Of a stretch of 40,147 bases of DNA, positions 1 to 40,147 are shown piece by piece (positions within the stretch are counted from its first letter, which is position 1; each line of letters opens with the position of its first letter). Made by a program: the position numbers and the translations under genes. The notes beneath the pieces were generated by a model. It was given only the letters and a program-made list of their open reading frames with translations. It was not told the origin of the DNA and did no database searches. The stretch comes from a virus, in the IMG/VR virus record IMGVR_UViG_3300044729_000316, positions 1 to 40,147 of that record; one strand, 5' to 3'.

Positions 1-16
1 ATAGAATTACTGTATT
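1..16. repeat. Left copy of 16-bp terminal direct repeat
   Basis: The first 16 bases (atagaattactgtatt) are identical to 40098-40113. Both copies lie in the same reading frame of one methyltransferase gene, so this is the overlap that closes a circular or circularly permuted genome, not an att site. Confidence 0.85.
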
Positions 17-292
17 CCCCCCCCCCCCCGCATGTTTGTAAGCCTTTTCAACCCATAACCCAATGGTTCGCCCGTAAGGAGGGTTTAGCCATACGCGTTT
101 GCCTTCCCAATTAGTAATCAATCCATTTCTGCGGTTTTCATCAGGGTGATCTAACCCGTACCAATTAGGTGCTTTGTGGTTTGTGCTACTGGCCGCAGGG
201 TCTAAATCAAAATCATAAATCTCATTCCAGTAATCAAATACTTTTTGCGGTGTAGCCCAGTCATCTGTTTTAGAACTAAAATGAACATTCAT
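1..292 (-). CDS. dam: DNA N-6-adenine methyltransferase (Dam), N-terminal part, split by contig end
   Basis: Phage-type adenine methyltransferase (DNA_N-6-adenine-Mtase family), which methylates adenine in duplex DNA using SAM, for example to evade host restriction. The ATG at 292 follows AGGAAGG at good spacing. The N-terminal 92 residues include DWATPQ near residue 11, LDPAAS near 30 and the catalytic NPPYG at 70-74. The frame passes through a G13 run that reads as Ala plus four Gly, then continues at 40113 with NTVILLLPARTDTKWF, a hallmark of the C-terminal half of this family. Joined length is about 149 aa, normal for the family. The number of Gly residues depends on the true homopolymer length. 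Its stop lies 20 bases upstream of the small terminase start. Confidence 0.88.
   Translation of the reverse strand, partial: MNVHFSSKTDDWATPQKVFDYWNEIYDFDLDPAASSTNHKAPNWYGLDHPDENRRNGLITNWEGKRVWLNPPYGRTIGLWVEKAYKHAGGGGNTVIL
17..29. repeat. C13 homopolymer (G13 on coding strand) inside dam
   Basis: Thirteen consecutive C on the plus strand. On the coding strand they keep the dam frame open, with A-G-G-G-G between AYKH and NTVILL. A homopolymer this long would break an assembly, which explains why the contig was cut here. The true length is uncertain. Confidence 0.8.
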
Positions 293-315
293 AGGATTGC
301 CTTCCTAATGAGCGA

Positions 316-343
316 ACAAAACCCACACTCATCAGAATGTGGG
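316..343 (-). terminator. Putative Rho-independent terminator at end of the early arm
   Basis: On the minus strand, CCCACA and TGTGGG form a 6-bp stem with a 10-base loop, followed by TTTTGTT. It lies downstream of the last small early ORF (391-480) and just before the dam ribosome binding site, where early and packaging genes would be separated. The stem is short, so termination may be partial. Confidence 0.45.
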
Positions 344-359
344 CTGTGTCCAGCACTCA

Positions 360-376
360 ATCCCCACGGTGGGGAT
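360..376. promoter_or_regulatory. Palindrome, candidate operator
   Basis: ATCCCCAC-G-GTGGGGAT is a perfect 8-bp inverted repeat with a one-base centre. It sits in the 98-bp gap between the end of the early arm and dam, about 70 bases upstream of the dam start. One base is too short a loop for a hairpin, so a dimeric protein binding site is more likely. Which regulator would bind (a phage HTH protein, WhiB, or a host factor) cannot be told. Confidence 0.4.
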
Positions 377-390
377 CAGGTACGCGTAAC

Positions 391-480
391 TTATCTAATT
401 CCTAATGACATTGCAACTACTGCAATAAACAAACTTAGGACAAGAAAAAGCATTACTCCATCAAACGGTGTGTTGTTCAT
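391..480 (-). CDS. 29-aa single-pass membrane microprotein
   Basis: The ORF starts MNNTPFDGVM and is followed by a strongly hydrophobic stretch (residues about 9-28, LFLVLSLFIAVVAMSLGI). Its ATG overlaps the TGA of the upstream gene as ATGA, which suggests translational coupling. The size and membrane segment match other early microproteins in this window, for example 2188-2271. It is the last gene before the terminator at 316-343. Function is unknown. Confidence 0.5.
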   Translation of the reverse strand: MNNTPFDGVMLFLVLSLFIAVVAMSLGIR

Positions 481-662
481 GGCTTACCTGTTCTTACAAG
501 ATTGATACGAGCATCAAGCAATTCATCTAATTGTTCTGTCAGCATTTCTTTTTTGCGCCAGTCCATGCGGTTGCCAAATTCATCTGTTTTAAGCATGGCG
601 TAAACATGACTCAGACATTCATCTATCTGAGCCACGGTTACTTCTTCTTCAATGACGATCAC
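477..662 (-). CDS. Hypothetical 61-aa acidic protein
   Basis: Begins at a GTG (660-662), ten bases after the stop of the HTH gene at 672. No ATG is usable in frame, and the nearby ATG at 664 is followed at once by TGA. The predicted product is helical and charged (MIVIEEEVTVAQIDECL at the N-terminus, then DWRKKEMLTEQLDELLDARI), possibly a short helical hairpin. No family recognised. The stop overlaps the start of the membrane microprotein at 480 (ATGA). Confidence 0.6.
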   Translation of the reverse strand: MIVIEEEVTVAQIDECLSHVYAMLKTDEFGNRMDWRKKEMLTEQLDELLDARINLVRTGKP

Positions 663-671
663 ATGAAGATG

Positions 672-857
672 TTAGCCTTGATTACGCTCCTGGCGCTTTG
701 AAAAATAGTTTTCAACATCTGCTTTTGTGTAGAACACATTACGGCCTGACTTCTGCACCCATGTAAGTGTCTTACGGTGTTGGATCTGTCGTAAGTTATT
801 CAATGTAATGTTCAAGCGCTCGCATACTTCTGCCGCGCTCATTAGATCATCTACCAC
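672..857 (-). CDS. HTH_17/excisionase-type DNA-binding protein
   Basis: A 61-aa MerR-like winged-helix protein of the HTH_17 (excisionase/AlpA) type: SAAEVCERLNITLNNLRQI is the helix-turn-helix, followed by a wing with GRNVFYTKADVENYF. A GTG start at 857 is preferred because AAGGAGG lies 7 bases upstream; the ATG six codons inside lacks such a site. It overlaps the ssb stop codon by 7 bases. Such proteins act as excisionases or small transcription regulators. With no integrase seen, a regulatory role is more likely. A second HTH_17 protein is at 7908-8099. Confidence 0.8.
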   Translation of the reverse strand: MVDDLMSAAEVCERLNITLNNLRQIQHRKTLTWVQKSGRNVFYTKADVENYFSKRQERNQG

Positions 858-1219
858 GGTGTTGCCTCCTTAGTTGCAAATTGACCTGACTTTGGCTTTC
901 CCAGTTTAGGAACTAAACCTACTTCTTTGGCTGTAATCTCCATAGAAGTTTTTTCATTTCCTTCTTTGTCGGTGTAAGTGCTTTGCGCCATTTCACCAAC
1001 AACTAAAACAGTGTCACCTTTTCTGTAAGTGTCTGCGATTGCTTCAGCCTTTGTACCAAATGCAACAACCTTGAACCACATTGTTTCGCCATCTTGCCAA
1101 TCACCATTAACTTGCTTGCGCGGCGTGTAAGCCAATGAAAAATTACAGTATGCGGTGTTGTTTTTTGAAAACTTTAGATCAGGGTCACTGCCTAAATTAC
1201 CTTTAACACTTATGTTCAT
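851..1219 (-). CDS. ssb: Single-stranded DNA-binding protein
   Basis: OB-fold SSB of 122 aa, protecting ssDNA during replication and recombination. The N-terminus (MNISVKGNLGSDPDLKFS) and the central TMWFKVVAFGTKAEAIAD and GDTVLVVGEM segments are typical. The acidic DDDIPF-like tail that recruits partner proteins in bacterial SSBs is absent; the protein ends GQFATKEATPW, so interactions with host SSB partners may be reduced. The start overlaps the HNH stop codon (TAATG). Confidence 0.9.
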   Translation of the reverse strand: MNISVKGNLGSDPDLKFSKNNTAYCNFSLAYTPRKQVNGDWQDGETMWFKVVAFGTKAEAIADTYRKGDTVLVVGEMAQSTYTDKEGNEKTSMEITAKEVGLVPKLGKPKSGQFATKEATPW

Positions 1220-1572
1220 TAGTCACCTTCCATCATCACGGCTTCAGTGCCGTCATCTTGTAGTAATACAATTGAACCATCAGGCTTCACAAAAGGAAAT
1301 TCATGTGGCTCTTTGTAAGAAGGCACAATCCAACCCTTTTGCTCTGCGCTTGCAGGCTTGAGGTGAATACTATCGGTTTTTAGATTATGGCAACCGTGAT
1401 GGATCAAGATGAGATTGGAAACGGTGTCTTTGCCGCCCCTAGATTTTAATTTGCGGTGATGCAGGGCCATGTTCTCAACTAAGCCAGGGCCACCGCAGAC
1501 TTCACAATAGCCATTAGCCCTGTTAATTACGGTAGCAACAACCTTCTTATCAATCGCCATCTTCTTCTTCAT
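1219..1572 (-). CDS. HNH endonuclease
   Basis: Small HNH nuclease of 117 aa. The C23-x2-C26 pair (CEVC), the HH pair at 38-39 (ALHHRKLKSRGG), N53 in SNLILIHHGCHN and H62 make up the beta-beta-alpha metal site that nicks or cleaves DNA. It lies between ssb and a microprotein in the early arm rather than beside the terminase, so a homing, recombination or host-DNA role is as likely as a packaging role. The start is either residue 1 (1572) or Met5 (1560); the first overlaps the upstream microprotein and is kept here. Confidence 0.85.
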   Translation of the reverse strand: MKKKMAIDKKVVATVINRANGYCEVCGGPGLVENMALHHRKLKSRGGKDTVSNLILIHHGCHNLKTDSIHLKPASAEQKGWIVPSYKEPHEFPFVKPDGSIVLLQDDGTEAVMMEGD

Positions 1573-1645
1573 CTTCCCATTCAGTAGGATCTACCGTAGG
1601 AAGATCAACGCGTAACGGCAGGCCAAAGGGTGATGCTGTACTCAT
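1550..1645 (-). CDS. 31-aa acidic-tail microprotein
   Basis: ORF MSTASPFGLPLRVDLPTVDP followed by TEWEDEEEDGD. The ATG at 1645 overlaps the stop of the transglycosylase (TGATG), and GGAGG lies about 9 bases upstream, a good sign that it is translated. The C-terminal block is almost entirely Asp/Glu. It overlaps the start of the HNH gene in another frame. The acidic end recalls SSB tails or DNA-mimic proteins, but no homology is recognised and the function is unknown. Confidence 0.5.
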   Translation of the reverse strand: MSTASPFGLPLRVDLPTVDPTEWEDEEEDGD

Positions 1646-2070
1646 CAATACCAACCTCCGTGTAAATCAGGCCCAGCCTGTTTTTTCCAAAATTCCCACG
1701 CCCCGCAGGGTGTGGAATAGCGCTTGTACACATAACGCAAGCCAGCCTTAATTTGCGTGTAAGCATCTTTGGGCATGTAAGGGTACTTGTAATTTTTCCA
1801 TGTGGACGGCAAAAACTGAAAAAGCCCAAATGCGCCTGATGAGCGGTTCAGGGCATTGACCCTCCACCCACTCTCCTTGTAAAGCAATTGTTCCAGGCAG
1901 GCAAATTGCTTTTTGTGATCAGGATAATTTTTCTTCACCATTTCAAGTGCAATAACTTTTGGCGGCATTTGGTGCAACTGTAATTTAGGTGCTTGAGCCG
2001 CCGCAGGTGAAGCAAACACAATTCCTACCGCTAATGCGGCGCTTAAAAGGATTTGTGTTAGACGCTTCAG
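1645..2070 (-). CDS. Secreted lytic transglycosylase (SLT-like) with apparent CTG start
   Basis: Lysozyme-fold murein transglycosylase cutting the glycan strands of peptidoglycan. E66 in LLYKESGWR is the likely catalytic acid, followed by the usual SSGAFGLFQFLPSTW. The frame is open upstream of the first GTG (2019) and encodes a textbook signal peptide, KRLTQILLSAALAVGIVF then ASPAAA-Q, if translation starts at CTG 2068-2070; GAAAGG lies 7 bases before it. No ATG exists in this stretch. With that start the protein has 141 aa and is exported. It belongs to the early arm, far from the CHAP lysin, so it may remodel the wall early or be built into virions. Confidence 0.75.
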   Translation of the reverse strand: MKRLTQILLSAALAVGIVFASPAAAQAPKLQLHQMPPKVIALEMVKKNYPDHKKQFACLEQLLYKESGWRVNALNRSSGAFGLFQFLPSTWKNYKYPYMPKDAYTQIKAGLRYVYKRYSTPCGAWEFWKKQAGPDLHGGWY

Positions 2071-2073
2071 GCT

Positions 2074-2163
2074 TTAGCCTTTCGCCAACTTTCTACACAC
2101 TTCGCAAGCGGCGTTACCGTAAACCCAACTACCGCACAAACAACGATTAACTAAACTGTCCAT
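2074..2163 (-). CDS. 29-aa zinc-finger-like microprotein
   Basis: The ORF MDSLVNRCLCGSWVYGNAAC continues EVCRKLAKG: two cysteine pairs, C-x-C and C-x2-C, suited to one zinc ion. The ATG at 2163 follows GAAAGGGG at good spacing. Its stop lies three bases before the CTG start of the transglycosylase, whose ribosome binding site is inside this ORF. The function is unknown; host protein binding is typical of phage zinc microproteins but is not shown here. Confidence 0.55.
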   Translation of the reverse strand: MDSLVNRCLCGSWVYGNAACEVCRKLAKG

Positions 2164-2187
2164 TTCTTTACCCCTTTCAGGTTATTT

Positions 2188-2271
2188 TTAGGACTGCTCT
2201 ATTTTATAGCAAATTTCAGAGATTACAACGCCTAAAAGCGTCACAATGATTACGCTTGCAATAAAGATCAT
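2188..2271 (-). CDS. 27-aa single-pass membrane microprotein
   Basis: MIFIASVIIVTLLGVVISEI then CYKIEQS: an almost entirely hydrophobic helix with a short polar tail. The ATG at 2271 overlaps the TGA of the upstream gene (ATGA). No family is recognised. Confidence 0.5.
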   Translation of the reverse strand: MIFIASVIIVTLLGVVISEICYKIEQS

Positions 2272-2474
2272 TCTTCTTCCTCCTGTGGCGTTAAGTTGAT
2301 GATTGCTTGAATTACATTAGCCCTACTTAATCTGATGCCTTCAACAAACCCCATGTAGCGCTCACGCGTTTCAGGTTCAGCCAACATTTTTGCTACATAC
2401 GGGCCTTCAATCCAGGTTGTAAGCGCATCTTGTATTGGCTCTAAATGGTTTTTAATTACTTCTTCAGGTGTCAT
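2268..2474 (-). CDS. Hypothetical 68-aa protein
   Basis: Mostly helical, with an acidic C-terminus (TPQEEEE). The start overlaps the stop of the upstream membrane protein (ATGA), so it lies in the same early operon. MTPEEVIKNHLEPIQDALTT and GFVEGIRLSRANVIQAI are the main segments. No motif recognised. Confidence 0.6.
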   Translation of the reverse strand: MTPEEVIKNHLEPIQDALTTWIEGPYVAKMLAEPETRERYMGFVEGIRLSRANVIQAIINLTPQEEEE

Positions 2475-2653
2475 TTGCCCACCACGCTATCAATCATTGC
2501 TGAGCATGATCCATAACCTAACCAGTTGCCTTGCTCACCTACATAACAAACATCAGCGGTTGCCGCTGTAAACCAAATAGTAAACGCCAACACCATCAGC
2601 CAAATAACAAGCCAACCGCGTGTTGTGATTGAGTCCTTAATCTTCTTTTCCAT
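2471..2653 (-). CDS. 60-aa single-pass membrane protein
   Basis: The start at ATG 2653 is chosen because TAGGAGG precedes it; a longer frame reaching 2713 has no such site. The product begins MEKKIKDSITTRGW, then has a membrane helix (WLVIWLMVLAFTIWFTAATA, residues about 14-33) and an outside part with two cysteines (CYVGEQGNWLGYGSC). It could be a signal anchor with a small disulfide-closed ectodomain. It overlaps the zinc-ribbon ORF at its 5' end by 17 bases. Confidence 0.6.
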   Translation of the reverse strand: MEKKIKDSITTRGWLVIWLMVLAFTIWFTAATADVCYVGEQGNWLGYGSCSAMIDSVVGK

Positions 2654-2804
2654 TGCTTGCCTTCCTCCTAAAGTATTCGGTGCTTCCGCACCATTCACAT
2701 TCGCTAAGTGCATTGCCTTCTACTGCTTCAAATACAATTACAAAATTTGCAGGCGATCCATAAGTTCCGCACCAAATACATCTAGGATCGTTGCTTATAG
2801 ACAT
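2637..2804 (-). CDS. 55-aa zinc-ribbon-like protein
   Basis: Starts MSISNDPRCIWCGTYGSPAN and later has ECEWCGS: two C-x2-C knuckles about 30 residues apart, the spacing of a treble-clef or ribbon domain. It is packed between overlapping genes: the ATG lies inside the upstream ORF and its end overlaps the membrane protein start. No specific family recognised. Confidence 0.55.
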   Translation of the reverse strand: MSISNDPRCIWCGTYGSPANFVIVFEAVEGNALSECEWCGSTEYFRRKASNGKED

Positions 2805-2958
2805 TGTGGATCTGCAAATTCATGTCCGCCAATTTATCTTGTAATGCAAACGCTACCTGCTCGCGTTGCATGCCGTTAATCATTGACTGACTTTTGTTTG
2901 GCGGAATTACAAAATCTTTGAACTCCACCGTCATCTCTACCTTGAACTTCACACGCAT
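2782..2958 (-). CDS. Hypothetical protein of up to 58 aa
   Basis: The ORF opens at ATG 2958, overlapping the stop of the upstream gene by ten bases. An ATG at 2934 preceded by AAGG is an alternative start, giving 50 aa. MTVEFKDFVIPPNKSQSMIN is followed by a helical part (QREQVAFALQDKLADM). Function unknown. Confidence 0.45.
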   Translation of the reverse strand: MRVKFKVEMTVEFKDFVIPPNKSQSMINGMQREQVAFALQDKLADMNLQIHNVYKQRS

Positions 2959-3143
2959 GTCCTTTCGCGCTTGTTAATTTCTTTCCACACGCGGGTGCGT
3001 GTTGCCTCTATTGTTTTTTCAGGATTGCCATACAGTTTTTTGTGATAATCGTAAGCAGGATTACCTAAGCCATCTTCTAGTGTTGCTTCATACTGAGCAA
3101 GCGCTTGATTGATAATTTGTAAATCTTTAGTTGATAGTGCCAT
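2949..3143 (-). CDS. Hypothetical 64-aa protein
   Basis: The helical N-terminus (MALSTKDLQIINQALAQYEA) is followed by a basic C-terminal helix (TRVWKEINKRERTCV). The gene abuts the zinc-finger gene upstream, sharing position 3143. No family recognised. Confidence 0.55.
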   Translation of the reverse strand: MALSTKDLQIINQALAQYEATLEDGLGNPAYDYHKKLYGNPEKTIEATRTRVWKEINKRERTCV

Positions 3144-3280
3144 TAGTTTGATCCTTCCTGAAATGGATTTGGAGCAAAAACTCCAAATTTTTTAATTTCT
3201 TTGATGCAAATAAAACAAACACCTTGTCCGTTTTCTAAAACTAAACCCGCTCCAAATCTTTCACACAATGAACATTTCAT
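3143..3280 (-). CDS. 45-aa zinc-knuckle protein
   Basis: The ATG at 3280 overlaps the upstream stop (TAATG) and has AGGAGAGG in front, so the longer in-frame extension to 3346 is not used. MKCSLCERFGAGL and GVCFICIKEI give two C-x2-C pairs separated by about 18 residues, a compact zinc-binding fold. It is paired in tandem with another Cys4 protein upstream. Function unknown; DNA or host RNA-polymerase binding is possible. Confidence 0.6.
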   Translation of the reverse strand: MKCSLCERFGAGLVLENGQGVCFICIKEIKKFGVFAPNPFQEGSN

Positions 3281-3468
3281 TAGTTTGCCTCTCCTAATCT
3301 TGGTAGTGTCAAATAACCATCTGTTTTTGGGTGACAGCGCGCGCAAAGAATTCCTTGCTCACCCTGTTTAGCCCATGAGCGCAACGCATGCCCCTTGCAA
3401 GCGTTACAAACAATTAACAACTTTGCCCATTCAGTAGGCATTGGCTTCCAACCAACAGGTGCGGTCAT
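3280..3468 (-). CDS. 62-aa zinc-ribbon-like protein
   Basis: Met at 3468 (MTAPVGWKPMPTEWAKL) is preferred over 3483 because GGGGGAA is correctly spaced and it begins right after the upstream stop (TAATAATG). It contains VCNACKGHALRSW and ILCARCHPKTDG, two C-x2-C pairs with His nearby, typical of HNH-like or treble-clef folds, but no catalytic HNH pattern is seen. Confidence 0.6.
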   Translation of the reverse strand: MTAPVGWKPMPTEWAKLLIVCNACKGHALRSWAKQGEQGILCARCHPKTDGYLTLPRLGEAN

Positions 3469-3470
3469 TA

Positions 3471-3644
3471 TTAGTTCCCCCATTTCTTTAACTTCAATGG
3501 AGAGATACGGCGTTTGATCATGCGGCGTGAATTCTTTGTATCTACATAACGGTAAATGGTTACATCTCCGTCAGTAGTAATTCCATAAACAGTCCACATT
3601 GCTTTGCCGTTGATTGTTACATTAGCCCCAATTGTTGTAGTCAT
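3471..3644 (-). CDS. 57-aa basic beta-rich protein
   Basis: MTTTIGANVTINGKAMWTVY, then GITTDGDVTIYRYV and a very basic tail (NSRRMIKRRISPLKLKKWGN). The strand pattern with a basic tail resembles small SH3-like phage proteins that bind nucleic acid, but this is inference. The stop overlaps the region just ahead of the downstream start. Confidence 0.55.
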   Translation of the reverse strand: MTTTIGANVTINGKAMWTVYGITTDGDVTIYRYVDTKNSRRMIKRRISPLKLKKWGN

Positions 3645-3646
3645 AA

Positions 3647-3928
3647 TTAGTTACCTGCCTTCTGATCGTGAGCCACACAAATTGCACCGTTTAAGTCATT
3701 GATTTTTTCTGCAACAAGAAGAATGTCATTACCAACAATCTCAAAAAGTTCTTTTGGCATTGTAGATAAAATGTTTGAAAGAGCGTTTAGATTGCGCGCA
3801 ATTTGTGTTGATTTTGTTGATAATGTTTTCAATGAAACATTTGAATTAACTAAACGATCAACTGCGTAATAATCAATGTCACCAAAGCCATTACCACCGA
3901 TTGCTACATACTGATTGCGTGTTGCCAT
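3647..3928 (-). CDS. Hypothetical 93-aa protein, first gene of the leftmost early operon
   Basis: Preceded by a strong AAAGGAGG site and by a promoter-like region with a leader hairpin (3942-3996). The N-terminus MATRNQYVAIGGNGFGD is followed by a helical part (LKTLSTKSTQIARNLNALSN, then KELFEIVGNDILLVAEKIND). No family recognised. As the first gene after the promoter it is likely abundantly made early. Confidence 0.7.
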   Translation of the reverse strand: MATRNQYVAIGGNGFGDIDYYAVDRLVNSNVSLKTLSTKSTQIARNLNALSNILSTMPKELFEIVGNDILLVAEKINDLNGAICVAHDQKAGN

Positions 3929-3941
3929 TTTTGCCTCCTTT

Positions 3942-3956
3942 GGGGGCGTTTCCCCC
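3942..3956 (-). promoter_or_regulatory. Leader hairpin directly before the SD
   Basis: On the minus strand, GGGGG-AAACG-CCCCC is followed by AAAGGAGG and the ATG at 3928. There is no T run, so it is not a terminator. A 5' hairpin beside the SD can stabilise mRNA or regulate translation. A similar arrangement occurs at 9003-9016. Confidence 0.45.
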
Positions 3957-3967
3957 TTACAAGGAAT

Positions 3968-3996
3968 AAATTACGGCAGATCTAGGCTTCTGTCAA
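3968..3996 (-). promoter_or_regulatory. Candidate sigma70-type promoter
   Basis: On the minus strand TTGACA (3991-3996) is separated by 17 bases from TAATTT (3968-3973). The -35 is perfect, the -10 weaker. It points at the operon beginning at 3928. Confidence 0.5.
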
Positions 3997-4046
3997 AAAC
4001 ATTTGCATTTTTTGTGACATTTATTATGTGATTTGGCTCACATGCC

Positions 4047-4427
4047 CTACGCAGGCATTTTGGCCCACATTTGAACCCAAAGGCCAGGGTTGATCCCGTA
4101 CTGTTTTGCTGCGGTCAGGCGTACAACCTGCCCATCATCACGGTAGGCAATGGCTGTAAGGCCGTCTAGGACTGCTCTGACCAGTTTATCCAGGTCAGGG
4201 GCAACAGATGGCTCAGGGCGGTTTACGGTCTTTGGGCGGGCCATTGTAAAAATCATGTCTATTTCCACTGGTTCAATGTGGGGCTTTGCCCCTGCTTCCC
4301 TAGCCCGCAAAGCAATGGCAGAACGCCACGCGGCCAGTTCTGAGCCTTTGGCATGAATGACATGCCCGTTGATGACTTTCATAGATCCTTGCGGAACTGG
4401 TTGGCCATCTACTTGAAAAGTAATCAC
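4047..4427 (-). CDS. rusA: RusA-like Holliday junction resolvase
   Basis: 126-aa dimeric endonuclease resolving four-way junctions formed during phage recombination, before packaging. The family core is present: PDLDKLVRAVLDGLTAIAYRDD (residues about 77-98), with D78, D80, D88, D97 and D98 as candidate metal ligands and K81. The N-terminus (MITFQVDGQPVPQGSMKV) matches the usual G-x-P-VPQGR-like entry. It sits with ssb, the annealing-protein candidate and a Cas4-like nuclease in the early arm. The start overlaps the upstream stop by four bases. Confidence 0.92.
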   Translation of the reverse strand: MITFQVDGQPVPQGSMKVINGHVIHAKGSELAAWRSAIALRAREAGAKPHIEPVEIDMIFTMARPKTVNRPEPSVAPDLDKLVRAVLDGLTAIAYRDDGQVVRLTAAKQYGINPGLWVQMWAKMPA

Positions 4428-4612
4428 CTAATCAGTGTAATGAGATCCTGCGCTGTTGCAATTTGATCTGCACCAGTTTCATTAACGCCATGAAAATCAT
4501 AAACGCCAAAATAATCAGGGCCTTGAATGTATTTCACCATTAGATCATGCCCTTTATCTAAAACATGATCACCTGGTTGCACAACTGCGGGATTAACTAA
4601 TTGCTTAGTCAT
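4424..4612 (-). CDS. Hypothetical 62-aa protein
   Basis: Start ATG 4612 is chosen because AGGAGGAA lies just ahead; the open frame reaching 4756 overlaps the replication gene in a shadow frame. Sequence MTKQLVNPAVVQPGDHVLDK and YFGVYDFHGVNETG looks beta-rich, perhaps SH3-like. No function recognised. Confidence 0.65.
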   Translation of the reverse strand: MTKQLVNPAVVQPGDHVLDKGHDLMVKYIQGPDYFGVYDFHGVNETGADQIATAQDLITLIR

Positions 4613-4665
4613 AGTTCCTCCTGTAATGGTTACATCAATGGTAACAGTTACAGATAATGTTTGAG

Positions 4666-5478
4666 TTATTTTCCAAAACTCTTTTTCAATAACTCTCTCA
4701 GTTCTGCGGGTGGTGGAACTGCGCGTGACCTTTGTTCTTCTTGCTCCCTGAACCATGCTTCGTTCTCCACTCGTTCTCGTTCTGCTTTTGCTCTTACATC
4801 TTGTAATTCTTTTTCCTTAATTTCTGCGGGAGAAAGATTACGGGGCGGTAAAGGGTCATCAAGCCATCTCTGAGCGTTTAACCATGTGGAGGCATGTGCT
4901 GTGTACCCTGGCACTCTGTTTGGGTCTGATTTGTACCGTAGAGCGCCTCTAATGATTATGTCTGCATCAGTTGTACGGATCGCTTTTTCAAATGCTTTTT
5001 GTGCCGCGCCTTTTCCTACTTTCAAAGGATAAACATTCCAAAAATCCACAAACAAATCTTTCTTGTTTATGTCTTTATCTTTATCTTCCTCTTTATCTTC
5101 CTCTTTATGGTTCAACGATTGTTCAGCGTTTGTTGAACGCTCGTTCATTCCACGCGCAACAACTGATCTACGGCCTGCAAATGATGCTTTTGCAGACTTC
5201 TCACGGATCTTTTCAAGGTCATCTTCTACCCTGGCATGAGTCCATAAATTACCCTCAACAATAAAAAATTCTTCTAGCGTTGGCTTTGCCTCTGCCCATT
5301 CTTCAGGGCTGAGACGGGCTACATGTGACAAGCGCTCGTTGCTATTGTCCAACGCTTTGCCGCGTTGCCAGTAATTCATTAACAAAAGCATGTATGCGCC
5401 ATGTTGTTGCGCTGTCAGGTGTGCTGTGTCTGCCAGGTAATCAGAAACATACAACTGCATGTACGGTAATGAAGTCAC
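4666..5478 (-). CDS. DUF1376-type phage replication protein
   Basis: 270 aa. The N-terminal 90 residues are a typical DUF1376 domain (PYMQLYVSDYLADTAHLTA, HGAYMLLLMNYW), a winged-helix module found in phage replication-initiation proteins. A charged linker (KEEDKEEDKDKD) at about residues 124-135 leads to a C-terminal domain with FVDFWNVYPLKVGKGAAQ and GYTAHASTWLNAQRWLDDP, typical of O/DnaT-like loaders, then a Glu/Arg-rich coil. Probably marks the origin or recruits host helicase. No phage helicase or polymerase was seen, so host enzymes are presumably used. Its start overlaps the WhiB stop. Confidence 0.82.
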   Translation of the reverse strand: MTSLPYMQLYVSDYLADTAHLTAQQHGAYMLLLMNYWQRGKALDNSNERLSHVARLSPEEWAEAKPTLEEFFIVEGNLWTHARVEDDLEKIREKSAKASFAGRRSVVARGMNERSTNAEQSLNHKEEDKEEDKDKDINKKDLFVDFWNVYPLKVGKGAAQKAFEKAIRTTDADIIIRGALRYKSDPNRVPGYTAHASTWLNAQRWLDDPLPPRNLSPAEIKEKELQDVRAKAERERVENEAWFREQEEQRSRAVPPPAELRELLKKSFGK

Positions 5479-5816
5479 TGCGCCCCCTTACATTCTTTGA
5501 TCATGTCTAATGAAACTCCCATTTGTTTTAATGCGTGTAGCCCTCTAATGCGTTGATTTGGATACTTCAACGGTTCATCAATGCTTGCCCGCTCCTGGCT
5601 AGTCATGCCGCCCCACATTCCGTAATTTTCATTTTGGAACGCGTAGGCTAAACAATCTTTCCAAATAGGGCAAGAGACGCAAATAGATCGCACTGAATTG
5701 ATGTGATCGTAAGCATCAACAGATCTTTGTTCTTCTATGTCGTAAAAAAGATCTGTGTGGATTTCTAGCCGCCTACATTCTGCATCTTCCCAATTTACTT
5801 CTGTGTACTTGGGCAA
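5475..5816 (-). CDS. whiB: WhiB-family Fe-S transcription factor
   Basis: WhiB-like protein of 113 aa if TTG 5814-5816 is the start; AGGAGAAG precedes it at about 7 bases, whereas the ATG-type start at 5861 runs deep into the nuclease gene. The four cluster cysteines are present in the canonical pattern: C14, C46, C49, C55 (ECRR; ICVSCPIWKDC), followed by the GMWGG turn at 66-70 and a basic C-terminus (NQRIRGLHALKQM). WhiB proteins carry a 4Fe-4S cluster, bind the principal sigma factor and occur almost only in actinobacteria and their phages, so this is the strongest host marker here. It may redirect host transcription or block a host WhiB. Confidence 0.93.
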   Translation of the reverse strand: MPKYTEVNWEDAECRRLEIHTDLFYDIEEQRSVDAYDHINSVRSICVSCPIWKDCLAYAFQNENYGMWGGMTSQERASIDEPLKYPNQRIRGLHALKQMGVSLDMIKECKGAQ

Positions 5817-6466
5817 CCTTCTTCTCCTGTCGGATCGTAGTAGGGGCAGAAGTCTGCGCAAAACGCCAATGGCTTTTCAGGTCTAGGCTGTAATTGTTGA
5901 GTAACCATTTCACGCGTTTTTTCTAAATGTTCCAACGCTTGTAATGCAATTGCTTCATCATAGGGTTGCATGTACACCAAAATGTCAGACATTTTTCCAT
6001 CACGCGGAATACCTACCAGGGCTACATCTTTAACCGTGTAACCATTTTTGATCAGCAAATAACCGTAAAGATGTATTTGCCAAACCTGTTGCCTGTTGTT
6101 GCCACCAAAGTAACGGCCACTGCCTTTCTTAATGGTTTTCCAGTCAATTACCGTGTGATTGATTTTGTCATAGCAATCCACATGACCAGGAACGCCATCA
6201 GACTCAACAGCAATTTCTAACTCATACTGAACGCCAAACGGATCTTCGCGGCGTATCGCATCTTCAATGCCAGTGTGAATGAAAGTTCCCAGGATTGCAC
6301 CTAACTTGTCACCAACATTTGTCGGCTCAGTTTGTGCAATGTCATGCCAAAGCCTGCGGTGACACCCACCAATTGCAGATGGCCCAATTGCTGTTTGTTG
6401 TGATCTAGCCCTTGCATTGTCATTGGCAACCAGGGTTTTAACAACCATGTTTTGTAAATCAATCAT
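5795..6466 (-). CDS. Cas4/RecB-like PD-(D/E)XK nuclease with Fe-S cysteines
   Basis: 223 aa with the start at ATG 6466, which overlaps the upstream TGA (ATGA). The nuclease core has PGHVDCYDKINHTVIDWKT (D and D-x-K) and a following QVWQIHLYGYLL helix as in RecB/Cas4 exonucleases. One cysteine near the N-terminus (C35, GGCHRRLW) and three at the C-terminus (C203, C207, C218; FCADFCPYYDPTGEEGC) match the Cas4/AddB 4Fe-4S arrangement. It probably resects DNA ends in concert with the annealing-protein candidate at 8394-8984. No CRISPR array is present, so a Cas role is not implied. Confidence 0.85.
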   Translation of the reverse strand: MIDLQNMVVKTLVANDNARARSQQTAIGPSAIGGCHRRLWHDIAQTEPTNVGDKLGAILGTFIHTGIEDAIRREDPFGVQYELEIAVESDGVPGHVDCYDKINHTVIDWKTIKKGSGRYFGGNNRQQVWQIHLYGYLLIKNGYTVKDVALVGIPRDGKMSDILVYMQPYDEAIALQALEHLEKTREMVTQQLQPRPEKPLAFCADFCPYYDPTGEEGCPSTQK

Positions 6467-6999
6467 AGATCCCACGCCCATGTAAAATTAACAAACAATT
6501 TTTGAAATAAGTTATTTAACAAAGCAAGCCAATCAATAAATTCAGGATCTTCTTTAATCGTTTCAGGGTTTTCAATTTCAATAACGGGAATTTTTACAGT
6601 TGTTACGGGCGTAGGTTGCCCCACTGCATAAGTCGTTTCTGTTTCTTTCACCACTGTCACTCTAGGGGCTAATGGCTTAACTATCGTTGTTGTAACGGTT
6701 GCTACATTTGTTTCAGGATCTACCTTTGCGCTGACCGTTTCATTAGGCGCTGTCTGCGCTACTACATTTGGCCCTGCAACATTTCCTGTTGTGTCTGCTG
6801 TGATTTGCACATAACGCTGACCTGGTTGCAAAGTTGCTTTTGCATACGGGCTATTTGGATCTCCGCACACATCAGGTGTACAAACAATTGTGCCGCTTAT
6901 TACATTGCCACCTGCATCTACCATTACCCACCCACCTTGATCTGCATACGCAGGTGTAATGTTTGCTAGTAAAAGAAAAATTAAAATTGCCTTCTTCAT
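6463..6999 (-). CDS. Secreted hypothetical protein
   Basis: 178 aa with a clear Sec signal peptide (MKKAILIFLLLANITPAYA, cleavage before DQGGWV). The mature part is Val/Thr/Pro-rich, with two cysteines close together (VCTPDVCGDP) and beta-like segments (ATVTTTIVKPLAPRVTVV), ending in an aromatic helix (FQKLFVNFTWAWDL). Exported early phage proteins often act in superinfection exclusion or envelope change, but nothing here proves that. It overlaps the nuclease start and the membrane-protein stop (ATGA each). Confidence 0.65.
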   Translation of the reverse strand: MKKAILIFLLLANITPAYADQGGWVMVDAGGNVISGTIVCTPDVCGDPNSPYAKATLQPGQRYVQITADTTGNVAGPNVVAQTAPNETVSAKVDPETNVATVTTTIVKPLAPRVTVVKETETTYAVGQPTPVTTVKIPVIEIENPETIKEDPEFIDWLALLNNLFQKLFVNFTWAWDL

Positions 7000-7172
7000 A
7001 GATTGTCCTCATTCCATTGTGTGCCGTATAAATCATCTTTTAATTCCATAAAATCTTTTTCAATCTGCACAATCCGTTTTCTAATTCTGTACAACTTGAT
7101 CATCATGTACAACGGATAAGCCCAATAGCCGATAACCACACCAATAAGCAACGCAATCATAAATGTGATCAT
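6996..7172 (-). CDS. 58-aa membrane protein with coiled-coil tail
   Basis: MITFMIALLIGVVIGYWAYP forms an N-terminal membrane helix, followed by a basic, helical tail (RIRKRIVQIEKDFMELKDDL). It overlaps its neighbours by ATGA at both ends, indicating coupled translation with the secreted protein downstream; the two may act together at the membrane. Confidence 0.6.
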   Translation of the reverse strand: MITFMIALLIGVVIGYWAYPLYMMIKLYRIRKRIVQIEKDFMELKDDLYGTQWNEDNL

Positions 7173-7537
7173 GTGAGATCCATACTGGTGCGCACTGATG
7201 TACCTACTGAACGGGCAATGTCCACCTGCATTTTTAGCCTGTTGGTGTTAGCGCGGATAGACAAAACTTTGGCTTGAACAATTGACAAATCTTTGTGCAA
7301 TTCTTCATTTTGAATAAGCGCCATGTCCTCACGCTCTCCCACTGTGTAATTCTTGCCAGTTGGTGATGATTGAGTTGCAAAAGTCATACGAGATTTAGCC
7401 ATAGCAATTTCATACTCTGCCTTAATGCTGTGGTAAATCGTTTCAACCTCTACAAGATTTTTGTGAGCGTCATCTACTTCTTTAGAAAGTCCGCGTAATT
7501 TTTGCTCCACCATTGCGGGCGTAATAATTTCAGACAT
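7169..7537 (-). CDS. Coiled-coil protein, unknown function
   Basis: 122 aa, nearly all helical with heptad-like spacing (VEQKLRGLSKEVDDAHKNLV, then VETIYHSIKAEYEIAMAK and HKDLSIVQAKVLSIRANTNR). No catalytic motif. The position between DNA-metabolism genes suggests an accessory factor, but no family was recognised. Confidence 0.7.
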   Translation of the reverse strand: MSEIITPAMVEQKLRGLSKEVDDAHKNLVEVETIYHSIKAEYEIAMAKSRMTFATQSSPTGKNYTVGEREDMALIQNEELHKDLSIVQAKVLSIRANTNRLKMQVDIARSVGTSVRTSMDLT

Positions 7538-7658
7538 TGTTCACTTCCCTTATTGCTTTTTCATAACCAGCATCAAAAGCCATACGCAATGTTGTTGCAT
7601 CTATGTTTTGCTCAACTGTTTGCCACCAAACCCAAAAGGCTTTTTCTTGTTCACTCAT
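7530..7658 (-). CDS. 42-aa hypothetical protein
   Basis: MSEQEKAFWVWWQTVEQNID, then TTLRMAFDAGYEKAIREVNN. Aromatic-rich N-terminus. It overlaps the upstream stop by 8 bases and runs into the coiled-coil gene start, typical of this compact operon. Function unknown. Confidence 0.5.
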   Translation of the reverse strand: MSEQEKAFWVWWQTVEQNIDATTLRMAFDAGYEKAIREVNNV

Positions 7659-7911
7659 CAACTGTTTCCTCTTTTACTAGGCTGATGTTTGAGTTCTCGC
7701 GCTTGTTTTGTAGCACAATTACCTTGCCTGCATCTGATGACATGTTGAATGGGTCAGGTGTAAGCATGAAACCTGCGTTGTCTAACTTCTCAGCCAACAC
7801 TTCAGGAAAAATGTCTAACTCTTGGGCCACTGCGCGGATTGCAATGATGTTGTAATGCACCGCAACCTTTAATCCGTTAGATGGCTCAAATTTATTTTCT
7901 TTGTTGCTCAT
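7651..7911 (-). CDS. 86-aa hypothetical protein
   Basis: Start ATG 7911 overlaps the TGA of the HTH gene (ATGA), so the longer frame to 7989 is not used. MSNKENKFEPSNGLKVAVHY is followed by LDIFPEVLAEKLDNAGFML. A DNA-binding helix pair is possible; no family recognised. Confidence 0.6.
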   Translation of the reverse strand: MSNKENKFEPSNGLKVAVHYNIIAIRAVAQELDIFPEVLAEKLDNAGFMLTPDPFNMSSDAGKVIVLQNKRENSNISLVKEETVDE

Positions 7912-8099
7912 GATGAAACTTCCAAAGAAACAATAAAACGGCGCAATTCGCTTTCTTTGAAACGGATTGAAGTGCCAATCTTTACGCATTGCAATTTATT
8001 TTCTTCCATTAAGCGGTAAATTGTTGATTTACTTAAAGAAGTTCTTTCCATAACTTCAGTAATCTTTAATAAACGCTCTCCATTATTTTGATTATTCAT
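7908..8099 (-). CDS. HTH_17/AlpA-type DNA-binding protein
   Basis: 63 aa with LLKITEVMERTSLSKSTIYR as helix-turn-helix and KIGTSIRFKESELRRFI as wing, the standard excisionase/AlpA pattern. The start overlaps the stop of the winged-helix gene upstream. It may control early or middle promoters. It is distinct in sequence from the other HTH_17 protein at 672-857. Confidence 0.8.
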   Translation of the reverse strand: MNNQNNGERLLKITEVMERTSLSKSTIYRLMEENKLQCVKIGTSIRFKESELRRFIVSLEVSS

Positions 8100-8401
8100 A
8101 GCATCATTCCCTCCTCTACTGCGCGGTAAACCAAGCAGTCATTGTTGTGTTTGTTTTTTCTGAATGTACCTGCCCAAACAATGTAACCATCTTTGATGAG
8201 GCTAATCCTGGTAGGGCGTACTGTGTTTCCATCAATGCCTAATGCTTTTTCTATCTCTTGATCAGTAGCCCCACGCAAACCCTGCCCCACAATGTATTCA
8301 TACACTTTGCGGCGCATTGATCCAGTTCTAGGCAACGCTTTCATAGCCGCGGCTACTGATGTTGATTGTGCATTGTTCGCAATAATGACCTTGTTATCCA
8401 T
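8096..8401 (-). CDS. Winged-helix protein
   Basis: 101 aa with ATG 8401, overlapping the upstream stop by 8 bases and preceded by GAAAGG. The N-terminus MDNKVIIANNAQSTSVAAA is followed by a winged-helix unit: TGSMRRKVYEYIVGQGLRGA, TDQEIEKALGIDGNTVRPTR and SLIKDGYIVWAG. This pattern is common in actinophage proteins of unknown role. Likely DNA binding, target unknown. Confidence 0.7.
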   Translation of the reverse strand: MDNKVIIANNAQSTSVAAAMKALPRTGSMRRKVYEYIVGQGLRGATDQEIEKALGIDGNTVRPTRISLIKDGYIVWAGTFRKNKHNNDCLVYRAVEEGMML

Positions 8402-8984
8402 TAAGAGTGGCCTTTCGCGCCAAAATGTGATCACGCAAAGTAACGCCATCAATTACAACATCAAGAAGATCTGCGTTTAGTTGCCATGCCGCTTTTAATT
8501 CTTCAACATCTGATTGCGTTTCAACCAAACTGTAAACAGCAAATGCACTTGCCTTTTCATCTTCTGTGTACTCACGCTTTACCGCAGGTGCTTTGGCTTG
8601 TGGTGCTTCAGTAGTTTTTGTTTGGCGGTTGCGAACTTCCTCAGATGATGCAATACCCTTCTTTGTATCCACTGCAAGAGCGGCCACCATTGCGCGACCC
8701 CATGCGGCTGTCTCAGCGTTTTGTAGTTCTGAGTCACGGGTGAAGTTGGTTGGCCCTGGAATTGGCTCGTATGCCCACCCTACGCCTGGCAATGAGTCAT
8801 CAGGTGAACGGTATGCCGCGGCGCTGTACACCATGTAACTTTTGATAGATCCGTCAGGCATTTTTACTTCAATTACATACGGGTCTTTCCATGATTGTAA
8901 TGAACCATGCGGGAATTTTTCTCTGAACTCAATAATTCTTGTTGCCACATCAATGTAATCTAATGGGCCTTTGTAACTTGCCAT
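8394..8984 (-). CDS. Putative ssDNA-annealing (Erf/Rad52-like) protein
   Basis: 196 aa. The N-terminal domain (YIDVATRIIEFREKFPHGSL, SYMVYSAAAYRSPDD, SELQNAETAAWGRAMVAAL) follows a pattern I know from actinobacterial phage proteins near recombination genes, whose length and strand/helix layout resemble Erf/Rad52-type annealing proteins. The C-terminal part (EYTEDEKASAFAVYSLVE onward) is helical. With ssb, RusA and the Cas4-like nuclease it would complete a recombination set. The exact family is not certain. Confidence 0.6.
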   Translation of the reverse strand: MASYKGPLDYIDVATRIIEFREKFPHGSLQSWKDPYVIEVKMPDGSIKSYMVYSAAAYRSPDDSLPGVGWAYEPIPGPTNFTRDSELQNAETAAWGRAMVAALAVDTKKGIASSEEVRNRQTKTTEAPQAKAPAVKREYTEDEKASAFAVYSLVETQSDVEELKAAWQLNADLLDVVIDGVTLRDHILARKATLNG

Positions 8985-9002
8985 GTGTAACCTTTCTTTT
9001 GG

Positions 9003-9016
9003 GGGCTAACTAGCCC
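9003..9016. promoter_or_regulatory. Palindrome/hairpin in leader before 8984
   Basis: GGGCTA-AC-TAGCCC is a 6-bp inverted repeat. On the minus strand it lies just 5' of CCCAAAAGAAAGG and the ATG at 8984, matching the hairpin-before-SD design at 3942-3956. It also lies just upstream of the plus-strand promoter candidate at 9029, so it could instead be an operator in a divergent control region. Confidence 0.4.
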
Positions 9017-9028
9017 GTGTAGAGCAGA

Positions 9029-9057
9029 TTGAACACCATGCCACCGACAAATACAAG
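9029..9057 (+). promoter_or_regulatory. Candidate promoter for the lone plus-strand gene
   Basis: TTGAAC (9029-9034), a 17-base gap, then TACAAG (9052-9057); each box matches the sigma70 consensus at four of six positions. It would give a leader of about 50 bases to the start at 9118. Confidence 0.35.
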
Positions 9058-9117
9058 AACCGCGTAATTTATGTGCCTGGCGTGTCGGAAATGCCATACT
9101 TGAGGCCAGGAGGAAAC

Positions 9118-9324
9118 ATGGCTTATTCACAAATCTCAATCCGCTTAGGCGGTCTTATGGTTGAACTGGGAACAGAAGCAACTTATCCCGACATGGTTAG
9201 TGATTTAACAGGGCGTTGTTTATCAACATTCAAAGATGCAATGGACAAAGCCGTAGAAGCAGGCGTTGATGTTTCTGACATGCGGTTAATCACCACTGAT
9301 TTTTCAGATGATGATGAGGATTAG
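9118..9324 (+). CDS. 68-aa hypothetical protein on the plus strand
   Basis: The ATG at 9118 follows AGGAGGAA at good spacing; upstream in-frame codons lack this. MAYSQISIRLGGLMVELGTE leads into MVSDLTGRCLSTFKDAMDKAVEAGVD and ends in an acidic tail (DFSDDDED). It is transcribed against all its neighbours and its stop overlaps the stop of the phosphoesterase by two bases. A small acidic protein from its own promoter could be an early regulator or host-takeover factor. No family recognised. Confidence 0.7.
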   Translation: MAYSQISIRLGGLMVELGTEATYPDMVSDLTGRCLSTFKDAMDKAVEAGVDVSDMRLITTDFSDDDED

Positions 9325-10352
9325 TCTAACCACACTTGATACTGCGCAGTAGTTCTGCCTTTAATTGGATCTACAAAGTGCAAACGCTGTGACGGTCTGC
9401 CACTAGCGGCCATTGAGTCACGCGCATAACGGTTATCTGACTCCGTTGATCCTGTCCAATAAATGTTGTAGTGCTTTTGAATTGGCTCTTGTGCGTGTCG
9501 GTGATAGTGACCTAAGAAAATGTCGTGGAAATCGTAATCATGTGCGCCTGCTTTCCAACGGTTAGCACCTGCAATCCATGCCGCAGGGCTTGCAAATCCT
9601 GAACGGCCTAACTCATCACCATGCATAAGCAGAGCGCGGTAATTGCCAATTTCAACTTCTTGAATGTCCTCAGGGCAATCTTCCCAGGTTAAACGCTTTT
9701 CTCCTGCAAGAATTTGGCGGCTCATTTCGTACACCATGCGATCCACATTGTCAGACTTAGGCACTTCTGCGCGCTTGCCACCAATGCGCCCATGATTGCC
9801 CCACTCAGCAATAACTGTGACCTTTTCAAAATTGGCTAACATCTCGCGCACAAAGTCCACGCAAAGCCTTGAAACATTTGTAAATTGGCCAAACAATGAA
9901 GCGTCTATCTGCCATAACTGCGCAGGATAATTGAACAAACCTTCAACCATGTCACCGCCAAACATCACTACACACTCTTTTACAGGGTGGTGATGGCGTT
10001 GCAGATCAGTCAGGTGTACAACTTTTTCAGAAAACTGCATTACGCGCTCACGCATAATTTCAGTGTTGTAACTGGTTGTAACTTTTGCGCCTTGCCAATC
10101 CGTTGTGTGAATTAAAGCCACTTCAGGATTTACTTTGCGCGTGTCTTTTTGTGGCGCAGAAACAGGTGGCACTGCACCCAATGCAATCATTGCGTCATAA
10201 GCGCCACGGTGGGTTGCCTCTACTAAATCTTCACTACGCTCTTTACTTTGCTTGAGTTGTTTCTGCAATCGCAAAATTACCTGGCGTAGTTCTTTCACAT
10301 CTTGCGACTCAATGCCTTCAGGCATGTCCTGTAATCTTTTTTCAAGGCTCAT
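9321..10352 (-). CDS. Metallophosphoesterase / putative nuclease
   Basis: 343 aa with ATG 10352. The calcineurin-like motifs appear in order: TTDWQGAK (D85), GGDMVEG (132-138), WGNHGR (GNH at 185-187), LMHGDE (244-247) and GHYHR (281-285). The first motif is DWQ instead of the usual DxH, so one metal ligand may be replaced. An N-terminal coiled coil (residues about 15-50) precedes the domain. Family members act on nucleotides or DNA ends; in phages they are often Mre11/SbcD-like nucleases or DNA-repair enzymes. It is the first large gene of the early arm after the late terminator. Confidence 0.85.
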   Translation of the reverse strand: MSLEKRLQDMPEGIESQDVKELRQVILRLQKQLKQSKERSEDLVEATHRGAYDAMIALGAVPPVSAPQKDTRKVNPEVALIHTTDWQGAKVTTSYNTEIMRERVMQFSEKVVHLTDLQRHHHPVKECVVMFGGDMVEGLFNYPAQLWQIDASLFGQFTNVSRLCVDFVREMLANFEKVTVIAEWGNHGRIGGKRAEVPKSDNVDRMVYEMSRQILAGEKRLTWEDCPEDIQEVEIGNYRALLMHGDELGRSGFASPAAWIAGANRWKAGAHDYDFHDIFLGHYHRHAQEPIQKHYNIYWTGSTESDNRYARDSMAASGRPSQRLHFVDPIKGRTTAQYQVWLD

Positions 10353-10644
10353 TTGTGAACACAATTTCCTTGCCGTGGTGTGTGTAGCCTTCTTTATCTA
10401 TCCAACTATCTTCATGCTCTAAATTTGCAGTAATCCGTACTGACTTTGCCGCATCAAACATCAACGCAACAATGGCAGGGTCAATGTCCTCTATGTCTAA
10501 AAGCGCACCCCACATACGGCCTATGGCCGTGAAGTTTCTGCGAGCGCTCCCGTATTCATGTTGGCGGTCATCAAGAACTTCATCTACTCTTTTGGACACC
10601 TGCAAGTACCATTCCTGTGAATTCTGATTGTGTCGGAACTGCAT
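10342..10644 (-). CDS. DUF6378-like phage protein
   Basis: 100 aa with the pattern R-x-EYG-x3-NF-x-AIGRMWGALL, then DPAIVALMFDAAKSVRITAN and DSWIDKEGYTHH. I associate this with the DUF6378 group of helical phage proteins, which has a MazG-like flavour (D-GY end) but no proven activity. GAAGGA precedes the ATG at 10644. It overlaps the upstream gene by 61 bases and the phosphoesterase by 11. Confidence 0.65.
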   Translation of the reverse strand: MQFRHNQNSQEWYLQVSKRVDEVLDDRQHEYGSARRNFTAIGRMWGALLDIEDIDPAIVALMFDAAKSVRITANLEHEDSWIDKEGYTHHGKEIVFTNEP

Positions 10645-10832
10645 TTATGTCCTTCAGAACGCAAAGCCTGAACAATTAAATTAACAGGGTAATTCTTTTC
10701 CCATGCTTCATCTAATGTCTTTTGATCTTCTTTGCTTAGTGAGTCATACATTGTTTGGTATGCGCAAACCCCCGCAAAACGACTGGTTACACGCTTGTTA
10801 ATTATTTCTTGAAATGCGTTGTCTAATGCCAT
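10584..10832 (-). CDS. 82-aa HTH-like protein
   Basis: Start ATG 10832 has AAGGAGG at ideal spacing, so the extension to 10856 is not used. MALDNAFQEIINKRVTSRF leads to a helix-turn-helix-like segment (YPVNLIVQALRSEGHKCSSD, TIRIHRNGTCRCPKE) with three cysteines near the C-terminus. First gene after the late terminator, so likely early and possibly regulatory. Confidence 0.65.
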   Translation of the reverse strand: MALDNAFQEIINKRVTSRFAGVCAYQTMYDSLSKEDQKTLDEAWEKNYPVNLIVQALRSEGHKCSSDTIRIHRNGTCRCPKE

Positions 10833-10866
10833 GTGTTGCCTCCTTACGCAAAGCATACCGCAAAGT

Positions 10867-10889
10867 AAAAAGCCCCGCGTTAGCGGGGC
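10867..10889 (-). terminator. Strong Rho-independent terminator at end of the late operon
   Basis: On the minus strand GCCCCGC-TAAC-GCGGGGC (7-bp GC stem, 4-base loop) is followed directly by TTTTT. It lies just after the last lysis-block gene (10897-11154) and before the early-arm gene at 10832. Confidence 0.92.
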
Positions 10890-10896
10890 AGTTTAC

Positions 10897-11154
10897 TTAA
10901 CTCGTTTTCTTTTTAGGCGCAGGCTTCTTATTTGCCTTTGCCAACTTGTCAATCTCTGCGGTTACTACATCTGCAACCAAGCCAAATGCAGGGTCTTTCT
11001 TGTCAATACCGCGGATTGCAGGGCCAACAACTGCCGCCGCTGTTGCAAATGCAAGCGCCTTAATGTCAGTTACTCCTGCGGCATAAAGCGCAACAGCGGT
11101 AACTGCAAAGTGGCGGATTGCTGATTTCAACATGTCTAGGTGCTTCTGTTCCAT
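10897..11154 (-). CDS. Holin-like small membrane protein
   Basis: 85 aa. MEQKHLDMLKSAIRHFAVTA, then a hydrophobic core (ALYAAGVTDIKALAFATAAA VVGPAI, residues about 22-48), a short turn and a basic tail (KANKKPAPKKKTS). Size, Lys-rich C-terminus and position directly after the endolysin suit an r1t-type holin, which would let the CHAP enzyme reach the wall. One of three membrane candidates in this block, so the holin assignment is not unique. GGAG precedes the start. Confidence 0.55.
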   Translation of the reverse strand: MEQKHLDMLKSAIRHFAVTAVALYAAGVTDIKALAFATAAAVVGPAIRGIDKKDPAFGLVADVVTAEIDKLAKANKKPAPKKKTS

Positions 11155-11156
11155 TG

Positions 11157-11624
11157 TTACTCCTTTGGGCGGGCTACCGCCATGATTGTTTTGTAGTCAC
11201 GCCTCTTGAGGTAAAAGCCATCACCGTTTGATTGGCTTCCTGATTTACCGCTTGAGGTATTGCCCTCAAATACTTGCAGGTACTTGAGCGTTGTATGGTG
11301 GAACTTAACAATGCCCACATGATCAGGTTGAGCATCTTCATCAAACTGAAAAAACACAAGATCCCCGCGCTTAGCCTGACCAATAGGCACAAGTTGATTG
11401 TTCTTTGTTAGGTACTTTAACCAGGCATCACATGAGGCAAAACCCTTTTTAGTGTTGGCTACTGACCCGATAATTCCAGCATCAAAATACATCTTTGATG
11501 CAGACATGGCGCACCAGGGTTGATTGTTTAAGCCAAACCATTTACCAAATGTGGTGTCATTGTTTGGGCTTTCTGTGTAACCAACTGATGCTTCACAAAG
11601 TTCTATGACTTTATTTAGGCTCAT
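11157..11624 (-). CDS. CHAP-domain endolysin
   Basis: 155-aa amidase/endopeptidase of the CHAP (NlpC/P60-related) fold. The triad candidates are C38 (QPWCAMSASKMYF), H102 (QPDHVGIVKF) and N122 (FEGNTSSG). The RGDLVFFQF segment before the His is typical. No separate cell-wall binding domain is visible: the whole protein is the catalytic domain. No signal peptide, so it needs a holin. GGAAGG is 8 bases before the ATG; the start overlaps the upstream membrane protein by 14 bases. Confidence 0.9.
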   Translation of the reverse strand: MSLNKVIELCEASVGYTESPNNDTTFGKWFGLNNQPWCAMSASKMYFDAGIIGSVANTKKGFASCDAWLKYLTKNNQLVPIGQAKRGDLVFFQFDEDAQPDHVGIVKFHHTTLKYLQVFEGNTSSGKSGSQSNGDGFYLKRRDYKTIMAVARPKE

Positions 11625-11892
11625 CTTCTTTTCCTTCCTGTGGCTTTGGTTTGGATTTTAGTCCATTAGCCGACAAAATGCCTGAGAGAGTACCTGTAAG
11701 AAATACGCATAAGGTAGAAACAAGATCAATAAAAGCCGCATCATTAGGGGCTTGTGCCATAGGTTGCGTTACAAATACCAGCGCATACAGCATGGCAAAG
11801 ACTGAACCTGCAAAAACTAAAGCAAGCAAAATTCCTATGGTAACAATTAAACGGGCATGTAATTCTTCAGGTGTGTATTTGCGTCTAGCCAT
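11611..11892 (-). CDS. Two-helix membrane protein, holin candidate
   Basis: 93 aa with ATG 11892 (GGAG at good spacing, overlap with the lipoprotein stop). A cytosolic MARRKYTPEELHARLI is followed by helix one (VTIGILLALVFAGSVFAML) and, after a loop, helix two (FIDLVSTLCVFLTGTLSGIL), ending in a charged tail (KSKPKPQEGKEDEPK). Two helices plus a charged tail and position next to the endolysin are holin-like; it could equally be an antiholin. Confidence 0.6.
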   Translation of the reverse strand: MARRKYTPEELHARLIVTIGILLALVFAGSVFAMLYALVFVTQPMAQAPNDAAFIDLVSTLCVFLTGTLSGILSANGLKSKPKPQEGKEDEPK

Positions 11893-12070
11893 TTTGGAAC
11901 TCCACATTAGGTAATAAATCCTTTGTACATTGCCCTACCGCTTCACATTGCGGCGGGTTACATTCTGCCTTCTCCCAGTTTACAAATTCCTGGCAAGGAT
12001 AGCGTGTGTAGCCTTGATACCCGCACCCTGTAAGGCTAAGAGCGATTAAGAAGCAGGCTATAAATTTCAT
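11885..12070 (-). CDS. Small lipoprotein
   Basis: 61 aa with ATG 12070 (GGAAAG upstream). MKFIACFLIALSLTGCGYQG has a signal peptide with lipobox LTGC, so the mature protein would start at the lipidated Cys at 16. The mature part has four more cysteines (YPCQEF, AECNPPQCEAVGQC). It overlaps the membrane/coiled-coil gene by 35 bases. Could be a spanin-like partner, or a lipoprotein blocking superinfection. Confidence 0.65.
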   Translation of the reverse strand: MKFIACFLIALSLTGCGYQGYTRYPCQEFVNWEKAECNPPQCEAVGQCTKDLLPNVEFQNG

Positions 12071-12254
12071 CAACGCGGCTTTCCAAACGCTTAATTGTCT
12101 CACCCTGTCGGTTTTGTTCATCTCGTAATGATGTGCCGCCATTAGGTTTTAACTCAGCCAAATAATGCTTAACTAACCACCGTACCGCGGCTGTAAACCC
12201 GCCCAAAATAGTGATGATACTGACGGCTAAAGCCGCCCAATCTAATGCGTTCAT
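12036..12254 (-). CDS. DUF2746-like membrane protein with coiled coil
   Basis: 72 aa. An N-terminal membrane helix (LAVSIITILGGFTAAVRWLV) is followed by LAELKPNGGTSLRDEQNR and a coiled coil (GETIKRLESRVDEIYSLLL). The E-L-K-P-N-G-G-x-S-L-R-D signature is common in lysis-region proteins of actinophages (DUF2746-like). No SD is visible; instead a TATACT box ends 8 bases upstream, suggesting leaderless translation. Likely part of the lysis set. Confidence 0.75.
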   Translation of the reverse strand: MNALDWAALAVSIITILGGFTAAVRWLVKHYLAELKPNGGTSLRDEQNRQGETIKRLESRVDEIYSLLLNRS

Positions 12255-12262
12255 GGTAAAAA

Positions 12263-12268
12263 AGTATA
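12263..12268 (-). promoter_or_regulatory. Candidate leaderless-transcript -10 box (TATACT)
   Basis: TATACT matches TATAAT at five of six positions and ends 8 bases before the ATG at 12254, the spacing of leaderless actinobacterial promoters. No good -35 box is visible. It would fire the lysis genes separately from the tail operon. Confidence 0.4.
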
Positions 12269-12272
12269 ACTG

Positions 12273-12488
12273 TTATGTCCAGGTAATGACGCGAACAGTG
12301 CCAGTGCTATCTACTATCTTTGCTTCATTATCCGTAATGTTTAGCCACGCATCACCAATGCGCGGGTAAGTTGGATCAACAGTTACATTAGGAAATGTAA
12401 AACGCACCGCTGTTTCTAATTTGTTTAAGCGGCTATTGAGATCTGCAAACATTCTTTGTAAATCAATAGGCTGATTGATGTATGGCAT
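12273..12488 (-). CDS. Small tail-associated protein
   Basis: 71 aa: MPYINQPIDLQRMFADLNSR then LNKLETAVRF, a short coiled coil, followed by a beta part (RIGDAWLNITDNEAKIVDST). Short proteins with this layout are found after the tail hub in actinophages. The start overlaps the stop of the hub gene (TAATG). Confidence 0.65.
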   Translation of the reverse strand: MPYINQPIDLQRMFADLNSRLNKLETAVRFTFPNVTVDPTYPRIGDAWLNITDNEAKIVDSTGTVRVITWT

Positions 12489-13600
12489 TACGCTTCTCCC
12501 GCCCCTTGTGCAAGGGTCAATGTTACGCGCTCAGGGCCATCTTCACCTGGTTGAACTGTAAGGCCAACAATGCGGTAAATTTCATCAAGCGTGTTAGGGA
12601 AACGGCTATCTGTAATGATGATGCGGGCATCATCTCCTATTTGATAAGTGCCAAATACAGGATCAACATAAGCAGGCACAACAACTTTTAAGACTGTTGG
12701 CGGATAAGAGGTAGCCAAAGATTGCGCGTTGGCTAGTTCTTGCAAAACTGTTTGGTCTGTAATGTCTGAATAGTTGGCAGTTGTTTCTAGCAACGCCCAG
12801 CCTGCAAGAAGTTTTGTGGTGTCTTGCCCTACTGCAATTTGTTTACCTTCATTAGATCCAGCGCCTAATGAGTACACCGTGTTGGCTACAACTGAACCAT
12901 CTTCAGGGTATTCATACTCCACCATGTTGCCCGCAGGAAAAGTAAATACAGGCACATTTGGATTGCCAAAAGTATAGGCAGTGCCACTGCGCGGAAAATA
13001 AGTGTTAAAGTTTTTTACAGGCAAATCTGTAATAGGGTCATACTCAACATCAATTGAAAAATCAAACCCATCACCTTGACGGCTAAGATCCTGCACCGCT
13101 TGAAACACATTCTTTAATTCATAGTTGTAATAAACACGATTGATTAACACGCCTGATGATGTTTGCCCTGCGCTGTTATAGCCAACGCCAATGTCACCGT
13201 AAGTTGCATTTTGTGCATTTTCAATAAGTGTTTTGGCTACAAGCAGTTGATCTGTGTTTGTAAATTCAATGTCCTGTGTAATGCGCCTATGATCAAAGTA
13301 TGAAATCCATTCTTGCGCGTTAAAAGAAAGAGTCTGTGAGGTGCTGTTGTATGAGCGCCCCCAAATAACTCCACCCCATACCAAAATGCCATTACGATCT
13401 ACATACAGCCCACAAAAAGCAGGAATAGTTGCAAGTTCAACATTGTATTTGTCTGCGTTTACGCCTGACAAAAGCAAGTGACCTTGAAAAGATCCAGGTT
13501 GATTTAGTTGCTGAGTAAAACCAACGCCAGTTAAAGGAAGTTCACCAATAATAGTATTACTTAAAAGATCAACAAACAGGTAACGGTAAGTTGTAGCCAT
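12488..13600 (-). CDS. Tail hub/minor tail protein (ReqiPepy6 Gp37-like)
   Basis: 370 aa, beta-rich. The layout (N-terminal MATTYRYLFVDLLSNTIIGE and GSFQGHLLL, then a region with RNGILVWGGVIWGRSYNSTS, then FDFSIDVEYDPI and a C-terminal YRIVGLTVQPGEDGPERVTL) is typical of the Gp37-like tail family of actinophages, which forms the hub at the tail tip. It lies after the fibres and before the lysis block. AGGAG precedes the ATG. Confidence 0.8.
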   Translation of the reverse strand: MATTYRYLFVDLLSNTIIGELPLTGVGFTQQLNQPGSFQGHLLLSGVNADKYNVELATIPAFCGLYVDRNGILVWGGVIWGRSYNSTSQTLSFNAQEWISYFDHRRITQDIEFTNTDQLLVAKTLIENAQNATYGDIGVGYNSAGQTSSGVLINRVYYNYELKNVFQAVQDLSRQGDGFDFSIDVEYDPITDLPVKNFNTYFPRSGTAYTFGNPNVPVFTFPAGNMVEYEYPEDGSVVANTVYSLGAGSNEGKQIAVGQDTTKLLAGWALLETTANYSDITDQTVLQELANAQSLATSYPPTVLKVVVPAYVDPVFGTYQIGDDARIIITDSRFPNTLDEIYRIVGLTVQPGEDGPERVTLTLAQGAGEA

Positions 13601-13609
13601 GCGTTCTCC

Positions 13610-14308
13610 TTACTTGTATTCTTTTTTGTTCCACCAAAATTTCTTATAGCGGTCAAAGAATACCGTTAAAAATTTGTTCCAATCGGCTTGATGCTTTTTC
13701 TTTTCTTTTTCTCCGCCTAATTTAGAAGTCCAATTTTCACGCTTAAAAGGTATAACTTGAATAAACGGCGTTCCAGCAGGGATCATGCCTTCAAAATTGG
13801 GATCTCGTAATTTAAAAAACATGTTAAAAGGCAAAGAGTATTCATCAGTATCTACAATTCCATTGGCACAAATCATTGGCCCTGGTTCATGGTGTTGTGG
13901 TTCGCACACCAAAATTGACCAACCTTTAGGGGTTTTAATGCTCCACGGGTGAACAATTCTTACAGCGTAATTTATGTCACGCGAATAAGGGTGGTTTTGA
14001 AACTGCTCCATTGATTGAAATGCTACGGCTTCTTTTGCTCCCCATTGAAAATAAGGCGCGCCATTTATTTGCCTTACATAAATGTCATAAGGTGTTTCAA
14101 TAATGTATCCAGCGGTCATTAAATCCCATAAAGGCATGCATCTTTTGACTGTTGCAAAAGGAGTATTATCAAGAGTAGGTGCTTTTTTACCGCTAGGATC
14201 TAAATAGGCTTTAGCCTCTTTGTACCATTTTGGTATGTATTCTGTTGCAGGTTTTGGTTTTTTTAATACGCCTTCTTCATTTTCAACATCTGTAAAAATA
14301 ATTTCCAT
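13610..14308 (-). CDS. Hypothetical protein of a type known from aquatic phages
   Basis: 232 aa. Segments YIPKWYKEAKAYLDPSGKKA, TVKRCMPLWDLMTAGYIIET, RIVHPWSIKTPKGWSILVCE and PAGTPFIQVIPFKRENWTSK match in my memory a group of uncharacterised proteins common in marine and freshwater phages, but I cannot name a proven function. The position among tail fibre genes suggests a structural or morphogenetic role. GGAGG-like site before the ATG. Confidence 0.7.
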   Translation of the reverse strand: MEIIFTDVENEEGVLKKPKPATEYIPKWYKEAKAYLDPSGKKAPTLDNTPFATVKRCMPLWDLMTAGYIIETPYDIYVRQINGAPYFQWGAKEAVAFQSMEQFQNHPYSRDINYAVRIVHPWSIKTPKGWSILVCEPQHHEPGPMICANGIVDTDEYSLPFNMFFKLRDPNFEGMIPAGTPFIQVIPFKRENWTSKLGGEKEKKKHQADWNKFLTVFFDRYKKFWWNKKEYK

Positions 14309-14326
14309 TGCGCCTCCACTAATAGA

Positions 14327-14626
14327 TTACTCAGAGTTTGGCACTATTTCTTCCCATTTGCAAGTTTCTTCATTCAAAACCCAGTCACCTTCAGGTTTAG
14401 GGGCTATAAAAGCATCACGGGTCTCATCATAAATCATGCCTATTCCAGCATAATTTTTGCGGGTAATTGCGTTGTAAGATGTTTGTTTCCAGTTAGAGTA
14501 ACCTAGTAATTCTGTTAAAAAAGTGATACCGCTTATTTCTTCATTAAGCGGGTCAAGTGAATTATTATTTACAACAATTACTTCAAGAACAGTATTGTTT
14601 TCATCAAGTTTTGCAAAATGTGCCAT
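14327..14626 (-). CDS. Small fibre-associated protein common in aquatic phages
   Basis: 99 aa starting at ATG 14626 (TAATG overlap with the fibre stop). MAHFAKLDENNTVLEVIVVN, NWKQTSYNAITRKNYAGIGM and PEGDWVLNEETCKWE recall a small protein often seen beside tail fibre genes in cyanophages and other aquatic phages. No enzymatic motif. It may cap or assist the neighbouring fibre. Confidence 0.75.
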   Translation of the reverse strand: MAHFAKLDENNTVLEVIVVNNNSLDPLNEEISGITFLTELLGYSNWKQTSYNAITRKNYAGIGMIYDETRDAFIAPKPEGDWVLNEETCKWEEIVPNSE

Positions 14627-15651
14627 TAGAAAGTTATGCTCCCGCTTCCTGTCCAAGTGTAAGTTTTAAAACCTCCCGCAGTTGTAAATGTAGGTGAGCC
14701 TGTCGTGCTTGCCGCAGTTGGGTCAGTATCAGGGTAACGAATACGCACAATACCACTTCCTCCTGCTCTGCTTGAAGTGCCACTATCTCCACTACCAGTT
14801 CCACCGTTTCCAGTATTTGCTGCGCCTGCACTATTAGCATTACTTCTACCACCAGCACTTACTGTCAAACTTAAATAAGTTGCCGCCGCTCCACCGTTAC
14901 CACTGCCACTTGTTTCGCCAACGCCACCAGCACCGCCACCACCGCCAGCATTGCTAGACGCATTGGAAGAACCACCGCCACCTGCGTTACCTTGTCCAGA
15001 AGTACCAGCACCACCAGATCCGCTAGTATTAGCGCCACCACCTCCTGAACCTCCTGAAAGGCCGTTCTTTGCAGCGCCACTACAAGCCGCGCCACCGCCA
15101 CCGCCACCGCCAATAGCCGTTAAAGAAGAAAATACAGAATTGCTACCGCTATTTCCTCTATTGCCAGTAGCACTACCGCCAGCACCAATAGTAACGGTTA
15201 AAGCAGTTCCAGTTGCAACAGCAAATGATGAATTGTAGAGAGCGCCACCTGCACCACCGCCACCTGCAACAATGTTAAAACAGAACCCAACTCCTTGACC
15301 ACCAGCACCGCCACCAGCAACAACAAGAGCCTCAACTGTTCGTACAGGAGTTACAGAGTTAGAAGCGGCAGATGCCGCAGATGTTAAACTTGCCGCGTTA
15401 GTTGCTGTAACTGTAAATGTGTATGCAGTTCCATTAGTTAAACCTGAAACTGTTATTGGTGATGATGCGCCTGTTCCTGTAATTGATCCAGGTGATGATG
15501 TGACCGTGTAAGAAGTAATAGCCCTACGGCCTGTAAAAGTAGGAGCGGTAAAAGTAACTGATGCGTTTGCATTTCCAGCCGTTGCTGTTCCTATTGTTGG
15601 TGCGTTAGGTTTTACTGGGCCTGAACTTGACATAACAGAAATTATTGACAT
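14626..15651 (-). CDS. Tail fibre with FN3 domain and glycine-rich tip
   Basis: 341 aa with ATG 15651 overlapping the upstream stop. Residues about 16-100 form a fibronectin type III domain (PNAPTIGTATAGNANASVTF, SYTVTSSPGSITG, TNGTAYTFTVTATNAAS). The remainder begins VEALVVAGGGAGG and is a glycine-rich repeat region with runs of up to seven Gly, ending in SGIVRIRYPDTDP and a C-terminal TYTWTGSGSITF. Such glycine-rich domains make polyglycine-type adhesin tips. Two in-frame-looking ORFs inside are shadows of the repeats. Confidence 0.8.
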   Translation of the reverse strand: MSIISVMSSSGPVKPNAPTIGTATAGNANASVTFTAPTFTGRRAITSYTVTSSPGSITGTGASSPITVSGLTNGTAYTFTVTATNAASLTSAASAASNSVTPVRTVEALVVAGGGAGGQGVGFCFNIVAGGGGAGGALYNSSFAVATGTALTVTIGAGGSATGNRGNSGSNSVFSSLTAIGGGGGGGAACSGAAKNGLSGGSGGGGANTSGSGGAGTSGQGNAGGGGSSNASSNAGGGGGAGGVGETSGSGNGGAAATYLSLTVSAGGRSNANSAGAANTGNGGTGSGDSGTSSRAGGSGIVRIRYPDTDPTAASTTGSPTFTTAGGFKTYTWTGSGSITF

Positions 15652-16547
15652 TAGATGAGATCTCCCACAACTAACCAATTATTTGCAGAAGTTTGAATAC
15701 AACCAACAGATGAATACTGAGCGCGTATTACAGGGCTTGCCGCTGTTGCTCCACCTGAAACCACTGTCACGCCTCCTGCTCCTGAAATTGTGACTGCGCC
15801 TGCATCATAAGCGGCCATCATAATAACAGCGCCTACTGGTAATGCAACTGAACTATTGAGAGGAATTGTAACTGCAACAGGTGAGGCATTGGCAAGTGTT
15901 ACAAGTTTTCCATTATCGGCTAAAGCCAAAGTATAAGTAGTTCCTGTTTGTGGGTTTGTTGCCACACTAGCGGCCAAAGTAACAGCGCCACTTGACCCGC
16001 CACCTGTTAAACCTGCGCCCGCTGTAACGCTAGAAATGTCACCAGTTTCAGGAATGTTTGTAGTTACATTTATGCGTGTATCTGTAATGTTACCTGTATT
16101 GATTTGAGTAACAGCCGCGCCAACTGCAACAGTTGCAAGAGAGATTGAGTTAGCAGGAAGTGAAGGTGCAACAGGAGATCCCGCAGGAGTTCCTGCGATT
16201 ACTTGAAAAATTACATCATTATTAGCGCCTGAATAAAAAGCATCACGCACTGTTGCGCATACAAGATCAATACGCGGATTTGTAGGATCTGCGGTTGTAA
16301 TTGTTAGCGTGTCTTGAGCATCATTAAAAATTGTGTACACACCCATGTTTGTTGTAGTTGTACCAACAATTGCGGCCCACCCTGAAGCAACACGCACTGA
16401 CATACCCGCAGGAGAATTGGCAGTAACGGCCAATGAAGAACTACCAATGATGCCAGTAGTAGCCCACAACGCTTGCGCTGTTAGTCGGTCATACTGAGCA
16501 GGGTATGAACCTGCTTGTAGCCATGATGGAGGTGTTTGTAGTGTCAT
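15651..16547 (-). CDS. Minor tail/receptor-binding-type fibre protein
   Basis: 298 aa. The N-terminal half (MTLQTPPSWLQAGSYPAQYD, TTGIIGSSSLAVT, RIDLVCATVRDAFY) resembles actinophage minor tail proteins that join the tail tip. The last 97 residues (TYTLALADNGKLVTLANASP to the C-terminal QYSSVGCIQTS...VVGDLI) are similar to the C-terminal domain of the collagen-like fibre at 35055, so both probably carry the same type of tip or trimerisation domain. Confidence 0.75.
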   Translation of the reverse strand: MTLQTPPSWLQAGSYPAQYDRLTAQALWATTGIIGSSSLAVTANSPAGMSVRVASGWAAIVGTTTTNMGVYTIFNDAQDTLTITTADPTNPRIDLVCATVRDAFYSGANNDVIFQVIAGTPAGSPVAPSLPANSISLATVAVGAAVTQINTGNITDTRINVTTNIPETGDISSVTAGAGLTGGGSSGAVTLAASVATNPQTGTTYTLALADNGKLVTLANASPVAVTIPLNSSVALPVGAVIMMAAYDAGAVTISGAGGVTVVSGGATAASPVIRAQYSSVGCIQTSANNWLVVGDLI

Positions 16548-16557
16548 TTATTCTCCC

Positions 16558-17418
16558 TTAGATGTACGCAGAATACCAAGAAACAGTAGCCTGAGTAGTT
16601 CCTGCCAAAGTGCTTGAGCCAGTAAAAAAGAAATTTGAATTGCCTGGTGGCGCATCAAACCATGTGCCTGAAATTAAAAGATTACGCGCAGGATTACCAT
16701 TAAGAGTAATCAATTGATTGTAAAGATCAATTTCTAAAACATCTAATGCGCTGTATGTGCCTGTAAAATTAAGGGTGTTGCCAGTAGTTGTATTGCCAAT
16801 AATAGGGTTTGTAATAGGCCCTTGAATAGTAATTGTTGGGTAAGTAGTGGCCCAGCCAATGTTTTGAATTGTTGTTGTAACCGTAGAAGAACCGCCGCCG
16901 TAGGTGTAATTAAATGTTCTGTTGTATGTACGCCCTAAAGCCGCGCTAATAAGCATGTTAGCGGTTTGTAAATTGCTGTTGTAATAATTTGGATCAGGGC
17001 AAAAGAATTCAACCTGAGATGTAATGTATCCGTATGTGTAATTAGGATCTACGGTTGTACGCAAACCGCGAACGCGAGCATCAACAAATTGCTCACTTGT
17101 AGGAATGTTTGGAAACTTAAAATAAAGCGGTGTTGTGCCTGATGTTTGTGGCAAAAGTATGCTTTGGATAGTGTTGTAATTTGTTTGAGCAGATCCGTTA
17201 CTATCGCCAAAAGTGTTAAAAATAATTGAAATACTTCTGCCGCTTAAAAAATCACGGCCTGTAAACATGCCATCATGGTATCCGCGGTTATCATCTTGAT
17301 TACGGATACCAGGTAAAGACTCTAAGCCATCAACACTCAGGATTTGGTAGGGCGAACCAGCGCCGCCAAATACCTGATTTTTGAAAGCAAAAGAATAAAC
17401 CTGACTTAATGTGGTCAT
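16558..17418 (-). CDS. Distal tail protein (Dit)
   Basis: 286 aa. An N-terminal part with SPYQILSVDGLESLPGIRNQ and GYHDGMFTGRDFLSGRSISI fits the Dit/siphovirus tail component family that links the tube to the hub; the C-terminal part is a beta-sandwich (TTTIQNIGWATTYPTITIQG, LEIDLYNQLITLNG). It lies directly after the tape measure (shared TAATG), the standard place for Dit. Confidence 0.82.
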   Translation of the reverse strand: MTTLSQVYSFAFKNQVFGGAGSPYQILSVDGLESLPGIRNQDDNRGYHDGMFTGRDFLSGRSISIIFNTFGDSNGSAQTNYNTIQSILLPQTSGTTPLYFKFPNIPTSEQFVDARVRGLRTTVDPNYTYGYITSQVEFFCPDPNYYNSNLQTANMLISAALGRTYNRTFNYTYGGGSSTVTTTIQNIGWATTYPTITIQGPITNPIIGNTTTGNTLNFTGTYSALDVLEIDLYNQLITLNGNPARNLLISGTWFDAPPGNSNFFFTGSSTLAGTTQATVSWYSAYI

Positions 17419-20408
17419 TATCTATCCCTAAATTGAGCGCTTGCAGATTGCGGGGAGGGCAAAGTAACAATACGGGATCTAATAGAAGCCGCCCCAATAG
17501 CGCCACTTTCTCCTGCGGCTAAAGCGGTAGGAGCAGTGGGAACAATTACATTGCCAAACTTGATTGCATTAACAACCTGGTTTGTTGTGCTGTAAGGATC
17601 AGTTAAATTAACGCCAGTAACAGATGTGTTGTAATTAGTTGTTACCATTGTTCCCCCACCTCCACCTCCACCGCCAGGGGTAGGTGTTGCAATAATTGGT
17701 GTGTATGCAGGTGCATTAGCAACAGCCGCCGCCGCAGAAGCGGCACTTAATGCCTTCATAAGAGCGGCTACTTCAGCCAACTTAGCCTTGAGATCTTCTA
17801 GTTTTTTCATGGTGGACTTATTGATTTCATCAATAGCCTTTTCATAGTCCTTCTGAGCCTCTAGGAGCGCTTCTTGCAGGGTTTTAGCGGCCTCTGCTAG
17901 TCCTTCATCAAGATCCTTTTGCGCCCGCGCCCTAGCCTCTGTAAGCGCCTTTGAAGCGTCTGCGATAGCCTCATCATAAGCAGTTTTAGCACTAGCCAAA
18001 GCCTCTGTAAGATCCTTGTTTGCTTCAGCCAACTTCTCTTTGCGAACCGTCTCAGCCTCAGTAACGGCTTCACTGTATGCCGCATTAGCCTCTGCCAATG
18101 CTTCATTCATTTCAGTATTAACAACCGCTAATGACTCTTTAAGATCCACGGATACTTGCTTGTAAGCGTCCATCAATTCAGCAGTAGCAAGTTTTCCGCC
18201 TGCGTTCATTGTCTGCGCAAGAGCGTCTAAGCCAGTTTGAGAAACTGTTTCTACTTGACCATACAAAGATTGTAATTCTTTTGTTGCATCAGGTGATGCG
18301 GCCTTGAGTGCTTCAGCGATCTTGTTACCCGCTTCAGGGCCTTGCTTAACAACTTCTTCAATAAAAGTTTGGCTGTAACCCATGCCTGCAAGTTTTGCGG
18401 CGTTGGCTTGTAATTCTTTAGCCGCGGCTAGTTTTGTTTTGAGGTCAGCAAGAAGTTTCTCAGCACTATCTGCCCCACCTTTAAACGCTTCACCTAAATC
18501 AAAACCAGTCTTAGATGCAAAGGCTTTACTCAAGCGCTCCATTGACTGTTGCACAATGTTTGCTTGCTTTTCGCCCGCGGCTTTAGTTAGATCAGCGGTT
18601 TTATCCGCCGCCTTTTTGCGTATGTCATCAAGTTTAGAATTGTTAGCCTTGAGAAGATTTGCCTTTTTATCAGCAAGATCTTTGTCAATACTTAACTCAA
18701 GTTCTGCAAAACGCTTTTTGGCTTGTTCTTCAGCCTTGCTTTTGCGTTCTAGGGCTTCTGCCTCTGCATCATCAAAACGCTTTTGGGCTTCATCAAGAAC
18801 TTCTTTGTTGCGTTTTTTAAGATCAGCAACTTTTTCATCATGATCTTTGTGAGCCTTGAGCATGACTTCATTGCGTCTTTCTAGTACCTCTTGCGCTTTT
18901 TCTTGCGCGTCAGCAATAGCCTCATTCATGTCTTTGTAAATCTTTGTTACATCTTTTTTGTAACCTTCAAGTTTACTTTTTTGTTTTTCATCAAGGCCGC
19001 CGCCTCCACCGCCGCCGCCTCCACCGCCGCCAGTACCTTTACCGCTACCGTAAGTAAATGCGCCTTCACCATAGCCGCTTTTAACAGAACCTTTGAGATC
19101 AGATAAATTCTTGCTTGTTGCTTTGATTGAGTCTGATGCCTTTTGAGCGCCATCTGCAATGCCTTTAGCCCAACCCATGCCTGGCACTTTGCTAAGCATG
19201 CCAATAAATTTACCAATGCCTTGTACCAAATAAGCAAAACCAGTTAAAACTATTTGTACACCCTTGATAACAATGCCTCTGAATGTTTCTGATTTCTTCC
19301 ATGCAAAAACAAAAGCCGCACCTAATACAGTCAATGCAGTAATAAGAACGCCAATAGGATTTGCCCGCATTGCCGCATTGAGAACATACATAGCAACTGC
19401 AAAATTAACAGCCGCTAGTGTTGCAATACTATGACCAGCCGCTTGAGCCTTAACAATGGCTGTGTAAACTGCCGTTACCGCGCTTGTAATAACTACCGCG
19501 GCTTTGTAGGCATAAAACACGCCAGTTGCAAACACAATGATGCCTGCGTAAATTTTTATTGCATCACCATTGTCTTTAATAAATTTACCCAAAGAACGCA
19601 AAGCAGGAATAAAAGTGTCAGTAAGAAACCCTGTAACGCCTAATAATGCAGGCAATAACTTTTTACCAAGATCTTCTTTTAACTTATCAAAATCATTTCT
19701 CAAGGCTTGCATTTGGCCTTGCGGGGTATTTCTTAATTCTTTGTTAAAGTCTTTGTATGTGGAATTAAGAACATCAACAATAGCCGCAGATCTTTCTGCT
19801 TCTGTACCTGATGAAATAAGTTTCTTAGTGTGATCATCAAGCACAAAGCCAACTCTTGTAAGAGAACCAAAATTACCGTTAAGCGCTTGTGCCAATCCAT
19901 TTGTCATCTGCTTGAATTCATCTGCGCTTGCGTTAGCGCCCTTTTCAGCGGTGACATAATCAAGAATGGCAGGTGTCAATCTTTGGATTGTGTCGTACTG
20001 CAAATTAAATGTTGCCAACTGTGATTGCGTTTGCGTAATGTTTCCGCCTGTTACAACGCCTACTTTTTCTAACGCATCAGCCTGCGCATTAAGTGCGGCT
20101 ACTTGTTCATCAGTTGCGCCAGTGCCAACCTTCATCAATTGGTACAAACGCTGTTGTTGCGCTTCTGCTTCCATAGCCTGCGCAATAACATCTCTACCAA
20201 ATTGCAAAACTTGAGTACCCGCAAAAGCAACACCAAGAGATGCGCCAATTTGTTTTACCTTAGTTGCAAAATTACTCATGCCAGTTGAAGCAGTTTGAAC
20301 AGATTTATCTACGCCTTTAATAGCGCTTTCTGCTTGAGCCAAACCTACTTTAAGTTGGCTTACATCTGCCTGTAATTTAATTAACATTGGAGGAATTAAA
20401 TCAGCCAT
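17418..20408 (-). CDS. Tape measure protein
   Basis: 996 aa; sets tail length. The N-terminus is coiled (LQADVSQLKVGLAQAESAIK), a central region of hydrophobic helices spans about residues 284-400, a Gly run follows at 460-471, and two charged coiled-coil blocks (about 474-640 and 770-890) share the phrase M-N-E-A-[IL]-A-[DE]-A at their starts, suggesting internal duplication. A second Gly run precedes the C-terminus. Hydrophobic helices are usual for siphovirus tape measures and may help DNA cross the membrane. Confidence 0.95.
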   Translation of the reverse strand: MADLIPPMLIKLQADVSQLKVGLAQAESAIKGVDKSVQTASTGMSNFATKVKQIGASLGVAFAGTQVLQFGRDVIAQAMEAEAQQQRLYQLMKVGTGATDEQVAALNAQADALEKVGVVTGGNITQTQSQLATFNLQYDTIQRLTPAILDYVTAEKGANASADEFKQMTNGLAQALNGNFGSLTRVGFVLDDHTKKLISSGTEAERSAAIVDVLNSTYKDFNKELRNTPQGQMQALRNDFDKLKEDLGKKLLPALLGVTGFLTDTFIPALRSLGKFIKDNGDAIKIYAGIIVFATGVFYAYKAAVVITSAVTAVYTAIVKAQAAGHSIATLAAVNFAVAMYVLNAAMRANPIGVLITALTVLGAAFVFAWKKSETFRGIVIKGVQIVLTGFAYLVQGIGKFIGMLSKVPGMGWAKGIADGAQKASDSIKATSKNLSDLKGSVKSGYGEGAFTYGSGKGTGGGGGGGGGGGGLDEKQKSKLEGYKKDVTKIYKDMNEAIADAQEKAQEVLERRNEVMLKAHKDHDEKVADLKKRNKEVLDEAQKRFDDAEAEALERKSKAEEQAKKRFAELELSIDKDLADKKANLLKANNSKLDDIRKKAADKTADLTKAAGEKQANIVQQSMERLSKAFASKTGFDLGEAFKGGADSAEKLLADLKTKLAAAKELQANAAKLAGMGYSQTFIEEVVKQGPEAGNKIAEALKAASPDATKELQSLYGQVETVSQTGLDALAQTMNAGGKLATAELMDAYKQVSVDLKESLAVVNTEMNEALAEANAAYSEAVTEAETVRKEKLAEANKDLTEALASAKTAYDEAIADASKALTEARARAQKDLDEGLAEAAKTLQEALLEAQKDYEKAIDEINKSTMKKLEDLKAKLAEVAALMKALSAASAAAAVANAPAYTPIIATPTPGGGGGGGGTMVTTNYNTSVTGVNLTDPYSTTNQVVNAIKFGNVIVPTAPTALAAGESGAIGAASIRSRIVTLPSPQSASAQFRDR

Positions 20409-20410
20409 GA

Positions 20411-20881
20411 TTAACTCCCCAATTTCTCTCTAACAGCGGTTGTAAAGATCCTGTTGATTTTGCCGCTACGCAATAGCGATAAAGCCGCAGGTTCTAAGTA
20501 AGGGTATTTTACCCCCGCAGGCCAATTTCCACCGCCCTTTTCTACCTGGCGCGCATAGATCATTGTTGGCCCAACTTCAGCGGTGTACACACCAAAGCCA
20601 GCGCGGTAAGTAGTTTTAATAGATCTTTTTAGATTACCTGTAACCGTGTTAGGCCCTGATCCACCAACATGTTTTGGTGGAGTAATAACTAAATAGGGTC
20701 TGCCGTTTTTGCTTGTACGCTTTTCATAACTGCGTGTGCCTTGAAAGTTTAATTTTGCCTGGCGTTCAACGGCCAAACCAACACGCATAATTCCTAATTG
20801 CGCACCTTGTTCAATTTTTTCCGCAGATCCATCAATTGCGGCAAGAACTTCTTTAAGGTTTTTGATAACAATTTCAGCCAT
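20411..20881 (-). CDS. HK97 gp10-like connector/tail completion protein
   Basis: 156 aa. VGLAVERQAKLNFQGTRSYE, TGNLKRSIKTTYRAG and YARQVEKGGGNW ... YPYLEPA match the HK97-gp10 family that closes head-tail joining. In most siphoviruses it sits next to the connector and tail-terminator genes; here it lies between the tail chaperones and the tape measure. Its ATG overlaps the end of the frameshifted chaperone. Confidence 0.82.
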   Translation of the reverse strand: MAEIVIKNLKEVLAAIDGSAEKIEQGAQLGIMRVGLAVERQAKLNFQGTRSYEKRTSKNGRPYLVITPPKHVGGSGPNTVTGNLKRSIKTTYRAGFGVYTAEVGPTMIYARQVEKGGGNWPAGVKYPYLEPAALSLLRSGKINRIFTTAVREKLGS

Positions 20882-21427
20882 CTCTCAACCCTTCTGTTTT
20901 CACCTCATCAACGGTTCTAGCAATTGCTATCAACCAATCTGCCGTACTAGCGGGCAAGTTATCTACCTGTTCAGGTGTCCAACCAAACCGCTCTGCCATT
21001 TGGTAGTAATACCATTGCTCATCAGGATAGGAAAAGGCTTCATGCCTTTCCCCACCCTTGAGTAACCATTTTAGGCGTTGGAGTTCTCGCCAATTGCTTT
21101 TGGGTCTGCCTCTGTCTGTGGCGTTTCAGCCAGGTTAGGGAACAGATACTTTTGCGCGTCTTTTGTGTGATCTACCAAAGCATCATAATCAACCATTGTT
21201 AGTTCATCTAATGACTCAAGTTTGATTGATGGCGGAATTAAATCAAATGACCATGACTCAACAAGCATTGCAATAAGTGCATCACCTAATGCAAGTGCTT
21301 TTGTTAGATCTCCACCAACAGCGTTATCCGCTGTACGCATTACATTTTTGCGGTCTTTTACACGCAAAGTTGTTGGATCTTTAAGAACTACTTTTGCCCC
21401 TGACGGTAGCGTTACTTCTTTAGACAT
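20874..21427 (-). CDS. Tail assembly chaperone, long (-1 frameshifted) form
   Basis: 110 residues of the short protein are followed, after slipping back one base at C-CCA-AAA (21098-21104), by 74 residues in the new frame, ending at 20874. The shifted part reads SNWRELQRLKWLLKGGERHE, then AFSYPDEQWYYYQMAERFGW and TPEQVDNLPASTADWLIAIA, the usual signature of the second chaperone (gpGT-like). Total about 184 aa. The second part has no start codon of its own in the right place, so frameshifting is the way to make it. Confidence 0.9.
21071..21427 (-). CDS. Tail assembly chaperone, short form
   Basis: 118 aa made when the ribosome does not slip. MSKEVTLPSGAKVVLKDPTT and LKLESLDELTMVDYDALVDH-like text (actual IKLESLDELTMVDYDALVDH) resemble actinophage gpG-like chaperones; ends ENSNA. 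GGAGG precedes the ATG. Two forms in set ratio coat the tape measure during tail assembly. Confidence 0.9.
   Translation of the reverse strand: MSKEVTLPSGAKVVLKDPTTLRVKDRKNVMRTADNAVGGDLTKALALGDALIAMLVESWSFDLIPPSIKLESLDELTMVDYDALVDHTKDAQKYLFPNLAETPQTEADPKAIGENSNA
21098..21104 (-). promoter_or_regulatory. -1 ribosomal slippery heptamer C CCA AAA
   Basis: On the coding strand CCCAAAA is in the correct phase (gaC CCA AAA gca). Both tRNAs can re-pair at CCC AAA, and the -1 frame is open from here to 20874 with conserved chaperone residues. Confidence 0.88.
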
Positions 21428-21477
21428 GTTGCCTCCTGTTGGTTTGCCTTCCTAAATCATACCTAAAAGGAGAGCAA

Positions 21478-21521
21478 GCGGTGTGGGAGAGCGGGAAGGC
21501 AATCGCCCTCAACCACACCGC
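21478..21521 (-). promoter_or_regulatory. Long intergenic hairpin between tail tube and chaperone
   Basis: A 9-bp perfect stem GCGGTGTGG/CCACACCGC (21478-21486 and 21513-21521) encloses a further partly paired inner segment (GAGGGC with GCCTTC on the minus strand). No full T run follows, so it is more likely an attenuator or mRNA-processing/stability element that lowers chaperone expression relative to the tail tube. Confidence 0.6.
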
Positions 21522-21534
21522 CGCCCTGATCTAG

Positions 21535-22521
21535 TTATGCGTATGTACCTGAAGCCTTAGCGTTCTGCAACACCCATTTGATAGGTGAGAAACCGCCTGA
21601 AGAACCAGCATCAGTTGTATTTGATTGCGCGTTAATGTCCACTGTTACCTGTACAAAATCTTCACCGCGTTCAATCACACCAGTGGTGTAAGCGCCCTTA
21701 GTAAGAGTTGCCTGGATTTGAACCGCAGAAGCACCAGCACCATAAGCCCAGTTAAATACAAGAGCAGGTTGTGAGTTGTTAAGGAAGTTAAGCAATTGTG
21801 AGTCATTGTCCATGACAAATGTAATCTTGCCTGTTACTTCCAAAGGCCCTAGAAATACTTGGTATGGATCTTGTGTATTTGAGATGCCATAGATAGGTGT
21901 TGCAGGGCGTGTCATGTCAATGTTGCCAGTCATGGCAGTTGATACCGCAGATCCACCGATTGAAACAGTACCGCGCCACACTGGTGTAGGTAGAACTGTT
22001 GAGAATGCAGGTGTTGGATCTGAAACAGTTTCAGACTGGAAACCAGTGCTTTTTGCATCATACTCAAGCATGCCGTCTGCGTTGAACTTCAATGAGAAGT
22101 CAGAGAACTGGCAACCAGGGTATGAGCGAACATCTACCGCGTAGAAGTCAGTCAATGTGTAAGAAATTGGCTGAACATCTCCACCTGATGCAAGGCTGTT
22201 AAATAATGAAATTGTGTGAGTGTAAGGTGCAGATACACCAGTAGTTGCTACTGATCCTAAAACACCTGCAATTGCGTAGCCCACGGTGTCAGCAAATACT
22301 GCTCCACCAAAATCTACTGTTGAGCGTGTACGGCCTGGAATGTAGTTGTAATTCAATACATTTGAGCCACGCAAACCTGTGTCATAAAGTGGATCTACAA
22401 TGTCCACTGGTTTTAATGCGTCCTTCATTACTGGAATGAAGTCGGTTGGTGCTACTGCCGTACCGCGGGTTGCTTCTTTTGCAATACCTAAGTACGAGCG
22501 TACGGACTGTTGAACAGACAT
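21535..22521 (-). CDS. Major tail (tube) protein
   Basis: 328 aa. MSVQQSVRSYLGIAKEATRG and TAVAPTDFIPVMKDALKPVD at the N-terminus, then VLNYNYIPGRTRSTVDFGGA and a C-terminal KWVLQNAKASGTYA: typical siphovirus tail tube layout, with a beta-rich core. The gene lies before the chaperones and after the connectors, as expected, and is followed by a strong hairpin. Confidence 0.88.
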   Translation of the reverse strand: MSVQQSVRSYLGIAKEATRGTAVAPTDFIPVMKDALKPVDIVDPLYDTGLRGSNVLNYNYIPGRTRSTVDFGGAVFADTVGYAIAGVLGSVATTGVSAPYTHTISLFNSLASGGDVQPISYTLTDFYAVDVRSYPGCQFSDFSLKFNADGMLEYDAKSTGFQSETVSDPTPAFSTVLPTPVWRGTVSIGGSAVSTAMTGNIDMTRPATPIYGISNTQDPYQVFLGPLEVTGKITFVMDNDSQLLNFLNNSQPALVFNWAYGAGASAVQIQATLTKGAYTTGVIERGEDFVQVTVDINAQSNTTDAGSSGGFSPIKWVLQNAKASGTYA

Positions 22522-22525
22522 TATT

Positions 22526-22735
22526 TCACGCTCCTAGTTTCTTGTCTGACGCGGCAGACATAGTTGTTGTTGTTTCTATTGGTTTTGTTGGTTCTGTGAC
22601 TGTTGGCTTTGCGCCCGCAAGAATTACATCTGCGGCTACAAATCCTTCAGGTGCGTCAAACTCATCACCAGGTTTTACAGTTTTCCCAATGCTAGGGAAC
22701 ACGCGTTCATCAGTTCCGTTGTATTTGTACTTCAT
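22526..22735 (-). CDS. Small structural-region protein
   Basis: 69 aa with the second Met (22735) preferred, since AAGGAG is too close to the first. MKYKYNGTDERVFPSIGKTV then KPGDEFDAPEGFVAADVILA is an SH3-like small protein common between connectors and tail tube in siphoviruses. The C-terminus is Thr/Pro-rich. Role unproven. Confidence 0.7.
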   Translation of the reverse strand: MKYKYNGTDERVFPSIGKTVKPGDEFDAPEGFVAADVILAGAKPTVTEPTKPIETTTTMSAASDKKLGA

Positions 22736-22743
22736 CATGCTCC

Positions 22744-23250
22744 TTATGCCTGGATCATCTGTGTTACGGGAAATTGTATCTCAGCAAAGATTTCTGTAAC
22801 GCCTTCTTTTTCAGTAGAAGGTTCTCCATAGCGGGCCTGAATAACTGGCTCTGCACCTTGCCAAACTAAATTACCTGTTGGATCGCCAAAGTTATGATCT
22901 GACCTTAAGCGCTCTTTGATGTTATCAACAATTGTGTCAAAGTCAGTCATAACATCTTCTGCCTCTCTATGAAAAGAAATGCAGAAAATCTGAACAATTA
23001 CGGTGTAATCCACACGCTTCCAACCATTAGTTGCTCCACCAATAGCCAAACGGGTTTCATACTCATCAGCAATGTAAACAACAATGGCCGCTCTTGTGGC
23101 TTGTCCTGGTTCAGCGTTTACCTGGTAGTTGATGATTTTTGGAAAAGATGTAAAAACCTGATTGACATTTGTGATGCGCGGGTTGGATAAAAATAAAGAT
23201 AGTGTTTGGCGTACCGCGTTGCGGCCTGTAAGAATAGGTACGGCAGGCAT
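22744..23250 (-). CDS. Tail terminator/head-tail joining protein
   Basis: 168 aa. VPILTGRNAVRQTLSLFLSN, AAIVVYIADEYETRLAIGGA and GWKRVDYTVIVQIFCISFHR give the alpha-beta pattern of tail terminators (lambda gpU-like). Position after the connector and before the tail tube supports this. Start overlaps the connector stop (TAATG). Confidence 0.72.
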   Translation of the reverse strand: MPAVPILTGRNAVRQTLSLFLSNPRITNVNQVFTSFPKIINYQVNAEPGQATRAAIVVYIADEYETRLAIGGATNGWKRVDYTVIVQIFCISFHREAEDVMTDFDTIVDNIKERLRSDHNFGDPTGNLVWQGAEPVIQARYGEPSTEKEGVTEIFAEIQFPVTQMIQA

Positions 23251-24143
23251 TATCTAATCCTGCGGTACTTGTTCACCATGTCTAGGGCAACGGCTATGTC
23301 ACTGCCGTAGCGCACTGAACCAGGAATGTTTCCTGCGGGTGAAGTTGTGTAAGCCATAGTAGTTGAAGCATCACCACGCATTTTAATAAATGCGGTTGTA
23401 ATTAAAATACAGGCTTGCTTGAGAACAGTTGGCAGGTTGCTAAATGTCGCGCCAACACCATGAGCAAAAAGCATAGGAGAGGCCAAAGGAACTGTTGTTG
23501 ATCCGTAAACATAATTGCTTGCAACTGTTACGCGCTCAGTTCTTTGACCATCAAAAATGCGGTACTGCTCGCCTGGCAAAATACCTATGCCACTGGCTAC
23601 GGTTAAAGTGGTATCTCCTGCAAGGGTAGCCACCGCAAGTTCTGTATTGGTGTATCCCGCAATGTATGTGTATTTAGTGAATGTGTAATTGCTCTGCCCA
23701 ATAGAACCGCCAAATTGAAGCGGGCCTTGAGATGTGTAATTCCACCCAATTTGATTGCCAGGGATAATGATTTGTTGTCCTTCAAACCATGCTATTGAGC
23801 AATCCTGTAATTCATTTAACTGGTTTGGGTTTGCCCCGTAATAAAATGCTGAAAGAGAAACAATAGGCGCATTGTATGGGTGCAGTGCGTAGTACCCGCC
23901 TGATGCTGAATAGCGTATGCGTTGTGTTTCTGTGTACTGACTAGCCACAAGATTTTGGTTGAGGTACTCATTCATGTATGAAGAAGCGCGCAAAATAACT
24001 TCTGCCAGTTCTGCATCTTGAGCCGCGGCATTACCGCCCACAACCAACATGTCATAGTTGATTGCCGTTGGCGCGTTCTTGTATTCCGCCACACTGATGT
24101 ATGGGTTCTCATTGCTAATGTCGGGCGTGATACCTACGGCCAT
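23250..24143 (-). CDS. Head-tail connector (adaptor) protein
   Basis: 297 aa. The first part (PYISVAEYKNAPTAINYDML, AELAEVILRASSYMNEYLNQ, ETQRIRYSASGGYYALHPYN) follows the gp6-like DNA-packaging adaptor pattern; a beta-rich insert (GDTTLTVASGIGILPGEQYR, TVASNYVYGSTTVPLASPML) follows, and the last helices resume the adaptor fold. The insert resembles a small Hedgehog/Intein-like or Ig-like structural add-on and makes the protein longer than most adaptors. Confidence 0.78.
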   Translation of the reverse strand: MAVGITPDISNENPYISVAEYKNAPTAINYDMLVVGGNAAAQDAELAEVILRASSYMNEYLNQNLVASQYTETQRIRYSASGGYYALHPYNAPIVSLSAFYYGANPNQLNELQDCSIAWFEGQQIIIPGNQIGWNYTSQGPLQFGGSIGQSNYTFTKYTYIAGYTNTELAVATLAGDTTLTVASGIGILPGEQYRIFDGQRTERVTVASNYVYGSTTVPLASPMLFAHGVGATFSNLPTVLKQACILITTAFIKMRGDASTTMAYTTSPAGNIPGSVRYGSDIAVALDMVNKYRRIR

Positions 24144-24146
24144 GAT

Positions 24147-24422
24147 TTATTCTCCATCTCGCGGTGTTTCTTGTGACTCGTATCCGCAACGCCCACACTT
24201 GCGAAACCAGCCCTCAAAGCCACATTCTACGCAACTAAATCCGCGCTTGCGGTCATCACTAGAAATTGGATTAAGTGATGCTTCAAAAAATCCTTCAGCC
24301 TTCATTGCCCTCTGATGTGCCTTGTTTTCTACATTGTAAATACCTTGACGGTCTGTGAAATAACTTTGTCCGCCAATAACAGTTTCTTTTACACCCCTGT
24401 CAGGTGCTACCCATCTTGCCAT
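24147..24422 (-). CDS. 91-aa zinc-ribbon protein
   Basis: MARWVAPDRGVKETVIGGQS at the N-terminus and a C-terminal zinc ribbon: FSCVECGFEGWFRKCGRCGY holds two C-x2-C pairs. AGGAGG precedes the ATG. It lies between capsid and connector genes, where small capsid accessory proteins are found. Confidence 0.75.
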   Translation of the reverse strand: MARWVAPDRGVKETVIGGQSYFTDRQGIYNVENKAHQRAMKAEGFFEASLNPISSDDRKRGFSCVECGFEGWFRKCGRCGYESQETPRDGE

Positions 24423-24442
24423 TTTGCCTCCTAGTTAATTGG

Positions 24443-24470
24443 AAAAGGGTGCGGCTTTTACACCGCACCC
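24443..24470 (-). terminator. Rho-independent terminator after the major capsid gene
   Basis: On the minus strand GGGTGCGG and CCGCACCC form an 8-bp stem (24447-24454 with 24463-24470) with an 8-base loop, followed by TTTTCC. Probably leaky, to keep capsid mRNA more abundant than that of the downstream connectors. Confidence 0.8.
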
Positions 24471-24493
24471 CTCCCTTCTTATTAAGTTGTAAC

Positions 24494-26179
24494 TTACGCT
24501 TGCTGAATTCCTGAAACTGCGCCGTTCCATGCAGGAGCGGTGCAGAAGAAAGTTCCGCGGAAGTATGTTGAGAAGTCATAAGTGAACTGAGTTACTGGCC
24601 ACTGGATACCCATGTAGTCCTGTACCAAGAAGTTCGCCCATACATCAGATACCTGTGTATCAGGAATTGGCAATGTGAATGAAAGAACAGGTGCAACACC
24701 TGAGTTCAGCCACGGGTGAACCATGATGTCCACTGCCTTGCCTGTTACTTCATTCTGAAGTCCTGTAACAATAGAACCGTATGTAGTTCCGTCTGCGCCA
24801 GGGTTGTTAATTACCAAACGGTAGTTGGCAGTTGAGCCATTCTTGATTGCGTCAGATAGTTGCTTACGGTCATTTCCGTTCATGAGAACCATGTCAGGAT
24901 CAGCCTTTACATTCTGATACAACTCAGCAAAAACATCTTGGAATTCTACACCTGGGTTAGCAGTTGAGAACGCGCTGTTGATTGCGTTGTTGAAGCCAGT
25001 GTTAGGGCCTAGAACTGTTGGAAGAATTCCGTCATAACCAGTTGCATAAGCAGATGTATCTGCGTTAGCGCGTGAAGCCGCTGGGCCTGATGTAGAGAAC
25101 GCAAAGTTATTTGCAGGTAGGTTAGTTGCAGATGCACCCTGAATAATTACAGTTGTTCCGCCCTTTACTGTTCCCTGTAACTTAGCGTTTGCTGTTCCTG
25201 TTGTAGTTCCAACATAAACATTGTAACCAAGTGCGCCAACTGAACCTGTGAAGGAAACAGAAAGAACATCACCTGTGTTTACGGTTTCTGTTGCAAGTGC
25301 TGAAACAATTGACTCACCAAAACCGTTAGCGGAAATACCTGCGTCTGCGGTGATGTAAACATAGTAAGTGCCTGATGCAAGTGCTGTTTGACCTACACCT
25401 GCGGCTGGTGATGATGCGTTAAGCGCTGTTGGAGCGGCAATCGCTCCTGAGTAACCTGATGCAGTTCCGCGAGCCATTAGCATCATGCGTTCTTCCATAA
25501 GCATTGTTGCGTATAGAGTAGAAGTTGATGACAACTGACGGAGATCCTCATAGCCCATACCTGAGAAGTTTGCATCAAATGAAACCTGATCAGATAGTGA
25601 GTATGAGTTGTAAGGCAAGATTAAATCATCTGCGGTGTAGGAGATCTGTGGGCCACGGATTAACTCAAGTGGAGTAGAACCGCCACCAGCAAAGTTATTC
25701 TGTGTGCTTTCTGTAATACCAGGCCAAATCTGTCCTTGTCCGCCTGTACCTGTACCTGTGTAACCAAGAATTCTCTTTACACGGTGAGATGTACCAATTC
25801 CCTTTTTGCGTGGAATACGGTTGCGGAGTGGAGTAGGGCGTGGTGTAAGCAACTTCGCAGGTGCTTCAAGGTCAAACGCCGCAAATGAAGATGACAAAGG
25901 AGAAGTAAGTGTGATTTCCTTCTGAATGTCCTGCATTGCCATGCGCTGAGCCGCTAGAGCAGTATTCAAACCGTTCATAGCGTCACCTGTAAGTGACTTG
26001 TTAGCCGCTAGTGCTTCAAGTGTTGAGATTGGATCTGCCTGTGGTGCTTGTCCTGGAACATGTGAAGCGCGTGAAAGACTCTTTGAGAGTTCGCCTGAGT
26101 ATTCCTCAAAGCGTTCTGCGGCTTCTTTAGGAGTTGCATCACTGAATAGATCGGCCACCTTTGGAGGTGTAAGTGCCAT
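24494..26179 (-). CDS. Major capsid protein (HK97 fold)
   Basis: 561 aa. Order of parts: an N-terminal helical region (1-100, AAERFEEYSGELSKSLSRAS), RIPRKKGIGTSHRVKRILGY near 120, GPQISYTADDLILPYNSYSL, then FSGMGYEDLRQLSSTSTLYA with LMEERMMLMARGT; an inserted beta domain at about 247-362 (GTYYVYITADAGIS, LGYNVYVGTTTG); and the C-terminal FQDVFAELYQNVKADPDMVL, MNGNDRKQLSDAI, VDIMVHPWLNSG. This is a typical major capsid protein with an Ig/FN3-like insertion. GAAAGG precedes the ATG. Confidence 0.9.
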   Translation of the reverse strand: MALTPPKVADLFSDATPKEAAERFEEYSGELSKSLSRASHVPGQAPQADPISTLEALAANKSLTGDAMNGLNTALAAQRMAMQDIQKEITLTSPLSSSFAAFDLEAPAKLLTPRPTPLRNRIPRKKGIGTSHRVKRILGYTGTGTGGQGQIWPGITESTQNNFAGGGSTPLELIRGPQISYTADDLILPYNSYSLSDQVSFDANFSGMGYEDLRQLSSTSTLYATMLMEERMMLMARGTASGYSGAIAAPTALNASSPAAGVGQTALASGTYYVYITADAGISANGFGESIVSALATETVNTGDVLSVSFTGSVGALGYNVYVGTTTGTANAKLQGTVKGGTTVIIQGASATNLPANNFAFSTSGPAASRANADTSAYATGYDGILPTVLGPNTGFNNAINSAFSTANPGVEFQDVFAELYQNVKADPDMVLMNGNDRKQLSDAIKNGSTANYRLVINNPGADGTTYGSIVTGLQNEVTGKAVDIMVHPWLNSGVAPVLSFTLPIPDTQVSDVWANFLVQDYMGIQWPVTQFTYDFSTYFRGTFFCTAPAWNGAVSGIQQA

Positions 26180-26208
26180 TTGTGTTTCCTTTCAGAGATT
26201 AGGTTGGG

Positions 26209-27132
26209 TTACTTATCAAGAGTTTTTTCATACTCTGCAATGTATTCATCTGCAAGTATTTTGTAACCCTTAGCAAGTGTTATGTCTGTTGTTGCTTTTG
26301 CTTTTTCTTTGTAAACAGCGGCCTTAGTTAGCAAGTCATTAGTTGTTTTCACATCTATTGGGCTTACTGTTCGCTTTGGGCCACCACCTAGAGCCAAAGA
26401 TTTAGCGGTTGCTAACTCAGTTTCCAAACTCATTGCTCGCACCTCAGCCGCCTCTTTTGCGGACACAAGGTTGGCAATCTCTGATTTGAGAGCCTTTGTT
26501 GCTTTTTCCACCACTTCTTCTACTATGGCTTCTAACTTATCTGTTGAGTTTTCATCAACAGAAACTTCTTCTGTAACTTCTTCAGCCGCAGGTGCTTCTT
26601 CAGCAACTTCTTCTGCAACTGGTGCTTCTTCTGCTTCCGCAGATTTAGGTGTATCCGCAGGAGGAATGATTGTTGCAGTGTTTAGGTTTGCACCTGTTTC
26701 CGCTGTTGGTGTCATGTCAGTTGCCGCGGCAGATGCTTCTATTTCTTTTTCAGCGGCCATGTATTTGTTGTAGCACTTTTCAGCATAACCTTCAGCCATG
26801 CCTGCTTCTTTACAACGCGCCTTAAATTCTTTTAATGTCTCGCCCTTTTTAGGCATGATTTCTTTTTCTTCAGGCTTTACTGCCATTTCAATTTCCGTTT
26901 CTTCCATGACTTCTCCCTCTGCTTCTTCGCCCTCATACCAAGCATGGAGATGAGAAACGGCTTCTAGTAAATGTGAGATAGAAGAAAGTTCATTGTGACC
27001 TTCCTTCATTTCTTGCGCTTCAATAGAAATGAGATTTGCTAACGCTTCACGGGCGCGCTCGTACTCACCTTTATCAAACTTGAAAAGATCACCCAAAATA
27101 GACTCAGGTACGGCAATTGTTTCTGTTTCCAT
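26209..27132 (-). CDS. Possible nested scaffold protein from an internal start
   Basis: ATG 27130-27132 within the protease gene has AAGGAG six bases upstream and would give 307 aa beginning METETIAVPESILGDLFKF, including the acidic Ala/Glu repeats (APVAEEVAEEAPAAEEVTEE) and the C-terminal coil. A scaffold translated inside the protease ORF is the arrangement seen in lambda C/Nu3. Direct evidence is only the site itself. Confidence 0.5.
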   Translation of the reverse strand: METETIAVPESILGDLFKFDKGEYERAREALANLISIEAQEMKEGHNELSSISHLLEAVSHLHAWYEGEEAEGEVMEETEIEMAVKPEEKEIMPKKGETLKEFKARCKEAGMAEGYAEKCYNKYMAAEKEIEASAAATDMTPTAETGANLNTATIIPPADTPKSAEAEEAPVAEEVAEEAPAAEEVTEEVSVDENSTDKLEAIVEEVVEKATKALKSEIANLVSAKEAAEVRAMSLETELATAKSLALGGGPKRTVSPIDVKTTNDLLTKAAVYKEKAKATTDITLAKGYKILADEYIAEYEKTLDK

Positions 27133-28185
27133 TGGGTTCTCCTTAATTAAATTACCGTCAGATTGTAAACCTTTTTCCTTACTCTTTGCCTTGTATTTGC
27201 CACCACGCTTTTTGTATTCGCGTACTACCCAGGCATTTGCATAGGCAGATGGGTACACATCAAACTTTGCTTTAGCCGCTCTAATGACCTCTGCGTATAA
27301 TTCTTTATCCGCAGGCTCGCCCTTACGCGGTTTAATTACTTGAGTAAAATCTTCTTCACCCTCTTTTTTCTCAATCCATTCTTCAACCTGTACCAAGTCC
27401 TTTGCGCCATCAACAGACTTAGCCAAAACCAACTGGCAGTTAGGGTTGGCAGGGCGATCCACTAAACTGATTTCTACAATCTGCCCATCAACAATGCGAC
27501 CATTTGCCGCTTTGCTATCGCGCACAACGCGTGGGTTTTTAATGCCTACTGAAAAACCCTTGAGTACGCCAGCATCTACCTTCTTAACTGAAACAGGATC
27601 TACAACTAATACGCCAATGTAATGTCCATCAGCCTTTGCCTCATACTCCTTAGCAACACCTGCGGCAATTTGGCTGTGTTGTTCTCTGATGTTTCCACCT
27701 GACTTAAACCAGGCGGGCATAGCGCGCTTTAACCAATCGCCATCACAAATCTGTTGATCAATGTCTAGTGAGTCATCTGTTGCCTTTCCGTAAACGGTCA
27801 TTGTGCCGTCTGCGTTACGGTCAGCCTTCTCAATACTAAAGTATGAGGTGGTTGTTAGATTACTAGCCATTGATTTCTCCTTGTTTTCCTGTTCACTGGT
27901 AATTCTTTTAGCCCATGCTCTACCAGCGTCTCCGCCCCAAAGCAACCAAGCAATGTAACCTGCACTGTCTTTGCCCCAGCCTTCACCTTTTTTATCAACT
28001 TCATGGCGAGCAAAGTAAGAGTTCATTCTCTTTAATGTGTCTAATGATAATGCTTTTCCGTTTGATAAGTCGCGGGCGCGGGCAACGCCAACTTCTGTTC
28101 CGCCACGGCCATGTTTTGCTCTAAGTTCTAAACCGCGTTTAGCGTTACTGCGCACTGGTTGAGGTGGTACAAAGCCATCACTCAT
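26209..28185 (-). CDS. Prohead protease-scaffold fusion with extra domains
   Basis: 658 aa. Parts: residues 17-95, a small domain with RHEVDKKGEGWGKDSAGYIA and WLLWGGDAGRAWAKRI; 110-255, prohead serine protease with H170 (NIREQHSQIAAG), S212 (LKGFSVGIKN) and EISLVDRPANPNC; 290-330, a small domain with YPSAYANAWVVREYKKRGG; then an acidic, Ala/Glu-rich coiled scaffold up to 658. Two internal ATGs with AAGGAG at 6-base spacing (27870 and 27132) may give separate protease and scaffold proteins. Protease processing of the capsid N-terminus is expected. Confidence 0.85.
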   Translation of the reverse strand: MSDGFVPPQPVRSNAKRGLELRAKHGRGGTEVGVARARDLSNGKALSLDTLKRMNSYFARHEVDKKGEGWGKDSAGYIAWLLWGGDAGRAWAKRITSEQENKEKSMASNLTTTSYFSIEKADRNADGTMTVYGKATDDSLDIDQQICDGDWLKRAMPAWFKSGGNIREQHSQIAAGVAKEYEAKADGHYIGVLVVDPVSVKKVDAGVLKGFSVGIKNPRVVRDSKAANGRIVDGQIVEISLVDRPANPNCQLVLAKSVDGAKDLVQVEEWIEKKEGEEDFTQVIKPRKGEPADKELYAEVIRAAKAKFDVYPSAYANAWVVREYKKRGGKYKAKSKEKGLQSDGNLIKENPMETETIAVPESILGDLFKFDKGEYERAREALANLISIEAQEMKEGHNELSSISHLLEAVSHLHAWYEGEEAEGEVMEETEIEMAVKPEEKEIMPKKGETLKEFKARCKEAGMAEGYAEKCYNKYMAAEKEIEASAAATDMTPTAETGANLNTATIIPPADTPKSAEAEEAPVAEEVAEEAPAAEEVTEEVSVDENSTDKLEAIVEEVVEKATKALKSEIANLVSAKEAAEVRAMSLETELATAKSLALGGGPKRTVSPIDVKTTNDLLTKAAVYKEKAKATTDITLAKGYKILADEYIAEYEKTLDK

Positions 28186-28187
28186 AA

Positions 28188-28352
28188 TTACTCCTTAGCG
28201 CCGTTTGCCATAAGAGTATCAACTTCCTTTTCTCTGCGTTGTAATTCTGCTTTAGCACCAGGTATGCCTTCTTGAGCGCTTAACACAACTTCAAGGATTG
28301 AGGCTTCTGCCCAATCAACATCTGTTGGTGGATCACAACTTTCATTTTTCAT
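28188..28352 (-). CDS. 54-aa hypothetical protein
   Basis: ORF MKNESCDPPTDVDWAEASIL, then EVVLSAQEGIPGAKAELQRR and EKEVDTLMANGAKE, a helical protein. AAAGG precedes the ATG at 28352, four bases after the upstream stop, and the end runs into the ribosome binding site of the protease gene. Function unknown; a capsid accessory protein is possible. Confidence 0.55.
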   Translation of the reverse strand: MKNESCDPPTDVDWAEASILEVVLSAQEGIPGAKAELQRREKEVDTLMANGAKE

Positions 28353-28355
28353 TAG

Positions 28356-28565
28356 TTACGCCTTTGCCTTTCTTGCTTTCTTTGCGTTTGTCCGCAAATC
28401 TTTTGTTGGTATTGCTGAGTGATCCGTAAGCCATGTTTTGTATGGCTCTTGTAATGTTTCATAAGAAGTGCTTTTTTTAAGCGCCGCAAACAATCGTTCA
28501 ATAGCCTCTTGATCAAGGTAGGCAACAAGTACACCCGCCTTGCGGCTTACTTCTACTTCTGTCAT
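28356..28565 (-). CDS. 69-aa basic protein
   Basis: MTEVEVSRKAGVLVAYLDQE leads to AIERLFAALKKSTSYETLQE and a Lys/Ala-rich tail (KDLRTNAKKARKAKA). ATG overlaps the stop of the MuF fusion (ATGA). A gene right after a toxin-type fusion could encode an immunity or chaperone protein; no homology shows it. Confidence 0.6.
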   Translation of the reverse strand: MTEVEVSRKAGVLVAYLDQEAIERLFAALKKSTSYETLQEPYKTWLTDHSAIPTKDLRTNAKKARKAKA

Positions 28566-30919
28566 GGCATCTCCTTAATGATTAGGGCTGTTCTATTTAA
28601 AACAATTGTGTATGTGTCAGGCACTTGCTCTCTTGTAGTCCAATTGACAACTGGATTTTTGATGCGGATTGCGTCATACCCATTAGCCGTTGCCCACATG
28701 CTTGCGCTTTCATAAAAATCTTGTGGGTAGGAGTAATACAATTCTTTTTGCGCGGGTGTCATCAATCCTGTTCTTTGGAATTCTGCTTCTATGTCCTCCA
28801 GGTATGCAATTTTTGCGCGTGGATCTAAAGCGGCTTCTACGGTTTTGCCAAACGGAATGGGGTTTCCAACTCTGTCCTCTTTAGCAAATTTAAGAGCAGT
28901 TGCAGGTGAGTCAGCAAAATAAGTACCATCACCAAACAATCCGCGTCCAATGTACGGAGTATCCCCTGTAAGCAATTGCCCTACAAATTGATCTACCTGT
29001 TCAGCGGTATCTCCTGCAACACCTCTATGCAAAGGCATTGCTCCTGAGTCCAGGGCTTTTTTGTATTCTTCCGCTGAAACAACTCTAGGCTTTCCGTTAA
29101 AACCTTGTTCATCAAGTACCTTTTTAAGATACAAGTTTTCCCCATCAGGCCGCCACGGTACGCCTTCTTCTAACTGCAAAGCCTTATCAGGCGTAAAATA
29201 ACTAGCGGGTTTTTTAGCCGCCACATAACCAATTTTAGGCCCAACCACTTCAGGAACTTTCCACCCAAACTCTTTAGCCATAGCCTGTACAAGCAAGTTA
29301 GATGTTGTGCCATTTGTCCTGTAATACTCAGTAAACATTTCAGCATAAAATTCTTTAGTGTTTTCCGCTGAGTACCCACTCTTAAACGCACCAGGGTATT
29401 CCGCTTTAAGCCGTCTAATTGCATTTGTGCGTACAGCGTCTTGCGTACCGTTTGTAATGTCATCAAGCAAATGACCCCATTCATGTGCAATGGTGTATTC
29501 AAATTGTGTAGTGGCGGGCGTTACAGGCATCTTAAAAGTACCTTGTGCAGAAGCCTTCAAATCCGCATCTTTAATAATTTTAGGCACAACCCATAAATCT
29601 GACTTACCACCGTAAGCCCACCCAAATTTACCACTAGCATCTTTTTCAATGTGTACAACAGCGCGTGTTTTAGGGTTTGTTGCTTGTAATTTTTCTACTT
29701 CTTTAATAACTAATTTGCGTTCTGCATCAGTTAATTTCAAACCTGTACTAGAAAATTGCACTTCAAGCGGGCCGTTTTTGTAGATAACCGCTTTGTCAAT
29801 AAACAATTGATCTACTTTTTTAATCCTAGAACCAAAGAATGTTCTTTCAATTTGTTCTCTAGCCATAGGGAAAATTAAGGCTCTCCCCAACGCGCTTATG
29901 GCGGCTTGTCTATTAAGAGGTTGCGGCAAAATTTCCCATTGTCCAGGTACATACGGGCGCGCATCTAATGCTTCATACATGTCTAAGGCTTCATTAAGTG
30001 AACGGCCTTCTTGCAACGCGCTAACAATTTGCTCAATTTCTTCTTTAGGTGTTCTGAAAGTAGTGGCATCAGGGCCAAAATTAACAGGAGATGGAGGAAC
30101 AACCATTGTTGCGCCTGGGATCTCAGGTTCATCTTCCATACCTGGGATTACAGGTAGCAACACGCAACGGCAATGTGGGTGTGCAGGAGGTTGAGCGTCA
30201 CCTGATGCAAATGTTTGCCCAATAACGATTACTTGCCCATCATTCTTTGCGCACACATCACACGGATCAGATACCGCCCACTCCATCTTTTGTAGGCCAG
30301 CATCTTTGTAACGCTCAATAGTTGAGAATGACATAGCGCGGTTCTGTTCAGTAATAGCGATAGTTAGGGCGCGGCTAGGGCTTGCAACATGTTGCCCAAT
30401 CATTACGGCGGCGCTCTCAGCATCTAAACCAAGTGCAATTGAGTCAGAAAGAGCAGTGCCTAAATTTACAATTGTTTCTTTGTTAAACTTTTTGAAATAA
30501 CTAGCCCCACCTGTTGATTGCAGGTAAGCCTCAAATCCTTTAGTTGGGTTTAGCAAAAGAGCAGTGGCCTTGTCTCCTGGCTTCCAGTTATCCCAATTAA
30601 CTTCAATGTCATCAGCCTTGTTTGCGCGTTCAGTTTTCTTAATCCATTCATCAGCGGCGGCCTGTCCTAAAACATAAGCCTCTGCCCATGCGCGCATGAC
30701 TGTTTGGCGTAGGGGTTCATCATTGAGATACACATTAAGGATTAACCATGAGCGGGCGCGTGTGCGATCTTGCGTGGTGTTATCCGTAGGTTGCGGTTGA
30801 GTCTCCTGGTATTTGTCAAAGACTCGTTTGAAGTCTGTTACCTGGTGCAGTGCCGCTCTAATCTTCACCGCGTTCTTTGCCGCTATGCGCCCATCTGCCT
30901 TGAGAGCGCCCTCAATCAT
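28562..30919 (-). CDS. MuF head protein fused to zincin protease and ADP-ribosyltransferase-like domain
   Basis: 785 aa in three parts. (1) Residues 1-255: MuF-type minor head protein, ending in DPCDVCAKNDGQV (C220, C223) and AHPHCRCVLLPV (H247, C250, C252). (2) About 370-550: zincin-like metalloprotease, HEWGH at 479-483 and a downstream EFYAEMFTEYY (523-533) that could give the third zinc ligand. (3) About 590-785: ADP-ribosyltransferase-like, LHRGV (R632), GRGLFGDGTYFADS (658-671) and a late TREQV (E764). MuF proteins attach inside the capsid and can be injected with DNA; the added domains look like enzymatic cargo modifying host proteins. Known MuF toxins have a similar plan. Start overlaps the portal stop. 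Confidence 0.85.
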   Translation of the reverse strand: MIEGALKADGRIAAKNAVKIRAALHQVTDFKRVFDKYQETQPQPTDNTTQDRTRARSWLILNVYLNDEPLRQTVMRAWAEAYVLGQAAADEWIKKTERANKADDIEVNWDNWKPGDKATALLLNPTKGFEAYLQSTGGASYFKKFNKETIVNLGTALSDSIALGLDAESAAVMIGQHVASPSRALTIAITEQNRAMSFSTIERYKDAGLQKMEWAVSDPCDVCAKNDGQVIVIGQTFASGDAQPPAHPHCRCVLLPVIPGMEDEPEIPGATMVVPPSPVNFGPDATTFRTPKEEIEQIVSALQEGRSLNEALDMYEALDARPYVPGQWEILPQPLNRQAAISALGRALIFPMAREQIERTFFGSRIKKVDQLFIDKAVIYKNGPLEVQFSSTGLKLTDAERKLVIKEVEKLQATNPKTRAVVHIEKDASGKFGWAYGGKSDLWVVPKIIKDADLKASAQGTFKMPVTPATTQFEYTIAHEWGHLLDDITNGTQDAVRTNAIRRLKAEYPGAFKSGYSAENTKEFYAEMFTEYYRTNGTTSNLLVQAMAKEFGWKVPEVVGPKIGYVAAKKPASYFTPDKALQLEEGVPWRPDGENLYLKKVLDEQGFNGKPRVVSAEEYKKALDSGAMPLHRGVAGDTAEQVDQFVGQLLTGDTPYIGRGLFGDGTYFADSPATALKFAKEDRVGNPIPFGKTVEAALDPRAKIAYLEDIEAEFQRTGLMTPAQKELYYSYPQDFYESASMWATANGYDAIRIKNPVVNWTTREQVPDTYTIVLNRTALIIKEMP

Positions 30920-32763
30920 GTTAGATAAGCCTTAGCCAGCGCTCGCGCAGTATCTAAATCACCATCAAAAGCACAACGGTTGAGCGCATCTCCCACAATT
31001 GGATCAAGTGACTTGAACTCAAATAATCTTGCGCGCTTACCCTTAGCCGCCCATTTCATAAATGCTTTCACTTCAGTCACTTCATCTTCTTCAGGCTTTA
31101 CCTCTGTTGAAGGTTCTTGCTCAAGAGGATTAGGAGTTGTAGGCGCATCAGGTGTTGCATCAGGGCCACTTAATGTTGGCGCAACTGAAGCGGTAGCCGC
31201 ATCAATCAATCCATCAGGTGAGAATAAATAAACAGCGCCACCGCTTACAAGAATTGGCATGTCAGCCTGTGGTGTATCAAGTAACGGCAAACCAAGTTCT
31301 GATCTGCGTTCATTTACAGACTTACCCGCAGAGCGGATTTCAATCTCATTCTTACGCGCATTTTCTTCTGTGTCTCTGCGCTCTGATGTGAGCAACTTAA
31401 ACTCAAGTTCACGCGGCATACCTAAGTATGTGTAAGAAAGATTTGTAAGTTGCTTAGAAATCCAATTAGCAAGAGGCCCAATGCCTAACGCTTCTCCATT
31501 TTCTGCTTGTCCTTCTGAGAAACCAGCCCCACCTAATCCGCCTTTTGGTGAGAAACCAATTTCCGCAGGTTGTACGCCAAAGTGTCCGCAAATAGAAGTA
31601 ACTAAATAATCATCAAGTGTGTCTTTGAACTTCTCGCCATAACCTTCATTAACAATAGGTGTAAGACCCTTTGGCAATAAGCGAGCGCGTTTGCGTTGCT
31701 CTGTCTGTCCTGCAAGATCATCATTAAGAATACGCTCATAAGCAAGCAAGAGGTCAGGGTTAGTTCCCCAATCCTCATCAGTTGTAAACATGAGTTCGGG
31801 CATTACACCATCTGTGTACTCTGCTCTGATCCATTGTTGGCGGCGCAAATAAATGTCAGCAAGTGGTAGCGCTCGCTCTACTGGGCTAAACCCGTAAACA
31901 GTTGTTGAGCGGCGATTGCGTACCATGTAAGCCAATTGATCAGATGTAAATTCACCATCTGCTTTTGGATCTTCTTCTGTTGCGGCAAACTCTGAGCGTG
32001 GGAAACCATAAAGGATCTGTTGGAACGCCGCGTTAGGTGACATTGGGCGCATACCGCGGTCATCAATAAGTGGCTTGATTGTTGAGCCATCAAGAATTTG
32101 AAAACCATAAAGATCTCCGCCTACTGTTGGCTGTGGGTAAACAGCCAGCGCATCAATTACAAGAATGTCCTCAATTGCAATGTTAATCCAGTCGTTCCAT
32201 GTGTAACCATTTGCCTTGTCAGGGTTTTCCCAAAACTCACGCAAGCGGTTGATTTCATCTGTGTACTTTTCGCGGGCTTTAGCCATAGCGCGCACATGAT
32301 CGCCGCCTGACTCTGCCGCAATTTTTTCTGATGCGTCTGAACCAAGCACAATGTCAAAATCTAAACCATTCATTTTTGCTTTAGTTACTTCAATGCAACG
32401 GCGCAAAATGTCAATGCTATCTGCCGCGTCTCGTAATGTTGAGAATGGAACTAAGCGCGTTGGAACAATGTTGATGTTCTGAGCAACCTGGTACTCATAA
32501 CGGCGTGGTTCAGGGCGGCCTGTTAATGGATTGATTGGGTTAATCGCACCAGGGATAATTGGATTGCCTGGGCCAAATGGAACTGTTGCGCTAAATGGTG
32601 CGCGTGGGAGTGCGACATTGTTGCCGTATGTCTGTTGCATTGCTAAACCGCTTTGCGCCATCAATGCGTCAGTGCCAACTGTTGTAGCACCCGCAGGCAG
32701 GTTAGGGCCTTTTTCAATGTCTTGAGTTGCTAATGCTCTTGCGATACGGTCACGCAGACCCAT
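30916..32763 (-). CDS. Portal protein
   Basis: 615 aa. Typical features: RRYEYQVAQNINIVPTRLVP, RCIEVTKAKMNGLDFDIV, an active WENPDKANGYTWNDWINIAI, GDLYGFQILDGSTIKPLIDD, VYGFSPVERALPLADIYLRR, FGVQPAEIGFSPKGGLGGAG and the C-terminal ERRSELGLPLLDTPQADMPI. The dodecameric portal is the entry for DNA and the seat of the terminase. The gene is divergent from the plus-strand cassette. Confidence 0.92.
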   Translation of the reverse strand: MGLRDRIARALATQDIEKGPNLPAGATTVGTDALMAQSGLAMQQTYGNNVALPRAPFSATVPFGPGNPIIPGAINPINPLTGRPEPRRYEYQVAQNINIVPTRLVPFSTLRDAADSIDILRRCIEVTKAKMNGLDFDIVLGSDASEKIAAESGGDHVRAMAKAREKYTDEINRLREFWENPDKANGYTWNDWINIAIEDILVIDALAVYPQPTVGGDLYGFQILDGSTIKPLIDDRGMRPMSPNAAFQQILYGFPRSEFAATEEDPKADGEFTSDQLAYMVRNRRSTTVYGFSPVERALPLADIYLRRQQWIRAEYTDGVMPELMFTTDEDWGTNPDLLLAYERILNDDLAGQTEQRKRARLLPKGLTPIVNEGYGEKFKDTLDDYLVTSICGHFGVQPAEIGFSPKGGLGGAGFSEGQAENGEALGIGPLANWISKQLTNLSYTYLGMPRELEFKLLTSERRDTEENARKNEIEIRSAGKSVNERRSELGLPLLDTPQADMPILVSGGAVYLFSPDGLIDAATASVAPTLSGPDATPDAPTTPNPLEQEPSTEVKPEEDEVTEVKAFMKWAAKGKRARLFEFKSLDPIVGDALNRCAFDGDLDTARALAKAYLT

Positions 32764-32833
32764 GCGTATCTCCCTTGTTATGCCTCTTGTAAATCAGGCG
32801 TGTTGCAATGATAGCGATTTTCTGAACATCATG

Positions 32834-32839
32834 TATTGT
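32834..32839 (+). promoter_or_regulatory. Candidate leaderless -10 box (TATTGT)
   Basis: TATTGT fits the TAnnnT core and ends 7 bases before the ATG at 32847. The AAGGA in between is too close to the ATG for a normal SD. The 83-bp gap to the portal gene holds no other clear promoter. Confidence 0.35.
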
Positions 32840-32846
32840 AAGGATT

Positions 32847-33848
32847 ATGAACTTAGTAGAGAAGGCAGTTCAACACGGTGGCAAACTTGCGCCCCTGGTG
32901 ATCCCTCACGGATTAACTAGCGGCACTGGGCTAATGAACCCATCAATTTTTATTGATGACAAAGGCAACATTCTTGTGAACTTACGCCATGTTAATTACA
33001 CGCTGTACCACGCAGAAAATGAGCAGAAGTTTCCTAGCCGATTTGGGCCACTGTCATACCTGCACCCTGAGAAGGATCGCCGCTTAGTTACGGTCAATTA
33101 CTTGTGCCGCCTCAATGATGATCTTGAGATGACTCACCACGCCAAAGTGGATACATCTGAATTAGATGTTGAACCTATTTGGGAGTTTGTGGGTGAAGAA
33201 GATTGCCGCGTAGTTCAGTGGCTAGATGATTATTACCTGGTGGGAGTGCGTAGAGACACCACAACCAACGGTGTAGGCCGTATGGAGTACAGCCGTATTG
33301 AGATTGACTGGGATAAATGGGCAGTCAAAGAGGTCAGGCGTGTGCGTATTAAAGCCCCTGCTCCAAACACTTCTTACTGTGAGAAGAATTGGATACCTGT
33401 CCTTGATAAGCCTTACCACTTTATCAAATGGACAATGCCAACAGAATTAGTTTATGCCAACCCCATCAGTGGAGAGTGTGAGCAGGTATTTCATAAGCCA
33501 ACAGCGCCAGCGCCTAAAGATCAGCGCGGATCTAGCCAGGTCATACGGTGGGGCAACATGTACATCTCAATTACCCATGAGGTTGATCTATTCAAAAATT
33601 ATCTTCAGCAAAAAGATGCCATCTACCGTCACCGCTTAGTTGTGTGGGATCAAGAATTAAATGTTGTAGGACTAAGTAAGGAATTCTCATTCTTAGATGC
33701 TCGCGTTGAGTTCTGTGTAGGTGCGGCAGTCCATAACGGCAACCTTTTGGTGTCATTTGGCTTCCAGGATAACGCCGCTTTTGTCTTGCAAGTACCTGGT
33801 GCAGTAGTGGAAGATTTAATTATGGAGGCACTGGCGTATGAAAATTGA
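32847..33848 (+). CDS. GH130-like beta-propeller, glycan-active
   Basis: 333 aa. The pattern of five-bladed propellers of the GH130/GH43/GH32 superfamily is visible: GLMNPSIFIDDKGNILVNLR near residue 28, EEDCRVVQWLDDYYLVGVRR near 117, YCEKNWIPVLDKPYHFIKW near 178, GSSQVIRWGNMYISITHE near 228 and RVEFCVGAAVHNGNLLVSFG near 287. The order and phrases (EKNW, EFCVG-A-HNG-LL-SFG) resemble mannoside phosphorylases and related enzymes found with glycosyltransferase genes. A predicted E/D catalytic residue cannot be fixed from sequence alone. First gene of the plus-strand cassette. Confidence 0.7.
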   Translation: MNLVEKAVQHGGKLAPLVIPHGLTSGTGLMNPSIFIDDKGNILVNLRHVNYTLYHAENEQKFPSRFGPLSYLHPEKDRRLVTVNYLCRLNDDLEMTHHAKVDTSELDVEPIWEFVGEEDCRVVQWLDDYYLVGVRRDTTTNGVGRMEYSRIEIDWDKWAVKEVRRVRIKAPAPNTSYCEKNWIPVLDKPYHFIKWTMPTELVYANPISGECEQVFHKPTAPAPKDQRGSSQVIRWGNMYISITHEVDLFKNYLQQKDAIYRHRLVVWDQELNVVGLSKEFSFLDARVEFCVGAAVHNGNLLVSFGFQDNAAFVLQVPGAVVEDLIMEALAYEN

Positions 33849-34401
33849 GCAATTAGTTGTAGAACTATCTAAAGATCCATTCAATCCAGCGCTCAATTTT
33901 GATGTAGCCGTTGAGTACGAGAGACAAAACCAAACAGCATCAGCCGTTTCTTTCTATTTGCGTACCGCTGAATACGGCCATGAGACACACCCCACCCTGG
34001 TTTATGCGTCACTTCTTAAAGCGGCCCATTGTTTTGATGACCAAAATGACCGCCAGGCCACTGTGAGTAACTGTTTATTGCAGGCCGTTGCTTATCTGCC
34101 ATACCGCCCTGAAGGTTATTTTCTTTTAGCGCAGTTTCATGAGCGTTTAGCGCAATGGCAGGAGTGTTACACCTGGGCAAACATTGGATTGCACAATCAT
34201 CTTCATTCACCGCTTCCTGTTCATGTGGGTTATGAAGGCAATTATGTATTGCTGTTTGAAAAGGCTGTGAGTGCCTGGTGGATAGGGCGCAAAGATGAAA
34301 GTCTTGAATTGCTCAAGCGTTTAGAACAAATGGACATTGATCCAGGGTACAAATCCGCAGTGCAACATAACCTTGAAAGGATAGGCAATGCTTCTGTTTG
34401 A
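33838..34401 (+). CDS. TPR-like protein of glycosyltransferase-tail type
   Basis: 187 aa, helical repeats (NPALNFDVAVEYERQNQTAS, AVSFYLRTAEYGHETHPTLV, RPEGYFLLAQFHERLAQWQE, YEGNYVLLFEKAVSAWWIGR). In many aquatic phage and bacterial proteins this TPR set forms the C-terminal part of glycosyltransferases; here it is a separate gene with no GT domain. GGAGG precedes the ATG, which overlaps the propeller gene by 11 bases. Probably a scaffold binding the partner enzymes. Confidence 0.65.
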   Translation: MKIEQLVVELSKDPFNPALNFDVAVEYERQNQTASAVSFYLRTAEYGHETHPTLVYASLLKAAHCFDDQNDRQATVSNCLLQAVAYLPYRPEGYFLLAQFHERLAQWQECYTWANIGLHNHLHSPLPVHVGYEGNYVLLFEKAVSAWWIGRKDESLELLKRLEQMDIDPGYKSAVQHNLERIGNASV

Positions 34402-35062
34402 TGTAGGGGCTAACCGTGGTGATGCAACACTTGCAGGATTAGAGCAGGAATACCGCGTAATAGCCTTAGAAGCCGCTCCACGCGTGTTTTCAGAGTTGGT
34501 TAAGAACTTTATCTACCACCCTGATGTTGTGCCTCTTAAAATGGCAGTTAGTGACAAAGATGGTGAACGCTTAAAGTTTTATGAAGCAGATGAAGATGGC
34601 CTTAGTTCGCTCAGCAAAGACTGGCTAACCAAAGATGGTATGCCATACAAAGGCAAGCCTCACCGTGAAGTAGAAGTAAACACAATCACCATTGACACCC
34701 TTGCAGATACATACGGCAACCCTGATTTAATCAAGATTGATGTTGAAGGTGCAGAGTGGCAAGTGATGAAAGGCATGACCCGCCATTACGGGGGCATGAT
34801 TTGCTTTGAGTGGACATTTGAAACCATGCACCAGCATGAAGATCAGTTAGATTATTTATTTACATTGGGATACAGAGAAGTAGCCGCTCAATACATTGTG
34901 AACCATTTGCAAGAGCCTGATGATTGGGGCAACATGCAATCAAACAACACCAATCAATTAAACGCCTGGCATCAACTTACATCTGATGCGTGGATAGACG
35001 GCGGTTGGAAAGTAGCCAACCTGCGCCCTACCGCAGATGTAGGTATGTTGTGGGTTAGGTAA
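34388..35062 (+). CDS. FkbM-family SAM-dependent methyltransferase
   Basis: 224 aa. LLFDVGANRGDATLAGL (SAM-binding loop, residues 2-18), VIALEAAPRVFSELVKNF (acidic residue for ribose), DLIKIDVEGAEWQVMKGM near 117 and a C-terminal ICFEWTFETMHQHEDQ are typical of FkbM enzymes, usually O-methyltransferases on sugars or polyketides. GAAAGGATAGG precedes the ATG, overlapping the TPR gene. Tail to tail with the collagen fibre (8-base overlap), so the cassette may methylate a sugar on that fibre or on host glycans. Confidence 0.85.
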   Translation: MLLFDVGANRGDATLAGLEQEYRVIALEAAPRVFSELVKNFIYHPDVVPLKMAVSDKDGERLKFYEADEDGLSSLSKDWLTKDGMPYKGKPHREVEVNTITIDTLADTYGNPDLIKIDVEGAEWQVMKGMTRHYGGMICFEWTFETMHQHEDQLDYLFTLGYREVAAQYIVNHLQEPDDWGNMQSNNTNQLNAWHQLTSDAWIDGGWKVANLRPTADVGMLWVR

Positions 35063-37616
35063 TGTCTCCCACAATTGTGAATAGGTTTGATGCTCCATTA
35101 GTACAAAGAATTGATGCGGCACTGTACTGAACGCGTAATGCAGGGCTTGCAGATCCGTTTGATGTAAATGTAACACCGCTTGCCACGATAGAAACCGCGC
35201 CTGCGCCAGTACGCTGTACATAAATAACTTGTCCAGTGCTAAATGTTCCTGAAGGAACAGTGATGTTTGCAGTACCGCTCTGCGTAACCCACTTGTTTAC
35301 ATCTCCTGCAACCAATGTGTAAGCAGTTGATTGCGCATTAAATGTAACGGTTGGAAGCGTTCCAGTAGTTCCTTGTGTACCCAAAGTTCCTTGCAAACCT
35401 TGTGTTCCAGTTAATCCCTGAAGTCCAGTTGTGCCTTGAACACCCTGAGTACCCTGTGTTCCCTGGCTACCTGTTGTTCCTTGAGTTCCAGTAGCGCCCT
35501 GAATTCCAGTAGTTCCTTGCGTTCCTTGAATACCAGTCTCACCAGTAGTTCCCTGTGTACCAGTTAAGCCTTGAGTTCCAGTAGTACCCTGAATTCCATC
35601 AAGCCCCTGAGATCCAGTTGTTCCCTGAATTCCCTCAAGCCCCTGAGTACCTTGCGTACCCGTAATTCCTTGCAGTCCAGTAATACCCTGAGTGCCATCT
35701 GTACCTTGAGTACCAGTTGTACCCTGCGCACCATTAACGCCGTCAGTACCTTGAGATCCAGTAACACCCTGCAATCCCTCAAGTCCTTGAGTGCCTTGCG
35801 TACCTTGTGTGCCAGTAATTCCCTGGCTACCAGTAACTCCTTGCAACCCTTCAGTACCTTGAGTTCCTTGCAAGCCTTCTAAGCCCTGCGCACCAGTTGT
35901 TCCCTGCGTTCCATCAAGGCCTTGAATTCCCTCTAAGCCTTGCGCGCCAGTAGTTCCTTGAATACCGTCTAAACCTTGTGATCCAGTTTGTCCTTGAGAA
36001 CCAGTTACACCCTGAACTCCTTGAGTACCCTGCAAACCTTCAACGCCTTGTGCGCCAGTTGTACCCTGCGCGCCAACAAGTCCTTGAGTTCCAGTTGTAC
36101 CTTGTAAACCTTCAGTTCCTTGAACACCCTGCAAGCCCTGAGTACCTTGCGCGCCTGTCGTACCCTGCGCACCTGTTGTTCCTTGAACACCAACGCTTTG
36201 AGTAATAAGAGAAAGTTGATCATTATTACCAAACCCTGTTGTACCTGTTCCGCTTGATGCAAGAAGTGTTACAGGAAAAGTGAAATAACTATTAGGAACA
36301 GATGAAGGTGTGCCATTTACTTGCCATTCTTGATAATTGTTAGAGTCAGTTCTATCTTGAATAAAGAAAATGTCATTATCTTTAATGTTTGCTAATAGAA
36401 AATCAATGTCCACATTGAAATCTGTTAAATGAGATACATAAATGTTTGTTGCAGAAGTTTGTGTAGCGTTATCCCACCTAATGTAACCAGCGGTAGGTGC
36501 GGGTGCTTGTGAGTTAGTATCTGCTTCATACTCAAAAATAGATGATGATGTACCGCTTGCACCAGTATTACCCTGCACACCCTGAATACCATCTAAGCCT
36601 TGAACACCCTGGCTACCAATAGTTCCCTGAACGCCTTGTGTTCCCTGCGCTCCATCTGTTCCCTGAATTCCATCAAGTCCTTGAGAACCTGTTGTGCCTT
36701 GTAAGCCAGTTAAACCCTGCGCCCCTGTTGAGCCTTGAATACCTGTTAAACCTTGTGTTCCATCAGTTCCTTGAGCGCCTATTGTTCCTTGCGCGCCCGT
36801 AGTTCCTTGAACACCAGTTAATCCTTGTGTTCCGTCATGGCCCTGAATTCCTTGTGTTCCTTGCGCACCAGTTAAACCTTGTACGCCAGTAATACCTTGA
36901 ACACCCTGCGCTCCTGTTGTTCCTTGTGAACCAGTATCGCCAACAGCGCCTTGAGATCCAGTTAAACCTTGAGATCCTGTTGTTCCTTGTGTTCCAGGAT
37001 TTCCAACATTACCAAGTAAGCCCTGCACACCCTGCGTTCCCTGTGTGCCTTGAATTCCTGTTACGCCTTGTGTACCTGTCGCGCCCTGAGTTCCGTTTGT
37101 GCCAGTTATGCCTTGCGCACCAATAGAACCTTGAATACCAAGCAAGCCCTGTGTACCAGTTGCTCCTTGTGTACCCGTAATACCTTGCGCACCATTAGTT
37201 CCTTGTACGCCAACTAAACCCTGTGTACCTGTTGCACCCTGTACGCCTTCAACTCCCTGCGCTCCTGATGTGCCTTGTGTTCCGTTAATTCCTTGAACAC
37301 CAAATGCGCCTTGAATACCAGTTTGGCCTTGAATACCTGTTGTGCCTTGTGCGCCCTGTACACCTTGCAAACCATTTGTACCTTGAACACCAGTTAGTCC
37401 TTGTGGGCCTTCTAAGCCCTGTGTTCCTTGTGCCTGATTAAATCCGCCACCTTGTAAACCTTGTGTACCTTGCGTACCTTGAGCAGAGAAGTTACCTGCA
37501 ATGCCTTGAATACCTTGAGCGCCTTGTTGCCCCATAGGGCCAGGTGTAACAACAATGACATTTGGAGTTCCAACAGGGTTTGGATTATTCAAAAAGTTAT
37601 TTGGGTTGTATGTCAT
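35055..37616 (-). CDS. Collagen-like tail fibre
   Basis: 853 aa. Residues about 27-354 and 476-752 are Gly-x-Y triplets, mostly G-[TLIVA]-Q with G-x-T also frequent and hardly any Pro; a globular insert of about 120 residues (355-474, IFEYEADTNSQAPAPTAGYI and NIYVSHLTDFNVDIDFLLAN) separates them. The last 97 residues (TVTFNAQSTAYTLVAGDVNK to RVQYSAASILCTNG...VGDIT) form a beta-type tip similar to that of 15651-16547. A triple helix is expected. The abundant Gln/Thr triplets replace Pro, as in other phage collagens. Thr in G-x-T triplets could be sugar-attachment sites. Confidence 0.88.
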   Translation of the reverse strand: MTYNPNNFLNNPNPVGTPNVIVVTPGPMGQQGAQGIQGIAGNFSAQGTQGTQGLQGGGFNQAQGTQGLEGPQGLTGVQGTNGLQGVQGAQGTTGIQGQTGIQGAFGVQGINGTQGTSGAQGVEGVQGATGTQGLVGVQGTNGAQGITGTQGATGTQGLLGIQGSIGAQGITGTNGTQGATGTQGVTGIQGTQGTQGVQGLLGNVGNPGTQGTTGSQGLTGSQGAVGDTGSQGTTGAQGVQGITGVQGLTGAQGTQGIQGHDGTQGLTGVQGTTGAQGTIGAQGTDGTQGLTGIQGSTGAQGLTGLQGTTGSQGLDGIQGTDGAQGTQGVQGTIGSQGVQGLDGIQGVQGNTGASGTSSSIFEYEADTNSQAPAPTAGYIRWDNATQTSATNIYVSHLTDFNVDIDFLLANIKDNDIFFIQDRTDSNNYQEWQVNGTPSSVPNSYFTFPVTLLASSGTGTTGFGNNDQLSLITQSVGVQGTTGAQGTTGAQGTQGLQGVQGTEGLQGTTGTQGLVGAQGTTGAQGVEGLQGTQGVQGVTGSQGQTGSQGLDGIQGTTGAQGLEGIQGLDGTQGTTGAQGLEGLQGTQGTEGLQGVTGSQGITGTQGTQGTQGLEGLQGVTGSQGTDGVNGAQGTTGTQGTDGTQGITGLQGITGTQGTQGLEGIQGTTGSQGLDGIQGTTGTQGLTGTQGTTGETGIQGTQGTTGIQGATGTQGTTGSQGTQGTQGVQGTTGLQGLTGTQGLQGTLGTQGTTGTLPTVTFNAQSTAYTLVAGDVNKWVTQSGTANITVPSGTFSTGQVIYVQRTGAGAVSIVASGVTFTSNGSASPALRVQYSAASILCTNGASNLFTIVGDIT

Positions 37617-38158
37617 CTTGTCACCTCTGCGTTTACATTTAATTCACCCTGAACAAGTCGTGTTTTCACACCAGTAGGTGATGTTATCTCTAAATCATAA
37701 TAATAAGGGCCTGCAATTATTGCGCCTGTTTGTGCCGCTGTTGCGCGAACTGCAAGAGTTCCGCTAGGCCCATCAATTGTAATGCCACTTGTCTCTGTAA
37801 GCGTTAAAACTGCAACGGTGTCATTAGGTAGCGAGCGCAACTGCATACGGGCTGTGTAACCTGTAATGTCCACTGCGCTTAATGCATCTCCGCCTTGAAT
37901 GTACAAACCAGTAGCCGCATTAGTAACGGTAAATTGTGTTGAAGTGCGAGAAGCAATTGTCACATTACCTAAATTGTATTGGCTAGGCAAAATGCCTTCA
38001 ATGTAAACAGTCTGCCCTGCGCTAAATCCGTTTTCTGCGGTGTATGTAATAGTTGTACCGTTGCCTACTGCGTTTGTAATCGTTGCAGGCTGTGTGTACA
38101 AGAAATTGCGAAACCAATCAGAGCCTTGATCAATTATTGTGTTGTAATTGTCAGCCAT
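37613..38158 (-). CDS. BppU-like N-terminal fibre/base protein
   Basis: 181 aa. The text around IDQGSDWFRNFLYT, DITGYTARMQLRSLPNDTVA and GPYYYDLEITSPTGVKTRLV matches the widespread phage domain found in baseplate upper (BppU) and fibre-associated proteins; the ending VNAEVTR is usual. A Thr/Gly-rich beta insert (TITYTAENGFSAGQTVYIEG) interrupts it at about residues 25-90. It is upstream of the collagen fibre (4-base overlap) and probably anchors it. Confidence 0.7.
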   Translation of the reverse strand: MADNYNTIIDQGSDWFRNFLYTQPATITNAVGNGTTITYTAENGFSAGQTVYIEGILPSQYNLGNVTIASRTSTQFTVTNAATGLYIQGGDALSAVDITGYTARMQLRSLPNDTVAVLTLTETSGITIDGPSGTLAVRATAAQTGAIIAGPYYYDLEITSPTGVKTRLVQGELNVNAEVTR

Positions 38159-39579
38159 TACGCTCCTTGTGCCACCTCAGAATTTGTCACAATCATAGCG
38201 CTTCTACACGCTGAACAATGTGTAAATGATTTAGGCATAGGCAAGCCACACTTAGGGCAATGATTAGCGATAGCGTTAAAGTAATTACTAACCGTAACCT
38301 TTCCTAATAAATCGCTAAAACCCTGCACCATTGCATCAATACGGTCAGGTGAATTAGGTTCATCAACTGTCCAGGTACACATCTGATCTTCTAACTCTGC
38401 AAACTCGCCAATGTGGTGAATACGCCCCTGCTCATACATAGCCGCTACTGGTTCTGCTCTGAGTTTCTTACCTATGTGCGCTCGCACTTCTCTAATTGGC
38501 AAGGTAGGCCGTACTTGCTTTAGCACTGCGCCCACCATGTCACCGCCCTGGTTTACTTCCACCAAAACTGCATCTGCTTTGTAAGAGTCAAACAGTTCCA
38601 CCGCCTTTGTAGCCCACTGCAACGGTGAACCTCTGAATGAGTAATCACCAAGCACATAGCCCTGGCCATCTGAAGTAGATCCAACAACAACAATGCCTGT
38701 TTCATCTGACTTCTCTGAGTTAGTTACGGCAGGATCAACGCTTACAACAATGCGGGCCATAGTTGGGGCTGTTGCAATCCGTGTGCGATCAATTAAGCCT
38801 CTAGTCCATAACGCGCCTTCGACATCATCAAGGATTTCTCCATAAAGTTCTTGCCTACCTAATCGTGTGCCGTTGTAGCGGGCTTGTAATTCCATCAATG
38901 CGCTAGGGGCTAGGTTTGCGGCGTTATCAAATGTAGATCCCCTGGTAATAACTACTGATCCATCTGTACGGCCTGCAAGCATGCGTATCAGGGCCGTAGA
39001 ACGCGGTGTGGTGGTAACAATGACTCGCGGTTTTTTACCCAGGCGTAGGCCAAACTGCAACTGATCCCAGGCATCTTGATAGCGCCATGCACCTAACTCA
39101 TCACACCAAGCACCGTGATGCTGTGGGCCGCGGAAACGCTCAGGGTTATCTGCGCTGAATAGTTTTATGCGGCTACCGTTTTTAAGCAGGATCTCGCCAA
39201 TAGAACGGTTGTAATTCTGAAGCATTTGGTAACGCTGAAGTATTGCAACAATGCCTGACTCACCCTCTGCACATGTATCTCTTGCATCTGAGAATGTAGG
39301 AGCAACAACTGCCCAACGCGTAGCGGGTTGAATGATTGCTTGCCAGGCTATTTCTTCTGCGCCTAATCTTGTCTTGCCAAATCCACGGCCTGCCATTGCA
39401 AGCCAAATGTTCCAATCACCTTCAGGCGGTAGTTGTTCCTTCCGCGCCAGTTTGTTCTTCCATACCCAGCGGCTCGCCTTGATCCGTGAGTTCTGTGATG
39501 GTTGCAACCCCTCCAATTGTTGAGGCTTCAATAATTCTTGCGACTCGCTCAACTTCTCTGTCCAGGTCTGATCCGTCAT
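38158..39579 (-). CDS. terL: Large terminase subunit with C-terminal zinc ribbon
   Basis: 473 aa. Walker A GRGFGKT at 64-70, Walker B HHGAWCDELGAW (D160, E161), coupling TTTP near 190, and RNase H-like nuclease D282 in VVSVDPAVTNSEKSDETGI. The C-terminus adds HCPKCGLPMPKSFTHCSACR, a zinc ribbon (C441, C444, C455, C458) not usual in terminases. The start at 39579 (AGAGGTGG upstream) overlaps the small subunit gene by 158 bases; no later ATG fits before Walker A. Confidence 0.93.
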   Translation of the reverse strand: MTDQTWTEKLSESQELLKPQQLEGLQPSQNSRIKASRWVWKNKLARKEQLPPEGDWNIWLAMAGRGFGKTRLGAEEIAWQAIIQPATRWAVVAPTFSDARDTCAEGESGIVAILQRYQMLQNYNRSIGEILLKNGSRIKLFSADNPERFRGPQHHGAWCDELGAWRYQDAWDQLQFGLRLGKKPRVIVTTTPRSTALIRMLAGRTDGSVVITRGSTFDNAANLAPSALMELQARYNGTRLGRQELYGEILDDVEGALWTRGLIDRTRIATAPTMARIVVSVDPAVTNSEKSDETGIVVVGSTSDGQGYVLGDYSFRGSPLQWATKAVELFDSYKADAVLVEVNQGGDMVGAVLKQVRPTLPIREVRAHIGKKLRAEPVAAMYEQGRIHHIGEFAELEDQMCTWTVDEPNSPDRIDAMVQGFSDLLGKVTVSNYFNAIANHCPKCGLPMPKSFTHCSACRSAMIVTNSEVAQGA

Positions 39580-39919
39580 AAGTAACCACCTCTGCTTGTA
39601 CCTTCAATGGTGCATCTAATCCCAGTAACTTTGCGCGCTTATCAATTACGCGTAAAACAAAATCTGCCGCTCTTAGATTGCCAGCCACCGCAGGTTGCCA
39701 GTAGGTACGCTGAAGATTATCCAGGCGATCTAATTCCAATTCACGGTGTTCTTCTATTGCCGCAACGGGGTGACGCGTAAGAGCGCGTTTGTAAGCCTTT
39801 ACAACGCCTGCAATGCTCATGTCCACCATAACGGCTATCTCACGCCACACATAACCTTCATGGCGCAACTCAATTATGGTTGTTTCTTTTTCTACTAAAT
39901 TACGCGTATTTTCTACCAT
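39422..39919 (-). CDS. terS: Small terminase subunit
   Basis: 165 aa. The N-terminal HTH (IIELRHEGYVWREIAVMVDM then SIAGVVKAYKRALTR) recognises phage DNA; a central helical part (RELELDRLDNLQRTYWQPAV, NLRAADFVLRVIDKRAKLLG) forms the oligomer, as in terS of siphoviruses. The C-terminal 52 residues are coded in the stretch shared with terL. It follows dam by 20 bases across the circular join. Confidence 0.85.
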   Translation of the reverse strand: MVENTRNLVEKETTIIELRHEGYVWREIAVMVDMSIAGVVKAYKRALTRHPVAAIEEHRELELDRLDNLQRTYWQPAVAGNLRAADFVLRVIDKRAKLLGLDAPLKVQAEVVTYDGSDLDREVERVARIIEASTIGGVATITELTDQGEPLGMEEQTGAEGTTTA

Positions 39920-39939
39920 AATGTGTTCATGTTAATGTT

Positions 39940-40113
39940 TCAAAAAGTTTCCTGCAAGTTGAGCATCTTTACAATCATGGAAGGAAATGGTGCTGAGTTG
40001 GTAGCGTTACCAAACTTCAATCTACCTTTCAAAAACTCAATTTCATGCTCAATGCAATAATTATGAAACCACTTAGTATCTGTACGAGCAGGAAGCAATA
40101 GAATTACTGTATT
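39940..40113 (-). CDS. dam: DNA adenine methyltransferase, C-terminal part (joins 1-292)
   Basis: Frame from 40113 to the TGA at 39940: NTVILLLPARTDTKWFHNYC then IEHEIEFLKGRLKFGNATNS and APFPSMIVKMLNLQETF. These are the C-terminal family signatures (LLPARTDTKWFH, FLKGRLKFG, APFPSM). It lacks any start codon, because the N-terminal part is at the other end of the window. The stop is 20 bases before terS. Confidence 0.88.
   Translation of the reverse strand, partial: NTVILLLPARTDTKWFHNYCIEHEIEFLKGRLKFGNATNSAPFPSMIVKMLNLQETF
40098..40113. repeat. Right copy of the 16-bp terminal direct repeat
   Basis: Identical to bases 1-16, in the same dam frame. Overlap of the linear representation of a circular molecule. 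Confidence 0.85.
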
Positions 40114-40147
40114 GGGCCGGCCCGGGGGGGTGGGGGGGTGGGGGGGC
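40114..40147. other. G/C-rich low-complexity end, probable artefact
   Basis: 34 bases made almost only of G and C. After the shared 16-mer the left end reads C13, while here it reads a G-rich mixture. The dam protein is intact only with the left version, so this end is likely noise at a homopolymer. Confidence 0.75.

Follow-up and report, generated by a model that had tools for sequence, protein, structure and literature searches.

A propeller–TPR–methyltransferase gene cassette beside a collagen-like fibre gene in a freshwater phage, plausibly a fibre-glycosylation machine

The locus and its three genes

The window analysed here is the whole of a linear, 40,147-base virus contig (IMG/VR record IMGVR_UViG_3300044729_000316) from a freshwater phage. 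Near full-length relatives measure 37–41 kb, so the contig is probably near complete. The relatives of its portal and terminase large subunit (terL) are distant, and its resemblance to Nanopelagicales phages (PMC10202952) in size and GC is only a suggestive hint on the host. Between the portal and collagen-like fibre genes lie three overlapping plus-strand open reading frames encoding a propeller, a tetratricopeptide repeat (TPR) protein and an FkbM-family methyltransferase of 333, 187 and 224 amino acids, while portal, fibre, terL and the remaining structural genes are all on the minus strand. The coordinates and opposed orientation described in an initial annotation of this DNA agree exactly with the ORF calls. 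Successive cassette genes overlap by 11 and 14 bases, each start lying within the end of the preceding gene. To the left, the portal gene starts 83 bases from the propeller gene on the opposite strand; to the right, the fibre gene runs towards the FkbM gene and their ends overlap by 8 bases. The features of the locus are as follows.

30916–32763, minus strand: portal, left flank and one anchor of the unbiased test described below (Pfam/PHROG)
32764–32846, no strand: divergent intergenic stretch of 83 bases; AAGGAT precedes the propeller ATG
32847–33848, plus strand: GH130/GT108-fold five-bladed beta-propeller, 333 aa, putative glycosyl-transferring enzyme (AlphaFold, Foldseek, conserved residues)
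33838–34401, plus strand: TPR superhelix protein, 187 aa, putative substrate-docking subunit (predicted fold; fusions in relatives)
34388–35062, plus strand: FkbM-family (PF05050) SAM methyltransferase, 224 aa, putative sugar O-methyltransferase (Pfam, motifs)
35055–37616, minus strand: collagen-like fibre, 853 aa, proposed substrate (two Gly-X-Y stretches; Pfam/PHROG; co-inheritance)
37613–38158, minus strand: phrog_1084-type protein between fibre and terminase (weak match, L-shaped tail fibre assembly)
38158–39579, minus strand: terminase large subunit, right anchor of the unbiased test (Pfam/PHROG)

Compared with relatives, all three cassette genes have dN/dS values of 0.03–0.16; this purifying selection marks them as real genes rather than chance frames. 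Scans for promoters and terminators yielded no more than shuffled sequence did, and the 83-base divergent stretch held no better-than-chance promoter. Elsewhere in the window, a MuF-type head protein of 785 aa (28562–30919, minus strand) has a long C-terminal extension with weak matches to the metalloprotease-type PF07737 (below cut-off) and to a PARP-type domain (E 0.11). Its length (about 250 to 820 aa) and identity differ strongly from one relative to another, like those of MuF proteins with exchangeable effector tails. A DUF6065 protein (13610–14308, minus strand; E 3.3e-8) adjoins a Gly-rich/FN3 protein in the minor-tail region.

Alone, the window propeller has no match in Pfam or PHROG. 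Its phmmer match in the PDB was dismissed as a chance match, and a propeller profile search was set aside, its weak GH130 matches being mixed with repeat matches to PLL lectins. When modelled by AlphaFold with 84 relatives, the protein forms a five-bladed propeller (pLDDT 91.7, pTM 0.90), for which the top Foldseek matches in the PDB are all GH130/GT108 (E 2e-8), namely GH130 mannoside phosphorylases, the mannoside synthase Uhgb_MS and the Leishmania GT108 mannosyltransferases (6q4w/6q4x/6q50). The GH130-like propeller first suggested is thus borne out, with a fold of mannoside-phosphorylase/mannosyltransferase type; the likeness to GT108, a family that transfers mannose from GDP-Man and/or mannose 1-phosphate, is one of fold. 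It shares with GH130 beta-mannoside phosphorylases and mannosidases and with the Leishmania GT108 mannosyltransferase-phosphorylases the five blades, the position of an ED-x-R motif, an Arg, a His, a Gly and a C-terminal Asp, but differs in sequence (10–15% identity, TM about 0.5–0.6), in having Cys or Ala for the Pro of EDPR, in being almost exclusively viral and in its near-constant TPR partner. Seventeen of 36 propeller relatives match PF04041 (GH130) weakly (best E 1.3e-4); the window protein itself does not match and misses the curated Pfam cut-off, and it is therefore filed only as sharing the GH130 fold.

Conserved residues point in the same direction. Invariant across the 84 relatives are R47, E118, D119, R145, E179-K180-N181-W182, R227, H244, Y260 and E288, with R121 kept in at least 90%. 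Profile comparison with 21 bacterial GH130 proteins (E 3e-5, probability 73%) aligns conserved GH130 positions with N31-P32, R47, E118-D119-x-R121, H244, G292 and D308, an alignment that backs kinship without being conclusive alone. Between the motifs it is too weak for the invariant R145, K180, R227 and H244 to be given roles such as those of the three basic phosphate-binding residues of phosphorylases, or for the paired Glu of hydrolases to be placed. Activity of BT3780 depends on the ED pair and D363, and the Asp of the pair is invariant in GH130 (PMC4599007); D119 and D308 of the propeller may be the equivalents of these essential residues. GH130/GT108 reactions are reversible (PMC8950772), so the fold cannot settle the reaction direction, and sequence cannot tell a phosphorylase from a transferase or from an enzyme that is both.

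The closest folds overall are viral, headed by an uncultured phage protein (TMq 0.80). Giant-virus proteins (Pithovirus-like, Solivirus, Indivirus and Satyrvirus) follow at TMq 0.65–0.78, the Pithovirus-like ones at 0.73–0.78, and differ from the phage propeller in sequence (12–22% identity). Several seem to lie within longer proteins that carry the names of glycan enzymes (alpha-1,3-fucosyltransferase, LicD-type nucleotidyltransferase, WcaK-like pyruvyl transferase). No solved GH130 enzyme comes as near to the phage propeller in fold as do the giant-virus BFVD models A0A481Z9G3, A0A3G5AFP7, A0A1V0SDN7 and A0A3G5AG18.

The TPR protein is weak in Pfam (best 1.3e-4), and its predicted structure is an unambiguous TPR superhelix of ten helices (mean pLDDT 96.4) matching designed TPRs, the TPR part of O-GlcNAc transferase (OGT), MamA and GmaR. 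The resemblance to glycosyltransferase tails noted at first sight therefore holds as a superhelix of OGT/GmaR shape. TPRs dock substrates in protein glycosyltransferases. The window protein has the superhelix shape of O-GlcNAc transferase, GmaR and SPY, and relatives join it to GT2/GT17 or FkbM; unlike those enzymes, it is a separate 187-aa protein whose catalytic partner is the propeller. The third gene product matches FkbM (PF05050) with E 4.8e-17 and 63 bits against a cut-off of 22.7. Its FD-x-GANRGD (SAM) motif is intact and KIDVEGAEW is conserved, making it a putative sugar O-methyltransferase. The window cassette was correctly described as having no glycosyltransferase catalytic domain.

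Co-inheritance of cassette and fibre

Choosing only loci that hold the cassette had to be avoided, and so loci were fetched by the portal and terminase of the window and the interval between these anchors was read. A long collagen fibre was taken as at least 300 residues of Gly-X-Y in this count, and as 200 residues for the portal tree. Among 72 distinct phages with both anchors, cassette and long fibre occur together in 13 and are both absent from 59, with no exceptions; four of the 59 carry short collagen stretches. On a portal tree of 58 phages, from which three early-ending contigs were left out, 18 have both, 40 have neither and none is discordant. Cassette and fibre change together there on all five occasions, for which a sign test gives p 0.0625 at best. 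The link between cassette and fibre that had been proposed is therefore strict within the phage lineage of the window. The pair is also kept in two loci (L041 and L043; L numbers are our locus handles) in which the orientation of the cassette relative to the structural genes is reversed. No propeller was found elsewhere in 10 near full-length relatives lacking the cassette. Joint transfer of neighbouring genes that do not act on one another remains an alternative cause of this co-inheritance.

In the cassette-less relatives, the slot between terL and portal holds nothing or a protein of 458–498 aa. This modular protein (L368 5527–6981, L381 5466–6962, L363 5586–6962) has PHROG matches to virion-structural, head-decoration and tail-fibre families and a conserved N-terminus, MARKFLVSIDLNKNELQNAV.

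The portal, head and terminase of the lineage persist while cassette and fibre come and go jointly, which bears on whether the cassette instead modifies another virion protein and the fibre is merely linked. This we consider distinctly unlikely, even with the cassette lying beside spikes, baseplate and other virion genes in other phage lineages and with sugar reported on the capsid and tail-tube subunits of mycobacteriophages (Freeman 2023, as cited in PMC12619734). Given the latter report, virion glycosylation as such is not new.

Beyond the lineage, the fibre is an inconstant neighbour. Among loci outside it, a collagen-like gene is found in about 36–38% at 1.5–4 kb downstream and in 9–19% beyond 4.5 kb, and the upstream neighbours include spike, fibre, baseplate and unrelated genes. 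At so low a share, collagen is not the general substrate. Conversely, collagen fibres need no propeller in general, since only 3 of 50,697 named phage records hold one although collagen-like tail proteins are spread over dozens of PHROG families. (Named records label the propeller 'MGP protein' or 'beta-mannosyltransferase'.) The cassette thus often sits beside tail-adhesion genes, and strict collagen pairing is a property of the window lineage. Two points raised in the initial annotation are answered in part: the cassette is widespread in aquatic phages, as in the comparable locus of cyanophage DSL-LC02, with a fibre neighbour that is inconstant outside the lineage; and many cassettes there have different tail genes as neighbours and no collagen nearby, which is half of what was named beforehand as refuting the link, while the lineage pairing itself is strict.

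Composition of the fibre is a separate matter. Its two Gly-X-Y stretches comprise 197 triplets, in which Gln fills 107 of the Y positions (G-x-Q, 54%) against 47 for Thr (G-x-T, 24%), and Thr is commonest at X (68). The fibre had been called Gly-x-Thr-rich; these counts contradict that, and the argument from G-x-T is weak. On Bacillus spores, glycosylation of the BclA type concerns a collagen-like filament and involves a rhamnose/anthrose-type gene set. The phage fibre shares with BclA the collagen-like filament, with Thr-rich repeats as a possible acceptor, but, unlike it, has G-x-Q repeats, Thr mostly in X and no gene set of that type. A BclA-like G-x-T composition, and with it the comparison with BclA, is not supported by the triplet counts.

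Modular relatives and the reaction they suggest

One scan of viral contigs returned at least 593 propeller relatives, and further scans were also made, of which the one with a divergent propeller gave four loci. A profile scan of 84,980 prokaryote genomes gave five matches. Two of these were checked and are phage contigs judging by their neighbours: portal, endolysin and ribonucleotide reductase genes near L277, and tail-sheath stabiliser and head-tail adaptor genes near L279. Gene order is near-invariable. Among 189 distinct propeller loci, 185 have a readable next gene, and in 172 of these the same TPR is directly downstream or fused; many of the loci are close relatives, so the 172 are not independent cases. 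What follows the TPR varies: FkbM, Methyltransf_24, GT2 (the largest cluster, 48 genes), GT17, CTP-transferase/mannose-6-phosphate-isomerase or ATP-grasp. Relatives' cassettes hold GT2, GT17, GT25-like, WavE and mannose-phosphate isomerase/CTP-transferase genes, in keeping with the sugar-active setting originally proposed, and relatives add or fuse SPASM radical-SAM, DUF6445 and methyltransferase modules.

Fusions join the propeller to FkbM (L236), to GT17 and Methyltransf_24 (L211) and to FkbM and SPASM radical SAM (L259). The TPR is fused to FkbM in L181, and long proteins join it with GT2/WavE/GT25-like or GT17 domains (L253, L264). The T4-like cyanophage DSL-LC02 has the order collagen-like (minus), propeller (plus), TPR-FkbM-radical SAM (plus), DUF6445 (plus), tail fibre (minus). 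Two side observations can be added. L236 (8323–9900), like L235, has an additional propeller within its cassette, a divergent one with about 29% identity that is fused directly to FkbM; and in cyanophage loci L002 (8959–11702) and L001 (8962–10827) the TPR is fused to FkbM-like, SPASM radical-SAM or DUF6445 domains. The isolate Synechococcus phage S-SCSM2R likewise has a propeller together with a TPR-DUF6445 gene.

The fusions of the propeller with FkbM, GT17 and radical SAM, together with its glycosyltransferase company, make synthesis (transfer and methylation) likelier than trimming. The initial annotation had included phosphorolysis and trimming among the roles of the cassette, and these features of the relatives speak against that. 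A catabolic version, in which the propeller phosphorolyses beta-mannosides as an auxiliary metabolic or glycan-cutting gene, would fit the fact that most of its solved structural relatives are phosphorylases; we regard it as improbable, as no uptake or sugar-metabolism genes adjoin the propeller and its constant partners are the TPR and a methyltransferase.

Proposed function and its meaning

The cassette is real, conserved and widespread, and is plausibly a fibre-glycosylation machine that probably adds a methylated sugar to the collagen-like fibre. We tentatively favour, at a little short of even confidence, the reading that the three genes encode one virion-decoration machine acting on that fibre. 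The propeller, working like GT108/GH130 enzymes in the synthetic direction, would transfer a mannose-type sugar, with a sugar 1-phosphate or nucleotide sugar as donor; its acceptor would be either the fibre itself or a glycan on the fibre that the host has begun. Larger cassettes include further glycosyltransferases and the minimal one does not, and the propeller is therefore proposed as the transferrer or extender of the sugar. The TPR superhelix would dock the fibre, and the FkbM enzyme would O-methylate the added sugar as a cap. The resulting fibre, with a methyl-capped glycan, could differ in receptor binding, in resistance to proteases or in how it is recognised. Larger relatives with GT2, GT17, SPASM radical-SAM and DUF6445 modules may build other glycans on the same propeller–TPR core.

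Alternatively, the cassette could glycosylate or methylate a host surface polysaccharide, blocking superinfection or the sticking of virions to debris. Glycan genes in the tail-fibre regions of pelagimyophages have been read in this way (PMC7029224), relatives' cassettes hold LPS-type enzymes (WavE, GT25-like, GT17, CTP-transferase), and a Nol-like carbamoyltransferase adjoins the cassette in one locus. Such remodelling would likewise have the cassette inherited along with a receptor-binding module, since the fibre has to fit the altered receptor. We nevertheless consider it rather unlikely: the constant partner, whether a free protein or a fused domain, is a TPR for docking, a feature shared with protein-modifying enzymes; among the genes of the window cassette no sugar enzyme of membrane or undecaprenyl-linked type was seen; and the cassette tracks the long collagen stretch in every one of the five changes. 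Phage glycosyltransferases are also frequently explained by DNA glycosylation. Here this is very improbable, as the scanned window genes include none recognisable as a base-modification gene and tracking of fibre type would not be expected of it.

Phage glycan cassettes are already known, and the propeller–TPR core is the variant here. The glycan genes of pelagimyophages and Nanopelagicales phages are sited in the same way by tail fibres and collagen-like proteins, and have been read as modifiers of the host surface or of DNA (PMC7029224, PMC10202952). Searches of the open-access literature for GH130 or FkbM in phages turned up no account of a propeller–TPR–FkbM module. On a wider scale, and more doubtfully than for the fibre-directed machine itself, a virus-specific branch of the GH130/GT108 fold, spanning aquatic phages and giant viruses, might be the catalytic core of a modular fibre glycosylation in which the propeller transfers the sugar, the TPR picks the fibre and exchangeable modules such as FkbM, GT2/GT17, radical SAM and DUF6445 set the glycan.

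If fibre glycosylation by this cassette is true, very many aquatic phages glycosylate their own fibres with a type of enzyme so far associated chiefly with mannoside phosphorolysis and mannan storage. The collagen-like fibre would offer a concrete, testable substrate, and its modification would give a reason for the modular variation seen at fibre loci. The decoration of virion proteins in phages and in giant viruses would be linked, and care would have to be taken before tail-fibre glycan genes are read by default as modifiers of host LPS or DNA.
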